Shown here piece by piece: positions 1-64,000 of a stretch of 64,000 nucleotides of DNA. The notes below the pieces were generated by a model that saw only the letters and a program-made list of their open reading frames with translations, ran no database searches and had not been told where the DNA came from. The first letter of the stretch is position 1. The number at the start of each line of letters is the position of its first letter. Both the position numbers and the translations under genes were made by a program. Source of the DNA: Natranaeroarchaeum sulfidigenes (GTDB lineage: Archaea; Halobacteriota; Halobacteria; Halobacteriales; Natronoarchaeaceae); the NCBI RefSeq assembly GCF_017094485.1, contig NZ_CP064786.1:186001-250000 (forward strand), given 5' to 3'.

Positions 1-822
1 ACCGAGGCGTACGCGAGCTTCGAGGCAACCGAGGATGAACGCGAGCTGATCGCGGAGGCATACGCAGCGCTTGACGGCGAGGCGGCCCGCACGGATGCCG
101 ACCGCGATACCGTTCGGTGCGAGGACATCGCCGACTGGCTCCGCGAGCACGAACCAGCGCCCGAGGACGAGCGCCAGTCAGCCATGGAGAAACTCGACGC
201 CGCGGGCAAGGAGCCGGTTCGCCCCCGCGTCAGGCTCCTCGATCGGAACGCCACCGAGGAGGCCTTCGAGGCGCTGATCGACGCAGTCGAGGGTGAAAAA
301 CGCGTCTACGAGAATCACGTCGACACGTTCGAGCTCACCCGTGCGGACGCCGACGAGCTCGCCCGGCAGGTCGAACTCGACCACGGCGGTTACGGCTTCC
401 TGCCCCCGTCGTCGATCTACCACCGCTTTATGACCGGTCTCACCGGCGGCAAGATGTCATCCTCGATCCCAGCGAGCCACATCTCGCTGCTGGACGATCC
501 CGAGGAGGGGTACGACAAGGTCAAATCCGCGACCACGGGCGGCCGCGAAACAGCCGAAAAACAGCGCGAACTCGGCGGGAAAGCCGACGAGTGCCCGGTC
601 TACGAGCTGTACGCCTACTTGCTCGCGGACGATGACGACGAGTTCGCAACGGAGGTCTACGAGGAATGTGTCGGGGGCGAACGGCTCTGTGGCGGGTGCA
701 AGGAACAGGCCGCCGAGCTGATGGCCGAGTTCCTCGAAGAGCATCAGGAGAAACGCGACGAGTGGGCCGAGAAACTTGACGAGCTGGATATCGAACTCGA
801 CAGCGATCGAGCGCGTCGGTAA
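1..822 (+). CDS. trpS: Tryptophan--tRNA ligase, C-terminal part (5' end outside window)
   Basis: Charges tRNA-Trp in the cytoplasm. The frame is open from base 1, so the N-terminal Rossmann part lies upstream. The class I signature is visible as TGGKMSSSIPASH (KMSKS-type loop), followed by the anticodon-binding helical region with a short Cys cluster (ECVGGERLCGGCKEQ). The C-terminus is strongly acidic. The family is about 500 residues in haloarchaea, so roughly half is present. Tyrosyl-tRNA synthetase is the main alternative, but the text after KMSSS (SLLDDPEEGYDKVKSATTGG) looks like archaeal TrpRS. It ends in TAA, and the next gene begins about 70 bases downstream on the same strand. Confidence 0.85.
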   Translation, partial: TEAYASFEATEDERELIAEAYAALDGEAARTDADRDTVRCEDIADWLREHEPAPEDERQSAMEKLDAAGKEPVRPRVRLLDRNATEEAFEALIDAVEGEKRVYENHVDTFELTRADADELARQVELDHGGYGFLPPSSIYHRFMTGLTGGKMSSSIPASHISLLDDPEEGYDKVKSATTGGRETAEKQRELGGKADECPVYELYAYLLADDDDEFATEVYEECVGGERLCGGCKEQAAELMAEFLEEHQEKRDEWAEKLDELDIELDSDRARR

Positions 823-894
823 CCCCACCAGTCGACGAATCCTTTTCGCTAGCCCGCCGTGAAATTTTTCACCCCGCTTGCAGTACCCGTAGCT

Positions 895-1869
895 ATGTCT
901 ACGCGTCTCGATCCTCTCAGACAGCCCGAGTACATCGGTGAGAACCGGTGTACACCCTGTACCGTGGTCAACGTCTGTATTGCGGCCCTGCTGGCGGTGG
1001 CGGTCGGCGTGGCGTTCCCACTGGCTGGCGTCGTCGTCTTCGTCTTCTCGCTGGCGGCGATCTACCTCCGCGGGTATCTCGTTCCCGGAACGCCTACGCT
1101 GACGAAACGGTATCTTCCTGACCGGGTGCTTGCGCTGTTCGACAAGGAGCCCGCGTCGACCGACGAGTTCGTCCCGGCAGCCGACGCTGCGACCGGTCAC
1201 GGAGAGGCCGATAGCGAGAGCCCGTCAGTCGAGGCCGGGCACGGGGCGACGCCGGGTACTCCCGATGCGACGGCGACCGGAGCGGATCCCGAGACGGCGT
1301 CGTCGACTGACCCCGCCGATGACGCCGACGCGCCCGAGCCCGATATCGTCCCCGAGCAACTCCTCGGCGACCTCGACGTCGTCGAGCCCTGTGAGTCGGT
1401 CGACGACCTCTGTCTCACCGAGGCCTTCGAGCGGTCGTGGCTCGACGCCACCGAGCGCCACCGCGACGACGTGCTCGATCCTGACCTCCTCGCGCCGCTT
1501 TTTGACGCCGACGCCGAGCGGATCGAGGTTACCGACAACGAGGAGTCCGTCGTCGTCGAGGCAACCGGTGTCGGCCGCCAGCGCTGGCTCTCGACTGGCG
1601 CGTTGCTCGCCGACGCGACGGCGAACGAGCGGCTATTGGCCGAACACGACCGCTGGGCCGCGCTTGCGCCACACCAGCGACTCCCCATTTTGAAGGCGCT
1701 CAGATCCTTCCTGCCGACCTGCCCGCTCTGTGAGGGGTCGATCGAGATGGGCGAGGAGACGGTCGAGTCGTGCTGTCGGTCCTGGGAGGTCGTAGCAGTT
1801 GCCTGTAACGATTGCGAGCAGCGGTATCTGGAAGTCGACGCGAAAACGATCGAGGGGGCAGTGGAGTAG
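895..1869 (+). CDS. Haloarchaeal membrane protein with C-terminal zinc-ribbon-like Cys cluster
   Basis: I do not recognise a named family. The chosen ATG (MSTRLDPL) gives 324 residues; an in-frame upstream ATG at 859 would add 12 residues starting MKFFTP. Near the N-terminus is CTPC, then a long hydrophobic stretch (about residues 22-62) that could form two membrane helices. A low-complexity acidic linker (about 80-150, rich in D, E, A, T, P) follows, then a soluble domain. The C-terminus has CPLC, a CC pair and CNDC, which suggests a bound zinc. It probably anchors an acidic cytoplasmic domain to the membrane. Its 3' end lies 53 bases from that of the convergent mrp gene. No function is claimed. 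Confidence 0.7.
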   Translation: MSTRLDPLRQPEYIGENRCTPCTVVNVCIAALLAVAVGVAFPLAGVVVFVFSLAAIYLRGYLVPGTPTLTKRYLPDRVLALFDKEPASTDEFVPAADAATGHGEADSESPSVEAGHGATPGTPDATATGADPETASSTDPADDADAPEPDIVPEQLLGDLDVVEPCESVDDLCLTEAFERSWLDATERHRDDVLDPDLLAPLFDADAERIEVTDNEESVVVEATGVGRQRWLSTGALLADATANERLLAEHDRWAALAPHQRLPILKALRSFLPTCPLCEGSIEMGEETVESCCRSWEVVAVACNDCEQRYLEVDAKTIEGAVE

Positions 1870-1922
1870 CAATCTCGGACTGTGCCGCGGGTCGCTCAAC
1901 CAGGGAACGTGACTCAGGACGA

Positions 1923-3008
1923 TTACGCTCCGTCGTCGAGCCAGTCGGCGTCGTCCGGCTCGGCACGGTGATCGCCGACTGTTGCCCGGTTGACTTCGCC
2001 GACTCGATCGGCAACCGTCTCGACGAGTTCGGTCAGCGGTTTGGCGACGGCGCTTTCCGTGTCAGTGACCGCCGGCCGTCCAGTGCCTTCGGCACCGAGA
2101 TCCGGGTGGACGGGTAGCCGCCCCAGCAGGTCGACACCGTAGTCCTCGACGATCCCGTCCGCGCCATCGCGACCGAACACCTCGTGGGTATCATCACAGT
2201 TCGGACACTGGAACGCGCTCATGTTTTCGACGACACCGAGCACCTCGGTATCATGCTGTGCGAACAGCTCTAACCCCTTGCGGGCATCGTCGACGGCCAT
2301 CTGCTGTGGCGTCGTGACGATCACTGCGCCGGTAACAGGGACGCTCTGAAGCAGGTTTAGCGAGGCGTCGCCAGTCCCCGGCGGCAGATCGACGATCAGA
2401 TAATCCAGACGCCCCCACTCCACGTCCTCGACAAACTGCATGAGGACGTTGTTCACCATCGGGCCACGGAGCACTGCTGGGTCGTCCTCGTTTTCCGTGA
2501 GAAAGCGCATACTGATGACGCTGATCCCGTCCGAACTCGGCGGAATGAGACGCTGGTCGTCCGTCAGTGACGGCTCGTCCTCGACGTTGAGGATCCGCGG
2601 CACGTTGGGACCGTGAATATCCGCGTCCAGGATTCCGACACGGGCGCCGAGGTCATTCAACCCTGCAGCGAGATTCGTCGCGACGGTGGTCTTTCCGACC
2701 CCGCCTTTGCCACTTGCGACCGCAATCACGTTCTTGATGTCCGGATACACTTCAGTATCGAAGCCGACCGACTCGTCGACGTCGGCCTGGAGCTGGGGTT
2801 CCAGACCCAGTTCCGCGATTGCATCGCGGATCCGCTCGCCAAGCTCCATTTCGCCCGGCGCGTACGGCGTGTTCAGCGCCAGCGAGACGTACGCCGTTCC
2901 GTCGTCGACTGTCACTTCGTTTATCAGCCCCAGGGACACGATATCGTCGTCTAGCTGTGGGTCGGTTACTGTGCCGAGCCGGTCGAGAAGTTCACGTTCT
3001 GATGTCAT
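1923..3008 (-). CDS. mrp: Mrp/ApbC-family P-loop ATPase, iron-sulfur cluster carrier
   Basis: Soluble ATPase that transfers Fe-S clusters to apoproteins. Of 361 residues, 1-80 form a DUF59/MIP18-type domain (TDPQLDDDIVSLGLI). A deviant Walker A follows at about 99-108 (SGKGGVGKTT), then the Walker B region YLIVDLPPGTGD and the Mrp signature Cys pair CPNC in SAFQCPNCDDTHEVFG. All key residues are intact and the length is normal for the domain-fused archaeal form. ATG start with no good alternative. Transcribed away from pheS, sharing an intergenic region of about 350 bases that also carries a hairpin with a T-tract. The Fe-S genes sufU-like and sufS lie 18 kb away, so there is no operon link. 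Confidence 0.93.
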   Translation of the reverse strand: MTSERELLDRLGTVTDPQLDDDIVSLGLINEVTVDDGTAYVSLALNTPYAPGEMELGERIRDAIAELGLEPQLQADVDESVGFDTEVYPDIKNVIAVASGKGGVGKTTVATNLAAGLNDLGARVGILDADIHGPNVPRILNVEDEPSLTDDQRLIPPSSDGISVISMRFLTENEDDPAVLRGPMVNNVLMQFVEDVEWGRLDYLIVDLPPGTGDASLNLLQSVPVTGAVIVTTPQQMAVDDARKGLELFAQHDTEVLGVVENMSAFQCPNCDDTHEVFGRDGADGIVEDYGVDLLGRLPVHPDLGAEGTGRPAVTDTESAVAKPLTELVETVADRVGEVNRATVGDHRAEPDDADWLDDGA

Positions 3009-3137
3009 GGATGGTCAGTGCGATCCGCGTCTTTCGTTCCTAGTTAGGTCAGTAGCGGTATATGATACCAGTCGGTTTTCATCTGCTGGGAACAATCGAC
3101 AGGGAAGCTATGTAGCGGACTCGCAAAGCTTTTTATT

Positions 3138-3236
3138 TCACCGTTGTAGTATATGCGGGTATGGCATCCGAACCCATGTGCCGTGCCAGCGTCGCCACGC
3201 AGCCATCGATCGACAGCACTGGGTTCGGCTTTTTTT
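3138..3236 (+). ncRNA. Candidate small RNA or attenuator: 9-bp hairpin followed by seven T, upstream of pheS
   Basis: CCGAACCCA at 3168-3176 pairs perfectly with TGGGTTCGG at 3220-3228. The stem continues inward as GTGC/GCAC after a bulge, and T7 follows directly at 3230-3236. A TATA-like sequence (CTTTTTATT) lies at about 3129-3137. The mrp gene starts on the other strand at 3008, so this hairpin is not its terminator, and pheS starts 120 bases downstream. It is therefore either a small transcript of roughly 75-100 nt or a leader terminator for pheST. No tRNA, box C/D or H/ACA layout is evident. Start position is a guess. Confidence 0.35.
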
Positions 3237-3297
3237 CCACGGCGTGATCGATCGGTGGATTCGCGTCGACGGCTTCGCGCCCGACGCGCCGACGAAA

Positions 3298-3312
3298 CCG
3301 ACCGATAAATCG
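3298..3312 (+). promoter_or_regulatory. TATA-like promoter of pheST
   Basis: CGACCGATAAATCGC places a TATA-like ATAAATC about 50 bases before the pheS ATG, giving a short leader of roughly 25-30 bases. It lies downstream of the hairpin/T7 element, so transcripts starting here would bypass it. Inferred by eye. Confidence 0.4.
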
Positions 3313-3355
3313 CAACCGGTAACTGACGACCACGCAGTCTAAGACATATGAACCC

Positions 3356-4867
3356 ATGAAACTCCCAGCATCACAGGTTGCGGTCATAGAGGCCGCGAGC
3401 GCGGACGAGGCACAGACGATCGATCAACTAGCGTCAGCCACCGGCGAGAAGCCCGAAACCGTCACCGGGGCGGCGTTCGACCTCGAAGCCGACGGACTCG
3501 TCTCGATCGAGGAAGAAGTCAAGGAGAGCGTCGAGCTCACCGAGGAGGGCCAGGCGTATCTCGACGACGGTCTGCCGGAGGTCCGGCTGTACGAGGCGGC
3601 GCTCGAACTCGGCGCCGCCGACGAGCCGGTCTCGATGGGACAGGCCATCGGCGCATCCGGTCTCGACGGGGCGGCCGTCGACATCGCGCTCTCGAACTAC
3701 GCCCGGAAGGGGTACGGCGTCATCGACAGCGGCGAGATCACGGCTGATCCTGCTGCGGACCCTGCCGCGGACGCCGAAGCCGCTGCACTCGCCGCCATCG
3801 AGACCCAGCAGACGGACGCGATCGACGCCGAGACGCTCGACCAGCTCGATCACCGGGGCCTGGTCGACCGCTCCGAACGAACCGTTCGCTCCGTCCGACT
3901 CACTGACGATGGCGTCACCGCGCTGATGGAGGGCGTCGAAGCGGCCGAAACCGTTGACCGACTCACGCCCGAGCTGCTCACCAGTGGCGAGTGGGCCGAG
4001 GTCGAGTTTACCGAGTACAACGTCGAGGCCGACGCCCCCGAGTACGGCGGCGGAAAAGAGCATATCCTCCGGCAGACGGCGAATCGCGTCAAGGATGTCC
4101 TCGTCGGGATGGGCTTTCAGGAGATGGGGGGCCCACACGTCGACGCGGACTTCTGGATCAACGACTGTCTGTTCATGCCCCAGGACCATCCCGCACGGAC
4201 CCACTGGGACCGCTTTGCCATGGACAACCCACGGGAGATCGACGAGCTCCCCGCCGACCTCGTCGAGCGCGTCGAGCGTGCCCACCGCGAGGGCGTCGGC
4301 GAGCACGGCGACGGCTACCACTCCCCGTGGGACGAGGACTTCGCGCGTGCGCTCGCGCTACGTGGACACACAACCAGTCTCTCAACTCGCTATCTCTCCG
4401 GCGAGCAGGTCGGCGAGCTCGAACCGCCACAGCGATTTTTCAGCGTCGAGAAGGTCTACCGGAACGACACGCTCGATCCGACCCACCTCCTGGAGTTCTT
4501 CCAGATCGAGGGCTGGGTGATGGCCGAGGACCTCTCCGTGCGTGACCTGATGGGTACCTTCGAGGAGTTTTACGCCCAGTTCGGCATCACTGATATCGAG
4601 TTCAAACCGCACTACAACCCCTACACGGAGCCGAGCTTCGAACTGTTCGGGACTCATCCCGAGACGGGCGAACTGATCGAGATCGGGAACAGCGGCATCT
4701 TCCGCGAGGAGATGCTCGAACCGCTGGGCGTCGAGTGTGACGTGATGGCGTGGGGCCTCGCACTCGAACGCCTGCTCATGCTGATCTACGGCTTCGAGGA
4801 CATCCGCGACGTCCACGGCACGCTGTGTGATCTCGAACTGCTGCGGGAGACGGAGGTGATGTACTGA
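3356..4867 (+). CDS. pheS: Phenylalanine--tRNA ligase, alpha subunit
   Basis: Catalytic subunit of the (alpha-beta)2 enzyme that charges tRNA-Phe. It has 503 residues. The first 200 or so contain repeated winged-helix tRNA-binding units of the archaeal/eukaryotic type. The class II catalytic core follows with motif 1 (KEHILRQTANRVKDVL ... GFQEMGGP), motif 2 (FFSVEKVYRNDTLDPTHLLEFFQ) and motif 3 (GLALERLLMLIYG). Start: the ATG at 3356; an ATG at 3347 runs into a stop after three codons. The stop overlaps the pheT start (TGATG), so the two are translationally coupled. Confidence 0.97.
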   Translation: MKLPASQVAVIEAASADEAQTIDQLASATGEKPETVTGAAFDLEADGLVSIEEEVKESVELTEEGQAYLDDGLPEVRLYEAALELGAADEPVSMGQAIGASGLDGAAVDIALSNYARKGYGVIDSGEITADPAADPAADAEAAALAAIETQQTDAIDAETLDQLDHRGLVDRSERTVRSVRLTDDGVTALMEGVEAAETVDRLTPELLTSGEWAEVEFTEYNVEADAPEYGGGKEHILRQTANRVKDVLVGMGFQEMGGPHVDADFWINDCLFMPQDHPARTHWDRFAMDNPREIDELPADLVERVERAHREGVGEHGDGYHSPWDEDFARALALRGHTTSLSTRYLSGEQVGELEPPQRFFSVEKVYRNDTLDPTHLLEFFQIEGWVMAEDLSVRDLMGTFEEFYAQFGITDIEFKPHYNPYTEPSFELFGTHPETGELIEIGNSGIFREEMLEPLGVECDVMAWGLALERLLMLIYGFEDIRDVHGTLCDLELLRETEVMY

Positions 4868-6594
4868 TGCCAACAGTCGATGTCGACCCCGACGAACTGC
4901 GCGACCTGACCGACCACGAGGAGAAATCCGACGAACAGCTCAAAGACGACCTGTTCTCGCTGGGTCTCGAATACGAGGGATCGACCGAGGACGGCGAGTT
5001 CGAACTGGAGTTCGCTCCCGACCGGCTGGATCGGCTTTCAGTCGAGGGGATCGCCCGGTCGCTGCGCTATCAGTACGGCGACGACCGCGGCGTCCACGTC
5101 CCGAACACGAACGACGCGGACTGGGTGATCGAGGTTGAGGACGCCCCCGAGGAGCGTCCGTACGTGACCGGTGCCGTAATCCGAGGCGTCAACCTGAGCG
5201 AAGACGCGCTGGACTCGCTGATCCAGCTACAGGAGAAGCTCCACGCGACCATGGGTCGAAAGCGTGCAAAAGGTGCGATCGGTATCCACGATCTCACGAT
5301 GCTGAAGGGCACGTCGCTCGACCCCACTGCGGGCGAGGAGCGAACGACCAACAGCATTCGTTACACGAGCGTCGCTCCCGACGGTGACCGGTTCGTCCCA
5401 CTCGATTCCGATCGGGAGCTTATCCCCGGACAGGTTCTCGAAGAGCATCCGACCGGCGAGACGTACGCGGATCTCGTCAGCGAGTACGACCGGTATCCCG
5501 CGATCTACGACGATATCGGCCTGTTCTCGTTCCCGCCGGTGATCAACGGCCGCCGGACCGAGGTGTCGACGGATTCCCGTGATCTGTTCGTCGAGTTGAC
5601 TGGCACTGATCAGTGGACGATCGACCGGATGTGTGCGATCATCTGTTACGCACTCGACGCCCGTGGTGCGACTATCGAGGATGTCGTCGTGGAGTACTCC
5701 GACCGCGAACTCCACAGGCCGGACTTCGAGGTGTCCGAGAAAGTAGTCTCGCACGCCCGGATCGAGACGCTGCTTGGCGTCGACTTCGATCCCGAGGAGG
5801 TAATCGACCTCTTCGAGCGGTCCGGTCTCGACGCCGAGGTCGTGGAAGACGACGACGGGGACCTCGTCTACGAAGTGACGATCCCGCCGTACCGTGTCGA
5901 CGTGCTTCACCCGCTGGATCTCGTCGACGACATCGGGCGGGCGTACGGGTTTAACGATCTCGAACCGCGCTACCCGGACGTGAGCACGGTCGGCGGTCGA
6001 CACGAGCGCTCCCGGCTCGAAGACGCCGTCCGGACCCAGCTCGTCGGCCTCGGCTTCGAGGACATGCTCAACTTCTACATGATCAACGAGGCCGAGAACT
6101 TCGATCGGATGGGGATCTCCCCGGAGGACGACGCCCTCGGTGCGGCGACGCCGACCACGATCAAGAACCCCTACAGCGAGGACTACACGATGCTCCGGAC
6201 GTGGGTTCTGCCCTCCCTGCTGATGGTGCTCGAAGGGAACACCCACCGGAGCTACCCGCAGGATCTCGCCGAGATCGGTCTCGCCGCGCAGGTCGATGAG
6301 TCGGAGAACACGAACGTCGCGGAACACCGGGCTGTTGCTGGTGTTCTTGCCCGACACGACGCGACCTACGAGGACGCGAAGGGACGGCTCCAGACGCTGG
6401 CCCGGAACTTCGACGTCGAACTGGAGACGCCGCCGACGACGCATCCAAGCTTCATCGACGGACGGACTGCGGACATCGTGATCGATGGGACGGCTGTGGG
6501 TGTCGTCGGTGAGATACATCCCGAGGTGCTGGTCGAACACGAACTCGAACTGCCCGTCTCGGCGTTCGAGCTACGGCTCGACGCGCTGCAGTAG
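4867..6594 (+). CDS. pheT: Phenylalanine--tRNA ligase, beta subunit
   Basis: Structural and editing subunit partner of PheS. At 575 residues it has the shorter archaeal size (bacterial PheT is about 800) and lacks the N-terminal EMAP-like domain. B3/B4 editing region about 80-260 (IDRMCAIICYALDARG), B5 domain about 270-350 with IPPYRVDVLHPLDLVDDIGRAYG, then the catalytic-like domain with GFEDMLNFYMINE and NPYSEDYTMLRTWVLPSLL. Its ATG shares one base with the pheS stop. It ends in TAG 120 bases from the convergent pyrD gene; that gap shows no gene. Confidence 0.97.
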   Translation: MPTVDVDPDELRDLTDHEEKSDEQLKDDLFSLGLEYEGSTEDGEFELEFAPDRLDRLSVEGIARSLRYQYGDDRGVHVPNTNDADWVIEVEDAPEERPYVTGAVIRGVNLSEDALDSLIQLQEKLHATMGRKRAKGAIGIHDLTMLKGTSLDPTAGEERTTNSIRYTSVAPDGDRFVPLDSDRELIPGQVLEEHPTGETYADLVSEYDRYPAIYDDIGLFSFPPVINGRRTEVSTDSRDLFVELTGTDQWTIDRMCAIICYALDARGATIEDVVVEYSDRELHRPDFEVSEKVVSHARIETLLGVDFDPEEVIDLFERSGLDAEVVEDDDGDLVYEVTIPPYRVDVLHPLDLVDDIGRAYGFNDLEPRYPDVSTVGGRHERSRLEDAVRTQLVGLGFEDMLNFYMINEAENFDRMGISPEDDALGAATPTTIKNPYSEDYTMLRTWVLPSLLMVLEGNTHRSYPQDLAEIGLAAQVDESENTNVAEHRAVAGVLARHDATYEDAKGRLQTLARNFDVELETPPTTHPSFIDGRTADIVIDGTAVGVVGEIHPEVLVEHELELPVSAFELRLDALQ

Positions 6595-6716
6595 CGAACA
6601 GGCACCACCCTTTCTTCCGTAGCGAGTCGTGGCGCGCTCTACGTCCCACGCTACGGCGTCGGTCAGTACACACACGGCTCTGGTCCCGGATTCGTACAAA
6701 AACGTGTGTCCCTAGC

Positions 6717-7772
6717 TCACAGATCCGCGCCGACAGCCTCATCGATCGAGTCGAACCCGTCCCGGTCTAGCAGCTCTAGCAGGCCCTCGTTTATATCGCG
6801 TGCCAGACTGGGCCCCTCGAAAACAAGTCCGGTATACAGCTGGACGATGCTCGCGCCAGCCCGGATCTTCTCATAGGCACCTTCGGCGTCAGAGATGCCA
6901 CCGACACCGATTACTGGGACATCGGTTCGCTCGGCGACGAAGCGTACTGTCTCTGTCCCCCGATCTTCGATTGGTTTCCCCGAGAGCCCACCCTCTTCGG
7001 CGGCGTTTGGGTTCCGTAGCGAGTCGTCACGCTCGGTTGTCGTATTGATCGCGATAACGCCGTCAAGGTCGAGATCGTCAACGACGGTGAGTGCCTCCTC
7101 GATCGACGCTTCCGGAAGGTCCGGTGAGAGCTTTACCAGCAGTGGATCCGCACCCAGTTCCTTGAGTCGGCCGAGGATCCGCTCCAGGTGCTCGCGGTTC
7201 TGTAACTCTCTGAGTCCTGGCGTGTTCGGGCTGGAAACGTTTACGACAAAGTAGTCGCCGTGCTCGGCTACGCGCTCGTACGTGTAGGCGTAATCGTCCG
7301 CGGCCTCCTCCAGTGGCGTCGACTTTGACTTCCCGATGTTCACACCGATAGGAACGTCCGGGAGATCAAGGCGTTGCATCCGTGCACCAACCTCATCTGC
7401 CCCGTCGTTGTTGAACCCCATTCGGTTGATCAGTGCCCTATCTTCGGGTAGCCGGAACATCCGCGGACGTGGATTTCCGGGCTGTTTTTCGGCAGTAACG
7501 CCGCCGATTTCGACGTGGCCGAATCCGAGTGCACTGAGCATCGACGGTGCCTCCGCGTTCTTGTCGAACCCCGCAGCGACGCCGACCGGTGTGGGAAATT
7601 CGAGATCCCACAGGTCGACGCCAAGTCGAGCGTCGTCGACCGCGTATCGGCGTTCTGTCCACTGCTCGATCGACGTACCCTGTGCGATCGTTAGCCCCGT
7701 GTGAACGATATTGTGGGCTGTCTCTGCTGGGAGTCTAAAAAAGAGCGGCTTCGTAATACTGTATATGCCCAT
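6717..7772 (-). CDS. pyrD: Dihydroorotate dehydrogenase (quinone), class 2
   Basis: Oxidises dihydroorotate to orotate in pyrimidine synthesis, passing electrons to membrane quinone. It has 351 residues. The N-terminal MGIYSITKPLFFRLPAETAHNIVH is the short amphipathic membrane-docking helix pair of class 2 enzymes. FMN barrel: GVAAGFDKNA, the catalytic Ser in FVVNVSSPNTPGLR, LLVKLSPDLP, INTTTERD, and the phosphate-binding GVGGISDAEGAYEKIRAGAS near the end. The length matches the class. No other pyrimidine genes are adjacent. ATG start; the tail converges on pheT. Confidence 0.95.
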   Translation of the reverse strand: MGIYSITKPLFFRLPAETAHNIVHTGLTIAQGTSIEQWTERRYAVDDARLGVDLWDLEFPTPVGVAAGFDKNAEAPSMLSALGFGHVEIGGVTAEKQPGNPRPRMFRLPEDRALINRMGFNNDGADEVGARMQRLDLPDVPIGVNIGKSKSTPLEEAADDYAYTYERVAEHGDYFVVNVSSPNTPGLRELQNREHLERILGRLKELGADPLLVKLSPDLPEASIEEALTVVDDLDLDGVIAINTTTERDDSLRNPNAAEEGGLSGKPIEDRGTETVRFVAERTDVPVIGVGGISDAEGAYEKIRAGASIVQLYTGLVFEGPSLARDINEGLLELLDRDGFDSIDEAVGADL

Positions 7773-7837
7773 CGTATGTTGTCGTCGAGCGTTCGATCAT
7801 AAATCTCCCGAAGGGTCTATACTATCGGTACGGCGAT

Positions 7838-8035
7838 TCAGAAGTCGTGTTCTACTTCGTCTTGGTCGGCTTTTTGAATGATGATCTTGTCCTCCCGTAC
7901 GCGAACAAACACTTCGTCGCCGATATCCATGCCGGCGACCGCCAGTTCGTCTTCGTGCAGGTTGATATGGACGTTGTGGTACTCGCCATCTTCACCTTTC
8001 GCACCGCTGGGACTGAGCTTCTTTTTCCGTACCAT
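7838..8035 (-). CDS. Small AbrB/SpoVT-like DNA-binding protein
   Basis: 65 residues. The pattern NVHINLHEDELAVAGMDIGDEVFVRVREDKIIIQKAD is the swapped-hairpin fold of AbrB-type proteins (strand, short helix with GDEV turn, two strands), which usually bind DNA as dimers. The N-terminus MVRKKKLSPSG is basic and the tail acidic. It is a widespread type of haloarchaeal mini-protein, often a regulator or an antitoxin, but no toxin gene lies beside it: pyrD is co-directional 65 bases downstream and MC1 is divergent. The role is inferred from fold only. Confidence 0.75.
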   Translation of the reverse strand: MVRKKKLSPSGAKGEDGEYHNVHINLHEDELAVAGMDIGDEVFVRVREDKIIIQKADQDEVEHDF

Positions 8036-8282
8036 CAGGGAATTCTATGACGAGATTCGATACACGATATACTTAAGTGTTTTCTACGACCGCAGGAACG
8101 CATCCGTGCGCACGTATCCTTTGTGCCCTACATATTGGTCCAATCTTGCCTGCGTCGCCCGTTTTCACGACAGAATACGTGATTGAAAAGGTTAGTATTA
8201 TATATGATGATATGAACGGTCTTTCCGTCGGGGATATATTTATATTGAACCATGCGTTCGATTCGCATGGAGGCGACAAATC

Positions 8283-8591
8283 ATGGTACGAGAAGACGGT
8301 AAACGAAACTTTGCACTGCGCGAGGAAGAAGGCGAAGAGCCGAGCGTGTTTTCCGGAAACACTCCCCGACAGGCTGCCCTGAAGGCAGCGCGACGGCTCG
8401 ATCCGGCCCCTTCTGAGGAGGATGCGGATACGACCGAGCTCCGGCTCAGAGAGAAGGGGACCGACAAGGTCCATATCTATGAGGGCTGGGCGTGGAACGA
8501 GGAGGCCCCCGATGACAAACCAGACTGGATGCCCGAAGAGATCACTGAGGCGAACGTCTCGAAAGAAGGAATTGATCACATCGACGAGTAG
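8283..8591 (+). CDS. Non-histone chromosomal protein MC1
   Basis: Monomeric DNA-bending nucleoid protein known from Methanosarcina and haloarchaea. 102 residues match the family in order: NFALREEEGEEPSVFSGNTPRQAALKAARR, a Thr-Glu-Leu-Arg-Leu-Arg-Glu strand (TELRLREKGTDKVHIYEGW) and PDWMPEEITEANVSKEGIDHI. The Trp, Pro-Arg-Gln-Ala-Ala-Leu-Lys-Ala-Ala and Met-Pro-Glu positions of the family are kept. A TATA-like run (ATATATTTATAT) at about 8235-8246 gives a short leader. It sits alone, directly upstream of the rRNA operon promoters and on the same strand, 860 bases before 16S. Confidence 0.92.
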   Translation: MVREDGKRNFALREEEGEEPSVFSGNTPRQAALKAARRLDPAPSEEDADTTELRLREKGTDKVHIYEGWAWNEEAPDDKPDWMPEEITEANVSKEGIDHIDE

Positions 8592-8853
8592 CCCCTCGGT
8601 GACAGCGTTTTGGCCCGGCTCTCAGTGAAGTAATACGGTTCGTAACGACTTTTTGTTCCTGTCTCGATTGATATTCTGCGCGGCCATCTCTCGGCCCGAC
8701 CACACGCACGATGCGCGGAATGAGCGGCCGACCTCCAGCCGCGTAATATTCTTTCCAGCCTAGGGTCGCCTATGGCGCTGTTTCCACGTTGTGTCGTTGT
8801 TGTAGCTCCGAGTGAGTCACTACGTTCCCATGGTACTCCTTTCCGATGACGGA

Positions 8854-8898
8854 TTCGTTCGACGGTCTTAAGTTTACCACCGACTTCCGACAGAATGC
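8854..8898 (+). promoter_or_regulatory. rRNA promoter P1
   Basis: TTCGTTCGACGGTCTTAAGT gives an upstream TTCGACGG box and a TATA-position CTTAAG at 8867. Twenty-six bases later is GAATGCAACGAC, whose TGC is the likely start site. The same layout with the same 26-base spacing occurs in P3. Confidence 0.7.
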
Positions 8899-9002
8899 AA
8901 CGACGTGGCGCAGTCGAACTCCACTGAAACTCTCGGTGGCCCTCTGACCATACCTCGGTTTGGAGGCAGGTGCGTTCCACGACACACCCAAAATAGGAAA
9001 CC

Positions 9003-9045
9003 GACGCCGTTAAGTGTGGATGTGGGCTACAGACTAACCGCGCAC
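9003..9045 (+). promoter_or_regulatory. rRNA promoter P2
   Basis: GACGCCGTTAAGTGTGG with the TATA-position GTTAAG at 9009. The expected start region (TAACCGCGCACAACG) lies about 26 bases on and resembles the P1/P3 start sequence only loosely. Confidence 0.55.
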
Positions 9046-9061
9046 AACGTGCCCGTCGACT

Positions 9062-9122
9062 TGTTCGACGGTGTCGCGATCCGACGCCCTTAAGTGGTTA
9101 AGGGCACTCGGATTGAATGCGA
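9062..9122 (+). promoter_or_regulatory. rRNA promoter P3
   Basis: TTCGACGGTGTC, then CGACGCCCTTAAGTGG with CTTAAG at 9089, then GAATGCGAACGACAC from 9115, exactly 26 bases on as in P1. This is the clearest match to the known haloarchaeal rRNA promoter pattern. Confidence 0.72.
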
Positions 9123-9186
9123 ACGACACAACGCGACCGATGGCCCGTTCAACTCGGGCCTCAGTCGCTTGGACCAGACCAAGACG

Positions 9187-9225
9187 CTTCGAAGGCCTTA
9201 AGGGCTTTCTCGGAGTACGATTTGG
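9187..9225 (+). promoter_or_regulatory. rRNA promoter P4 (proximal)
   Basis: CTTCGAAGGCCTTAAGGGCT with CTTAAG at 9197. It lacks the GAATGC start sequence of P1 and P3, so it is either a weaker promoter or a partial copy. Confidence 0.45.
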
Positions 9226-9280
9226 TCCGGAAGAGATGAGGATTCCACCCCTGCGGTCCGCCGTACACGATGGAATCTGA

Positions 9281-9345
9281 TGTTAGCTCTGGTAGTTCGG
9301 CGACATCCGGGCGCTCGTGCCTGGTCGTCGCCGGATTACGGACTC
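9281..9345 (+). other. 16S rRNA processing stem, left arm
   Basis: TGTTAGCTCTGGTAGTTCG (9281-9299) is the exact reverse complement of 11007-11025. Pairing continues through CCGGGCGCTCGTG and GTCGCCGG with the strand beginning at 10974. A long stem closing the 16S precursor, cut at a bulge-helix-bulge, is the known archaeal scheme. Confidence 0.85.
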
Positions 9346-9448
9346 ATGCAATGTTACAAACGCGATCTCGTTCCCATTTCGGGAACGAATGGTGACGCTA
9401 TCCCTCTGGGATGGCATCCCGCCTAACCGCCTCCCACCAGGGAGGCAC

Positions 9449-10919
<1,471 letters not shown>

Positions 10920-10973
10920 CTGACCGGGATCGGGGCGACGCCCCGACCCACCTACATATTCATAGTCCGCATG

Positions 10974-11025
10974 CCGGCGACGCCACCACGAGCGTCCGGA
11001 CGCTAACGAACTACCAGAGCTAACA
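10974..11025 (+). other. 16S rRNA processing stem, right arm
   Basis: Reverse complement of the left arm: CCGGCGACGCC ... CGAGCGTCCGGACG ... CGAACTACCAGAGCTAACA. The 19-base outer part is a perfect match. It lies between the 16S 3' end and tRNA-Ala. Confidence 0.85.
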
Positions 11026-11053
11026 CTATACACCATCTCCCCGGAAGGGGAGT

Positions 11054-11125
11054 GGGCCCATAGCTCAGTGGTAGAGTGCCTCCTTTGCAAGGAGGATGCC
11101 CAGGGTTCGAATCCCTGTGGGTCCA
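11054..11125 (+). tRNA. tRNA-Ala (TGC)
   Basis: 72 bases in the 16S-23S spacer. Acceptor GGGCCCA pairs with TGGGTCC, with discriminator A and no encoded CCA. D arm contains AGCTCAGTGGTAGAGTGC; the anticodon loop TTTGCAA gives TGC; T arm is CAGGGTTCGAATCCCTG. A spacer tRNA-Ala is typical of haloarchaeal rRNA operons. Confidence 0.97.
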
Positions 11126-11273
11126 TGGCTCGTGCTCGAATCGAGAACCGTTGCCCTTATACGGCAATGGGCGCTCGATTGGAGTACGACGAAACTGATG
11201 CACCATCCCGTGCAAGCGCGGATGGGAAGGGTTGAACATTCGGCTAGACCACCCCGAATGTGAGGAAACCATG

Positions 11274-11340
11274 TGTACGTGCGATCCAGACGTCCACTGG
11301 ACCAGTTCCGCAGACAGCGAGTCTGCTCTGACGTGGTCCA
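11274..11340 (+). other. 23S rRNA processing stem, left arm with putative bulge-helix-bulge
   Basis: TGTACGTGCGATCCAG (11274-11289) is the exact complement of 14356-14371, and CTGGACCAG (11297-11305) of 14340-14348. Nearer the 23S, GCTCTG (11325-11330) pairs with CAGAGC (14316-14321) and GTGG with CCAC, with small unpaired stretches between them, as expected for the splicing-endonuclease cut site. Confidence 0.8.
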
Positions 11341-11365
11341 ACACAGACGACACACGAATTATTTG

Positions 11366-14282
<2,917 letters not shown>

Positions 14283-14308
14283 CATAACGAGTGTTCATCT
14301 GCACTGGT

Positions 14309-14371
14309 CCACGAACAGAGCGTATTCGCGCTGTGTGACCTGGTCCAGGCGTAAACTGGATCGCACGTACA
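14309..14371 (+). other. 23S rRNA processing stem, right arm
   Basis: Contains CCAC, CAGAGC, CTGGTCCAG and CTGGATCGCACGTACA, complementary in that order to the left arm before 23S. The outermost 16 bases are a perfect match. Confidence 0.8.
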
Positions 14372-14387
14372 CAAGAGTGGTCACCGA

Positions 14388-14430
14388 CCAACGCAGGTTG
14401 TTGGAACTGTGGTTCGAGTCCACAGGTTGG
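14388..14430 (+). other. tRNA-like element immediately before 5S rRNA
   Basis: A canonical T arm, CTGTGG-TTCGAGT-CCACAG (14407-14425), is followed by GTTGG (14426-14430), which can pair with CCAAC at 14388-14392 as a half acceptor stem. D and anticodon arms are absent. It ends three bases before the 5S. In Haloferax the 5S 5' end is reported to be matured by tRNase Z acting on a tRNA-like precursor structure; this element fits that role. A decayed tRNA gene is the alternative. Confidence 0.7.
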
Positions 14431-14432
14431 GA

Positions 14433-14553
14433 TTAAGGCGGCCAGAGCGGCAGGGCAACTCCCGTACCCATCCCGAACACGGAAGATAAGCCTGCCCGCG
14501 TTACGGCAAGTACTGGAGTGGGAGACCCTCTGGGAACACCGGATCGCCGCCTG
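14433..14553 (+). rRNA. rrf: 5S ribosomal RNA
   Basis: About 121 bases: TTAAGGCGGCCAGAGCGGC at the start pairs with GGATCGCCGCCT at the end. Loops CCCGTACCCATCCCGAACACGG and AAGTACTGGAGTGGGAGACC are the usual 5S core. Followed directly by a terminator hairpin; no tRNA follows within the operon. Confidence 0.95.
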
Positions 14554-14565
14554 TCAATCATATCG

Positions 14566-14597
14566 CGCCCCCATGCATCGCGCATGGGGGCGTTTTT
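14566..14597 (+). terminator. rRNA operon terminator
   Basis: CGCCCCCATGC and GCATGGGGGCG form an 11-bp stem with a five-base loop, followed by TTTTT. It lies 13 bases after the 5S end. A hairpin of this strength is unusual in archaea, where a T-run alone usually suffices. Confidence 0.75.
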
Positions 14598-14801
14598 CAT
14601 TTCGAACCGGGCGAGAGCCAGCGGTGCGGTTTCCGATACCTCGTGAGGTCTTCGACTCACTTTACACCTTGTAGACTAACTAATGACTATTACAAACTAT
14701 CTGCTTCTACACGTTTGTGAGTCTCTCAAATTTTGTTCAGCACTTTTACTTATGTATTATTAACCGTAATTACTATTAGATATGGCTATTACTAGCGACA
14801 C
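14598..14801 (+). other. Intergenic, AT-rich stretch before the subtilase
   Basis: About 200 bases turning sharply AT-rich after 14660. It carries TATA-like runs (for instance TTACTTATGTATTATTAACC near 14748-14765) suited to driving the protease gene. An ATG at 14781 runs into a stop after 12 codons. Confidence 0.5.
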
Positions 14802-16640
14802 GTGCCAGCAAATAACATAACTCGACGACGAGTACTACAGACAGTCGGCGGTGCAGGTGTAGCCGGTGCCGTTGGGACAGGAACTGCCAGTGGAGATGAC
14901 AGTGGGCCGTCAGACGGGTATATTATCGGGGTCGATCCCGGTAAGTCGGACCTGCCGGCGCAGGCCGCCGACCAGGTGTTTCGGCGACTCGACTTTGGCG
15001 AGATCGGTGAGGCGGTATCGGGTCGGTTCTCCGAGCAGGCCTTGGACGCGCTGCGCAGCAACCCCAACGTCCGGTACGTCGAACGGAACGGACGGATGCA
15101 CGCACACGACCAGACGACGCCCTACGGTATTGATATCACGGATGCCGACGTGGCAATTGATGATGGGGATACCGGGGAAGGGGTCAGCGTGGCGATTCTC
15201 GACACCGGGATTGATGCCCAGCACGAAACTCTGGAGTCAAATCTGGGAGAGGGCTGGGCCGCGACGGATGCGGCCTGTGAGTCGGACTGTAGTGGCTGTC
15301 GGTTCGGGGGTGGCGGGAGCGACATCGACGAGTGTCTGGAGGAATGGGACGACGATAACGACCACGGAACACACGTCGCCGGGACGGCTGCGGCCGCGGA
15401 CAACGGAACTGGGGTGCTTGGAGTCGCTCCTGAAGTGACCTTGCACGCTGTCAAGGTTCTCGATTGCTGTGGAAGCGGCAGTTTTGACGACATCGCTGCA
15501 GGGATCGAGTGGTCGGCGGATCAGGGCCACGATGTCCAGAACATGAGCCTGGGCGGGGACTCCGACTCCGATGTCGTGACAGACGCGCTCCGGTACGCAG
15601 CCGACCGGGGTGTCGTGATGATCGGCTCGGCGGGTAACTCCGGGGAGTGCACCGACTGTGTCGGGTTCCCCGCGCGGGACGAGCGCGTTGTTGCGGTATC
15701 GGCGACCGACGAGAACGACGAACTCGCGAGTTTCTCCTCGACGGGGCCGGAGGTCGAGCTTGCAGCCCCTGGCGTCGATACGCTCTCGTCGATTCCGCGG
15801 GACGACTACGACGAGTTCTCCGGTACATCGATGTCTGCGCCACACGTCGCGGGTGCCGCGGCTACTGTCATCGCCGACGGGACAGAGGATCGTGAAGCCG
15901 TCCGCGCAGAGCTGAAAGACGCTGCGGACGATATCGGTCTCTCCGACGAGGAACAGGGCGCAGGCCGGTTGAATGTCGCCGCGGCGGTCGACGCGGACGG
16001 CGATGACGATGACGACGATGAAGACGATGACGAAGAAGAGGACGAGAGCGTCACCGTCGCCACCGAGGCGGCGACCGATGTTGAGGAGACCTCGGCGACG
16101 CTGAACGGCGAGGTCACGGAGCTCGACGGCGTGGACGAGGCCGATGTTGGCTTCGAGTACGGCAACAGCGGCGAGGAGCTTTCGAGCGATGTCGATGCGG
16201 GAACCGTCTCGTCAGAAGGGACATTCGACGCGGATATCGACGGTCTGGACGGTGGCACGGAGTACGAGTTCCGTGCAGTGGCCGAGATTGATGCGGATAG
16301 TGACTCCGGTGAAATCCGGAGTTTCACGACCGACGACGGGGACGGGACGGGCGACAGCGACCCAGTAATCGAACAGTTCGACGTGACCGAGGATTCCAAC
16401 CCCAACTGGTCACGACACACGGTCGACTGGGAAGTCAGCGACGAGGACGGTGCCCTCGACACAGTGACGAGCGAACAGCTGGATGCGGGCTCCGTCGTCG
16501 ACAGCGTGACCTCCGACGTGAGCGGCGGCAACGCGGACGGCCGCCACGATCTGGAGAGTCGCAGGTCGTCTGTCGACGAGGTCCGTCTCACCGTCGTCGA
16601 CGAAGCCGGTAACGAGACCAGCGAAACGGAATCTGTCTAG
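14802..16640 (+). CDS. Tat-exported subtilisin-like serine protease (halolysin type) with C-terminal beta domains
   Basis: Secreted S8 endopeptidase, 612 residues, GTG start. A Tat signal (TRRRVLQTVGGAGVAGAVG, cut near residue 30) precedes an I9-like propeptide (about 38-100). The catalytic triad is intact: Asp134 (ILDTGID), His188 (DHGTHVAG), Ser343 (GTSMSAPHVAG), with oxyanion Asn279. Eight Cys lie in the catalytic domain (159, 163, 166, 178, 222, 223, 283, 286), four of them in an insert between Asp and His, unlike cysteine-poor halolysins. A run of D/E (about 393-412) links to a fibronectin-III-like domain (about 415-510) and a second beta domain (about 520-600). The inhibitor-like gene follows by 9 bases, so the two are probably cotranscribed. 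Confidence 0.93.
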   Translation: MPANNITRRRVLQTVGGAGVAGAVGTGTASGDDSGPSDGYIIGVDPGKSDLPAQAADQVFRRLDFGEIGEAVSGRFSEQALDALRSNPNVRYVERNGRMHAHDQTTPYGIDITDADVAIDDGDTGEGVSVAILDTGIDAQHETLESNLGEGWAATDAACESDCSGCRFGGGGSDIDECLEEWDDDNDHGTHVAGTAAAADNGTGVLGVAPEVTLHAVKVLDCCGSGSFDDIAAGIEWSADQGHDVQNMSLGGDSDSDVVTDALRYAADRGVVMIGSAGNSGECTDCVGFPARDERVVAVSATDENDELASFSSTGPEVELAAPGVDTLSSIPRDDYDEFSGTSMSAPHVAGAAATVIADGTEDREAVRAELKDAADDIGLSDEEQGAGRLNVAAAVDADGDDDDDDEDDDEEEDESVTVATEAATDVEETSATLNGEVTELDGVDEADVGFEYGNSGEELSSDVDAGTVSSEGTFDADIDGLDGGTEYEFRAVAEIDADSDSGEIRSFTTDDGDGTGDSDPVIEQFDVTEDSNPNWSRHTVDWEVSDEDGALDTVTSEQLDAGSVVDSVTSDVSGGNADGRHDLESRRSSVDEVRLTVVDEAGNETSETESV

Positions 16641-16649
16641 TCGATACCA

Positions 16650-16982
16650 ATGTCCCTGGAACCGGCGCTCTCCGCGACTATCGACCGGGATGTCACCTTT
16701 CGGCTGACAGTTACCAACGCCGGATCGACGCCCGTCGAGCTGACGTTCCGGGATGGCCGCCGTGCCGATATCGTGGTCTACGGCGCCACTACCGATGAGG
16801 AGTGCTGGCGGTGGAGCGACGGCAAACTGTTCACACAGGCGATCGAGCGTGTAACGCTTGCACCTGGTGATCAGTTTGAGCGGGAGTACGTCTGGTCAGA
16901 TCCACCATCCGGAGAGTACGTCGCAGTCGCGGCCCTTACGGCGGACGAGGACGTAACAGCACGTGTTGCGGTGACGATATGA
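16650..16982 (+). CDS. BsuPI-type proteinase inhibitor-like protein
   Basis: 110 residues, a single immunoglobulin-like beta domain: LSATIDRDVTFRLTVTNAGSTPVELTFRDGRRADIVVY, then ECWRWSDGKLFTQAIERVTLAPGDQFEREYVW and SGEYVAVAALTADEDVTARVAVTI. This order matches the BsuPI family named for an intracellular proteinase inhibitor of Bacillus subtilis. No signal peptide is visible, so the product should stay in the cytoplasm. It starts 9 bases after the subtilase stop on the same strand, which suggests protection of the cell against the unexported protease. Inhibition itself is inference; the domain is also found in unrelated settings. Confidence 0.78.
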   Translation: MSLEPALSATIDRDVTFRLTVTNAGSTPVELTFRDGRRADIVVYGATTDEECWRWSDGKLFTQAIERVTLAPGDQFEREYVWSDPPSGEYVAVAALTADEDVTARVAVTI

Positions 16983-17155
16983 GGGAAGGAGTCGGTCGAT
17001 TCGGATCAACGGTGAAAACGTGGCCGGCCTGTCGACCCGGTTGAGAACACTGAACGGCCTGAGATCCCTTCGGGAGACCCGATCGCCGCTCGGTACTTGT
17101 TTTACGCGGAGCGAGAATTGTGTGCGAAGTATCGTTACCGCTGCTGGCGAAACGC

Positions 17156-17168
17156 AGGGCTTAAGCGG
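17156..17168 (+). promoter_or_regulatory. Promoter of tRNA-Cys
   Basis: AGGGCTTAAGCGG carries the same CTTAAG TATA-position box as the rRNA promoters, about 31 bases before the tRNA 5' end, so the tRNA has its own promoter. Confidence 0.5.
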
Positions 17169-17191
17169 GAGACGAATCTATCTACATACGC

Positions 17192-17267
17192 GCCAAGGTG
17201 GCAGAGTCCGGCCGAACGCAGCGGCCTGCAGAGCCGCCCATCGCCGGTTCAAATCCGGCCCTTGGCT
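17192..17267 (+). tRNA. tRNA-Cys (GCA)
   Basis: 76 bases. Acceptor GCCAAGG/CCTTGGC with discriminator T, as usual for tRNA-Cys. Anticodon stem GCGGC/GCCGC with loop CTGCAGA gives GCA. T arm GCCGGTTCAAATCCGGC. T6 directly follows (17267-17272) as a likely terminator. In many haloarchaea this tRNA follows 5S inside the rRNA operon; here 2.6 kb and two protein genes separate them. Confidence 0.97.
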
Positions 17268-17463
17268 TTTTTGTATTACAAGCGACTTCTGAGCGGCAGT
17301 CCTGGAGACGTGCTTCGATCCCGGAGTGTGCGTAGTGAACGCCTCTACCTCAGACACCGGGTGGTGACATCCGATTCCACCGCTATCCGTGAGTCTGGGT
17401 GATCCCAGCGTGGGTGCTGGCGATGCCGCAACGTTGTAGATGCTTGCCCTGTAAGGTACCCCC

Positions 17464-18396
17464 ATGAGTCGCTCGCGGAAGCCCGACTGGCTTCTCAAGC
17501 CGTTGCCGACTGGCGAGGAGTTCACGGGTATCAAACAGACGTTGCGGGATCGGAACCTTCACACAGTGTGTGAGGAGGCCAACTGCCCGAACATGGGCGA
17601 GTGCTGGAGCGGCGAGGACGGGCCGGGCACGGCGACGTTCATGCTGATGGGCCACAAGTGCACCCGCTCGTGTGGCTTCTGTGACGTCGAGACCGGCGGT
17701 GGTGAGTCACTCGACCCCAACGAACCAACCGAAGTTGCGAGCGCAGTCGCCGACATCGGGCTCGATTACGTCGTCCTCACGTCGGTCGACCGGGACGACT
17801 TGCCGGATCAGGGTGCGAACCACTTCGCCGAGACGATCCGGGAGATCAAGCGCCGAAACGCCGAGACGCTCGTCGAAGTGCTGATCCCCGACTTTCAGGG
17901 CGAGCCCGAACTCGTCCGGAAGATCATCGAGGCCGAGCCGGACGTCATCGCGCACAACGTCGAGACGGTCCAGCGCCTACAGGGTCGGGTCAGGGACCCG
18001 CGTGCTGGCTACGAACAGAGCCTGCGCGTCCTCGAGCAGGTCGAGCGTGAGTCCGACATCCATACCAAGACCTCAATCATGCTGGGCCATGGCGAACACG
18101 ATCACGAGGTCTACCAGACGCTCGCGGATCTGCGGGAAGCAGAGGTCGACATCGTCACGTTCGGCCAGTATCTCCGCCCCTCGGCCGATCACCTCCCAGT
18201 CCGGAGCTACGTCCATCCCGACAAGTTCGATACGTGGGAGCGCGTCGCCGAGGACGAACTGGGCTTTCTGTACTGTGCCTCCGGACCGATGGTCCGTTCG
18301 TCGTACAGGGCGGGGGAGCTGTTCGTCGACGCCGTGATCCGGGACGGCAAAACGGTCGAGCAGGCGCGGGCAGAGGCAGGGGCTGGCGGCGACTGA
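17464..18396 (+). CDS. lipA: Lipoyl synthase
   Basis: Radical-SAM enzyme inserting two sulfurs into octanoyl groups on lipoyl-dependent proteins. 310 residues. Auxiliary cluster motif near the N-terminus, CEEANCPNMGEC (C-x4-C-x5-C); radical SAM motif CTRSCGFCD (C-x3-C-x2-C); and the terminal RSSY motif in VRSSYRAGELF that ligates the auxiliary cluster. All ligands are intact and the length is normal. ATG start; TATA-like signals upstream are weak. No lipB, lplA or dehydrogenase genes are adjacent. Confidence 0.95.
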   Translation: MSRSRKPDWLLKPLPTGEEFTGIKQTLRDRNLHTVCEEANCPNMGECWSGEDGPGTATFMLMGHKCTRSCGFCDVETGGGESLDPNEPTEVASAVADIGLDYVVLTSVDRDDLPDQGANHFAETIREIKRRNAETLVEVLIPDFQGEPELVRKIIEAEPDVIAHNVETVQRLQGRVRDPRAGYEQSLRVLEQVERESDIHTKTSIMLGHGEHDHEVYQTLADLREAEVDIVTFGQYLRPSADHLPVRSYVHPDKFDTWERVAEDELGFLYCASGPMVRSSYRAGELFVDAVIRDGKTVEQARAEAGAGGD

Positions 18397-18718
18397 ACGC
18401 CGCGGTTTGCGGGGACAGCCATTTCACCAGTTGCAACAGAGTATCGGTGCAGTCTGCTTCACGCCGTTCCACTGGCCGATACTGACTTGGCTACAAGAAT
18501 CACGACGAGCAGACGATCTTCTGGACGCCGAACACCCGGCCGTCTACCCCCTGTCGTACCCTCCCTTGTATATAATCTCGTGCCTCTCCTTGATCGAGGG
18601 GGTGCCAGATGTCCTCACTCGATCGGAAATAGTACGCATACGTATACCGACAAACCGGTTTCGGTAGTCGACCCCGACAACAAAATACTCAACTGATAGT
18701 GTTACTTCAGCAGTACCA
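18397..18718 (+). promoter_or_regulatory. Intergenic region before MATE gene, with palindrome
   Basis: 322 bases without a gene. TACCGA (18645-18650) and TCGGTA (18661-18666) flank the self-complementary AAACCGGTTT (18652-18661), an operator-like palindrome. A TATA-like AAAATACT lies at about 18681-18690, about 30 bases before the GTG start. The palindrome sits just upstream of the promoter, a position common for activators in archaea. No known site was recognised. Confidence 0.45.
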
Positions 18719-20311
18719 GTGACAGGTCAGCCCCGCGATTCGGATCGCCCTCCAACCGAGACGGACGACGGTCCGGCCGAGCAGGTCACCCCGGACGATT
18801 CCTCGTCGACCGACGGGTCCAGCGACGATCCTCGTGAGTCGATCACAGAGGGGAGTCTGCTACGGCCGCTCTTTCACCTCGCGTGGCCTATCGTCGTCAT
18901 CCAGCTGTTGCAGGTAACGTACAACGTCGTCGACACGCTGTATCTCGGACGGCTCTCCGCGGATGCCGTCGGCGCGATCAGTCTCGCGTTTCCACTCATC
19001 TTCCTGCTGATCGCCGTCGCGGGCGGGTTTACCACGGCGGGTGCGATCCTCGTCGCGCAGTATATCGGTGCGGAGGGTGATCGGTCCGCCGGGCTCGTAA
19101 CCGGCCAGACCGTCTCGTTCGTCAGTTTGCTCTCGGTCGTTATCGGCGTTGTCGGCTATTTCTACACGCGTCCAGCACTCGAACTCCTGCCAAGCGATCC
19201 GGATACGGCGGCGAGTGTCGTCCCGCTCGCGGCGGATTACATGGAGATCATTTTCCTCGGGATGCCGCTGATGTTCGGCTTTTTCGTCTTTTCGGCGCTC
19301 ATGCGCGGGTACGGTGACACGCGCACACCGATGCTGGTGATGGTGGTCTCGGTGCTCGTGAACGTCCTCCTCGACCCGTTCCTGATCTTCGGGTTCGAGA
19401 ACAACCCGGTGATGGTGTGGCTCGGCTTGCAAAGTCTCGAAGCGACGCTACTTGCGGCCACTGGCTACACCGGCTGGGGCATCGAGGGTGCTGCCGCCGC
19501 CACGATCGTCGCCCGCGGGGTGGGAACGGGGATCGGCCTCGGTCTGCTCTTTGGCACATCGATCGGACCAGCCGTTCAGTTGAGCCACCTTCGACCGGAC
19601 TTCGGGGTCATTGAGGATATCATCCGACTGGGCACACCGAGCATGGTCGAGCAGTCGACAAGCGCGCTTGCGATGATCAGCCTGACGGCGATGGTCGTCA
19701 CGTTCGCGCCGCCGGTCGTCGCGGCGTACGGGCTTGGGAACCGACTCATCTCGCTGGTCTTCCTGCCTGCGATGGGGCTGGGGCGGGCGATCGATACGAT
19801 GGTCGGCCAGAACCTCGGTGCGGACCGTGCGGATCGAGCAGCGAGGGCAGCGTGGATCGCGGCCTCGACCGGCGCGGGCGTGATGCTCGTTGTCGCGGTG
19901 ATCGCCGTTACCTTCACCGAGCCGATCGTGAGCGTCTTCCTCGGGGACGTGCCCGACGCCCCGGAGACGATCGCCCTCGGTGTCGAATACGTCCAGATTC
20001 GCTCGGTCGAGTTCGCCTTCATCGGCGTCTCGCAGGTGATGCTCGGCGCGTTCCGTGGGGCTGGAAACACGAAGATAGCGATGGTCATCTCGATTCTCAC
20101 CCTGTGGGTCGGCCGGGTGGGAACGGTCTACCTGCTCGTGTTCGTCTTCGACATGGGTGCGACCGGTATCTGGATCGGGATGGCCGTGGGGAACGTGCTC
20201 GGCGCAACCATCGCCGTGGCGTGGTTCCTGCGTGGCACCTGGAAGGAGAAGTACATCGACGAACCGGCGGTTGACGCTGGCGATGCAGCGATCACTGGCG
20301 AGGACGACTAA
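18719..20311 (+). CDS. MATE-family multidrug/metabolite exporter
   Basis: Membrane protein exchanging cations (Na+ or H+) for organic compounds. 530 residues, GTG start. The first 50 or so residues are acidic and hydrophilic, then 12 predicted membrane helices in two MatE repeats (first LFHLAWPIVVIQLLQVTYNV, second FGVIEDIIRLGTPSMVEQSTSA). Conserved GNTKIAMVISI and DTRTPMLVM loop motifs are present. The long N-terminal tail could shorten if a later start is used, but no ATG occurs before the first helix. It stands alone; substrate unknown. Confidence 0.9.
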   Translation: MTGQPRDSDRPPTETDDGPAEQVTPDDSSSTDGSSDDPRESITEGSLLRPLFHLAWPIVVIQLLQVTYNVVDTLYLGRLSADAVGAISLAFPLIFLLIAVAGGFTTAGAILVAQYIGAEGDRSAGLVTGQTVSFVSLLSVVIGVVGYFYTRPALELLPSDPDTAASVVPLAADYMEIIFLGMPLMFGFFVFSALMRGYGDTRTPMLVMVVSVLVNVLLDPFLIFGFENNPVMVWLGLQSLEATLLAATGYTGWGIEGAAAATIVARGVGTGIGLGLLFGTSIGPAVQLSHLRPDFGVIEDIIRLGTPSMVEQSTSALAMISLTAMVVTFAPPVVAAYGLGNRLISLVFLPAMGLGRAIDTMVGQNLGADRADRAARAAWIAASTGAGVMLVVAVIAVTFTEPIVSVFLGDVPDAPETIALGVEYVQIRSVEFAFIGVSQVMLGAFRGAGNTKIAMVISILTLWVGRVGTVYLLVFVFDMGATGIWIGMAVGNVLGATIAVAWFLRGTWKEKYIDEPAVDAGDAAITGEDD

Positions 20312-20353
20312 CCCTTCCGGACGTATTTAGTTCCGCCGCCGCTTGCGAGACGT

Positions 20354-21451
20354 ATGGACGACCGAATCCGAGAGCACGCCGAGGTACTGGTCGACTGGAG
20401 CGCACGCATCGAGGAGGGAGACGACGTCGTGATGGCGGTCAGCCCCGGTGCACACGAACTTGCGGTCGCGACCGCGAAGTTGCTCGGTGAGCGTGGGGCA
20501 AACCTCGTCACGACGCGGGCCTCGGGCGAGATTACACGCGCGTATCTTCGGGCACACGACGACGAGTTCGACCCAGATCCCGCCCACGAACTGGCCCTCT
20601 ACGAGAACGCCAACGTCTACCTCTCGCTTCGCGGTGGCCACAACACGGCGGCCACGGCCGACGTGCCAGCCGAGCGCCGACAGGCACACGCCAGAGCCAC
20701 CGAGGGGGTCCGCGAAGCCCGGATGGACACCGACTGGGTCTCGACCGTCCATCCCACGCGGTCGCTCGCCCAGCAGGCAGGAATGGCCTACGAGGAGTAT
20801 CAGGAGTTCGTCTACAACGCCGTCCTGCGTGACTGGGAATCGCTGGCCGAGGAGATGGATCGGATGAAGGGGCTGCTCGACGAAGGAAGCGAAGTCCGAC
20901 TCGTCTCCGCGAACACCGATCTCACGATGTCGATCGAGGGCCGAACCGCGGTCAACAGCTGTGCCTCCGTGGCGTACGACTCCCATAACCTCCCGAGCGG
21001 TGAGGTATTCACCGCCCCCTACGACACGTCGGGACACGTCGAGTTCGACGTACCGATGACGATCCACGGCAAGCGCGTCCGGGACGTCTCGCTGACGTTC
21101 GAGGACGGCGAGGTCGTCGAGTACGACGCCGCACAGAACGCTGACGTGATCGGTGACGTGCTCGATACCGACGAGGGCGCACGCCGACTCGGCGAACTCG
21201 GTATCGGGATGAACCGCGGGATCGACCGCTACACTGATAACATCCTGTTTGACGAAAAAATGGGCGACACCGTCCACCTCGCGCTCGGCCGGGCCTACGA
21301 CGCGAACCTGCCCGAGGGCGAAGCGGGCAACGACAGCGCGGTCCACGTCGACCTGATCACGTCGGTGGGCGGGGACTCACGACTGGAGATCGATGGTGAA
21401 GTCGTCCAGCGAGACGGTCAGTTCCGGTGGGAAGACGGGTTCGAGAACTAG
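20354..21451 (+). CDS. M29-family aminopeptidase
   Basis: Cytoplasmic metal-dependent exopeptidase of the AmpS/aminopeptidase T type, 365 residues. The N-terminal domain has SPGAHELAVATAKLLGERGAN; the metal-site region has NLPSGEVFTAP, NILFDEKMGDTVHLALGRAYD and NDSAVHVDLITS, which supply the Glu, His and Asp ligands of the family. All appear intact. A TATA-like GTATTTAG about 25 bases before the ATG suggests a leaderless message. Its stop shares CTAG with the stop of the convergent sufU-like gene. Confidence 0.9.
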   Translation: MDDRIREHAEVLVDWSARIEEGDDVVMAVSPGAHELAVATAKLLGERGANLVTTRASGEITRAYLRAHDDEFDPDPAHELALYENANVYLSLRGGHNTAATADVPAERRQAHARATEGVREARMDTDWVSTVHPTRSLAQQAGMAYEEYQEFVYNAVLRDWESLAEEMDRMKGLLDEGSEVRLVSANTDLTMSIEGRTAVNSCASVAYDSHNLPSGEVFTAPYDTSGHVEFDVPMTIHGKRVRDVSLTFEDGEVVEYDAAQNADVIGDVLDTDEGARRLGELGIGMNRGIDRYTDNILFDEKMGDTVHLALGRAYDANLPEGEAGNDSAVHVDLITSVGGDSRLEIDGEVVQRDGQFRWEDGFEN

Positions 21452-21867
21452 TCTTCAGTCGACGTCCGGTCGATGTCCTTCTCGCCCTGATAGATCTCGT
21501 AGCCGTCCTGTGCGACCTTCTCGGCGAGGACAGCACATTTGATCCGCATCGGGCTGATGTCGACGCCGAGCATGTCGACGATGTCGTCTCTGTCCATCTC
21601 CATCAGGTCATTGACTGATTCACCCGGCAGTTTCGACGACAGCATGCTGGCGCTGGCCTGGCTGATCGCACAGCCGTCGCCCTGGAAGGCGACGTGTTCG
21701 ATGGTCTCCTCGTCGTCGGCCAGCTTGACGTCGATTCGGATCTCGTCGCCACACATCGGGTTCTCGCCGATGTGGGTGTAGGTCGGCTCCTCGATCTCCC
21801 CGTAGTTACGCGGGTTCTTGTAGTGATCGAGGATCTGCTGGCGATACATATCTGATCCCATTCCCAT
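21448..21867 (-). CDS. sufU: SufU/NifU-like iron-sulfur scaffold protein
   Basis: Accepts sulfur from a cysteine desulfurase and helps build Fe-S clusters. With the ATG at 21867 it has 139 residues (MGMGSDMYRQQILDHYKNPRNYG). The three metal-binding Cys are present in NPMCGDEIRIDV, GDGCAISQAS and RIKCAVLAE. The insertion typical of SufU before the third Cys is short but recognisable. An upstream in-frame start at 21915 adds 16 residues with no family similarity, so it was rejected. The cysteine desulfurase sufS follows 1 kb away on the same strand, separated by the TRAM-protein gene. Confidence 0.88.
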   Translation of the reverse strand: MGMGSDMYRQQILDHYKNPRNYGEIEEPTYTHIGENPMCGDEIRIDVKLADDEETIEHVAFQGDGCAISQASASMLSSKLPGESVNDLMEMDRDDIVDMLGVDISPMRIKCAVLAEKVAQDGYEIYQGEKDIDRTSTED

Positions 21868-21954
21868 TGTTGAAAACGGATAGGCCCGTCCGGGGCAAAA
21901 GGATTCCGACGCCATCGCCGGATCGCTAGGGGTCGTTTGGGATAGATCGCCGCC

Positions 21955-22323
21955 TCAGAGCCGTTCGAGCAGCTTCCCGCTTGCGGAGGTGCCTTTCCGG
22001 TTGAACGAGAGCACGCGGACCCGAAGCATATCGGCGGGCTGTATATCGTCGGGGACGTCCTTGACGAAGATCACGAACCCTTCGACTTTGACGACCGCGT
22101 CGGTCTCCCCGCTGTGGTGTTCAGTGAGTTCCTCGACGCCGGCCTCGATAATCTCACCTTTCTCGACCGGGGCATCCCGGGCCTGTGCTTTCTCGTGGGC
22201 CCGTTTCGAGGCCCTCCTGTCGGATCCCCGTCGCGAGCGCCACCAGAGCACGCCCGCAACGCCGATGACGACCACGACGAGTACAGTCCCGAACAGCGGC
22301 GTCATCTCCGGTGGTACGTTCAT
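21955..22323 (-). CDS. Membrane-anchored TRAM-domain protein
   Basis: 122 residues: one N-terminal membrane helix (TPLFGTVLVVVVIGVAGVLWW), a basic linker (RSRRGSDRRASKRAHEK), then a C-terminal TRAM domain (DAVVKVEGFVIFVKDVPDDIQPADMLRVRVLSF), a small beta-barrel that binds RNA. Haloarchaea carry many TRAM proteins; this one would hold RNA at the membrane. A TATA-like TTTTTTAAAG lies about 25-30 bases before the ATG on the minus strand, implying a nearly leaderless message. It sits between sufU-like and sufS on the same strand; whether they are linked is unclear. Confidence 0.78.
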   Translation of the reverse strand: MNVPPEMTPLFGTVLVVVVIGVAGVLWWRSRRGSDRRASKRAHEKAQARDAPVEKGEIIEAGVEELTEHHSGETDAVVKVEGFVIFVKDVPDDIQPADMLRVRVLSFNRKGTSASGKLLERL

Positions 22324-22474
22324 TGTCCCCCTCTGTTCACTCGTCCTTTAAAAAACCCCTCGTTGCTGGCCGACGCATGTCAGACAAGCAAGGGGCTGAC
22401 ACCCCTCGAAGTGAACGCATGGGGTTCCGTAGCCAGTAAAAGTTAGATGGTTGATTGATCCCGACGCTGCTCGC

Positions 22475-23725
22475 TCACGCGAACAGCTGGCGGGCGTCGT
22501 CGATCGCATCGATCAGGATATCGATCTCCGCACGAGTGTTATAGATGTAGAAGGAAGCCCGTGCGGAGGCGGCGACACCGAGTTTGTCGTGCAGTGGCTG
22601 GGTACAGTGGTCGCCGGCACGGATGGCGACTGCCGAGTCGTTCATAATCGAGGCCAGGTCGTGCGCGTGAACTGAATCGAGATTAAAGGCAACGAGCCCG
22701 CCGCGCTCGGGGCCGGGTTCGGGGCCGTAGATCTCGATATCGTCGAACTCCGAGAGGCGGTTGTAGGCGTACTCGGCCAGCTGTTCTTCGTGTTCTTGGA
22801 CGTTTTCCATCCCAATTTCGTCGAGGTAGTCGGCTGCCTGTGCCATGGCGATGCCCTCGGCGATCAGAGGAGTTCCGGCCTCGTACTTCCAGGGCAGATC
22901 GTTCCATTTCGCGTCCTCGAAGGTGACTTTCTTGATCATGTCGCCGCCGTAGAGGAACGGTTCCATCCCTTCGAGGATCTCCTTTTTCCCATAGAGGCCA
23001 CCGATCCCTGTCGGCCCAGCCATCTTGTGACCGGAAAACGCGTAGAAGTCTGCGTCGATCGACTCGACGTCGACCGGACGCGTCGGGACGGCCTGTGCAC
23101 CGTCGACGAAAATAAACGAGTCGTGTTCGTGAGCGATATCTGCCAGTTCGGCGACGGGATTGATCGTCCCGAGCGTGTTCGAGACGTGGACGACGCTGAC
23201 CATCTGGGTGTCCTCGCCGATCAACTCGCGGGCGTGATTCATGTCGAGCCGTCCGGTCTCGTCGACACGGATGTACCGCACGTCCGCACCGGTACGCTTG
23301 GCGATCTGTTGCCAGGTGACCAGCGAGGCGTGGTGTTCCATCTCCGTGAGGACGACCTCGTCGCCGGGACCGAGTTCGTTCAATCCCCACGCGTACGCGA
23401 CGAGATTCATGCTCTCGGTGGTGTTTTTGGTGAAGATCATCTCCTCGCGCCCGCCGCTCGCGCCGATAAAGTCGGCGAGACGGTCGTGGGCCTCCTCGTA
23501 GGCGATGGAGGCCTCCTGACTGAGATGGTGGATGCCCCGGTGGACGTTTGCGTTGTACCCGCGGTAGTACTCGCCGAACACGTCGATGACCTGATTCGGC
23601 GTCTGGGTCGTCGCCGCGTTATCGAGATAGACGATCTGCTGGTCGTCGTTGACCCGCCGTTGCAGGATCGGGAAGTCCTCGCGGATCCGCTCGACGTCGA
23701 GTGGTGCAGTCTTTTGCGTTCCCAT
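22475..23725 (-). CDS. sufS: Cysteine desulfurase
   Basis: PLP enzyme that removes sulfur from cysteine for Fe-S assembly. With the ATG at 23725 (MGTQKTAPLDVERIRED) it has 416 residues. Substrate-binding region YLDNAATTQTP, PLP His in EMEHHASLV, PLP Lys in FSGHKMAGPTGIGGLYG, and the persulfide Cys in AIRAGDHCTQPLH typical of group II SufS. All catalytic residues are intact. An upstream in-frame start at 23749 adds eight residues. It is on the same strand as the sufU-like gene, its expected partner. SufBCD genes are not in the window. Confidence 0.95.
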   Translation of the reverse strand: MGTQKTAPLDVERIREDFPILQRRVNDDQQIVYLDNAATTQTPNQVIDVFGEYYRGYNANVHRGIHHLSQEASIAYEEAHDRLADFIGASGGREEMIFTKNTTESMNLVAYAWGLNELGPGDEVVLTEMEHHASLVTWQQIAKRTGADVRYIRVDETGRLDMNHARELIGEDTQMVSVVHVSNTLGTINPVAELADIAHEHDSFIFVDGAQAVPTRPVDVESIDADFYAFSGHKMAGPTGIGGLYGKKEILEGMEPFLYGGDMIKKVTFEDAKWNDLPWKYEAGTPLIAEGIAMAQAADYLDEIGMENVQEHEEQLAEYAYNRLSEFDDIEIYGPEPGPERGGLVAFNLDSVHAHDLASIMNDSAVAIRAGDHCTQPLHDKLGVAASARASFYIYNTRAEIDILIDAIDDARQLFA

Positions 23726-23868
23726 TGCTAGTCGGGAGGGTCTCCACACAAAACACTCCTTCGGTGCGACGGGGAGACGGCCACACGGAGCATGAAACGG
23801 CCTACCGTTTCTGGGCCGGAAACTATGACGCCGGTATTAATATACACCCTCTCGATACTGCAAACGAC

Positions 23869-24822
23869 ATGCCCGCTATCGAAACGAACTCGCTGAGCAA
23901 GCGCTTCGGCGATGTCGTCGCGGTCGACGACCTGTCCCTCCAGATAGACGACGGCGAAGTGTTTGGCTTCCTCGGCCCGAACGGTGCCGGGAAGTCGACG
24001 ACGATCAACATGCTGCTCGATTTTGCCAGACCGACCGGCGGCTCCGCCACGGTGCTGGGCTATGACACGCAGAAAGAGTCCCAGAAGATTCGCAAACGTG
24101 TCGGCGTTCTCCCCGAGGGGTTTGACCTCTACGAACGCCTCTCCGGGCGCAAACACATCGAGTTCGCCCAGCGTGCGAAAGGTGCGAACGGCGACCCAGT
24201 GGAGTATCTCGAACGCGTCGGTCTGGGCGGTGATCCGGCCGACAGAAACGCCGGCGACTACTCGAAGGGGATGAAACAGCGCCTGGCCTTCGGGATGGCA
24301 CTGGTCGGCGAGCCCGATCTGCTGATCATGGACGAACCCTCCAGCGGTCTCGATCCCACGGGTATTCGAGAGATGCAAGAGATCGTCCGCGAAGAAGCCG
24401 AGCGTGGCACGACCGTGTTCTTTTCGAGCCACATCCTCGATCACGTCGAGGAAGTCTGTGACCGGATCGGCGTGATGAACGAGGGCGAACTGGTCGCCGT
24501 CGGAACCCTCGACGAACTCCACGCCCGGATCGGCGGGGACGCCCACCTCGAACTCTCGGTCGACGACGTTCCGGAGCGAACTGTCGACACGCTCCCCGAC
24601 ATCGCGGGTGTTTCGGGTGCAACGGCACGCAACGGCACGCTCGATGTCACCTGTACCGAGTCGGCGGCCAAGGCGAAAGCGATCAATCACGTCGAGGATG
24701 CGGGAACGACGGTGCTCGACATCCAGGTCGAGGACCAGGATATCGACGATCTGTTCGCGGAACTCACCGGCAATGGCTCCACGCATGCGGAGGGGGATAC
24801 CCCCGAAGAGGTGGTCGCATGA
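23869..24822 (+). CDS. ABC transporter ATP-binding protein (ABC-2 exporter)
   Basis: 317 residues from the ATG at 23869 (MPAIETNSLSKRFGD). Walker A GPNGAGKST, signature YSKGMKQRLAFGMAL, Walker B LLIMDEPSSGLDP and the H-loop SSHILDHVEEV are all intact. The C-terminal 100 residues are the accessory domain common in drug- and Nod-type exporters. A clear TATA-like ATTAATATA at about 23836-23844 precedes the start by roughly 25-30 bases, which rules out the longer open frame beginning at 23701. The stop overlaps the permease start by four bases (ATGA). Confidence 0.93.
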   Translation: MPAIETNSLSKRFGDVVAVDDLSLQIDDGEVFGFLGPNGAGKSTTINMLLDFARPTGGSATVLGYDTQKESQKIRKRVGVLPEGFDLYERLSGRKHIEFAQRAKGANGDPVEYLERVGLGGDPADRNAGDYSKGMKQRLAFGMALVGEPDLLIMDEPSSGLDPTGIREMQEIVREEAERGTTVFFSSHILDHVEEVCDRIGVMNEGELVAVGTLDELHARIGGDAHLELSVDDVPERTVDTLPDIAGVSGATARNGTLDVTCTESAAKAKAINHVEDAGTTVLDIQVEDQDIDDLFAELTGNGSTHAEGDTPEEVVA

Positions 24823-25709
24823 GCGTCCCAACGGTTGCCCGCAAGGACTTCGAGGACGCCGTCCGCTCGCAGATGCTCTGGTCGATGACGGGTCTGCTGG
24901 TCGGGCTGATAGTACTCATCTACGGTGCCGTCCGATACTTCGAGGGCAGTGCACCGGCGGACGAGCTGGCGGCAATACTCGCTCTCCCGATGCAGGTAAT
25001 CGTCCCGCTCGCGGCGCTGATCGTGGGCTACATGGCCATCGTCGGCGAGCGTCGTTCGGGCAGTATCAAGATCCTGTTGAGTCTTCCACCGACGCGCGAG
25101 GACGTCGTCGCCGGAAAGCTTCTCGGGCGAGCGGGCGTCGTCGCGACCGCCGTCCTTGCTGCGTTCGCCGTCGCGCTGGTGCTCGGACTGGTGCTGTTCG
25201 GCGAAGTGGCGGTCGGTGAGCTGTTCGGCCTCGCCGTCGCGACTCTGCTGCTTGGCTTTGCCTTCGTCGGTATCGCCGTCGGCTTCTCGGCAGCTGTAGC
25301 ATCTCGCGGGCGTGCAATGGCTGGCGTCGTCGGGACGTATCTGGTCTTTCTGGGCTTCTGGGACGTCTTCGTCGGCGGTATCTACCGGTTCGCTACCGGG
25401 GCGTTCCCGCCGGGAATCATTCCGATGGACGGCCGAATCGAGCCGTGGGCGCTTGCGCTCCAGCGACTCAATCCGATGGAAGCCTACGGCGTCGTCGCCT
25501 CCGGGCTGATGGACCAGCAAGTGTTTCCGCTGACCCTGCAGTTCCCGATCGGCGTCAACGTCGTCGGGAACGAACCGCTCGAAGACGTCGTGATCGGGGA
25601 GGTTCCATTTTACCTCTCGGAGTGGTTCTCGGCGGTCGTGTTGCTCGCCTGGTTCGTCGTCCCCGTCGCGCTGGGGTATCTCCGATTTAGAAACGCGGAT
25701 CTGGGCTGA
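24819..25709 (+). CDS. ABC-2 type transporter permease
   Basis: 296 residues with six predicted membrane helices. An N-terminal MSVPTVARKDFEDAVRSQMLWSMTG is the usual cytoplasmic amphipathic segment. Helix 2 is followed by the conserved loop GERRSGSIKILLSLPPTREDVVAGKLLGRA, which couples to the ATPase. Coupled to the ATPase gene by a four-base overlap. Such pairs export drugs, polymers or lipids or maintain respiratory membrane complexes; the sequence does not tell which. Confidence 0.9.
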   Translation: MSVPTVARKDFEDAVRSQMLWSMTGLLVGLIVLIYGAVRYFEGSAPADELAAILALPMQVIVPLAALIVGYMAIVGERRSGSIKILLSLPPTREDVVAGKLLGRAGVVATAVLAAFAVALVLGLVLFGEVAVGELFGLAVATLLLGFAFVGIAVGFSAAVASRGRAMAGVVGTYLVFLGFWDVFVGGIYRFATGAFPPGIIPMDGRIEPWALALQRLNPMEAYGVVASGLMDQQVFPLTLQFPIGVNVVGNEPLEDVVIGEVPFYLSEWFSAVVLLAWFVVPVALGYLRFRNADLG

Positions 25710-25746
25710 GGGCGACGCTTAAGTTTCTGTGCGCCTGCGCTCCGGT

Positions 25747-25932
25747 ATGGTGACGAAACGTGCGCTCGGTATCAGCCTCCTCCTGCTCGGTCTCGCTTTC
25801 GTCGGCGTCTTTCATGCGCTCGCATCGCTGATTTTCGACAGCGGGCTTGGGTGGATCGGTCTCGGTCTCGCGGGGCTATCGCTGCTGGGAATCATACTCG
25901 TAAACACTGGCGGCGGATCGACGAACCGCTAG
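25747..25932 (+). CDS. Small two-helix membrane protein
   Basis: 61 residues from the ATG at 25747 (MVTKRALGISLLLLG); a GTG at 25729 would add six. Two membrane helices (about 8-28 and 36-53) and a short polar tail. It follows the ABC-2 permease by 37 bases with a TATA-like CTTAAGTTT (25719-25727) between them, so it may be transcribed on its own. Its stop shares CTAG with the convergent DUF424 gene. Family unknown to me. Confidence 0.65.
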   Translation: MVTKRALGISLLLLGLAFVGVFHALASLIFDSGLGWIGLGLAGLSLLGIILVNTGGGSTNR

Positions 25933-26222
25933 GCGAGCCGCAGAACCTGTGCGTGCAGCGTGGACTCGAGTTCGAGGACGTTCGCCTCGTCGACGTAGCC
26001 GTGCTCGATCGCCAGTTCGACCGCCTCGGTCCCGACGATGTTGGCGATCGTCGCCCGCGAGAGACTGTCGACGACAGCGTCTTCGGTGACCTCCTCCCCG
26101 CCATAGAACTCCTCGGTTACGGTAAGGGAGATATCGCCGCTCTCGTAGGTCTCGCCGAGCGTCTCCGGATCGCAGACGGTGACGAGCAGCCCCTTCTCGG
26201 TCGTGCGCTCGCTGACGATCAC
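25929..26222 (-). CDS. DUF424-family archaeal protein
   Basis: 97 residues: MIVSERTTEKGLLVTVCDPETLGETYESGDISLTV then AVVDSLSRATIANIVGTEAVELAIEHGYVDEANVLEL, the pattern of the small archaeal DUF424 family. Members are conserved among archaea and are suspected of an RNA or translation role, which is not proven. Its start overlaps the end of the TPR gene by four bases, so the two form an operon. Confidence 0.85.
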   Translation of the reverse strand: MIVSERTTEKGLLVTVCDPETLGETYESGDISLTVTEEFYGGEEVTEDAVVDSLSRATIANIVGTEAVELAIEHGYVDEANVLELESTLHAQVLRLA

Positions 26223-26974
26223 TCCCTGATCTCCTCGTCGATCATCTCCCCTTCTGCCTGTCGGCGCATGTCCTCGGCCTCCGCTGCGATCTCTTCGGCT
26301 TCGTCGTACTCGCCCAGTTCTTCGAGGGCGCGGGCTTTCTCTTCGAGCGTGACCTGATTGCGCATGCCCAGCCTGATGGCGTTATCGAGCGCGTTCAGTG
26401 CGTCTTCGGCGAGGCCGCGTTCGAGCAGGAGAAAGCCACGATTGTACCAGGCTTCGGCGAACCGCTGGTCGATCTCGACGGCGCGTTCGGCGTGTTCGAG
26501 GGCCTGCTCGCTCCGGCCGGACTCCCAGAGGGCGTACGCGAGGTTCGTCTCGGCGGTCGCGGCGTGATCGCTGCTGGCGTCCATCGAGATCGCCTCCTGA
26601 TACGCGCCGATCGCCGCGTCCCATTCTTCGAGTTCGGCGTGGGCAACACCTTTGTTTACCCACGCTTCCTGTTCGAGGCGTTCGTCCTCGGCGAAGCGGG
26701 CGGTCCGCTCGAACGTCTCCGTTGCCTGCTCGTAGCGGTTGATTCCCATGTAGTTCAGCCCGACATCGAGCAGGGCGTTCGCATCGATGTCTTCGTTCGC
26801 CGTCGTCTCCTCGTCGAGTAGATCCGGGATCACACGGGAGTCGACCGGATCGACTTTGTCCGGATCGACGTCGAGTTCGGGCGGGTCGAGATCGAACTCG
26901 TCGTACTCCCCGGAGAAGCCCTGGCCCTCCGAGAACTCGTGGTCCTCTTTCGGGTCGTCGGCTGGATCAGTCAT
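26219..26974 (-). CDS. TPR-repeat protein
   Basis: 251 residues. An acidic leader (about 1-65) precedes four to five tetratricopeptide repeats (about 70-225), for instance ALLDVGLNYMGINRYEQATETFERTA, AWVNKGVAHAELEEWDAAIGAYQEAI and AWYNRGFLLLERGLAEDALNALDNAI. TPR domains bind partner proteins; no enzyme domain or signal peptide is seen. It overlaps the downstream DUF424 gene, a pairing that hints at a shared role. Confidence 0.85.
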   Translation of the reverse strand: MTDPADDPKEDHEFSEGQGFSGEYDEFDLDPPELDVDPDKVDPVDSRVIPDLLDEETTANEDIDANALLDVGLNYMGINRYEQATETFERTARFAEDERLEQEAWVNKGVAHAELEEWDAAIGAYQEAISMDASSDHAATAETNLAYALWESGRSEQALEHAERAVEIDQRFAEAWYNRGFLLLERGLAEDALNALDNAIRLGMRNQVTLEEKARALEELGEYDEAEEIAAEAEDMRRQAEGEMIDEEIRE

Positions 26975-27267
26975 GCCAGATAGTTCGGCTGGCGCGGTGT
27001 TAAGACCTGCGTTGGCGGGCGCACGCGGAACCGGAGTTCAGGTCGTCTAGCGCTTTACTCCGTGCCAGTCGCCGCTGGCTCCTGCGGTCGTCTGGGCTTC
27101 CGGAGTGTCTTCGTCTCCCGATGCACACGCTTGCCGAATGGACGTCTCCCCCGACGTAAACGCCTATCCGGTGGGTAGGGGCCTGGGCAGCTAGCTAGTT
27201 TTGCGCGGACGACCCATACGCATCGATTGACACGGGCCCATAAGCCCCGACCTCGAATACTAGCGTT
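26975..27267 (-). other. GC-rich intergenic block with hairpins; possible RNA gene
   Basis: 293 bases without a convincing protein gene. Perfect short hairpins: GCCAG/CTGGC (27064-27079) and ACGTC/GACGT (27142-27157). A TATA-like box on the minus strand (GGCTTATGGGCCCG) lies near 27235-27248. Frames on both strands are open for about 40-50 codons but are Arg- and Pro-rich, unlike the acidic proteins here. SRP RNA and RNase P landmarks were looked for and not seen. Confidence 0.3.
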
Positions 27268-28140
27268 TTACCAATTGATTTGGTCGAGCGTATCTCTTAG
27301 ACGAGGCAGGCGCTCAGCCCCGAAGAACCGGACGTTTTCGAGTGCATGAAAGGCGTTGTAGACGCCCTGTCGCCGGTCGAAGTACCCCTCGTCGATCCCG
27401 CGGTGGCGCTGGTATTGATCGAAGAACGCATCGCTGATCTCCGGCGACCGAGCGATGTATGAAAGATCAATTTCGTCGTGGGCAAAGTAGATTGCAGGGT
27501 CAAGCACCGCCCGTACCGCTCCGTTCTGAACTACCGTATTCCCGGGATGGATGTCCCCGTGGACAAGCGCTGGCTCGTCAGGTTCAACGAGCAACTCGTC
27601 TAGACGGTCAGCAAGCGTGAGGACGCGGTCAAACGTCACTTCCGGAAGCGACCCATCGTCCCTGGCCGCGCGAGCAAATGGAAGGATGCGCTGTTCTCGA
27701 AAGAAGTCGATCCACGAGTCCGTCCACGGGTTCGACTGCAAGAACGGTCCCGAAAGCGTATCGAAAGAGAACCCATAGGCATCAGCAGTCACATCGTGCA
27801 GCGCCGCGAGATGATCTGCAAGCGCTCGTTGGGTCTGTTCATCGTACCTACCGTCACCGTCGAAATATTCCATCACCAGTAGCCCCTCTTCGACGTGTTT
27901 GACTGTAGGGACTGGCAGCTCAGTCTCCGTAGCGAGCCAGCGGAGCATCCGTGCCTCGTTGTCCAACGGGTTGTCGTCAAGTTTGGCTACCACCGGCGGA
28001 TGGTCGACACGCTCAACACGGAACACACGTCCCACTAGGCCCCCATCGAGTTCGTTTACCGATCGGATGTCGGTCCCGAGAGCGGCTTCGATACGATCCG
28101 TAATTCCATCGGCAGTGTGTAGTGGAGAATCCCCGTCCAT
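27268..28140 (-). CDS. Fructosamine/ketosamine kinase-like phosphotransferase
   Basis: 290 residues from the ATG at 28140 (MDGDSPLHTADGITD). The fold is that of the APH/fructosamine-3-kinase group: GGLVGRVFRVERVDHPPVVAKLD (ATP-binding strands and Lys), the family-typical GPFLQSNPWTDSWIDFFREQRILP, catalytic HGDIHPGNTV and metal-binding LDPAIYFAHDEIDLSYI. Such enzymes phosphorylate sugars bound to amines (deglycation) or related small substrates. An in-frame upstream start at 28170 is less likely. It is divergent from the PTS operon. An aminoglycoside-kinase-like role is the alternative. Confidence 0.85.
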   Translation of the reverse strand: MDGDSPLHTADGITDRIEAALGTDIRSVNELDGGLVGRVFRVERVDHPPVVAKLDDNPLDNEARMLRWLATETELPVPTVKHVEEGLLVMEYFDGDGRYDEQTQRALADHLAALHDVTADAYGFSFDTLSGPFLQSNPWTDSWIDFFREQRILPFARAARDDGSLPEVTFDRVLTLADRLDELLVEPDEPALVHGDIHPGNTVVQNGAVRAVLDPAIYFAHDEIDLSYIARSPEISDAFFDQYQRHRGIDEGYFDRRQGVYNAFHALENVRFFGAERLPRLRDTLDQINW

Positions 28141-28578
28141 CAACGATATCAATTGAACTCGGGGCGACAAACGTCCTCCGATTGCTTGTGAGTGCCGGTC
28201 CTACACATCATAGTGAGAGAGTAACCACGCAGAAGCCCCGAACTGAATTCAAGCTGATATGTTTTATTTCTGTCGTCAATATTAACAACAGCTGTACATT
28301 CTGAGGTATACTATTCAAAGACATCTGGGAGTAAATAATAATCCGGGATTCGGGGAGGGAAGACTGCACAGAAACAAATAAAAGTGTTTCTGTAAGATAA
28401 AGTCGGCAAATTCGAGCAACAATGCTGTTTCAGGGGTTAGGGGCCGTCTTCGCAGCCCAGATGAGTTTTTACATCAAATATATCTCTGTCCATAATATTT
28501 AGTTTCGTAATTAATCGATAGTAATGAACAATCTTCCAAAGTGTTTTAACTCTTTTACGTATATTAGTGCCCGAGGCC
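28141..28578 (+). promoter_or_regulatory. AT-rich region upstream of the PTS operon
   Basis: About 440 bases with no gene. An inverted repeat ACAGAAAC (28368-28375) / GTTTCTGT (28386-28393) stands 185 bases before ptfC. TATA-like sequence TTTTACGTATATTA lies just upstream of the start (28552-28565). The divergent kinase promoter must also lie here. A GlpR-type operator, known for Haloferax fructose genes, was not recognised. Confidence 0.45.
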
Positions 28579-29718
28579 ATGAGCTCAAAAGACGATGCCG
28601 AAAATGCATTACGGTCGTACCTGACTTCAGTAAAAGAGGACCTCATGACGGGGGTCTCATTCATGATCCCGTTCGTTACCATCGGTGGGATCTTCCTCGC
28701 GGTCGGTTTCATGGTAGCAGAGCTACCGTTCACCGCTGGCGATACCGAGACCCTGTTTGAGGAGACTGGATCGCTCGCTTGGTATCTCGGTGAGATCGGT
28801 GGCCTCGGGCTAGAGATAATGATCCCGATCCTCGGGGCGTACATCGCGTACGCGATCGCCGATAAGCCCGGTCTTGCACCAGGGTTTATTCTCTCGTACG
28901 CGATTCAGCAGCCACACATCATTGAGGCTGCCGGTGATACTGTCGGGTTCGCTGCTGACGGTGCGACTGCCGGATTCCTCGGCGCAATCGTCGCCGGTCT
29001 GCTCACCGGCTACGTCGCACGCTGGATGAAGAGCTGGTCCGTCCCGTCGTTTGTCAAGCCGATGATGCCGATCCTGGTGATTCCAGTGTTGACGGTCGCG
29101 CTACTTGCACCGGTGGTCGTGCTAGGGCTCGGTGTCCCGATCGCACTCGTCGATGACGCGCTGACGTCGACACTCGAAGGTATGCAAGGCGCTAACGCCG
29201 CGTTGCTTGGCCTCATCCTCGGTTCGATGATGGCCTTCGACATGGGCGGTCCAGTCAACAAGGTAGCCTACGTCTTCGGCGTCGGGCTGGTGGCTGACGG
29301 TATCACCGGACCGATGGCTGCCGTGATGATCGCTGGCATGACCCCGCCGCTTGGACTGGCGCTGTCGAACCTCGCGTTCCCGCACAAGTACCCCGACGAG
29401 ATGCGCGAGAACGCCATCGCTGCGATCCCGATGGGATTCTCGTTCATCACGGAAGGGGCAATCCCGTACGCGGCCGCTGATCCGCTACGCGTGATTCCAA
29501 GTATCATGATTGGAAGCGCTTCGGCCGCTGCTACGGCGCTGCTGCTCGGCGTCGGGATGCCAGCCCCCCACGGCGGTATCTTTGTGGTCATCCTGGCGGA
29601 GAACGTCCTTGGCTTCCTCGGCGCACTCGCCATCGGAACCATCGTGACCGCTGCGATCGTTACGCTACTCAAGCCGGATCAAGCAGCAGTCGACTCCGTC
29701 GAAGCAACAGCAGACTGA
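28579..29718 (+). CDS. ptfC: PTS system EIIC component (fructose family)
   Basis: Membrane channel of a phosphoenolpyruvate-dependent sugar transporter. 379 residues from the ATG at 28579 (MSSKDDAENALRSYL), with about nine to ten helices. Family motifs: DLMTGVSFMIPFVTIGGI, IADKPGLAPGF, FDMGGPVNKVAY and the sugar-site loop FITEGAIPYAAADPLRVIPS (the GAIP-type EGAIPF region). It is a stand-alone EIIC, as in Haloferax, where the bacterial form is fused to EIIB. First gene of a five-gene operon; a 41-base gap separates it from ptfA. Confidence 0.92.
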   Translation: MSSKDDAENALRSYLTSVKEDLMTGVSFMIPFVTIGGIFLAVGFMVAELPFTAGDTETLFEETGSLAWYLGEIGGLGLEIMIPILGAYIAYAIADKPGLAPGFILSYAIQQPHIIEAAGDTVGFAADGATAGFLGAIVAGLLTGYVARWMKSWSVPSFVKPMMPILVIPVLTVALLAPVVVLGLGVPIALVDDALTSTLEGMQGANAALLGLILGSMMAFDMGGPVNKVAYVFGVGLVADGITGPMAAVMIAGMTPPLGLALSNLAFPHKYPDEMRENAIAAIPMGFSFITEGAIPYAAADPLRVIPSIMIGSASAAATALLLGVGMPAPHGGIFVVILAENVLGFLGALAIGTIVTAAIVTLLKPDQAAVDSVEATAD

Positions 29719-29759
29719 CCAACACAAACCGCTTTCACCCACCAACGCTTACATCAACT

Positions 29760-30227
29760 ATGACAACCCAAAGTGACCACACACCGTTGACGACGGATCT
29801 CGTCGCTCTAGAGGGTGCACCGGCCGAAAAAAATGCGTGTATCGAGTTCCTGCTCGATCTGGCAGCCGACGCAGGGCGAGTCACGGACCGAGAACAGGCA
29901 CTGAATGACCTCCTCGCACGTGAAGAGGATGCAACGACCGGTGTCGGGATGGGAATCGGGATCCCACACGCGAAAAGCGCCGGCGTGGCGTCGCCGACAA
30001 TCGCGTTTACGCGTGTCGACGACGGAATCGATTTCGACGCGATGGACGACAAACCGGCCACCCTGATATTCATGTTACTCGTCCCCGAGGAGGGCGGTGA
30101 AGAGCATCTCTCGATGTTAAGCGCCTTGTCGCGCTCGCTGATGCACGAAGAGAACCGCGATGCTCTCCACGAGGCAGACTCACCGGAACGGGTCGAAGAG
30201 ATTGTACTGGAGGCGATCGACGAATGA
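29760..30227 (+). CDS. ptfA: PTS system EIIA component (fructose/mannitol type)
   Basis: Soluble phosphocarrier, 155 residues. The phosphorylated His is His70 in GMGIGIPHAKS. Further family features: ALNDLLAREEDATTGVG before it and LIFMLLVPEEGGEEHLSMLSALSRSL after it. Takes phosphate from HPr and passes it to EIIB. ATG start; its stop overlaps the HPr start by four bases, giving coupled translation. Confidence 0.94.
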   Translation: MTTQSDHTPLTTDLVALEGAPAEKNACIEFLLDLAADAGRVTDREQALNDLLAREEDATTGVGMGIGIPHAKSAGVASPTIAFTRVDDGIDFDAMDDKPATLIFMLLVPEEGGEEHLSMLSALSRSLMHEENRDALHEADSPERVEEIVLEAIDE

Positions 30228-30496
30228 TCGAACGTACAGTCACCATCGTCCCTGAAGACGGGCTGCACGCGCGCCCGGCGTCGAAGTTTGTCGAGACGGC
30301 AAACGAGTACGACAGCGAGATCACCGTCAAGCCGGAGGGCAGCGAGGCGGTCAATGCGGCGAGTATGCTTGCAGTCACCGGTATCGGTGCAAAGTCCGGC
30401 GACGAAGTCGTGCTGACAGCCGATGGACCGGACGAAGAAGCCGCCATCGAAGCGGTCGCAGCAGTCCTCACGACACCTGAATCCGAGTATGAGTAA
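30224..30496 (+). CDS. ptsH: Phosphocarrier protein HPr
   Basis: 90 residues. Active His15 in EDGLHARPASKFVE and the second helix region EAVNAASMLAVTGIGAKSGDEV, where a Ser (47) stands near the regulatory Ser46 of Gram-positive HPr; no HPr kinase is in the window. The C-terminal helix is EEAAIEAVAAVLTTPE. Overlaps both neighbours by a few bases. Confidence 0.95.
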   Translation: MIERTVTIVPEDGLHARPASKFVETANEYDSEITVKPEGSEAVNAASMLAVTGIGAKSGDEVVLTADGPDEEAAIEAVAAVLTTPESEYE

Positions 30497-32177
30497 GACC
30501 CTACCAGGCGTTGGCGTGACCCCGCTCTCTGGGCTCGGAACGGCACGCTGGTACCGTCCGGACGAGCGACCGGATCCCGAATCCGTCGAGCCCAAGGATC
30601 AGGAGACGGAGCACGAACGCTTCGCCAGTGCTCAGAAACAGGCGCGCGTGGAGATCGAGACTGAGCGTGAGAACACGGCAGAGCGCGTCGGCGAGGAGGA
30701 AGCGGCAGTCTTCGACGCCCATCTGCAGTTCCTCGATGACCCACAGATCACCACCGCCGTCGAAGAGGCGATCGACGACGGCGCAGCCGCAGAGGCGGGC
30801 GTCGACCGTGCGTTCGCTAGTGCTATCGAACAGTTCGAGGGGATGGAAGGGATGATGGCAGAACGAGCGGACGACATGCGAGATATCCGCGATCGGCTTC
30901 TTCGAATCCTCTCGGGTGGCGATCGGATGGATCTTGCGTCCCTGCCGGAGGGAACGGTCCTACTGGCCGAACGACTCACACCAAGTGATACAGCACAGCT
31001 CGATCCCGACCGTGTCGCGGGCTTCGCAACAGTAACCGGTGGGCGAACCTCCCACGCAGCGATCTTCGCCCGTTCACTGGGGATTCCTGCAGTCGTCGGT
31101 GTCGGGAAAGAGCTCCGTGATATCGAAGCAGATGCCGATGTCGCCGTCGACGCGGAGAACGACGATGTCATCGTCGATCCCGATCAGGAAACCCGTGAGC
31201 GGGTCACTGCAGGTCGCGATGTCCAAGTCAGACACGACCCCGTCCAGACAACCGACGGCGTCGAAATCGAGGTCGCAGCCAATCTGGGGACGACAGCCGA
31301 ACTCGACGGTGCGATCGAGCAAGGTGCCGACGGGATCGGCCTGTACCGGACCGAGTTCCTGTTCCTCGATCGTGACCAGCCGCCGGACGAGGACGAACAG
31401 TTCGAGTCGTACGTAGAGGCGCTCGAAGCCTTCCCGGAAGGACGTCTGGTCGTTCGGACCCTCGACATCGGCGGTGACAAACCGATCCCATACCTCGATG
31501 CGAAGGAGGAGGAGAACCCGTTCCTCGGCAACCGGGGGATCCGCCGATCGCTCGACGAGGACAGCGACCTGTTCGAGACGCAACTTCGCGCTCTCCTGCG
31601 TGCTGCGGCGAACGGAGATGGACGGCTTTCGGTCATGTTTCCGCTAGTGTCGACGGTCGAGGAGCTCGAAACAGCGCTGGACGTCGTCGATGCGGCAGCC
31701 GAGTCGCTAGCTGCGGACGGGATCGACTACGATCGGCCCGAGCTCGGTATCATGATCGAGACGCCCGCAGCGGTGATGATGGCCAACGAACTGGCCAGCC
31801 GTGTCGACTTCTTCAGCATCGGCACGAACGACCTCTCGCAGTACGTTATGGCCGCTTCGCGTGAGAACGACGCGGTCGCCCACCTCCATGATCCGCTCCA
31901 TCCGGCCGTGCTACGGGCAATCGACCGGAGCGTCGACGCAGCCCACGACAACGACGCCTGGATCGGCATGTGCGGTGAGATGGCCGGTGATCCGACCGTC
32001 ACAGAACTGCTCGTCGGACTCGGCCTCGACGAGCTCAGTATGAGCGCGGTAACGATCCCAGAGGTCAAAGCCGAGGTCACCGAAACGGATACCGAATCGG
32101 CCCGAGCGCTCGCTGAACGAGCGCTGAGCGCCAGTACTAAATCGGAAGTACGAGAAATAATAACAGATTCACAATGA
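30489..32177 (+). CDS. ptsI: Phosphoenolpyruvate--protein phosphotransferase (Enzyme I)
   Basis: Cytoplasmic first enzyme of the PTS. 562 residues from the ATG at 30489 (MSKTLPGVGVTPLSG), chosen because the longer open frame upstream is the HPr gene read in another frame. N-terminal HPr-binding helices about 30-140; phospho-His189 in GGRTSHAAIFARSLGIPAVVG; PEP-binding barrel with GIGLYRTEFLF, GGDKPIPYL, MIETPAAVMMA, SIGTNDLSQY and the catalytic Cys in IGMCGEMAGDP. All intact and of standard length. Overlaps HPr by eight bases and EIIB by four. Confidence 0.95.
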   Translation: MSKTLPGVGVTPLSGLGTARWYRPDERPDPESVEPKDQETEHERFASAQKQARVEIETERENTAERVGEEEAAVFDAHLQFLDDPQITTAVEEAIDDGAAAEAGVDRAFASAIEQFEGMEGMMAERADDMRDIRDRLLRILSGGDRMDLASLPEGTVLLAERLTPSDTAQLDPDRVAGFATVTGGRTSHAAIFARSLGIPAVVGVGKELRDIEADADVAVDAENDDVIVDPDQETRERVTAGRDVQVRHDPVQTTDGVEIEVAANLGTTAELDGAIEQGADGIGLYRTEFLFLDRDQPPDEDEQFESYVEALEAFPEGRLVVRTLDIGGDKPIPYLDAKEEENPFLGNRGIRRSLDEDSDLFETQLRALLRAAANGDGRLSVMFPLVSTVEELETALDVVDAAAESLAADGIDYDRPELGIMIETPAAVMMANELASRVDFFSIGTNDLSQYVMAASRENDAVAHLHDPLHPAVLRAIDRSVDAAHDNDAWIGMCGEMAGDPTVTELLVGLGLDELSMSAVTIPEVKAEVTETDTESARALAERALSASTKSEVREIITDSQ

Positions 32178-32638
32178 AATTCGTAGCAGTCACAGCCTGT
32201 CCGACCGGTATTGCGCACAGTCAGATGGGTGCCGAAAACCTGGAAAACACCGCAACGGACCGCGGCCATGACATCGATGTCGAAGTCCAGGGAGCGATGG
32301 GCACCGAAAATGAACTCTCCAGCGAGGCCATTCAGGCAGCCGATGCCGTCATCATCGCGGCCGATACGTCCGTCAGCCAGGACCGGTTCGAAGGTAAGCC
32401 CCTGGTCAAGTCCAACATCAAAGCGGCCGTCAACGATGCAGATGGACTGATCGACGAAGCCATCGAAAAAGCCGGCGGCGATTCGGATGCTGTCGACGTG
32501 GCAGATGATACCGAGCAAGAGACAGCCACAGAAGAGACCGACACGGCGTCGGATGAGAATTCTGAGGAGCAGACAGACCGGAAGGAGGCCTCCGGCAATG
32601 GTGGACTGATCGGTGCGATCAAGGATATCTTCTCGTAA
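32174..32638 (+). CDS. ptfB: PTS system EIIB component with acidic C-terminal tail
   Basis: Fructose-family EIIB, 154 residues. Phospho-Cys9 in MKFVAVTACPTGIAHSQMGAENLE. The EIIB fold ends near residue 105. Then comes a disordered tail of about 35 residues rich in D, E and T (DDTEQETATEETDTASDENSEEQ) and a final helix-like GGLIGAIKDIFS. The tail may be a flexible tether placing a terminal amphipathic helix at the membrane or at the separate EIIC; that is inference. Last gene of the operon, followed by a hairpin terminator. Confidence 0.93.
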   Translation: MKFVAVTACPTGIAHSQMGAENLENTATDRGHDIDVEVQGAMGTENELSSEAIQAADAVIIAADTSVSQDRFEGKPLVKSNIKAAVNDADGLIDEAIEKAGGDSDAVDVADDTEQETATEETDTASDENSEEQTDRKEASGNGGLIGAIKDIFS

Positions 32639-32646
32639 TCTCCTCA

Positions 32647-32672
32647 CCCGTCATTCACGACGGGCGTCTTTT
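32647..32672 (+). terminator. Terminator of the PTS operon
   Basis: CCCGTC (32647-32652) and GACGGG (32659-32664) form a 6-bp stem, followed by CGTCTTTT. It lies nine bases after the ptfB stop. Confidence 0.6.
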
Positions 32673-32783
32673 GTGTTGAAGCGGCGTCCGGGACAAGAGT
32701 CGGAACAACGCGAAATTACTGACAGAGCGAGCCCTCTACAGCCGTGGCATCCCTTTTTGATGTTTCCGTGACTCAATATCAGT

Positions 32784-33344
32784 ATGAGCAAGCGACTGTT
32801 CGTGAGTGTCGATCTACCGACCGAACTCGCCGACGAGGTCGCGGCGGTTCAAGAGGAGTTTGCGGATGCAAGCGGGCTCCGCGTTACTGATCCCGAGCAG
32901 GCCCACGTCACGCTCTTTTTCCTTGGGGACGTCCACCCCAGCCGCGTGAAGACGGTGAAATCGGCCCTCATCGAGGCGGTCGAAGCCGCGGATATCGACC
33001 CTTTCACCGCTCGCGTCGAGGGGCTCGGTGTCTTTCCCTCACTGGAGTACATCAGCGTGCTCTGGGCAGGCGTCTCCGTCGGGGCGGAGGAACTCACTAC
33101 CCTTCACAAAGCGATCGAACCGCGGCTCGTCGATCTGGGATTCGACGCCGACGATCACGAGTTCACCCCACACGTCACCCTCGCGCGGATGGATCACGCG
33201 GGTGGCAAGGAGCTTGTACAGGAGGGCGTCCGCGAACTCGACCCAGTCGTCGGCGAGTGGACCGTCGAGGACGTCCGGCTGACCGAAAGCGAGTTGACGC
33301 CCGACGGCCCGGAGTACTCGACGGTTCGGCGGTTCGAGCTGTGA
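32784..33344 (+). CDS. thpR: RNA 2',3'-cyclic phosphodiesterase (LigT/ThpR)
   Basis: 2H phosphoesterase acting on RNA 2',3'-cyclic phosphates. 186 residues with the two catalytic HxT motifs: His41-Val-Thr43 in HVTLFFLGDV and His130-Val-Thr132 in PHVTLARMDH. The substrate-binding Arg/Lys environment (TVRRFEL at the end) also fits. Normal length. ATG start directly after the TATA-like region near 32755. Last gene before a gene-poor AT-rich stretch. Confidence 0.93.
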   Translation: MSKRLFVSVDLPTELADEVAAVQEEFADASGLRVTDPEQAHVTLFFLGDVHPSRVKTVKSALIEAVEAADIDPFTARVEGLGVFPSLEYISVLWAGVSVGAEELTTLHKAIEPRLVDLGFDADDHEFTPHVTLARMDHAGGKELVQEGVRELDPVVGEWTVEDVRLTESELTPDGPEYSTVRRFEL

Positions 33345-34590
33345 CTGGTTGCTTTCGCTCCGATTATTTGCCCATAAGTTCATCACGATAGGTCCGTTCG
33401 TAACCCAGGTACCATTGCATTCATATTGCCGGAAGTTTTGAATCGCCGGCTATGATTGATGAGACGGGACTGGAGGTGTGATAACATCTCGATTACTATC
33501 ATCGTTCCTAGTTTGTTATTGTGGTACTGGCACAACTCCGTCCCTCTCCTGTCAGTGTCGAAGCGTCGTAACAGGTCTCGTTGGCTATTACGCCACGTAG
33601 ATCCAGTGCTGACCCACACAAACGGCTCTCCTACTGCGAACAGCGATACGATCTCGGTTTGTAATGTAAATCGGTTATCCTTTGGGTAGGGGTCAGTTAT
33701 CTTTTCTCCTGTCAGTCCGTTCGTCGCTGTTGTCGACGTGAATATCTCTGGATGATAACGAGCCGCAGTCAGATTGATTAAATATAATAAAGATGTCTTT
33801 TTCAACAAACTATATTAAAAATGAGGCTTAAATACTGGTGCCACTCTCCCATAACTAAATTCTGTATTGATGATAGCTTCTCGTTGGAATTGGCATAACA
33901 ACTCGATAGATCTGTTGAAATACAATGTGAGTTCCTGAATCTACCCATACGGTATTCTACGGAGATATATGCTCCTAAATGCTCTGACGTACTTTTAGAT
34001 CCTTTTCGACAAAACTCTCCATCGTCTTTTGTTGTTGGTCAATCCGGTCGACTACGGATCTACTTGACTGTACTTCAGACCACTTCTGGAAGTGATAGAA
34101 CTACTACTTTTTAGGTCCCAGTACGATCAGTATCGGTCTCTTGGAGCAAATAATGTTGATTGGATTTATATTAAACCGAAAATATAAATGGGCAGAACGA
34201 GGTTCAGAAGAACATCGAGAAGTGGAAATGAGCGATCCTCGAGTGATGTATGCTACAAAGGCCCCCCTGCCTGTATAAATCAACTTCCATGGTTCGACAA
34301 GGCTCCGGGAGCTAGCAATGATTCATGGATCGCTTCCAATAGCGTACTTTTGCTATTTGTTTACTATCTGCGCCGATAACCAAGCGAATAGTCTTAAATC
34401 AGCAAGTTCCGTTATAATGGTTTACGCGTCCCCTTACCCCACACCATTCGACACTGAATGTCTCTTCTTAGAAATGAACATCAAAATATTTGGTTTGTAT
34501 AGTGGTTAATTGGAGCGAACGAAACAGCTGACGGCCGCGACAGTCTGTTCGTCCCACCGCACATACTCTGCGTATTATTAGGCCGAACCA
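33345..34590. other. Gene-poor AT-rich stretch
   Basis: About 1.25 kb in which I see no convincing gene. Base composition drops sharply compared with thpR (runs such as AATATAATAAAG near 33782). Open frames on both strands up to 141 codons are neither acidic nor family-like and have no start context. No tRNA or insertion-sequence ends were recognised. It may be decayed DNA at the edge of an acquired region. Confidence 0.5.
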
Positions 34591-35475
34591 TCAGTGCTCG
34601 CGTAAACTATCGATGCTCGTTTTGATCCGCTCGCGTCCCTTCTCAGAGGGCGGCCGGAGCGGAGGTCGAACAGTAGCATTGGGGAGTACATCCAGATACT
34701 CGAGTGCAGTTTTGACTGTTGGTGCAAACCCGTACTCCGTGCAGGCGTTGAAAAATGGAAAAATGGCTTCTTGAAACTCTTTTCCGCGGTCGGTTTCGGC
34801 TGTCTCATACAGGGTAGCGTACGTCTCAGGGACGACGTTTGATCCCGCGTTTACACCACCGTCGGCACCTATCCGGAGTGCAGGTGTGAGTAGCGTATCG
34901 TAGCCCTGCAGCACGACGAAGTCATCAGGCAACCGGCGGAGTATCGAAGATAAGTACTCGAAATCACCGCCCGAGTCTTTGATACCGATGATATTCTCGT
35001 GGGAGGCGATGGTCACAAGAGTGTCGAGTTCGATTACGGATCCCGTATATATCGGAATGTTATACAACAATACCGGTAGTGGCGATCGGTCGGCGACCGC
35101 CTCGAAGAACTGTCGATTACCTTCTGGATCAGTTGCCGTGTGAAAGTACGGCATGGTAACGACGACGGCATCCGCACCGATTTTATCGGCGTGGGTCGCA
35201 TATGAAACCGTTTCGCTAATCGTGGTTGCGGCGGCACCCACGAGAACAGTCGTGTCGCTACTGGTCCTCTCTACCACGATCTCGGAGACTAGACGACGTT
35301 CCTCGGGTGTGAGACTTGCGAACTCCCCTGCTGTTCCACAGGGAAACAGACCGTCGATATCACTCTCGAGTACATGATCTGTGAGGTCCTCAAGCGCGTC
35401 TTCGTCGATGGTGTTCGATCTCGGGTCGAAAGGCGTCACGAGTGGGCAAGTGATACCAGTGGGCTGTACGTCCAT
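34591..35475 (-). CDS. DapA/NanA/KdgA-family Schiff-base aldolase
   Basis: 294 residues, a TIM barrel of the dihydrodipicolinate synthase superfamily. GTAGE at 47-51 binds the keto acid, Tyr138 (LLYNIP) and the Schiff-base Lys166 (GIKDSGGD) are intact. In this family members either condense or cleave pyruvate-containing compounds: lysine synthesis, sialic acid, 2-keto-3-deoxy sugar acids or hydroxy-oxoglutarate. The setting, beside a TRAP transporter and lactate-oxidation genes and far from lysine genes, favours a catabolic aldolase giving pyruvate plus an aldehyde. The exact substrate cannot be read from sequence. Confidence 0.85.
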   Translation of the reverse strand: MDVQPTGITCPLVTPFDPRSNTIDEDALEDLTDHVLESDIDGLFPCGTAGEFASLTPEERRLVSEIVVERTSSDTTVLVGAAATTISETVSYATHADKIGADAVVVTMPYFHTATDPEGNRQFFEAVADRSPLPVLLYNIPIYTGSVIELDTLVTIASHENIIGIKDSGGDFEYLSSILRRLPDDFVVLQGYDTLLTPALRIGADGGVNAGSNVVPETYATLYETAETDRGKEFQEAIFPFFNACTEYGFAPTVKTALEYLDVLPNATVRPPLRPPSEKGRERIKTSIDSLREH

Positions 35476-36525
35476 ATATGAGTGTTCGGTCGCTTAGTGA
35501 AAAATGTATGTGTCGACGAGAAAGACGGTATCCGGTCTCTCGTATTAGATGCGGGATGGCTGATTGACAAAAATCCGTTCGTCCACGAAACAGCGACCTG
35601 TTCTGCGAAGCTTATGCTGATTATATCGGAAAACCTGATCGACGCTGTCAATCACAGTATTGTGGGTCGAAATAGGCACCCGCTGTGGCCAATATTCACT
35701 ACCGTCATCTTATCGTTCGCTAGAATTGAACAAGCTAGGTTGATAGGTTGCCATAATCGCGCTCTTTTACGACAGTACCTTTGTAATAAGAGATTGCGAT
35801 AGTGCGTATCCGGACTGATCTGTGTAATAGCCCACACCGTTCTCTGCCAGCAACTTCATTGTAACTGTGGAATATTGGATCCGACATACTCCCATTGGCC
35901 GTTTATTCATCACGAACAATGTTGTGGAATGTGTTTTCAGCACCGCATTGCAGGTGCGTTTCCGGATCGATCTGATCCGTGGAGTCAGCGACAAAAGGGA
36001 TTCAGGCGAGAATTTGTTATCTTTTCGAACGAACCTTCATTTACCACTCCCTGATGAACAGCGCTGTGGCCGTCTTTCGGAGTACCGGAACGGTGGCGTC
36101 AATGTCAGCTTCGTCATCGTTACATCTGGAACAAACGCGAATCGTCTATTATAACAGTAGAGGTGCCGGTTTTACTGATGATACCCCCAACAAACTATCA
36201 CAGCCACCGTTCGCCACTCCCGCTCGTTCGTTTACTGATGACGAACGCTAATCAATGGTCGCGGTCTGTCCGAAGCACTTCGGGGTCGCCTCCAATCCTA
36301 GCCGGGACTATAATGATAAATATATCGCTCAACTGAGTGACACTGGTACCGTACCCAGCGAAACGCCGCCCGGCATCGTATTCAGAGGACTGGCAAGCGA
36401 GCCTTTCTACCCACCCCGCCCGAGGTTCTTTCAACATTCGACTTCCATGGAATCGGGGACGGTGCAGATTTTACTCCTCACCTGTTCCGGGTGATTTTTA
36501 CGTTCGACAGTTGAAACGGCTATGT
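35476..36525. other. AT-rich intergenic region between aldolase and Usp genes
   Basis: About 1.05 kb with no convincing gene. It holds the aldolase promoter (minus strand) and, near 36316-36332, a TATA-like ATAATGATAAATATATC on the plus strand, about 190 bases before the Usp start. Frames of 60-100 codons here lack family features. Confidence 0.5.
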
Positions 36526-36969
36526 ATGGACTCAATACTAGTCCTCATATCGGACGAGGAACCCAATGATCAGCTCCTGTCAGCGGCGGTCCAGTATGTT
36601 TCAGGCAGCGACACCTCCGTCGTCGTTTGCCGACTTGTCGACGAAGAGCGGTACAGAAGCGGGATACAGCAGGATGCTCGATCGGGGGCAGAGATGAATT
36701 CCGTCGCCGAACTCGAGGAATCCGCCAAAGCGGAGGCGTTGAGCGTATCGGAATCGGCATTTCCAGCGGATGTCGCTACTACAGCCATCGGTATCGTAGG
36801 CGTCGGTCCCGACGCGGTTCTCGATATTGCTGACGAATACGATTGTGATCACGTGTTTCTGGCTGGCCGAAAACGGTCCCCCGTCGGCAAGGCACTTTTC
36901 GGGGACCTCACGCAGCAAGTTGTTCTCGAGTTCGACGGCCCAGTAACAATTGTAACTAGCGACGACTGA
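36526..36969 (+). CDS. Universal stress protein (UspA family)
   Basis: 147 residues from the ATG at 36526 (MDSILVLISDEEPND); the longer frame upstream has a different character. Rossmann-like Usp fold: strand-loop LVLISDEEPNDQLLSAAVQ, GIVGVGPDAVLDIADEYDCDHVFLAGRKRSPVGKALFGDLTQQVVLEFDGPVTIV. The ATP-binding pattern (G-x2-K/R-x-P-x-G, then G-D rather than G-S) is mostly kept. It faces the TRAP binding-protein gene dctP at 150 bases. In Halomonas the Usp protein TeaD regulates the TRAP transporter TeaABC, so a regulatory link to this transporter is plausible. Confidence 0.85.
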   Translation: MDSILVLISDEEPNDQLLSAAVQYVSGSDTSVVVCRLVDEERYRSGIQQDARSGAEMNSVAELEESAKAEALSVSESAFPADVATTAIGIVGVGPDAVLDIADEYDCDHVFLAGRKRSPVGKALFGDLTQQVVLEFDGPVTIVTSDD

Positions 36970-37122
36970 CGTGGTCGCAGTTCTGAATTCGAATGCGGTT
37001 CAACCGCTGAACAAACCGTCACTGGAAGCGCTTGAACGCTCTCAGGTGTATGTGCCAACAGGGTATTGATAATCGATTCTGATTCCACTGTCCGAACCGC
37101 GTAATATCGCTAACTCAACGAA

Positions 37123-38142
37123 CTACACCTCGCGCCATTCATCCCAGGTACCTTCCCACTCCGATTCGAAGAGCTCATTGACGGCTGGCTCCGCCTGATC
37201 AAGGAACGCGCCCTGGTCTACATCATCGATGATTTCCATCCCTTCTGCTTCCAGTTCCTCGATGATGTCCTGTTCTTCGTCTTCGGACTGCTGACTGGCA
37301 GTCATTGAGGCTGCTTCTGCGGCCTCGAGTACTGCGTCCTGATCGGCTTCGTCAAGTCCCTGGAAAAAGTCCTCGTTGACGTAGAGTCCACCAGCTTGTA
37401 CTTGGTGTTCGGTAAGGCTCAGATAGTCTTGGACCTCGTGGAGATTGAACGAGCTGATCTGCTCGGCATCGCCCTCGGATGCGTCGGCGACTCCCTGTTC
37501 TAGGCCGCTGTAGAGTTCATCAAGGGCCACTGCTGTTGCGGATGCGCCAACTTCCTCCCAGATCGACACCCAGGGATCGAGCTCGGGCAGCCGAAGATCA
37601 ATTCCATCGAGATCAGCCGGCTCGCGGATTGGCTCGTTTGAAGTAAACTGTCTGAGCCCTCGGTAAATGAACGAGCCGATGTGGCGCTGGTTTCCTTCCT
37701 CAGCGAGCATCTCTTGTCCGGTTCCGAATTGTTCGCTATCCTCGATCTGCCGGAGATGGTCGAGGTCCTCGACGACGAACGGGTTGTCAAAGAAGTAATA
37801 TTCCGGAGCAAACATCGAATACGGCATCCCACCTCCGGAGTGCATCTCGATAACACCGTCCTGAACCTGTTCGGCGATTTCGTCCTCAGCACCGTATGCT
37901 CCGCCAGGCGTGATCTCGATCGAGATAGCACCATCAGTCTCATCTTCGACTTGGTCGGCGAACTCCTCTGCGGCGTCGACCAACACGTGTCCTTCCTCAA
38001 AAGAGGTTGCCAGCGTCACATCACTGGCGCCGTTGTCATCTCCGAGACAACCGGCAAGCCCTACAATACTGATCCCGCCGAGACCGACTGCTGTTCGATT
38101 CAAAACCTCTCTTCGACTTGTCCGTTTGTAGCTCTTGCTCAT
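37123..38142 (-). CDS. dctP: TRAP transporter substrate-binding protein (DctP family), Tat lipoprotein
   Basis: Extracytoplasmic binding protein, 339 residues from the ATG at 38142 (MSKSYKRTSRREVLN); an in-frame ATG at 38172 adds ten. A twin-Arg signal (TSRREVLNRTAVGLGG) is followed by a lipobox LAGC, so the protein is probably Tat-exported and lipid-anchored. DctP features: ATSFEEGHVLVDAAEEFADQV, the ligand Arg in RGLRQFTSNEPI with DLDGIDLRLPE, and VALDELYSGLEQGVADASEG. Divergent from the permease genes dctQM across 540 bases. Substrates of this family are carboxylates. Confidence 0.92.
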   Translation of the reverse strand: MSKSYKRTSRREVLNRTAVGLGGISIVGLAGCLGDDNGASDVTLATSFEEGHVLVDAAEEFADQVEDETDGAISIEITPGGAYGAEDEIAEQVQDGVIEMHSGGGMPYSMFAPEYYFFDNPFVVEDLDHLRQIEDSEQFGTGQEMLAEEGNQRHIGSFIYRGLRQFTSNEPIREPADLDGIDLRLPELDPWVSIWEEVGASATAVALDELYSGLEQGVADASEGDAEQISSFNLHEVQDYLSLTEHQVQAGGLYVNEDFFQGLDEADQDAVLEAAEAASMTASQQSEDEEQDIIEELEAEGMEIIDDVDQGAFLDQAEPAVNELFESEWEGTWDEWREV

Positions 38143-38683
38143 GGCGTCCATTGGCAATTTTCGACCATCCATAATAATTGTTTTGGTTGGATTTGAATAC
38201 GGTGTCTAGGTCAGAGGGTAACATCGTGAAGCGCAGCGAATGCAGTGTGCCCTGCTCGATTTTGGCTGGTAGTACTGTTGAGGAGAAATCGATGATAGAA
38301 ACGCCTTGATCGATATTTGTCGATCTTGACCGCGTCTTACTGAGCAACCAACAAAACTAGTTTCCGATCGGCTCCATACGAGTGATCAACGACTGGTTCG
38401 ATTCGTCGGTGTGGCGGCCGGCATGGCACAAAACATCACAATGACACGCCCCTACGTCGGCGTGCCGTTACCGAAAGCATTCCTACTGGCGAACCGTCTC
38501 GTCCACACAGTTGAGCATTGTTCAACACATGACTTACCCTTGCTCGTCCGCTCCTGTCACGCTAAGGCTGGCTCCCTTCATTCGCCCTGTAACAATAGAC
38601 TGTATCGTGTGTAGAGCCAAAGTACGAGCTGGTATCTTCATTGAAACATAATGCTTATTTGTCCACAAACGAGTTGAGGTAGC
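38143..38683. promoter_or_regulatory. Divergent control region of the TRAP transporter
   Basis: 540 bases between dctP (minus) and dctQ (plus), AT-rich. The dctQ side has CATAATGCTTATTTGTCCAC just before the ATG; the TTTGTCCAC part (38658-38666) also occurs before lutC. The dctP side has AACAATTATTATGG. Small frames in the middle look like chance. Confidence 0.45.
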
Positions 38684-39226
38684 ATGGAGGTTGACCAGTC
38701 ACTGGATCTCTCACGGGAGAGTCTGTTTGATCGGATGGTCCTGTATCTCGCATCCGGAATGTTCTCCTTGATGATCGTCCTCGCGACCATGCAGGTGTTA
38801 ATTCGACTGCTAGATCTACCTGTTGTTGCACAGTGGACCGAACCGGCAGCGCGGTTCACCCTCATTGTCGCGACGTTCTTCGGCGCGGCCGTGGCCTCTC
38901 GGAACCGTGAGCATATTCGCATGACGTTCGTACTCGACAAACTCGAGGAACGTCATCCCACTGTGAGACACTCGTTTGATCTGATTAGCATCATCGTGGT
39001 CGTTGTCTTCGTGCTGTTTGCGCTTATGGGAACGATCCCAGCGGCGATCAATAACTGGGGATCCAACCTCGGTGGGGTTGGGTTCGTAACCAGCGGAATG
39101 CTCTATCTCGGTATTTCGGGTGGGTTGCTCTGCATGCTAGTTTATGAACTCCAGATCCTGTATCGAGACCATCTTCCCGAGTGGCTCAAAAACCTGCTTG
39201 GAGAGCGAGGTGGACTATGGAGCTAG
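38684..39226 (+). CDS. dctQ: TRAP transporter small permease (DctQ family)
   Basis: 180 residues with four membrane helices, for instance MFSLMIVLATMQVLIRLL, FTLIVATFFGAAVASRNREHIRM (the family Arg-x-x-x-His-Ile pattern after helix 2), FDLISIIVVVVFVLFALMG and GMLYLGISGGLLCMLVYEL. DctQ joins the binding protein and DctM in secondary, ion-driven uptake. ATG start. Its end overlaps the dctM start by ten bases, so the subunits are translated together. Confidence 0.92.
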   Translation: MEVDQSLDLSRESLFDRMVLYLASGMFSLMIVLATMQVLIRLLDLPVVAQWTEPAARFTLIVATFFGAAVASRNREHIRMTFVLDKLEERHPTVRHSFDLISIIVVVVFVLFALMGTIPAAINNWGSNLGGVGFVTSGMLYLGISGGLLCMLVYELQILYRDHLPEWLKNLLGERGGLWS

Positions 39227-40512
39227 CGATTATCGGTCTGCTGTTTCTTGGGACGCTGCTGTTCCTTTACGCGCTTGGAGTTCCCGTCGCAGTGGCAATG
39301 GGTGCGACAGTCATCGTCGTAATGGTCTCACCGTATGGGCCTGGAATGAACGCCTCCCTCCTCAGCAATCAGCTCCTGTACGGTCTAAACTCGTTCACTC
39401 TGCTTGCGATCCCGTTTTATCTTGTTCTGGGGAGACTCATGAATCGGAGCGGGATGACAGAGGAAATATTCGAGTTTGCAAACGCTATTATCGGTCATGT
39501 GAAGGGCGGCATCGGGTATGTGAACGTTACTGCGTCGATGATTTTCTCTGGGATGTCAGGACTCGCACTTGCCGACGCTGCTGGTCTTGGCCGGATCGAA
39601 TACGCTGCAATGCGTGAATACGATTACGACAAGGATATTGCGCTCGGAATTACTGGTAGCTCAGCGATAATCGGTCCGATCATTCCACCCAGCGTTCCGA
39701 TCATCATCTACGGTGTTCTTGCTGAGGAATCTATCGGCGATCTCTTTCTTGCCGGGGTCATCCCCGGCCTCCTGCTCGGGGCGTTCTTGCTTGGAATGGT
39801 GTTTATCGCCGCCTTGAAACGGGGGTACGGCGGTGCCGGTGAATTCAGTATCACCAACGTCGTTCGGTCGTTCTCGGGAGCGTTCGCTGCCCTTCTGATC
39901 CCAGTTTTGATCGTTGGTGGGATCCTTTCCGGCATCTTCACAGCGACCGAAGCTGGTGCGATAACAGTCGTCTATGTGCTGATTGTTGGGACGGTTCTGG
40001 GCGATCTCACACTCACCGGTATTATCGAGGAGATTCGCGATGCGACAGTCGAAACGTTCGCACTGACCTTCATTATCGCCGTTGCGGCTGCCTACGGACT
40101 GGTTGCTCTCGAACTCCGCTTGCCGATGATGATGGCTGACGCGGTTACCGCAGTGACGGATAATCCGACGATGGTTCTTCTACTACTTGTCGTGCTCTTC
40201 CTCGTCGTCGGGACGTTCATGGAGACGATTGCCGCGATCACGATTCTGGTTCCCGTGCTCATGCCTGTCGTCGATATGGTTGGGATCGATCCGATTCACT
40301 TCGGGATTGTTATGATTCTCTCGCTCATGATCGGCCTTCTGACCCCTCCGTTCGGAGTGATCCTCTTCGTGCTCGAGAAAGTCACAGACGCAACACTTGA
40401 AGAGGTAATGTACGCGGTGCTTCCGTGGTATATCCCGTTGATCATCGTTCTTCTGTTGGTGATCTTTATCCCTGATCTGACGACGTACATACCCTATGAA
40501 CTGAGTCAGTAA
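39217..40512 (+). CDS. dctM: TRAP transporter large permease (DctM family)
   Basis: 431 residues from the ATG at 39217 (MELAIIGLLFLG), with 11-12 helices. Family landmarks: GVPVAVAMG, LLAIPFYLVLGRLMNRSGMTEEIFEFANAIIGHVKGGIGYVNV, FSGMSGLALADAAGLGRIEYAAM, GSSAIIGPIIPPSVPIIIYGVLA, GIFTATEAGAI and LTPPFGVILFVL. The ion- and substrate-coupling elevator domain is complete. Overlaps dctQ. Followed by a convergent gap of 170 bases that holds a weak CCGAG/CTCGG hairpin but no T-run. Confidence 0.94.
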   Translation: MELAIIGLLFLGTLLFLYALGVPVAVAMGATVIVVMVSPYGPGMNASLLSNQLLYGLNSFTLLAIPFYLVLGRLMNRSGMTEEIFEFANAIIGHVKGGIGYVNVTASMIFSGMSGLALADAAGLGRIEYAAMREYDYDKDIALGITGSSAIIGPIIPPSVPIIIYGVLAEESIGDLFLAGVIPGLLLGAFLLGMVFIAALKRGYGGAGEFSITNVVRSFSGAFAALLIPVLIVGGILSGIFTATEAGAITVVYVLIVGTVLGDLTLTGIIEEIRDATVETFALTFIIAVAAAYGLVALELRLPMMMADAVTAVTDNPTMVLLLLVVLFLVVGTFMETIAAITILVPVLMPVVDMVGIDPIHFGIVMILSLMIGLLTPPFGVILFVLEKVTDATLEEVMYAVLPWYIPLIIVLLLVIFIPDLTTYIPYELSQ

Positions 40513-40681
40513 CCCCGAGGGCTGGGTTTCATCTCTCGGAGGTGGCTTCCGTAGAGTTCGTTTCTATCACTTGTCTCTCCCGGTTTGTGGACGAGACGTT
40601 TTCGGTCTATATAACGGTAAAAAACGAGTACACGAGATCACCTATAACGCTGACTGCCGCGATGTGTGACAGGCGGATTCC

Positions 40682-42868
40682 TCACGAGCCGCTCGCAGTC
40701 GGGTCGAGCAGTTCAATCGGATGTGGGGGTCGCCTACCAGTGAGGTCGCCTATCTGATCCTGGCAGGACGTCCCGCTGGCGACGGTTATACCACTGGCAT
40801 CCTCTTGTTGGTCCTTTAACCGGGATCCGACTTCCATACTGAGTTCGTAGTAGTCGTTTTTGTACCCGAACGAGCCAGCCATGCCACAACACTCGGTATC
40901 ACTCGTTGTAACTTCATACCCCATGGTTTCGAGGATCGCAACTGTATGTGCCTCGAGACCGAGCGTTCTCTGCTGACAGTGGCTGTGATAGAACACGGGA
41001 GAGTCAGCTCCGCCGGACAGGACCTCGAGACCGGCCCCATTCTCGTGAAGTCCATATACGTATTCCATGAGCTCGTAACTGTTCTCCGCAAGCCGGCCGA
41101 ACGACTCATCGTCGAGAAGTTTTTGGTAGTCTTGTCGGAACATCGCAAGATCGCTTGGTTCGACGACGACTACGTCGTAGTTTTCTTCAATGTACGGTGT
41201 GAGACGATCCGTGACGTCCTCAGCGTGATCCTGTGCGGTCTCGATCATTCCCTGTGATAGTGGCGCACGGCCACTGGAACGGACGGCTGGAACCTCGACG
41301 GCCACGTCAAGTGCTTCGAGCGTTCTAACTGCTGCCTTTCCACGTTCGGGATCGATGTGGTTGGTATAGAGGTCAGGATAAAGAACGGCCCGTCTCCGGG
41401 GATCCTCCGGCTCCTGGACGTTGCGCGACTCGAACCACTCGCATAGCGTTTCGCTAGCGAAGGACGGTAGATCACGGCGGGAGTCGATCCCGATCACACG
41501 TTCGAGCACTTTCGGTGTCGGGCCGAGGTCAGCAACCCAGTTCGAGAGTGGTGCGGTAGCAGTCCCGAGCTTTGCGATGGTCTCGAAGTTTCCGAAGAAC
41601 CGTTTATCCAGATCAGTTCCAGTGGGCTCTTCGTCCGGCAGCAGGCTGTCGACGAGATGATCAAATTTTTTCGGATCTTTTCCGCGATTGATCCTGTCGC
41701 GAACGACTGTGTTGATCCATGGGATGTCAATCTTTACAGGACACTGATTGACACAGCGAGAACAGCCAGTACAGAGATCGTTGAACTCGGCTGCCGATTC
41801 CTGTCCGTGGACGCCCGCCTCCCAGCCAGTAGCGATCCCCCCGGTGTACGTTTCGCCACCGAAGGCGTGACCGCCGACCGACTGGAAATTCGCACAGGAG
41901 TTGAGACACGCTGAACAGCGGATACAGTAAAGCGTCTCTCGCAACTCGTCATCCTCCCGCATCTCCAGTCGACCATTATCTATCAATACGAGATGAAACT
42001 CTCGCTCCTCTGCGTCGACCGGTGGGGTGTCTATCGGTGGCGAAAACAGCGGTGTATACGAGGTTATCGGTTGTCCTGTTCCCGAACGTGCAACAAGCTG
42101 AACGAACGGAGCGAGATCTTCGATCGAAGGAACGATCTTTTCGACGCCGGCCAAAGCGATATGCGTATCCGTGGCTTCGACTACCTTTCGCGCGTTGCCT
42201 TCGTTGGTGATGAGAGCCATCGTACCCGTGTCCGCGGCTAAGAAGTTTGCCCCCGTCATCCCGATATCTGCTTCGTCAATCTGCTCGGCAAGATGGTCGC
42301 GTGCGAACCGAGTCAGTTCTTCTGCGGTTTCTAGAGGCTGCTCGGGATCGAAGTGTTGGTTGAACAAGGAGGCTATCTCGTCTCTTGACTTGTGAAGGCC
42401 GGGACCGACGATGTGCGAGGGTTCTTCGTTGGCGATCTGAATGACCAGCTCGCCGAGATCAGTTTCAACAGGCTCGATTCCAGCGTCTTCGAGCGCAGTA
42501 TTGACCTCGATTTCTTCACTTGTCATCGACTTGCTTTTCACGACCGTTTCGGCATTTGCTTGTTCGCAGACCTCACGAATGTACTCATTAGCATCGTCGG
42601 CATTGTCGGCGATATAGACGGAGCCACCGTTTGCTTCGATACTTTCGGTCAACTCTTCGATCAATTCAGGAAGCCGCTCGATTGCGTCTTCCTTGATCGA
42701 ACGCGCCCGTTCACGCAATTCCTCATGTCGATTCTCTCCGAGCTCCTCGAAGGCGCGGTATCTGTCGACGTTAAGCCGCCGCGTATTCTCGGAAATAATC
42801 TCTCCTTCCGTCTTCATGAGATGACGAATACCGGCCGCGAGGTCATCGTCTGTGGACTCACTACTCAT
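40682..42868 (-). CDS. Fused LutB-LutA-type lactate-utilisation iron-sulfur protein
   Basis: 728 residues. Residues 60-300 are the LUD domain of LutB; then two 4Fe-4S motifs, CIRCSACLNSC (315-325) and CTGCSRCVNQC (366-376), with PVKIDIP. Residues 490-728 are the CCG half that is a separate LutA in Bacillus. Its second CCG is intact (HCQQ at 630-633, ECCG at 659-662). The first is degenerate: the expected CCGRPL is SSGRAPLSQG (531-540) and the PSC position is PSD (571-573). Together with LutC it should oxidise lactate to pyruvate. It overlaps lutC by eight bases. Confidence 0.9.
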   Translation of the reverse strand: MSSESTDDDLAAGIRHLMKTEGEIISENTRRLNVDRYRAFEELGENRHEELRERARSIKEDAIERLPELIEELTESIEANGGSVYIADNADDANEYIREVCEQANAETVVKSKSMTSEEIEVNTALEDAGIEPVETDLGELVIQIANEEPSHIVGPGLHKSRDEIASLFNQHFDPEQPLETAEELTRFARDHLAEQIDEADIGMTGANFLAADTGTMALITNEGNARKVVEATDTHIALAGVEKIVPSIEDLAPFVQLVARSGTGQPITSYTPLFSPPIDTPPVDAEEREFHLVLIDNGRLEMREDDELRETLYCIRCSACLNSCANFQSVGGHAFGGETYTGGIATGWEAGVHGQESAAEFNDLCTGCSRCVNQCPVKIDIPWINTVVRDRINRGKDPKKFDHLVDSLLPDEEPTGTDLDKRFFGNFETIAKLGTATAPLSNWVADLGPTPKVLERVIGIDSRRDLPSFASETLCEWFESRNVQEPEDPRRRAVLYPDLYTNHIDPERGKAAVRTLEALDVAVEVPAVRSSGRAPLSQGMIETAQDHAEDVTDRLTPYIEENYDVVVVEPSDLAMFRQDYQKLLDDESFGRLAENSYELMEYVYGLHENGAGLEVLSGGADSPVFYHSHCQQRTLGLEAHTVAILETMGYEVTTSDTECCGMAGSFGYKNDYYELSMEVGSRLKDQQEDASGITVASGTSCQDQIGDLTGRRPPHPIELLDPTASGS

Positions 42869-43361
42869 CGTCGATCACCACAATGTGTAGCTCCCCGGGT
42901 CCGTGTACACCCGTCACGAGCGCACCCATGTCGCCAGTCGTGCTCGGCCCAGTAACGAGCACGGCGTCGTTTCCGTCTGTCCGATACCGATCGGCAATCC
43001 GGGTGAACGCTGTTTCTACGTCCCGAACCAGGTCGTCGCTTTCGACGACTGCTATGTGCCGCTCTGGGAAGAGACTGAACGGTCCGCCCATCCGCTCATC
43101 GGATGGAATGAGGACGCTTCCAAGAGATTGGACACCCAGTGGTGCGGACGTGATACCGCTTTCGGCGACTTGCAACTCGGCCTTATTTGGATCTGTCTCG
43201 ATCATCTCTGGAAGCGATACACCATCAAACGACAGAGGCGTACCGATTGCGGGCTGACAAGCGAGTTCCGCAATGGTTTCAGCGGCTTCCGAACGGTCTA
43301 CCGCGTGAACTGTTGCGCCGGCGTTCGACGCGGCAGTGGAGAACCGATCGACGGCGCTCAT
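42861..43361 (-). CDS. lutC: LutC-type LUD-domain protein
   Basis: 166 residues from the ATG at 43361 (MSAVDRFSTAASNAG). The single LUD domain ends in the family signature VTGPSTTGDMGALVTGVHGPGELHIVVID. It is shorter than Bacillus LutC (about 240) because the N-terminal helical part is reduced. First gene of a two-gene operon with the LutBA fusion, overlapping it by eight bases. A TATA-like TTTAAATCG on the minus strand near 43451-43460, with TTTGTCCAC beside it, may be the promoter. Confidence 0.88.
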   Translation of the reverse strand: MSAVDRFSTAASNAGATVHAVDRSEAAETIAELACQPAIGTPLSFDGVSLPEMIETDPNKAELQVAESGITSAPLGVQSLGSVLIPSDERMGGPFSLFPERHIAVVESDDLVRDVETAFTRIADRYRTDGNDAVLVTGPSTTGDMGALVTGVHGPGELHIVVIDDE

Positions 43362-44493
43362 TGGTATCCCCTCCACAGTGAAACGGCACTGTCGGCTGTG
43401 TCGAACGTACTCTTAGCTAGGCACTCCATCTCGTACTATCTTTTGTCCACGATTTAAAAAAGGTTTCGTGCCCACGATAGGCAGTTCAGATGACGTTTGG
43501 GCTCTGCGGTGATGAGTCCGAACGGTAACGGTAGGGTGCCCCCAGATTAAACCTGGGGCGATACTCCGAACGTCAGCACGACAGTCCACCAATGACGGCT
43601 TGGCCGACCGACCAGTACGTTTGATGGCTTAACGCTGCTCTGTACAATCGGATCCCTCGGCAGACCCGGAAGCACAACGGTCAGGTCTTGTTAATCGAAC
43701 AACAGTTCCCGGCGGACTGTCCAGACACTCGACTTTCGTGTACGTGGCAATCCGGGAACGGAATGACGTGTCACATACGCGGCTTGAACCGACTAACACT
43801 ATCTTCGTGCTCACTCGTTCCTTCCTACGGTGCGGGAGATACATGAACTGAGGGACGTCCTGCTTCTCGTCAATACGGCAACTCAGCTCAGAGGAGTGGG
43901 CGATGTTCAGATCGGGATGAAAAAGTAAAAGGGTGCATTTTCGAAGGATCTATACCAACAACGCATACCTCAACGGTAGTGTTGAACAGATTGACGTAGA
44001 CCGTGTTGAATAGGAAGCGACACCAGTGCTGCTGATGACGCTGGGCACTTAGACTCTCTCGACGCATTATTGATCTGTAGTGCTGGTTATGTTCTTTTTA
44101 CAGGAATAATTTAATTCTTACAAACTGGCTAAAAGTTTTGTTCTTGTGAATCCTGTTGATTCAGAAACAGCCGAATCGATCAGGCAGGGCTTGCATCAAC
44201 TACAACTACTGTTTTCGCCCGTCCTTTCTCGCCACACTACCGGGAGAAAACGACGATGAGGGCGGGTATTTTTCTTGCTGACGCACGTTCACACCTACAG
44301 CCTACTCACGACACGGAATCGATTTCAGAGACGAAAAACACGGGAATTAAAATAGTGCTGAACATATATTTCGAGAAGTAAAATGACAAACCTACTCGTT
44401 TAGTAATGCTTTAGCCACGCCGAAGCCGCCACTGCCGACGACTGGCCCAGATTATTAGCCTTCGCAATGCACCAGCGTATCTGAACGTGACCT
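43362..44493. other. Gene-poor region between lutC and iclR
   Basis: About 1.1 kb with no convincing gene. Features: a hairpin GCCCCCAG/CTGGGGC with one bulge near 43530-43558, and at 44216-44273 a nested structure (outer CGCCC/GGGCG, inner TTTCTC/GAGAAA) followed by TATTTTT. A somewhat GC-richer part (43490-43860) has short frames on both strands that match nothing I know. It may hold a small RNA or decayed genes. Confidence 0.4.
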
Positions 44494-45270
44494 TCAGTAG
44501 TGGTTGTAGCGAAGTTCGGCGACGTTTGCTCGATTTCTAACGGCCTCGATGATGTCTTGTTTTATTTCCTCCTCCTCTCCCATGACAATCCGTTGACGTG
44601 GTCCTGAGACCGAGATCGCAGCGACGACGTCGCCAGTTGTAGTATCGAAGATAGGAACTGCAATTGCGACGACACCACTCCGTCGTTCTTCATTCTCAAC
44701 TGCAATCCCTCTATCTCGTATCCGTTCAAGCGCATCGAACAGGTCTTCTTTGTCAGTGATGGTTTTTGATGTTGCCGATGGAAGTCCGTGCTTTTTGACT
44801 ATCTCAGTAACACGAGATGTTGTCATGTGTGCCAACAGCACTTTGCCGATTGCCGTCCAATGCATGTGTGTAAATTCGCCTGTTGACGTGTTGTCATAGA
44901 TGGCGTCCCCAAACTCAGACTTGTAAAGAATAACTCGTTTCCCGTTCTGTTCTACACCCAAGTGTGCTGCTTCTTCTACCTCTGATGCGAGCTTGTCCAC
45001 TTCTTCTCTTGCAGAGCGATAGATGCCCCGACGACGCCGAGCATAACTCCCGGTTTCGAGAAATCGCAACCCGATATCGTATTTGTCGTCTTCTTTATTA
45101 ATGTATCCGTGTTTTTTGAGAGTTTGAAGGTGGACGTACACGGTACTTTTCGGCATATCGATCTGTTTTGCGAGTTCCGAGACGCCGATCGGTCCCTGCT
45201 CGGAGACATGTTCGACGATATCTAACGCATGTTCTACTGATTTTATGTACCTATTCTTGGGGTCGCTCAT
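44494..45270 (-). CDS. IclR-family transcriptional regulator
   Basis: 258 residues from the ATG at 45270 (MSDPKNRYIKSVEHALDIVEHV); a GTG two codons earlier is possible. N-terminal winged helix about 8-75 (GPIGVSELAKQIDMPKSTVYVHLQTLKKHGYI), then the IclR effector domain (about 85-255: GVEQNGKRVILYKSEF, MHWTAIGKVLLAHM, ERRSGVVAIAVPIFDTTTGDVVAAISVSGP). Such regulators usually bind a small carboxylate made or used by the neighbouring pathway, so control of the lut and TRAP genes is likely. A palindrome over its own TATA box suggests autoregulation. Confidence 0.92.
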   Translation of the reverse strand: MSDPKNRYIKSVEHALDIVEHVSEQGPIGVSELAKQIDMPKSTVYVHLQTLKKHGYINKEDDKYDIGLRFLETGSYARRRRGIYRSAREEVDKLASEVEEAAHLGVEQNGKRVILYKSEFGDAIYDNTSTGEFTHMHWTAIGKVLLAHMTTSRVTEIVKKHGLPSATSKTITDKEDLFDALERIRDRGIAVENEERRSGVVAIAVPIFDTTTGDVVAAISVSGPRQRIVMGEEEEIKQDIIEAVRNRANVAELRYNHY

Positions 45271-45284
45271 ACCCACAACTGTCT

Positions 45285-45313
45285 CAGGACCACGTATATA
45301 CGCTGTGCTCCTG
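45285..45313 (-). promoter_or_regulatory. Operator-like palindrome over the iclR promoter
   Basis: CAGGACCAC (45285-45293) and GTGCTCCTG (45305-45313) are inverted copies with one mismatch. The 11-base centre holds GTATATAC, which lies about 25 bases before the iclR ATG and so is the probable TATA box of a leaderless message. A dimer bound here would block the promoter. Confidence 0.55.
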
Positions 45314-46101
45314 AAGACATTTATTCATTCTTATTAAAAAATGTAATAACTCCAGCGATTACCGATTCTGTTCATATCGTTCGAACTATCTGGCGAGGTA
45401 TATTGAATGACAACACAATCTGTAGAAATCATACATTTGTATTAGGAAACATTCCAAAAAATCACTTATTCTGTGTTCGGGTCTTTTGCCTGCTACATTG
45501 AGCGAATAACTGAGCATTTCGCGGAGTTCAGTTTGTCTGTGGATCGCACCTGTACTATTAAATGGGGCATCTATCATAGCAGATGAGTCCAAGAAAGAAC
45601 ATACATCTGACTATTGTCAGTATCCTATAAATAGTGGCTCTTGATCGGTCTTGGCCGGCTGAGGTGCGGCCGATTTCGACGCTGATCGAGCTTTACTCAC
45701 GATCGCGAGAACAGTCCACCATATATTATAAATACTGGCTATTGGCTACTCCTAAACTGAAAAGGGGTGGCCATGCTTTTATTGCCTTTCAATTATGCTG
45801 GCTCACGCCCGAGCTGTATTGCTGTCATCTACTTAATGACGTGTTGGCTTCTTGATTAACACCGATTGCCAAAGGTCGGTCATGATCGAGAGCCGCTGTT
45901 GATTTCAAGGCGTCTGTCGAGCGTCTCTGCTGTCGTAATATCAATACAATTTTGTTAGGTCATAATTATCATAAAAATATAATTTAATCCGGATACTGTA
46001 GTGTCGGGCCGTAATCCGGATGCAGCGGCGATATGAACCTCTGTGCACTCGTTGGATGGTTGCCCCTGTTGTGGTTCCGATTGCTACGGCTCCTCCGACC
46101 A
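45314..46101. other. AT-rich intergenic region between iclR and the Sir2 gene
   Basis: About 790 bases without a convincing gene. A TATA-like CCTATAAATAGTGG at 45624-45637 precedes a GC-rich patch with a 73-codon open frame (from 45634) whose later half is AT-rich and not acidic; I do not accept it as a gene. The area 45920-46000 is very AT-rich. Confidence 0.4.
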
Positions 46102-46851
46102 CTATAGCCCACAGACCGCATCCGCGAGCGCGGGCAGCACCTCGGTGACGTCCGCCCGGAAGTCGTAGTCGGCGCTGGCGGTAAACGGTGTCAGATCGTA
46201 GTTGATGACTGCGAGCGTCGCGCCGTCACGACGGGCCGGGAGTGAGGCGGCGGGCTGTACCTGCAATGAGGAACCGGCGACGATCAATACGTCACTGTCG
46301 GCGACGAGTTCCCGGGCGGTCGAGAGCGCTTCGGGGGTTAGGTCCTCGCCGAATAGCACAACGTCGGGTTTGTAGATCCCGCCACACTCACAGGTCGGCG
46401 GACCGTCCCCGTCCTCGACGAGATCGAACGCCCACTCGGCGTCCCACTGTGTCCCACAGTCCCCACAGACCACTCGCCGGGCGTTCCCGTGCAACTCGAT
46501 CAGCCGCTCGGTTCCGGCTTCGGCGTGCAGCCCGTCGGTGTTCTGCGTAATGACGGCAGTCAGCGGTCCCTCGCGTTCGAGTCGAGCCAGCGCGTTGTGT
46601 GCGGCGTTCGGCGCGACGTCCTCGGGCAGCATTCGCTCCTGCAGTCGCAGGCGGTCCTCCCAGAATCCCCCGGGATCGCGTCTGAACCGCCGCCGGTGAA
46701 ACGACTGGGGGTCGAACTCCTCTCCCCAGATGCCATCCTCGCCGCGAAAGGAGGGGATCCCCGATGCGGTACTCAGGCCCGCCCCGGTCAGGGCGACCGC
46801 CGAGTCGGCTGCCTGCAGGTCCTCCGCAAGCGCTGTCAGCGTGTCGTCCAT
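46102..46851 (-). CDS. Sir2-family NAD-dependent protein deacylase
   Basis: 249 residues from the ATG at 46851 (MDDTLTALAEDLQAADSAVA). NAD site GAGLSTASGIPSFRG (23-37), ITQNTDGLH (101-109), catalytic His121 (LHGN), zinc Cys 129, 132, 154 and 156 (CGDC ... CECG), GSSLQVQPAASLP and INYD. All key residues are intact; length is normal for prokaryotic sirtuins. Removes acyl groups from lysines, for example on chromatin protein or acyl-CoA synthetase. Divergent from the P450 gene. The longer open frame upstream to 46968 is not acidic and was rejected. Confidence 0.93.
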   Translation of the reverse strand: MDDTLTALAEDLQAADSAVALTGAGLSTASGIPSFRGEDGIWGEEFDPQSFHRRRFRRDPGGFWEDRLRLQERMLPEDVAPNAAHNALARLEREGPLTAVITQNTDGLHAEAGTERLIELHGNARRVVCGDCGTQWDAEWAFDLVEDGDGPPTCECGGIYKPDVVLFGEDLTPEALSTARELVADSDVLIVAGSSLQVQPAASLPARRDGATLAVINYDLTPFTASADYDFRADVTEVLPALADAVCGL

Positions 46852-47003
46852 ACGGGATCGTTGATGACGGCGATTGAAAGCTCCCCCGGCCGGTCCGGCC
46901 ACACCGTGGAGACCGTCTATTGCAATTAAATTGTATACATCCAGTACAGTTCGGCCACGGACTGGCAATTCGCGTTTTTACGCTGCTCCGACAGTATTCT
47001 ACC

Positions 47004-48245
47004 ATGAGTGGAGCCGACATCGGCGGACTACAGACGTTCCCCGACGCCTTGCAGGGACGTGACGCGTGGCTCGATCCGTTCGACTGGTACGCGGAGATGC
47101 GTGAGAACGCACCGATCCGATACGATCCCACGCGGCAAACGTGGGACGTGTTCCGGTATGAGGACGTCAAGACCATTCTCGCCAACGACGACGAGCAGTT
47201 CTCGACGAGTCCCCGAAACATCGCGGGGTTCCAGGAACCGCCCGAGGACGAGGGGTTCCTGCTGGAGACGATGTTGCTTCAGGATCCGCCCCGGCACGGC
47301 GAACTCCGGAGCGTCGTCGAGGGTGCCTTCGAGCCGCGGTCGATCCGGGAACTGGAGCCACGGATCCGAACTCTGACCGCGGAGCTGATCGACGAGGCAC
47401 TGGTCGACGCGAACGGGGAACTCGATGTCGTCGACGCCCTCGCGTACCCACTGCCCGTCATCGTTATCGCCGAACTCCTCGGTATCCCACACGACGACCG
47501 CGACCAGTTCAAACGATGGTCGGACACGATCGTCCGTGGAGCCGACGAGGACGTCGATCCGGAGGCCTTCGTTCAGGAACAACAACAGGCGGGCCAGGAG
47601 ATGGCGGCGTACTTTCTGGACCAGATCGAACGTCGCCGCCAGCAACCTCAGGACGACCTCCTGACCACGATTGCCACCGAGGAGGGAGAGAGCGGACAGC
47701 TCTCCCACCGTGAGGCGCTCGGGATGTGTATGTTGCTGTTGATCGCGGGCAACATCACGACGACGCATCTCATCACGAACGCGATCCGCTGTTTCGACGA
47801 GCACGACGACGACCTCTTTGCGACGCTGTCTGACGAGGACGGCTCCCTCTCGGCCGCCATCGAGGAGGTGCTGCGCTATCGCGGCTCGGTTCAGGCGATG
47901 ACTCGTGTCCCGCGTGAGGACGTCGAACTCGGTGGGAAGCAACTGGAGGCTGGCGATGGAATCGTCGTCTGGCTGGGCGCTGCCAACCGGGACGAGCGAC
48001 AGTTCCCCGACGCGGACACGTTCGTCCCCGACCGGTCGCCGAACCAGCATCTCGGGTTCGGTCATGGGATCCACTACTGTCTGGGTGCACCGCTGGCCAG
48101 ACTCGAAACGCGGGTCGTCCTCGACGAGCTGCTGACCCGCCTCTCCGACATAACTATCGCGCCGGACGCCGATCTCACCCCGGTTCGGAGCTCGTTTATT
48201 TACGGCGTCGAATCGTTGCCTCTCCGGTTCGAGCGCGACGAGTGA
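47004..48245 (+). CDS. Cytochrome P450
   Basis: Haem monooxygenase, 413 residues, soluble bacterial type. ExxR at Glu288-Arg291 (EEVLRYRG), the haem-ligand Cys359 in GFGHGIHYCLG, and the meander NRDERQFPDADTF. The I-helix reads LLLIAGNITTTHLI: the acid normally before the Thr pair (AGNETTT) is Ile251, while Thr252 is kept. Start: the ATG at 47004 (MSGADIGGLQTFPDALQGRD), with a TATA-like GTTTTTACG about 30 bases upstream. No ferredoxin or reductase gene is adjacent; the flavodoxin-like gene two places downstream is a conceivable partner. Substrate unknown. Confidence 0.93.
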   Translation: MSGADIGGLQTFPDALQGRDAWLDPFDWYAEMRENAPIRYDPTRQTWDVFRYEDVKTILANDDEQFSTSPRNIAGFQEPPEDEGFLLETMLLQDPPRHGELRSVVEGAFEPRSIRELEPRIRTLTAELIDEALVDANGELDVVDALAYPLPVIVIAELLGIPHDDRDQFKRWSDTIVRGADEDVDPEAFVQEQQQAGQEMAAYFLDQIERRRQQPQDDLLTTIATEEGESGQLSHREALGMCMLLLIAGNITTTHLITNAIRCFDEHDDDLFATLSDEDGSLSAAIEEVLRYRGSVQAMTRVPREDVELGGKQLEAGDGIVVWLGAANRDERQFPDADTFVPDRSPNQHLGFGHGIHYCLGAPLARLETRVVLDELLTRLSDITIAPDADLTPVRSSFIYGVESLPLRFERDE

Positions 48246-48359
48246 CGCCTCGACCAGATTCGTGACCGGTATCCTCCGGCATCTGTCCGACGAGTCGGTG
48301 GACTCTTTCGTCCCACCGGAGACAGGGTTACTTTGATCGAGCCCCTACCGATATCTCAT

Positions 48360-48971
48360 ATGTTTTCGCCCGATCGCCTGACGACGTACGACGCGAACGC
48401 ACCGACCGACACGGCGACGGCGACGTTCGGACTCGGCTGTTTCTGGGGCCCCGACGCGGCCGCGGGTGCGATCGACGGGGTGGTGCGGACGCGCGTGGGA
48501 TACGCCGGTGGAACGACGCTCGATCCCACCTATGAGACGATCGGTGACCACACGGAAGTCGTCCAGATCGAGTACGATCCCAATACGACTTCGTTCAGCG
48601 ACCTCCTCGACTGGGCGTTCTCACAGCACCATCCACCCACGCAGCCGGACAAACGCCAGTACCAGAACGTCGTCTTTACCGAGACGTCGACTCAGCGTGA
48701 GCAACTTCGACGATTTATCGACGCCAGTGAGTGGACCGAAGCACAAATCGAGACTCGACTCGAACGCCTCGACGCGTTCACCCTCGCCGAGGAGTATCAC
48801 CAGAAGTTCCAGCTCCGCGGGACACGCTGGATCACCGACGCCTTCGAGGAAGCGGGCTACGACACCGCGGCTGTCAGGGACTCGCCTGCAGCGGCGAAAC
48901 TGAACGCTCACGCCGCCGGTCACGACGTGACCTTCCCCGGCCTCCAGCAGTCGTACGAGCCCGGTCGATGA
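48360..48971 (+). CDS. msrA: Peptide methionine (S)-S-oxide reductase MsrA
   Basis: Repairs oxidised methionine. 203 residues from the ATG at 48360 (MFSPDRLTTYDANAP). Catalytic Cys27 in FGLGCFWGPD, followed by VGYAGGTTLDPTYETIGDHTEVVQIEYDP, the family core with the substrate Glu and Asp residues, and FSQHHPPTQPDKRQYQNVVF. I see no second Cys anywhere in the protein, so recycling must use an outside thiol rather than an internal resolving Cys. The extra C-terminal 40 residues are acidic. It lies between the P450 and flavodoxin-like genes on the same strand. Confidence 0.94.
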   Translation: MFSPDRLTTYDANAPTDTATATFGLGCFWGPDAAAGAIDGVVRTRVGYAGGTTLDPTYETIGDHTEVVQIEYDPNTTSFSDLLDWAFSQHHPPTQPDKRQYQNVVFTETSTQREQLRRFIDASEWTEAQIETRLERLDAFTLAEEYHQKFQLRGTRWITDAFEEAGYDTAAVRDSPAAAKLNAHAAGHDVTFPGLQQSYEPGR

Positions 48972-49041
48972 GAGCAGGGTGCCCCAGTGGGTGCAGGCTC
49001 GATCCCCCGCGATTAACGAGTGTGCTGTAGTATCTCTCCGT

Positions 49042-49599
49042 ATGGCACGGCTTCTCGTCGTATACGGCACCGGTGAAGGACAGACTGCACGGGTCGCAGC
49101 ACGAATCGGTGACGTCCTCGCGGACCGCGCTCACGACGTGACGGTCACCGATATCGAGGACGCCGGGTCCGCGGCTGATCCCGAGGAGTTCGATGCCGTC
49201 CTTGTCGGCTCGTCGATCCACGTTGGGGCCCATCACGAAGCGATCCGCGAATACGTCGAGACGAGCCTGAGCGGCGCCTCGGCTCGCCCGAGCGCGTTCT
49301 TTCAGCTCTCGCTTTCGTCGGCTGTTGATGATGCGGAGCGACGGGCGGAGGCGGCACGGTACGTCGACGACCTGCTCGAAGCCGCGGACTGGCATCCCGA
49401 TCGAATCGGGCTCTTTGGCGGTGCACTCCGGTACTCGAAGTACGGCTTTCTCAAGCGGCTCCTGATGAAACGGATCGCCAAAAACGCGACTGGTGACATC
49501 GATACGTCACGGGACCACGAGTACACGGACTGGGACGAGGTCGAGGCGTTTGCCGCCGACTTCGCTGGGTTCGTGGAACGGCGTCTTGATGATGAGTGA
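49042..49599 (+). CDS. Flavodoxin-domain protein (HemG/protoporphyrinogen oxidase-like)
   Basis: 185 residues from the ATG at 49042 (MARLLVVYGTGEGQTARVA). The FMN phosphate loop is GTGEGQTA; later DAVLVGSSIHVGAHHEAIREYV, SAFFQLSLSSA and RIGLFGGALRYSKYGFLKRLLMKRIAKNATGD follow the pattern of flavodoxin-type protoporphyrinogen oxidase. It may be that enzyme or a general electron carrier. Haem genes are not adjacent; a P450 gene lies two places upstream. Confidence 0.85.
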   Translation: MARLLVVYGTGEGQTARVAARIGDVLADRAHDVTVTDIEDAGSAADPEEFDAVLVGSSIHVGAHHEAIREYVETSLSGASARPSAFFQLSLSSAVDDAERRAEAARYVDDLLEAADWHPDRIGLFGGALRYSKYGFLKRLLMKRIAKNATGDIDTSRDHEYTDWDEVEAFAADFAGFVERRLDDE

Positions 49600-50059
49600 A
49601 CAGCGTTCGGGGCTTCGTCTAGTCCACGTAGCATGAGAAGACATTATTGAGTTCGGGCTGGTATGGGTCTCTTCGCTCTGCCCGTTACATCTACTGAGAG
49701 CCACGCTTCAGTCAGCACTCCGAACGACTGCCTGTCTGGGAGCAGTACCACCGCCATGGACGGGGGATCGACAGCGGTGTCTGAATGACCAGCGAATCTA
49801 CACAGAGATGGGTGTCTGAGGGTCTCTCTGGCCAGATTACGCTCGCTAGTCGAGTCACTCTCCTGTATATGTCACAGATGCTGTAGCTTCCATAGCTGTG
49901 CCTAATCGATAGACGTACTGGATCCACGGGGCAGTTGACGTTGAAATAATTCAGATCAGTTGGTACCGATCAATCGCCAGCGGCTAAGAACGGTCATCGC
50001 GAAACGGCCCGTCGTGATCCGATTCGGACCGGCCGAACCGTGTCCGAGATGAACAAATG
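49600..50059. other. Intergenic region, no gene seen
   Basis: 460 bases between convergent genes. A 33-codon open frame at about 49783-49884 (MTSESTQRWVSEGLSGQ) is too short to judge. No repeat or RNA gene was recognised. Confidence 0.5.
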
Positions 50060-50653
50060 TCACGTCCCGCGCGGTTCACCCGCTGGGGGTGTGATGTCCT
50101 CGACTGGTTGGCGGCCCGTGTATGCCACGGCGACCATCGAGAGCCCTGTAAGGAACAAGCTCGCTCCGATCATGAACCCGACGATCCAGGCCGCGACTTC
50201 GGGGAATTGCACCCAGAGCAATACTGCCAAACCGAGCGACAGGACGCCGCTGGCAGCGATCCACCCACGACCGGATCCACGCTCCATCCGAAGGCTCACT
50301 CCGAGTTCGACGATGCCGTTGACGAGCAGGTATGCGACGATCATGAGCGTGAGACTCAGCAGACCGATGATCGGATTCACCACGATGACGATCCCAGCGA
50401 CGAGCGACACGATGGCGAGTGTCAGCTGCCAGAGTGACCCCATCCATCCCTTTGCAGAGACGACATGCGCTCCGTGGACGAGCCCCCCGACAATGAGGAG
50501 GCCCCCGACGATGTACGAGACTGCTACGCCCACTGCAAGCGGAAGAACCATCGCGAGGACGCCCAGCACGGCGATACTACCACCTGCTACTGCCAGCGTT
50601 TTCCATCCCGTCTCGAGGGAGTACGTTTCAGGTGTTGGTGTTACAGTACTCAT
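50060..50653 (-). CDS. HdeD/DUF308-family membrane protein
   Basis: 197 residues with six predicted helices arranged as DUF308 repeats, for instance GGSIAVLGVLAMVLPLAVGVAVSYIVGGLLIVGGLVHGAHVV and SGVLSLGLAVLLWVQFPEVAAWIVGFMIGASLFLTGLSMV. Proteins of this type are linked to acid or envelope stress in enterobacteria; the archaeal role is unknown. ATG start. It stands alone. Confidence 0.88.
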   Translation of the reverse strand: MSTVTPTPETYSLETGWKTLAVAGGSIAVLGVLAMVLPLAVGVAVSYIVGGLLIVGGLVHGAHVVSAKGWMGSLWQLTLAIVSLVAGIVIVVNPIIGLLSLTLMIVAYLLVNGIVELGVSLRMERGSGRGWIAASGVLSLGLAVLLWVQFPEVAAWIVGFMIGASLFLTGLSMVAVAYTGRQPVEDITPPAGEPRGT

Positions 50654-50924
50654 TTTCGTTCACCAAGAGAAACTACGTCGAGCGAGCGCATATAGAATAT
50701 ACACGATTTTACAGATCATCTACGGAATTGATTAATTCTGAAATGCATATCATTAGAGTCTGTTAAATTTCTCAGTAACAGACCCTGAATAGCGCGTGTC
50801 AGTACAGCTGAACCACTCCCCATGTAACTGACTAAAATGTCATCGTAAATCGAGGCTCCCTGACAGTACATGTGTATGAGGGCTATTACGTCAGACGTTG
50901 TCAGTACAGTTGAGGTGAGAAGTC

Positions 50925-51170
50925 GTGTATCGCTATGATTGGATTCTGGTGGCTATCCCGGTAGCGTTGCTCAGTGGGTGGGCTATTGGTGTGCTTACGA
51001 CGGTTCCAATAGAGTACGGTATGGTCGCTGGGGTTTTGCTCGCTACACCGTTCGTCTATGATGCAATCTTTCGAAACCCACCGCTTCCGGAAAGCGATGT
51101 TCAGCGAGCATTTGCTGCAATCCTGTGGCATGTGCTGGTGGTCTGGACGGTCATTGCTGCGGTATGGTAG
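50925..51170 (+). CDS. Small membrane protein
   Basis: 81 residues, GTG start (reads MYRYDWILVAIPVALLSGW). Three hydrophobic stretches: about 7-25, 31-47 and 63-81. A short acidic turn (NPPLPESDVQ) joins the last two. No family recognised. The hydrophobic pattern and base use look like a real haloarchaeal gene. An 18-codon frame, MVDYTPWDWLPDYPISEE, overlaps its stop (51164-51220) and may be a second tiny product. Confidence 0.55.
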   Translation: MYRYDWILVAIPVALLSGWAIGVLTTVPIEYGMVAGVLLATPFVYDAIFRNPPLPESDVQRAFAAILWHVLVVWTVIAAVW

Positions 51171-51421
51171 ATTACACTCCTTGGGACTGGCTTCCGGACT
51201 ATCCTATATCTGAAGAATAGGGTGTGATCGAGCTAAACGGTCATAAACTGGTTCGACTCGTCTGTGTTGGGTCCTCAGCGCTATCGAGTCGAGTTTGTTA
51301 TTTCCCTGCTAGTTCGTTTTGTGGAGCAGCTTCTCGTCCGCAGAGTTTCCTTGTACCCTGGAGGGATCAGGTGCACCGGAGAGGAAGGAGGTTTTATCCT
51401 TGGCGAACATCCCCCCGTACA

Positions 51422-52384
51422 ATGAGCGATTCGGACGGGCCAAAACAGGTCGGGAACCCCGACTATCATAGCGAAAATCACACTGCCGCCCAGACCTGTG
51501 GCTGGACGGCAAACGCCCTCCGTGGCGAGGGGAAGTGCTACAAGTACGCCTTCTACGGCATCGAGTCCCACCGCTGTATCCAGATGACGCCGGTCGTCAA
51601 GTGCAACGAGCGCTGTGTCTTTTGCTGGCGGGATCACGCCGGACACGCCTACGAACTCGGCGACGTGGAATGGGATGACCCCGAGGCGGTCGTCGACGCC
51701 TCGATCCGCCTGCAGAAGAAACTACTCTCGGGCTTTGGCGGGAACGAGCAGGTGCCCCGCGAGGTGTTCGAGGAGTCGATGGAGCCCCGACACGTCGCCA
51801 TCTCGCTGGACGGCGAGCCCTCCCTCTACCCTTATCTTCCGGAACTAATCGACGAGTTTCACGCCCGCGACATGACGACGTTCCTCGTGAGCAACGGCAC
51901 CAACCCAGAGATGCTGGAGCGATGTGAGCCCACGCAGCTGTACGTCAGCGTCGACGCGCCGGACCGGTGGACCTTCGATGAAGTCGTCAAACCAGTAGAA
52001 GACGACGCCTGGGAACGGCTCGTGGATACGATGGACGTGCTGGCCGAGAAAGCAGATACCCGAACCGTGCTCCGGACGACCCTCGTCGACGGCGAGAACA
52101 TGCGCGATCCCGACTGGTACGCCGCCTTCTACGACCGTGCGGATCCGGACTACATCGAGCTGAAAGCCTACATGCACGTCGGCCACTCGCGGGGTCGGCT
52201 CGATCGGAGTTCGATGCCCGACCACGATGATGTCGTTGCGTTCGCCGAGGCGATCCGCGAGCACATGCCCGACCACGATGCGATCAAGGATGTCCCCGAC
52301 TCACGCGTCGCACTGGTCGCGAAAGACGCCGACACCTGGGTGCCGAAACTCGAAAAGTGCAGCGAGTTCTGGAATGAGGAATAA
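51422..52384 (+). CDS. taw1: tRNA 4-demethylwyosine synthase (Taw1/TYW1)
   Basis: Radical-SAM enzyme forming the tricyclic wyosine base at position 37 of tRNA-Phe from methylguanosine and pyruvate. 320 residues from the ATG at 51422 (MSDSDGPKQVGNPDYHSENH). Radical-SAM Cys motif CNERCVFCWRDHAG (C-x3-C-x2-C), with earlier Cys in TCGWTANALRGEGKC and SHRC that form the second cluster. ISLDGEPSLYPYLPELIDEFHARDMTTFLVSNGT is the core barrel. A TATA-like GGTTTTATCC about 27 bases before the ATG implies a leaderless message and rejects the longer upstream frame. Confidence 0.94.
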   Translation: MSDSDGPKQVGNPDYHSENHTAAQTCGWTANALRGEGKCYKYAFYGIESHRCIQMTPVVKCNERCVFCWRDHAGHAYELGDVEWDDPEAVVDASIRLQKKLLSGFGGNEQVPREVFEESMEPRHVAISLDGEPSLYPYLPELIDEFHARDMTTFLVSNGTNPEMLERCEPTQLYVSVDAPDRWTFDEVVKPVEDDAWERLVDTMDVLAEKADTRTVLRTTLVDGENMRDPDWYAAFYDRADPDYIELKAYMHVGHSRGRLDRSSMPDHDDVVAFAEAIREHMPDHDAIKDVPDSRVALVAKDADTWVPKLEKCSEFWNEE

Positions 52385-52518
52385 AGACCCAATATATTGC
52401 CAACTGGCCTTATGCGCTCGTGGCCCCAATCTCCCGTAACACGGTTGATTTTATTCAGGATATTGTGATGCATCCCATATTCGTTATGCTTATGAGCGGG
52501 TAGGCCAAACGTTGAGAT

Positions 52519-53223
52519 ATGTCAAACGCACCGACGCTGACCGTCGGACACGACGAACTCGCCGTCCTGAAGCTGCTTGCGCTCGATGGCGCGCTTGCGG
52601 GAGAGATGAAAGCCTCCTGTTCGGAACTCGCAGAGCAACTTGACGCCTCGACACAGACGGCGTCACGTCGGCTCCAGCGACTCGAAGACGCGGGGTATCT
52701 CGCCCGTGAGACGGTGACTGATGGGCAGTGGCTCTCGGTTACCGAGGAGGGAGAGCAAGCGTTGCGTGCCGAGTACGAGGACTACCGACGGATTTTCGAG
52801 GGGGCGACAAGGGTCGAGCTCGTCGGGACGATCACTGGCGGGATGGGCGAGGGGAAACACTACATCTCCCTGCCGGGCTACATGGCGCAGTTCCGCGAAC
52901 GACTGGCCTACGAACCGTTCGAGGGAACGCTCAACGTCGAACTCACCGACGCCAGTATTCGACGACGCTCCGCGATGGAGGCGCTCGAACCAGTCCATAT
53001 CGATGGCTGGGAGGACGAGGATCGGACGTATGGCCCGGCAGTCTGTTACCCGGCAACGATCGAGGCCGTGGACGGGGAGCGCTACGAGGGTGCCCACGTG
53101 ATCGCTCCGGAGCGAACCCACCACGATGAGGACCAGCTAGAGCTTATCGCGTCCGACCGGCTTCGCGACGAGCTCGGACTCGATGATGACGATACGGTCA
53201 CCGTCACCGTGGAGGACCGATAA
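52519..53223 (+). CDS. ribK: CTP-dependent riboflavin kinase with N-terminal winged helix (RbkR type)
   Basis: 234 residues. The first 90 form a MarR-like winged helix ([12 protein letters not shown] ... [31 protein letters not shown]). The rest is the archaeal riboflavin kinase barrel: [40 protein letters not shown], then [13 protein letters not shown] and [20 protein letters not shown]. It makes FMN from riboflavin using CTP. The two-domain form is described as RbkR, both kinase and repressor of riboflavin genes. Only one base separates it from ribB, so it probably controls its own operon. Confidence 0.93.
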
Positions 53224-53224
53224 G

Positions 53225-53932
53225 ATGGTCGATACAACCAGCAACGCGGAGGTCGCCGATACGCCGCCCGTCGATCCAGTCGAGGAAGCGATCACGGCGT
53301 TCCGCGAGGGCCAGCCGGTCTGCGTGCACGACTTCGACGACCGCGAGGGAGAAACGGATATCATTTATCCTGCCGGGGCGGTCGACGTGGATGCAGTCGA
53401 GCAACTGCGCAACGATGCGGGTGGGCTGGTCTGTGTCGGTCTCTCCGGGCCTGTCGCCGATGCCGCATCGCTTCCCTTCCTCTCGGATGCGATCGATCAT
53501 CCAGCCAGCGAGACCGACCATCTCGCCTATGGCGACCGCTCGTCGTTCTCGCTGACGGTGAACCACCGTGATACGTTCACCGGTATCACCGACGAGGACC
53601 GTTCGCTGACGATCACCAAAGTTGCCGAGTTCGCGGCGGCAGTCGACGACGGCGACTCACTCGATGCGGAGGACTTCGCGAGCGAGTTCCGAGCGCCCGG
53701 ACACGTCCACCTGCTCCGGGCGGCGGATGGCCTCCTTGCCGAGCGACAGGGCCACACTGAACTTGGTATCGCGCTGGCCCAGGCCGCCGACCAGCCCCCT
53801 GCCGCTGTCGTCTGTGAGATGCTCGATGATGACACGGGCCGAGCGCTCTCGACTGCGGCGGCCCGCGAGTACGCAGCCGCCAAGGGAATTCCCTTCGTCG
53901 ACGGCGAGGGACTCGTCGAGCGGTTGGGCTAG
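53225..53932 (+). CDS. ribB: 3,4-dihydroxy-2-butanone 4-phosphate synthase
   Basis: Makes the four-carbon unit of riboflavin from ribulose 5-phosphate. 235 residues from the ATG at 53225 ([15 protein letters not shown]). Metal and substrate sites: [16 protein letters not shown] (acidic Glu-Gly-Glu loop), [33 protein letters not shown] and [13 protein letters not shown]. All conserved. Directly behind ribK, one base apart. Its stop shares CTAG with the stop of the convergent engB gene. Confidence 0.94.
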
Positions 53933-54546
53933 AAAAACTTCTTCAGGTCGTCTCGTTTCTGGGCTTCGAGGTGATGGCGAACCGCGTCGTTCAATGGCTC
54001 GATAGATCCCTTCTTCGCGGTGATCGGCGCAATCGTCTCCTGCCATTGCTTCCACGGCGGGTAGATCCCCAGTCGATCACAGAGGTCGTTCAGTCGTTCG
54101 TCCCGGTCGTCGACCTTGTCCATCTTGTTGACCGCGACGACGGTTGGGATATCGAGCTCCTGGAGGAAGTGAAACATCTCGACATCGTGGGGAATCTCGC
54201 CCTCGCCGGAGTGGCGGTCGATGATGTCGATGACGCTTTTTCCGTCGACGACGAGGATCGCCACCAGAATGTCGTCGGCGTGGCGCTCGATATACTGGAC
54301 GACCTCGGTCTTGATCTCCTCGCGCACCTCCTCGGGAACGCCGGACATGAAGCCAAAGCCGGGCAGATCAGTTATCATGAAGTCGTCGCTCGCCCAGTCG
54401 TAGCTGTTCGGCGAGCGCGTCACGCCGGGCTTGCCGCCCGTCTCGAAACTGTGGCCAGTCAACTCCCGCATCAGCGTCGACTTGCCCACGTTCGACCGCC
54501 CGGTGAGGACGACTTCGTCGGCGCGGTTCGGTCGGTCATCGAACAT
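53929..54546 (-). CDS. engB: GTP-binding protein EngB (YihA family)
   Basis: 205 residues from the ATG at 54546 ([21 protein letters not shown]). G1 [10 protein letters not shown]2 with [14 protein letters not shown]3 DLPGFGFM, G4 NKMD and G5 region TAKKG are all present. In bacteria EngB helps assemble the large ribosomal subunit; archaeal members are similar. The long frame upstream is GC-rich antisense-like text and was rejected. The neighbouring NOG1 GTPase gene, on the same strand, has a related role. Confidence 0.92.
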
Positions 54547-54774
54547 ACGCGTCGTTGGTGAGGCGCGGGGAAAAGACTCACGTACCGGGCCGTGGTGTCC
54601 CGCGGAACAACTCGGCGGAGCGTCGACGGGCTTTCTGTCCACAGGTTCAAAACCGATCCCGCGGCCAGCCCCGACATGACCTGACGAGCGACCACGGCGC
54701 GGCAAGCGGGTGTGCACCGATCCGCGTCGTGACTGTCCCGGTGCCTGTTCGCCATTGAAACGGCAAGGTCCTGC

Positions 54775-55815
54775 CTACTGTTCGAAGGGGAGCTCAGGCT
54801 CGTAGCCGACCGCATCGACCGCCGCCGCGAGGACACCCTCGACGTTCTCGTCTTCCGTCACGCTCATGTAGTGATCGGCCTCGACGTCGCGGGACCGATC
54901 GATCTTGTTGCAAATCGTCAGCACCGGGACGTCATCGAACTGCGCTTTCAGCGCGTCCCGGAGCTCCAGCTGGACGTCGATCGGGTAGCCACAGTCCATA
55001 CTGGCGTCGACGACCACGAGTACACAGTCGGCGAGATGTTCGAGTGCGCTGACCGCTTGTGACTCGATATCGTTCCGTTCTTCCGGTGGACGGTCGAGTA
55101 GTCCTGGCGTATCCACGATCTGATACCGCACGTGGTCATCCGCGGCCGAGCGTTTGCCCTCGCGGAGCTCGCTCGGAACGTCGGTACCGTGGAAGTGGCC
55201 GACGCCGATGCCCCGCGTGGTGAAGGGGTACTCCGCAGTCTCGTGGCGCGCTCGCGTGACTGTGTTGACAAAGGAGGACTTCCCGACGTTCGGATAGCCG
55301 GCGACGACGATCGTCGGCTCGTCTGGATCGATATCGGGCAGTGTCTTCAGGGCATCTCTCGCGTCGCCGATCAGTCGCAGGTTCGGCGCGACCTGCTCGA
55401 CGACATCCGCCATCCGCGCAAACGCCTGCTTGCGGTGCTTTCGAGCCAGATCGTCGCTGGCTTTCCGCATCTTCCCCATCGCTTCGTCGCCGATCTGTTT
55501 GGTCTGGCGGCTTGCCCAGGTCACCTCCGAGAGGCTCTGTCTGAGCGCGTCGACGCCGTCCGCGTCGGTGTCGTACTCGTGGGTTTCGACGATGGCTTCG
55601 GCGAGTTCGCGATAAAAGGGATCGATCTCGTCGAAATCGGGCCACGCCGTCACGACGTTCTCCAGGTTGTCAGAGAGGATGTTCGATGCGGTCTGTACCA
55701 TTGACTCCTGGGCCTCTCGGCCCTGCTTCGCCCGGCCGGACCGCGACGCGCGAGAGAACGCCTTGTCGATGAGCTCCTCCGACCGTGGCGTCGTCGGAAG
55801 ATCCTCGAAAATCAT
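54775..55815 (-). CDS. NOG1-family GTPase
   Basis: 346 residues. N-terminal helical NOG1 domain about 1-155 (LPTTPRSEELIDKAFSRASR), then the G domain: GYPNVGKSSFVN, TTRGIGVGHF, DTPGLLDRPPEERNDIE, NKIDRS. Archaeal and eukaryotic NOG1 acts in 60S/50S subunit maturation. ATG start; a TATA-like signal lies in the 90-base gap shared with the divergent DUF5518 gene. Confidence 0.93.
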   Translation of the reverse strand: MIFEDLPTTPRSEELIDKAFSRASRSGRAKQGREAQESMVQTASNILSDNLENVVTAWPDFDEIDPFYRELAEAIVETHEYDTDADGVDALRQSLSEVTWASRQTKQIGDEAMGKMRKASDDLARKHRKQAFARMADVVEQVAPNLRLIGDARDALKTLPDIDPDEPTIVVAGYPNVGKSSFVNTVTRARHETAEYPFTTRGIGVGHFHGTDVPSELREGKRSAADDHVRYQIVDTPGLLDRPPEERNDIESQAVSALEHLADCVLVVVDASMDCGYPIDVQLELRDALKAQFDDVPVLTICNKIDRSRDVEADHYMSVTEDENVEGVLAAAVDAVGYEPELPFEQ

Positions 55816-55907
55816 AGCTTCGGATATGGTAGCTGGCTATAAAAGGCCGTTCTTCGGCATGCGTGCGTGCTGGTATCCTTATCCGTCTCCGCTGACTACA
55901 GCCTGGC

Positions 55908-56282
55908 ATGACAAACTGGCGCGCGGTCGTGATCGGCTTCCTCGTCCTGACGGTACTGAGCATCTTCGGGATCGCCGTTCCGGGGCTGGGACAGCTCACC
56001 GCCGGGCTAATCGGCGGGTTCGTTGCGGGCTATCTCGCTGGGGGTGGACTGACTGGCGGCGCGTGGCACGGCCTCCTCGCTGGCAGTCTTGGGGGAATCG
56101 TTGCAGGCCTGCTCCTGTGGATCGGACTGACGATCGTCGGAACCGCCGGTGGGCCGATCGGAAGCGCGATCGGAGCCACTGGCGGTTTCGTGCTTGCGAT
56201 TGCGATCGTGTTTTTCTCGATGATCGTCGCGATCGAGTGTGCCCTCGCCGGGGCGATTGGTGGCCTCCTCTCGGAAAATTAG
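55908..56282 (+). CDS. DUF5518-like glycine-rich membrane protein
   Basis: 124 residues with four hydrophobic helices full of Gly: VVIGFLVLTVLSIFGIAVPGLGQ, LIGGFVAGYLAGGGLTGGAWHGLLAGSLGGIVAGLLLW and two more. This matches the haloarchaeal/methanogen small membrane proteins grouped as DUF5518; function unknown. Its TAG overlaps the stop of the convergent RAM-domain gene in the four bases TTAG. Confidence 0.78.
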   Translation: MTNWRAVVIGFLVLTVLSIFGIAVPGLGQLTAGLIGGFVAGYLAGGGLTGGAWHGLLAGSLGGIVAGLLLWIGLTIVGTAGGPIGSAIGATGGFVLAIAIVFFSMIVAIECALAGAIGGLLSEN

Positions 56283-56509
56283 TCCAGTGATATGTACGTT
56301 TTCGTGTCGCTAACGCCCGAAAGCGCCTGAATCCCGCTCGATGATGCATCGAGTACTTGATACACTTCGTCAACTTCGACTTCTGCGATGATGTCGTACT
56401 CGCCCGCCACGATGTGGGCCTCCACGACGTGTGGTTCGTCGCGGACCTCGGCGAGCAAACTCTCCGACTTCCCGGCTGCCGTCTTCACCATGACGAACGC
56501 ATGAACCAT
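56279..56509 (-). CDS. Stand-alone RAM-domain protein (Lrp/AsnC ligand-binding type), copy 1
   Basis: 76 residues from the ATG at 56509 (MVHAFVMVKTAAGKSESLL). The whole protein is one alpha-beta RAM domain: VVEAHIVAGEYDIIAEVEVDEVYQVLDASSSGIQALSGVSDTKTYISLD; the DNA-binding helix of Lrp is missing. RAM domains form rings and bind amino acids. It is a paralogue of the gene at 57324, sharing AHIVAG, DIIA and the T-TYI ending. It is divergent from trkA. Confidence 0.88.
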   Translation of the reverse strand: MVHAFVMVKTAAGKSESLLAEVRDEPHVVEAHIVAGEYDIIAEVEVDEVYQVLDASSSGIQALSGVSDTKTYISLD

Positions 56510-56627
56510 GCTGTGTGGTACTCTATGACACGTCAAAAACCTTTCTGCGAACCGAACCCACTGAGGGAACCGCCAACCGACGACCGCATGAGTAACATTA
56601 TTCAAGGGGGCAAGCGTATGCGCTGAT

Positions 56628-57323
56628 ATGCGGTTTGTTATCATAGGCGCTGGCCGAGTTGGACTGCGGACCGGTCGCGTACTACAGGAAGAGGGACACG
56701 AGGTGACGCTGGTAGAACGCGATGCAGCGCTCGCGGAGCGCGCGCGCGATCAGGGGTTCGATGTCGTCGGTGGCGATGGTTCCCGTGAGGAGGTGCTCGA
56801 ACGGGCCGAAATCGATGAGGCTGATGCACTGGGTGCGCTCACGGGGGACCTCAATACGAACTTCGCAGCCTGTCTGATCGGCAAGCACCACGGCTGTCGG
56901 ACGATCCTGCGGATCGACGAGGACTACCGCGAGAATATTTACCGGAAGTACGCAGAGGCGGTCGACGAGATCGTCTACCCAGAGCGGCTAGGTGCGATCG
57001 GGGCGAAAAATGCCCTGCTTGGCGGCGATATCCGTGCGATCGCCGATATTGCCCAGAACCTGCAGGTCGTCGAGTTGACGGTGACTGAGGAAGCACCGAC
57101 GCGAGGGTACACGATCAGCGAGCTCCAGCTTCCCGCGGATGCGACCGTGCTGGCGTTCGGAAAGGAGGGCGAACCGCTCGATATTCCCGATCCGGACGAG
57201 TCACTGGAGGAGGGCGACCGACTGGTCGTGCTCGCCGACTTCGACGTGCTTGGTGATGTGCGACAGATACTGGTCGGCGACAACAGCCGCGCCGCCGCGC
57301 AGGCGGGCGCGGGAGGTGTCTAA
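56628..57323 (+). CDS. trkA: TrkA-family potassium transport regulator (RCK N and C domains)
   Basis: Cytoplasmic NAD-binding gating subunit of a Trk-type K+ channel. 231 residues: RCK-N (MRFVIIGAGRVGLRTGRVL, with the ribose acid in LVERD; DVVGGDGSREEVLERA) to about 140, then RCK-C (about 145-220: LQVVELTVTEEAPTRGYTISELQLPADATVLAF ... EGDRLVVLADFDVLGDVRQIL). No TrkH channel gene lies in the window. The next gene, a RAM-domain protein, begins at the base after its stop. Confidence 0.93.
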   Translation: MRFVIIGAGRVGLRTGRVLQEEGHEVTLVERDAALAERARDQGFDVVGGDGSREEVLERAEIDEADALGALTGDLNTNFAACLIGKHHGCRTILRIDEDYRENIYRKYAEAVDEIVYPERLGAIGAKNALLGGDIRAIADIAQNLQVVELTVTEEAPTRGYTISELQLPADATVLAFGKEGEPLDIPDPDESLEEGDRLVVLADFDVLGDVRQILVGDNSRAAAQAGAGGV

Positions 57324-57554
57324 ATGGTTACTGCATACGTCATGATCAAGGCGAACACGGGGGAGGCGGACCGGCTACGTGAAGAGATCGACGGAATCGA
57401 CGGTGTCGAGGACGCACATATCGTTGCCGGTGACGTCGACATAATCGCCAAGGTGCTCGTCGAGACGCCCGGCGAAGTGAAAAATATCGCCGCCACGGCG
57501 ATTCAGGACGTCGACGGTGTCGAGGACACACACACCTATATCGCGATGGACTAA
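57324..57554 (+). CDS. Stand-alone RAM-domain protein (Lrp/AsnC ligand-binding type), copy 2
   Basis: 76 residues, MVTAYVMIKANTGEADRLREE ... VEDAHIVAGDVDIIAKVLVETPGEVKNIAATAIQDVDGVEDTHTYIAMD. No DNA-binding part. Its ATG follows the trkA stop with no gap (TAAATG), so trkA and this gene are cotranscribed and probably work together. Paralogue of the divergent gene at 56279; the two have the same length and align without gaps. Confidence 0.9.
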   Translation: MVTAYVMIKANTGEADRLREEIDGIDGVEDAHIVAGDVDIIAKVLVETPGEVKNIAATAIQDVDGVEDTHTYIAMD

Positions 57555-58078
57555 AGCGGCATGCCACCGCGGGCAGCGTCGTCTGCACTCCCGTTCTGTT
57601 GTGCTCGTTTCAGTAGCCCGGCGACCGGCTCGCCGTACTCGTAGCCGGGGATGACACCCTGCACGTAGGTTCCCTCAGTAAAATCGATGACGGCTTTTGC
57701 GGCGTCGACGCCCCGACTCGCATTCCAGGCGCGCAGCCCGAACGTCGCCGTAACCGTTTCGCTCTCGCGTTCGATCGTGGGCTCGTCGGTGTCGCTGACG
57801 TCGGCTGCGTGGTAGGCGTCGGCCAGCCGTCGTTCGAGCGTGTCGAACCAGCCATCAGCGACGGCGGTTCCGACCGTCTGGTCCGTGACCACGGCGTCGA
57901 GCGTCGGAACGCGGACCTCGATCTCGAAGACAGCGTCTCGCTCACCCTCGGCAGAACGGGCCCGAACGTCGGCATCGAACGGTGTCGTCGTACACTCGTA
58001 GCCGTCCGCTGTCGGCTCGAACGCATCGTGGCGGTCGAGCGCGCGACGTGCTGGCTCGGGGATTTCGTCAGTTGTCAT
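57551..58078 (-). CDS. Conserved haloarchaeal protein (DUF5813-like)
   Basis: 175 residues, acidic, soluble. Text such as PEPARRALDRHDAFEPTADGYECTTTPFDADV and GLRAWNASRGVDAAKAVIDFTEGTYVQGVIPGYEYGEPVAGLLKRAQ resembles a haloarchaeal family I recall as DUF5813; the number is uncertain. No catalytic motif stands out. Its stop overlaps that of the convergent RAM gene in four bases (CTAA). Confidence 0.75.
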   Translation of the reverse strand: MTTDEIPEPARRALDRHDAFEPTADGYECTTTPFDADVRARSAEGERDAVFEIEVRVPTLDAVVTDQTVGTAVADGWFDTLERRLADAYHAADVSDTDEPTIERESETVTATFGLRAWNASRGVDAAKAVIDFTEGTYVQGVIPGYEYGEPVAGLLKRAQQNGSADDAARGGMPL

Positions 58079-58145
58079 TGATACTCTCTGGGGCTTTGTC
58101 GGACATGGGCGTTGCGCTCTCGACAGCCCAAAACGTGCTCAAATT

Positions 58146-58529
58146 CTATATGTCGTCGCGGAGGACGGACCGCACTGCCTGTGCGACGGTGTTGAAATCG
58201 CCCATTGTGAGGCTATCCGTGGTGACGAAAACACCCTCGCGTTCGTCGGTCACACGGAGGAGAAATCCGTTGTCGAAGACGCGGATCGTGTAGTTGTAAT
58301 CGCCGAGTTCGGTTCCCTCGTAGGCTGCCTGTGCGGTCTTGAAGCCGCGCCACTCGTGACCGATGAAACTGGTGAGGTCGGCGTCTCGCTCCAGATCCTC
58401 CCGGAGGTAGAGCTGTTCGTAGTCGTCGCGTGTGAAGTACGTCACCGATCGGAGGCTGTCACCGAGCGACGTCCGACTCGTTCGCACGATGTTGTCAGCT
58501 GCTTCGTCCGCGAGTAGCTGGCTCGCCAT
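58146..58529 (-). CDS. Conserved haloarchaeal protein of unknown function
   Basis: 127 residues, acidic, alpha plus beta: a helical start (MASQLLADEAADNIVRTSRTSLGDSLRSVTYFTRDDYEQLYLREDLE) followed by strands (YNYTIRVFDNGFLLRVTDEREGVFVTTDSLTMGDFNTVAQAVRSVL). The second half looks like a small ligand- or protein-binding domain. No family name is offered. Same strand as the gene before it, 67 bases apart. Confidence 0.75.
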   Translation of the reverse strand: MASQLLADEAADNIVRTSRTSLGDSLRSVTYFTRDDYEQLYLREDLERDADLTSFIGHEWRGFKTAQAAYEGTELGDYNYTIRVFDNGFLLRVTDEREGVFVTTDSLTMGDFNTVAQAVRSVLRDDI

Positions 58530-58709
58530 ATCACATGGTCGTTTGTTGTGAATGATTAAGTAACTGGTCCTGTCCGACGGTGGATCGCTCTGCAGTCAAT
58601 GACTTCGAACACTGAAGTGTATTACTACAAAAATTAAAGTGAAGCATTCACAACCCACATGCCGCCGTGGACCACCAAGGTTAAATGAGCGAGCGGCCAA
58701 CGCCCCGGT

Positions 58710-58859
58710 ATGGCTTCATTCGAGAAAGCAGAGGATCGAATCCTCAGCAAGATGATCTGTATGCGATGCAACGCGCGCAACGCCGAAGGAGCGGACCGCT
58801 GTCGCAAATGTGGCTACGGGAAACTGCGGCCCAAAGCCAAGGAAGCGCGCTCCGCCTAG
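58710..58859 (+). CDS. rpl40e: 50S ribosomal protein L40e
   Basis: 49 residues: [20 protein letters not shown], then [15 protein letters not shown] and a basic end [14 protein letters not shown]. The four zinc Cys (CMRC and CRKC) and the length match archaeal L40e. Basic, unlike its neighbours, as expected for a ribosomal protein. Its TAG shares CTAG with the convergent hydrolase gene. The upstream 180 bases hold only promoter-like AT-rich text near 58620-58645. Confidence 0.95.
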
Positions 58860-59467
58860 TCCTCCGGATATTTCGGTTCTCGTTTCTCCGCACGCGTCAG
58901 CGCTGTCTCTATAACGTCTCGGACGTCGCCGTGGAACTCGCCGCCGTGGCCCGCGTACATGTGTTCGACCGAGTCCGGAAGTCGGTCGAGGATTCGCTCG
59001 ATGCTTTCGATGAGTTGCTCGCGCGACTGGCCGGGGCGATCCGTACGTCCGAAACTACCGTCGTCGAAGGCACCGTCGTCGTGGACCACGACATCGCCAC
59101 TGAATATCGTCGACTCGCTGATCAGCGAGATGTGATCATCCGCGTGCCCGGGCGTGTGGACGACGTCAAACGCCTCGTCACCGATGACGATCTCCTCGCC
59201 ATCGACGAGTCCGTTGGTCCGTCGCGGGTGGCTGTCGTAGGCGAAACAGTCCGCGTCGAATCGGTCTAGCACGGCGTCGAGTTGCTGGACGTGATCGCCG
59301 TGCTGGTGAGTTATCACCACGGCGTCTAGCTCGTCAGTATGCTCCGCGATGACGTCCTCCACGCCCGGCATGGCCCCGGCGTCAATCAGTGTCGTGCGCT
59401 TACCCGGTACGAGATAGGCGTTACAGGTGAACGACTCGGCGTCTGCGGTGACGTTAATCACGTCCAT
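58856..59467 (-). CDS. Metallo-beta-lactamase-fold hydrolase (glyoxalase II-like)
   Basis: 203 residues from the ATG at 59467 ([22 protein letters not shown]). Zinc motif [14 protein letters not shown] (H-x-H-x-D-H), next ligands in [32 protein letters not shown] (bridging Asp) and the last His in YAGHGGEFH. All metal ligands are intact. Thiolester or lactone hydrolysis is likely; substrate not known. An upstream in-frame start at 59518 adds 17 residues of non-family text and was rejected. Confidence 0.9.
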
Positions 59468-59602
59468 ACGCGGAGTATGTGGGGGGAACGCCGAAAACGG
59501 TGGGGTTGCGGATCCCATGACCCCGGCACTGCACCGAGACAGATGGCTCCCCGCCCCGAAAAGAACAAGATTTTAAACGACGGTCGGGTAAGACCCACCA
59601 CT

Positions 59603-59755
59603 ATGGGTAAGAAATCGAAATCGAAGAAAAAGCGCCTCGCCAAACTGGAGCGACAGAACAGTCGCGTCCCGGCGTGGGTGATGATCAAGACCGACCGTGA
59701 CGTCACGCGCAACCCGAAGCGACGCAACTGGCGGCGACAGAGCACTGACGAATAA
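59603..59755 (+). CDS. rpl39e: 50S ribosomal protein L39e
   Basis: 50 residues, highly basic: [49 protein letters not shown]. Complete match to the archaeal/eukaryotic L39e pattern with the NPKRRNWRR core. TATA-like ATTTTAAACG about 25-30 bases upstream (59571-59580). Its stop overlaps the L31e start (TAATG). Confidence 0.97.
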
Positions 59756-60033
59756 TGAGCGCAAGTGATTTCGAGGAACGGGTCATGACCGTTCCCCTGC
59801 GAGACGCCAAGGCCGAACCGAAACACAAGCGCGCAGACCGTGCGATGAAGCTCGTCCGCGAGCACCTCGCCCAGCACTTCTCGGTCGAGGAAGAGAACGT
59901 CCGGCTGGATTCCTCGATCAACGAGAAAGTCTGGTCGCGCGGCCGCAAGAAACCGCCGAGCAAGCTTCGCGTGCGCGCCGCCCGCTTCGAGGAAGAGGGC
60001 GAAAGCATCGTCGAAGCAGAGCACGCAGAGTAA
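59755..60033 (+). CDS. rpl31e: 50S ribosomal protein L31e
   Basis: 92 residues: [75 protein letters not shown]. This is the whole L31e fold with the conserved [11 protein letters not shown] loop. The order L39e-L31e-aIF6 is a standard archaeal arrangement; one-base overlap before and two-base gap after. Confidence 0.97.
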
Positions 60034-60035
60034 CT

Positions 60036-60701
60036 TTGCTTCGCGCCGCGTTCACCGGATCCGCGTACGTCGGTGTCTTCGCGACGGCTACTGACGAGTA
60101 TCTGCTGGTCCGCCCCGATGCAGACGACGACCTGGTCGACGCGATGGCCGACGAACTGGACGTTACGGCCGTCCCGACGACGGTCGCTGGCTCCGGAACG
60201 GTCGGGGCGCTCGCCACCGGCAACGAGAACGGACTGCTGGTAACGAGCCGGATCGTCGATCACGAGCGCGAACGCCTCGAAGACGAGACCGGCAGCGACG
60301 TCTACGAGCTTCCGGGCAGGATCAACGCCGCCGGGAACGTCGTCCTCGCGAACGACTACGGCGCGTACGTCCACCCCGAACTCTCCGAGGAGGCAGTCTC
60401 AACCGTCGAAGACGCCCTCGACGTCCCCGTCGAACAGGGCAAACTCGCCGGTGTCCGTACCGTCGGAACCGCCGCAGTGGCGACCGCCGATGGCGTCCTC
60501 TGTCACCCGAAGACCACTGATACCGAACTCGACTATCTCGAGGAGCTCCTCGATGTCCGAGCGGACGTGGGGACGATCAACTACGGTGGCCCGCTCGTTG
60601 GCTCCGGGCTGGTTGCCAACGAGCATGGCTATCTCGTCGGCGAGGACACGACCGGTCCCGAACTCGGCCGGATCGAGGACGCGCTGGGCTATATCGACTG
60701 A
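60036..60701 (+). CDS. eif6: Translation initiation factor aIF6
   Basis: 221 residues, anti-association factor that keeps 50S from joining 30S. TTG start ([27 protein letters not shown]), two bases after the L31e stop; no ATG or GTG fits the conserved N-terminus. The five-fold pentein repeat is visible as recurring GNV/G-x-L-x-x-N segments: [63 protein letters not shown]. Confidence 0.96.
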
Positions 60702-60770
60702 GACGATCCGTTTTCGGGCTGTTGCCCACGCGGATCAACGTTTTTGACTTTCTGTGACGTACGTCCGTGT

Positions 60771-61208
60771 ATGAGCACTGTTAGCGAAACTATCCACGTC
60801 CCAGCACCAGTCGATGAGGTATTCGGGTTTCTCGACGATCCGGACAACCACATGGCCGTGACTCCCAGTATCGCCAATATCGACAACGTAGAGCGGCTCG
60901 AAAACGGCGGAAAACGCCTCGATCACACCTTCCGGATGGCTGGCGTCCCCCTCGATGGGGAGCTGGTTCAGACCGTCCACGAGCCCGACGAGCGGATGGT
61001 CTTCGAGATGCGTGGGCGGCTCGAAGGCGAGATTGAGCTCCAGTTCGAGGCCGAAGACGGCGGGACACGGCTGACGTACGCGGCGACCTACGAGATCCCC
61101 GGGAATGTGCTGTCGGCCGTCGCAGAGCCGTTTGCACGGCGGTACAACGAGCGAGAGCTCCGGACAACGCTGGAAAACGTCCAGACGCACTTCGAGCTCG
61201 CAGACTGA
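60771..61208 (+). CDS. SRPBCC (START-like) family protein
   Basis: 145 residues from the ATG at 60771 (MSTVSETIHVPAPVDEVFGFLDDPDNH). Helix-grip fold of the polyketide cyclase/CoxG group: NIDNVERLENGGKRLDHTFRM, DERMVFEMRGRLEGEIELQFEAEDGGTRLTYAATYEIPG and a long C-terminal helix FARRYNERELRTTLENVQTHFEL. It would bind a hydrophobic ligand. It interrupts the usual run of translation genes between aIF6 and L18Ae. Confidence 0.88.
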   Translation: MSTVSETIHVPAPVDEVFGFLDDPDNHMAVTPSIANIDNVERLENGGKRLDHTFRMAGVPLDGELVQTVHEPDERMVFEMRGRLEGEIELQFEAEDGGTRLTYAATYEIPGNVLSAVAEPFARRYNERELRTTLENVQTHFELAD

Positions 61209-61270
61209 CTCGATTCCGGTGGCATCTCCGAGTAGCAAGGTTCTTCCGACTTCGGAGCCGATCAGGTGGT

Positions 61271-61444
61271 ATGAGCCAATACACGGTTACCGGCAAGTTT
61301 CAGGCTCGCGACGGCTGGCAGGAGTTCGAATCCACAGTCGACGCGGAGAACGAGGACGTCGCAGAAGAACACATCTACGCCAACATTGGGAGCCAGCACG
61401 GCCTCAAGCGGACCCAGATCGAGATCGAGGGTGTCGAACAATGA
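61271..61444 (+). CDS. rplX: 50S ribosomal protein L18Ae (LX)
   Basis: 57 residues: MSQYTVTGKFQARDGWQEFE, STVDAENEDVAEEHIYANIG, SQHGLKRTQIEIEGVEQ. Matches archaeal L18Ae/LX in length and pattern. Its TGA overlaps the prefoldin start (ATGATG), giving translational coupling; this pair is conserved among archaea. Confidence 0.93.
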   Translation: MSQYTVTGKFQARDGWQEFESTVDAENEDVAEEHIYANIGSQHGLKRTQIEIEGVEQ

Positions 61445-61905
61445 TGGGCGGTGGCGGTGGACAACAACAACTACAGGAGTTGAGCCAGCAGCTACAGGAG
61501 ATTCAACAGCAGGTCGAGGTACTCGAAGGTGAGATCGACAAGCTCGAAACCGAATCCGACGAGATCGACGAGGCCATCGAGGCCATCGAAACGCTCGAAT
61601 CCGGCTCGACGGTGCAGGTTCCACTCGGCGGTGACGCCTACCTGCGCGCCGAGGTACAGGACATCGACGAGGTGATCGTCGGGCTCGGCGGCGGCTACTC
61701 TGCCGAGCAAGAGCAGGATGATGCCATCGAGACGCTCAAAGCAAAGCAGGAGACCGTCAGCGAAGAGATCGAGAGCGTCGAAGCGCAGATCGAGGAGCTC
61801 GAAGACGAAAGCAGCCAGATCGAAGAGCAGGCCCAGCAGCTCCAGCAACAGCAGATGCAACAGCAGATGGCACAGATGCAAGAGCAGGGCGGCGACGACG
61901 AGTAA
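61441..61905 (+). CDS. pfdA: Prefoldin alpha subunit
   Basis: 154 residues, hexameric chaperone jellyfish subunit. Two long coiled coils, about 8-55 (LQELSQQLQEIQQQVEVLEG) and 95-145 (DDAIETLKAKQETVSEEIESVEAQIEELEDE), flank the beta hairpin core VQVPLGGDAYLRAEVQDIDEVIVGLGGGYSAEQ. Gln-rich tail. The start may be either of two adjacent ATGs (61441 or 61444). Lies between L18Ae and ftsY, the standard order. Confidence 0.95.
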   Translation: MMGGGGGQQQLQELSQQLQEIQQQVEVLEGEIDKLETESDEIDEAIEAIETLESGSTVQVPLGGDAYLRAEVQDIDEVIVGLGGGYSAEQEQDDAIETLKAKQETVSEEIESVEAQIEELEDESSQIEEQAQQLQQQQMQQQMAQMQEQGGDDE

Positions 61906-61908
61906 GGG

Positions 61909-63009
61909 ATGTTCGACAGTCTCAAGGAAAAACTCGGGAGCTTTCGCGAGGAGGTCGAGGAGTCCGCGGAAGAGAAGGTCGACGCTGATGCGGAGACGCA
62001 GGCAGAGACGGACGCCGACGTGACAGCCGCAACCGCGGATGCAACAGATCAGGCAGCAGACCCGACGACTCCCGAACCAGCCGGTACTGGCCCCGACCCG
62101 ACAGAGGAGTCGGATGGTCCCGGTTTCGCCAAGCGTGCGAAGTCGGCCGCAACCGGCCAGACTATTATCGAGGCCGAAGACGTCGAAGCGCCACTTGACG
62201 AACTCGAGATGGCGCTGCTCCAGAGCGACGTCGAGCTCACGGTCGTCGACGAGATTCTAGCGACGATCCGTGAGGAGACGATCGGCGAGACCCACCTGAT
62301 CACGAAGAGTACGACCGGCGTGGTCCAGCGCGCGCTCCGGAAAGCGCTGGTTGATGTCATCAGCGTTGGTCAGTTCGACTTCGAAGAGCGCGTCGCCGCG
62401 GCCGATAAACCGCTCGTGATCATCTTCACGGGCGTCAACGGCGTCGGCAAGACGACCTCGATCGCAAAGATGGCGAAGTACCTCGAAGAGCGAGGCTACT
62501 CGTCGGTGCTTGCGAACGGCGACACCTACCGTGCGGGTGCCAACGAACAGATAGAAGAGCACGCCGAGGCGCTCGACAAGAAGCTAATCACCCACCAGCA
62601 GGGTGGCGACCCCGCTGCGGTGATCTACGACGGCGTCGAGTACGCGGAAGCGAACGATGTCGATGTCGTACTCGGCGATACGGCCGGTCGGCTCCACACT
62701 AGCGACGACTTGATGGAGCAATTAGAGAAGATCGAACGCGTCGTCGACCCGGACATGACGCTGTTCGTCGACGAAGCGGTCGCCGGGCAGGATGCCGTCC
62801 AGCGCGCTCGGCAGTTCAACGATGCCGCCGAGATCGACGGTGCGATCCTGACGAAAGCGGACGCCGATTCGCAGGGTGGCGCTGCCATCTCGATCGCCCA
62901 CGTCACCGGGAAGCCGATCCTCTTTCTCGGCGTCGGGCAGGGCTACGAGCATCTAGAACAGTTCGAGCCCGAACGGCTGGTCGATCGGCTGCTCGGCCTC
63001 GACGGATAA
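61909..63009 (+). CDS. ftsY: Signal recognition particle receptor FtsY
   Basis: 366 residues. An acidic A domain (about 1-70, rich in D, E, T) attaches it to the membrane; then the N helical bundle (EMALLQSDVELTVVDEILATIR) and the G domain: GVNGVGKTTSIAKMA (G1), NGDTYRAGANEQ, VLGDTAGRLHTSDDLMEQLEK (G3), LTKADADSQGGAAIS (G4) and FLGVGQGYEHLEQFEPERLVDRLLG. Receives the SRP-ribosome complex. Four bases after pfdA; same operon. Confidence 0.96.
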   Translation: MFDSLKEKLGSFREEVEESAEEKVDADAETQAETDADVTAATADATDQAADPTTPEPAGTGPDPTEESDGPGFAKRAKSAATGQTIIEAEDVEAPLDELEMALLQSDVELTVVDEILATIREETIGETHLITKSTTGVVQRALRKALVDVISVGQFDFEERVAAADKPLVIIFTGVNGVGKTTSIAKMAKYLEERGYSSVLANGDTYRAGANEQIEEHAEALDKKLITHQQGGDPAAVIYDGVEYAEANDVDVVLGDTAGRLHTSDDLMEQLEKIERVVDPDMTLFVDEAVAGQDAVQRARQFNDAAEIDGAILTKADADSQGGAAISIAHVTGKPILFLGVGQGYEHLEQFEPERLVDRLLGLDG

Positions 63010-63017
63010 TCGGGCCC

Positions 63018-64000
63018 TCATGCTTTTAGCCGTTCCAGGCGTGCGTAGCGCCCCGTGTGCCAACCGGTGACGACTGCGACGATTCCGCCGAGCGCGAGCG
63101 CGAGCGCAAACCCGGCGGCGTACACCTCGGTCGGCGTTACCAGCAGTCCCTCGATACCGACTGTCGACGCCGCAATGCGGTTTAACGCGTTTCTGAGTAA
63201 CGGCGTCGCAGCGACTCCGAGTAGCCCGCCGACGATCCCGACGACCAGTCCCTGTGTACCGATCGTGGCGGCGAGCAAACGCTGTGAGAGCCCGATCGCT
63301 CGCAGTGCGGCGAGTTCGTCGCGCTGCTGGTAGGCGACGAGAACGAACAGGTTAACCAGCAAGATGGTGCTACCGACGACCGCCAGTCCGACAAGGGTCG
63401 CCCCGCTTGCGATCACGACCGGCCTGTCGGTGAGCATCATCTCGACCTGTTCCTCGCTCGTCCGGACGGCGTACTCCGGATACTCGTTCTGGATGTCATC
63501 GCGGACGGCTGTGCTGTCGGCATCGTCCGTGGTATCCGCCATGACGAACGTCGCCCGATCGGTCCCGCTCGTCCCGGCGATATACTGCAGGTCCGCGAGC
63601 GGGACGGTCGCGGCGGGCTCCCCGAGTAGCGTCGAGTGGTGGGCGGACGTACCGACGACAGTGAATTCCCTGTCGGCTCGCTCCCTGCTCGCGCCGATCC
63701 GGACGGTGTCGCCGACCGAGACGTCGAGGGCGTCGGCGGTCCGCGGATCGAGAACGATCTCGCTCCGCACGGGGTCCGAGCGTGGCGCGTTTCGGTAATC
63801 CGCGGGATCGAGCTCGAAACCGTCGCCCTCCTGGAAGTCGTAGCCCCCGTGGGTCTCGTGAACGCCGACGGCCGGGATGCGCTGGAGTTCACCCTCGTCG
63901 GTTCCCAGATACACGTCGTGTAATGCGATCGGTGCGGCGGTTCGGACGTCCTCTCTGTCGTTTATCGACGCCGCCACCTCGCTGGCGTCGACGATCCCGT
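63018..64000 (-). CDS. FtsX-like (MacB-type) ABC transporter permease, 5' end outside window
   Basis: The frame stays open to the window edge, so the N-terminal helix and more lie beyond. Visible: an extracytoplasmic domain (LDPRTADALDVSVGDTVRIGASRERADREFTVVGTSAHHSTLLGE) and then the C-terminal FtsX domain with three helices and the cytoplasmic coupling loop YQQRDELAALRAIGLSQRLLAATIGTQGLVVGIVGGLLG. Such permeases work with an ATPase in lipoprotein or lipid release. Its end converges on ftsY with eight bases between. Confidence 0.88.
   Translation of the reverse strand, partial: GIVDASEVAASINDREDVRTAAPIALHDVYLGTDEGELQRIPAVGVHETHGGYDFQEGDGFELDPADYRNAPRSDPVRSEIVLDPRTADALDVSVGDTVRIGASRERADREFTVVGTSAHHSTLLGEPAATVPLADLQYIAGTSGTDRATFVMADTTDDADSTAVRDDIQNEYPEYAVRTSEEQVEMMLTDRPVVIASGATLVGLAVVGSTILLVNLFVLVAYQQRDELAALRAIGLSQRLLAATIGTQGLVVGIVGGLLGVAATPLLRNALNRIAASTVGIEGLLVTPTEVYAAGFALALALGGIVAVVTGWHTGRYARLERLKA

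Follow-up and report, generated by a model that had tools for sequence, protein, structure and literature searches.

A leaderless BsuPI-family gene recurrently paired with Tat-type subtilases in haloarchaea: a candidate cytoplasmic safety inhibitor

Haloarchaeal secretion runs mostly through the Tat pathway, which exports folded enzymes, and haloarchaea must therefore cope with proteases that have folded before they leave the cell. In Natranaeroarchaeum sulfidigenes the gene of a Tat-type subtilase is directly followed by that of a small BsuPI-family protein. Does the small protein protect the cell from its neighbor before export? The window analyzed here is the whole 64,000-nucleotide stretch that holds the pair (contig NZ_CP064786.1, positions 186,001 to 250,000). 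A first-pass annotation had proposed that the BsuPI protein is an immunity factor holding the enzyme inactive until export. Our analysis favors, at a probability of roughly 0.64, the reading that BsuPI would act in the cytoplasm as a safety inhibitor of Tat subtilases, with the two genes as a co-directional protease and inhibitor cassette. The parts belong to known families; the recurrent pairing of subtilase and BsuPI is real and informative.

The subtilase (Table 1) was correctly described in the first-pass annotation as an enzyme with a Tat signal and an intact triad, the signal being a prediction from motif reading: TRRRVLQT is followed by an uncharged stretch within a Tat-like N-terminus (TRRRVLQTVGGAGVAGAVG; given in the locus description as TRRRVLQTVGGAGVAG). 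Residues D134, H188 and S343 and the oxyanion Asn of the catalytic domain, which was identified by profile search, all lie in their usual motifs, and these are intact (ILDTG, HGTHVAG, SAGNSG, GTSMSAP). Three features had been omitted. The region between signal and catalytic domain is a probable I9-type propeptide, judged from a weak match (PF05922, E=0.006, 17.7 bits against a cut-off of 21.2); an extension of about 220 amino acids, also carried by the nearest relatives, follows the catalytic domain and has a weak Fn3-like match (E=0.05); and the pair is located between a 5S rRNA and a tRNA-Cys gene. The subtilase is the sole PF00082 match in the 3.04 Mb single-contig genome.

Its neighbor is likewise the only PF12690 match in this genome. 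The spacing of 9 bases reported earlier is exact, with the subtilase stop codon ending at 16640 and the BsuPI ATG at 16650 on the same strand. Also upheld is the description of a 110-residue BsuPI gene lacking a signal peptide: the profile search scored 87.7 bits against a cut-off of 22.9, and since the domain match begins at residue 12, directly behind the N-terminus MSLEPALSATI, there is no signal peptide. The structure of Bacillus subtilis IPI (PDB 3isy) was matched in a sequence search (E=1.2e-9) and was the top PDB match in a Foldseek search with the AF2 model (pLDDT 88; E=1.1e-7, TM 0.90/0.85); as modelled, the window BsuPI has the IPI-type Ig-like fold. Family, length, fold (TM 0.90), the FTQA of the wedge loop and the missing signal peptide (short form) are all shared with B. 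subtilis IPI (BsuPI, PF12690, formerly MEROPS I22), which has been studied against the intracellular Isp1, whereas the window BsuPI lies directly behind a Tat-type subtilase. Within the haloarchaeal family the proposed reactive loop keeps its Phe in 100% and its Gln in 82-94% of sequences, and a comparison of paired with lone haloarchaeal BsuPI proteins revealed no difference in this loop, which is equally conserved in both. An AF2 model of an in-frame read-through fusion of subtilase and BsuPI (TAG read as Gly), used as a stand-in for the complex, reached pLDDT 43 and pTM 0.29, values too low to inform on binding.

Table 1. Features of the subtilase-BsuPI locus (positions in the window unless given as residues)
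Feature	Position	Strand	Evidence
5S rRNA, left boundary	14434..14555	+	Rfam RF00001, 96.5 bits
Insert of ~2.5 kb relative to the same-genus empty site, only the two genes	14614..17136	.	match to G140:C17
Tat-type S8 subtilase (halolysin-like), 612 aa, GTG start	14802..16640	+	PF00082 E=1.2e-54
Subtilase, predicted signal	residues ~1-31		
Subtilase, probable propeptide	residues 71-102		weak I9 match
Subtilase, catalytic domain	residues 125-388		PF00082 E=1.2e-54
Subtilase, C-terminal side: acidic linker, then extension			weak Fn3-like match (extension)
BsuPI/IPI-family protein, 110 aa, leaderless, pI 4.3; proposed inhibitor	16650..16982	+	PF12690 E=5.5e-25
Codons of LFTQAI, the counterpart of MFTQAF in the proposed B. 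subtilis IPI reactive loop	16827..16844	+	phmmer alignment
tRNA-Cys, right boundary	17192..17267	+	ARAGORN and Rfam

Both families are widespread among the 392 haloarchaeal genomes searched: PF12690 was found in 213 (54 of 86 genera) and PF00082 in 338. The survey of BsuPI neighbors that the first-pass annotation had called for was conducted on about 8 kb around each of 99 BsuPI genes plus the window, a non-random sample of 100 loci made up of the best-scoring PF12690 matches and all those from the window's family. A subtilase, mostly of the Tat type, is the immediate upstream gene on the same strand (within 400 bp) at 34 loci; these span 21 genera and 6 families, and the distance is mostly within about 130 nt. 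Chance would yield an estimated 0.1 such loci, assuming several S8 genes among some 3,500. Because the window genes are the sole PF00082 and the sole PF12690 gene of their genome and stand in the order found at 34 of 100 loci, the pair is not a chance arrangement. The remaining loci have a subtilase immediately downstream (2), elsewhere within 4 kb (3) or none within 4 kb (61). BsuPI genes standing mostly without proteases had been named beforehand as an outcome that would speak against an immunity factor, and the 61 loci do count against it. Equally, the majority of S8 genes, Tat subtilases included, have no adjoining BsuPI gene.

In all 99 BsuPI proteins with a callable start the first Met lies a few residues before the domain, too close for a signal peptide to fit; the BsuPI of locus L100 was left out of the start calls, as no common start codon precedes its domain. 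A twin-arginine motif with a hydrophobic stretch is found in 49 of 56 S8 frames from loci with S8 next to BsuPI, and the D/H/S triad together with the oxyanion Asn is kept in 52 of 61 S8 frames from loci that have an S8 anywhere within 4 kb. Variants of the arrangement were also seen. Four loci of one family (L126, L082, L083 and L144, family f7) have two or three tandem subtilases followed by a single BsuPI, one subtilase copy at each showing an exchange of the oxyanion-hole Asn for Gly with D, H and S kept. In another genus (g68; L064, L108) three subtilases come after BsuPI instead of before it.

Co-occurrence at the level of whole genomes was set aside as evidence. Both families are present in 203 genomes and BsuPI only in 10 (Fisher p=1.5e-8, uncorrected for relatedness), and we do not rely on this value because S8 is found almost everywhere and the genomes share ancestry. 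The 10 of 213 BsuPI genomes that lack any PF00082 match (L122, L090, L092 and seven further ones) include several that are about 99% complete.

Most BsuPI genes, paired or lone, share one locus: a divergent DUF2797 gene, zero to three subtilases, BsuPI, and then either an epimerase with a Trm56-like gene or CbiX. The window and several others sit elsewhere. Since the shared locus exists with or without a subtilase, the subtilase comes and goes before a fixed BsuPI. Adjacency of the two genes occurs in at least 7 gene contexts and involves several separate S8 lineages. The BsuPI clade of the window has 11 members (support 88/84, not decisive), of which 6 are paired and 5 unpaired, the latter judged from the DNA around each, with two contigs short. 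An earlier statement that this clade is always paired (6/6) was dropped when the five unpaired members were added.

The subtilases paired with this clade fall on at least 4 separate S8 branches. Those of the window and of genome G367 belong to a well-supported group with C-terminal extensions whose members are otherwise not next to BsuPI; those of G257 and G267 form part of another branch, that of G382 stands apart and that of G310 is far away. In the careful tree the clade partners are never monophyletic (0% of 200 bootstraps; 5 changes). The nearest relative of the window BsuPI, from G267, is 53% identical, and its partner subtilase comes from a different branch. Genus g48 offers a close view of such exchange: G367, G267 and G426 share a downstream MATE gene, with one of two different subtilases or no subtilase beside BsuPI. 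In G382 and G429 the downstream gene is 97.5% identical, and a subtilase is present in G382 only. In the trees, BsuPI stays in place while subtilases appear, vanish or get replaced. Repeated independent pairing, as reconstructed here, argues most strongly for a functional link, which is favored because inherited synteny alone would not give this pattern. Three close relatives of the window BsuPI (L229, L230 and L231) have a different neighbor: each directly follows an Hsp20-family gene, identified as HSP20 by Pfam in L231 and by homology in the other two, with no subtilase nearby.

To the left of the window pair an rRNA operon ends (16S, 9449-10919; tRNA-Ala; 23S, 11362-14282; 5S). A genome of the same genus, G140, lacks PF12690 and has an empty site at the same place: positions 6-55 of its contig C17 match window positions 14564-14613 (98%), positions 90-221 match 17136-17267 (98%), only 34 bp separate the two blocks, and beyond them G140 continues into the same lipA-side sequence as the window. 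It follows from this alignment that the insert of about 2.5 kb contains subtilase and BsuPI and nothing else. Next to the rRNA operon, the two genes occur together or are both missing; the difference may reflect a gain here or a loss in G140. A search for target-site duplications and terminal inverted repeats around the insert found no convincing pair, the sole flanking direct repeat being imperfect (76% over 29 nt, at 14522 and 17061). In G140:C17 (L193) the 3' end of tRNA-Cys (199-221) is repeated about 100 bp downstream (299-323), the repeat spanning 25 bp and being exact to the end of the window tRNA-Cys; to judge by its sequence, this repeat resembles the attachment-site scar of an element integrating at tRNA-Cys. 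Three genomes of a sister genus carry an unrelated insert upstream of tRNA-Cys (L195 3784-6349, L200 1046-3521, L196 73-2067), about 2.5 kb long in the two in which 5S was located, with two genes that, named by eye, are RnfC/NADH-dehydrogenase-like and a GNAT acetyltransferase. The site between 5S and tRNA-Cys therefore tolerates insertions and seems to be a recurrent landing site. Carriage of BsuPI by plasmids or phages was considered and rejected: phages gave no match, and the single plasmid match is a large Natronorubrum replicon at a canonical BsuPI locus.

How might such a cassette work? Its Tat signal would have the subtilase fold in the cytoplasm, where self-removal of the propeptide could free active enzyme. 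We infer co-transcription because the gap is only 9 bases, and subtilase and leaderless BsuPI would then be translated from one message. BsuPI would remain in the cytoplasm, bind the subtilase and block any that matures too early, its conserved wedge loop (LFTQAI) probably entering the active-site cleft; export would part the enzyme from its inhibitor, to the presumed physiological benefit of the cell. Docking of IPI placed residues 62-68, to which LFTQAI corresponds, in the protease cleft (PMC3901451). The intracellular risk posed by a Tat protease, which the first-pass annotation had asserted, is real for the halolysin SptA: in PMC6085418, Tat-signal-mutant SptA is reported to build up in active form within Hfx. 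volcanii, killing the cells, and wild-type cells are reported to accumulate active SptA late in growth. Halolysins are described there as Tat substrates with a propeptide. The probable propeptide of the subtilase itself is a point against a safety inhibitor.

The immunity factor proposed earlier accordingly stands in part. A leaderless protein, its modelled IPI fold, the loop and adjacency to unrelated, mostly Tat-type subtilases far above chance all speak for it; a factor dedicated to the window enzyme is hard to reconcile with 61 of 100 loci without a subtilase and 10 of 213 genomes without PF00082. Lone BsuPI genes would fit either a cytoplasmic inhibitor of wider range, with linked subtilases among its targets, or an orphan immunity gene that was kept. 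A bolder version, which we consider possible yet rather doubtful, is that BsuPI is a stable resident of haloarchaeal genomes giving broad-range immunity: Tat subtilases in front of it would be tolerated, lost and swapped, different exported proteases would come to share one cytoplasmic lock, and the pair could move as a cassette, into an rRNA operon for instance, in the manner of toxin-immunity genes.

Lone copies also bring other explanations into play. If BsuPI had a more general task in the cytoplasm, inhibiting several proteases or acting on them in protein quality control, with the neighboring subtilase not its main role, one could understand why most copies stand alone at the DUF2797 locus in genomes that carry many S8 genes at other places, why ten genomes have no S8 at all, why three copies follow an Hsp20-like gene and why the loop is as conserved in lone as in paired proteins. 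Such a factor leaves unexplained that unrelated subtilases repeatedly land directly upstream and that the pair forms a unit at the rRNA site, and we regard it as unlikely. Still less probable is that BsuPI, without inhibiting the subtilase, serves as its dedicated chaperone for folding or Tat proofreading. A cytoplasmic partner encoded next to a folded Tat substrate and an Ig-like fold suited to binding would agree with that idea, and the IPI authors themselves raised a non-inhibitory protein-protein interaction (PMC3901451); against it, Tat subtilases of the same genomes mostly occur without a BsuPI gene beside them, and the family has a reported record of inhibition and a cleft-compatible loop. 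Mere chance co-carriage, with BsuPI serving an unrelated function, could draw on the commonness of lone copies and on a co-occurrence that is uncorrected for relatedness in a nearly universal S8 family, but adjacency recurring in so many contexts and S8 lineages makes it very improbable.

The safety-inhibitor reading has counterparts elsewhere. With the staphostatins and with SpeB/Spi, the gene right after that of a secreted protease encodes a cytoplasmic inhibitor, which guards the producer from premature activation, and the logic of the haloarchaeal pair resembles theirs by analogy. Those systems are bacterial and differ in having cysteine proteases, unrelated inhibitor folds and Sec instead of Tat export. 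Among haloarchaeal enzymes, the halolysins SptA, Nep and HlyR4 share with the window subtilase the Tat signal, the S8 catalytic domain, the C-terminal extension and probably a propeptide (here a weak I9 match). Intracellular self-activation was shown for SptA (PMC6085418); the halolysin descriptions consulted have these enzymes rely on propeptide and expression control and mention no linked BsuPI gene. Our search of the open-access literature, with subscription journals largely outside it, found no description of an archaeal subtilase-BsuPI pair. The 2013 structure paper on IPI stated that no completely sequenced species has an IPI-homologue gene near a subtilisin gene (PMC3901451), a statement that the haloarchaeal loci surveyed here contradict.

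These pairs bear on two older questions. Inhibition of Isp1 and subtilisins by IPI was reported with a Ki of about 1e-9 M, yet it is disputed, and the family was dropped from MEROPS on the ground that competition by substrates had not been excluded (PMC3901451); cognate subtilase-BsuPI pairs bear on the debate whether IPI-family proteins are real inhibitors. NSI, an intracellular subtilisin inhibitor purified from Natrialba magadii, is known biochemically, its gene not being known as of 2012 (cited in PMC3403918); BsuPI is a candidate gene family for NSI. For haloarchaea at large, the recurrent pairing bears on how folded proteases are safely handled beyond the propeptide, and its recurrence with different enzymes across the group suggests a lock that may keep them from damaging the cell before export.
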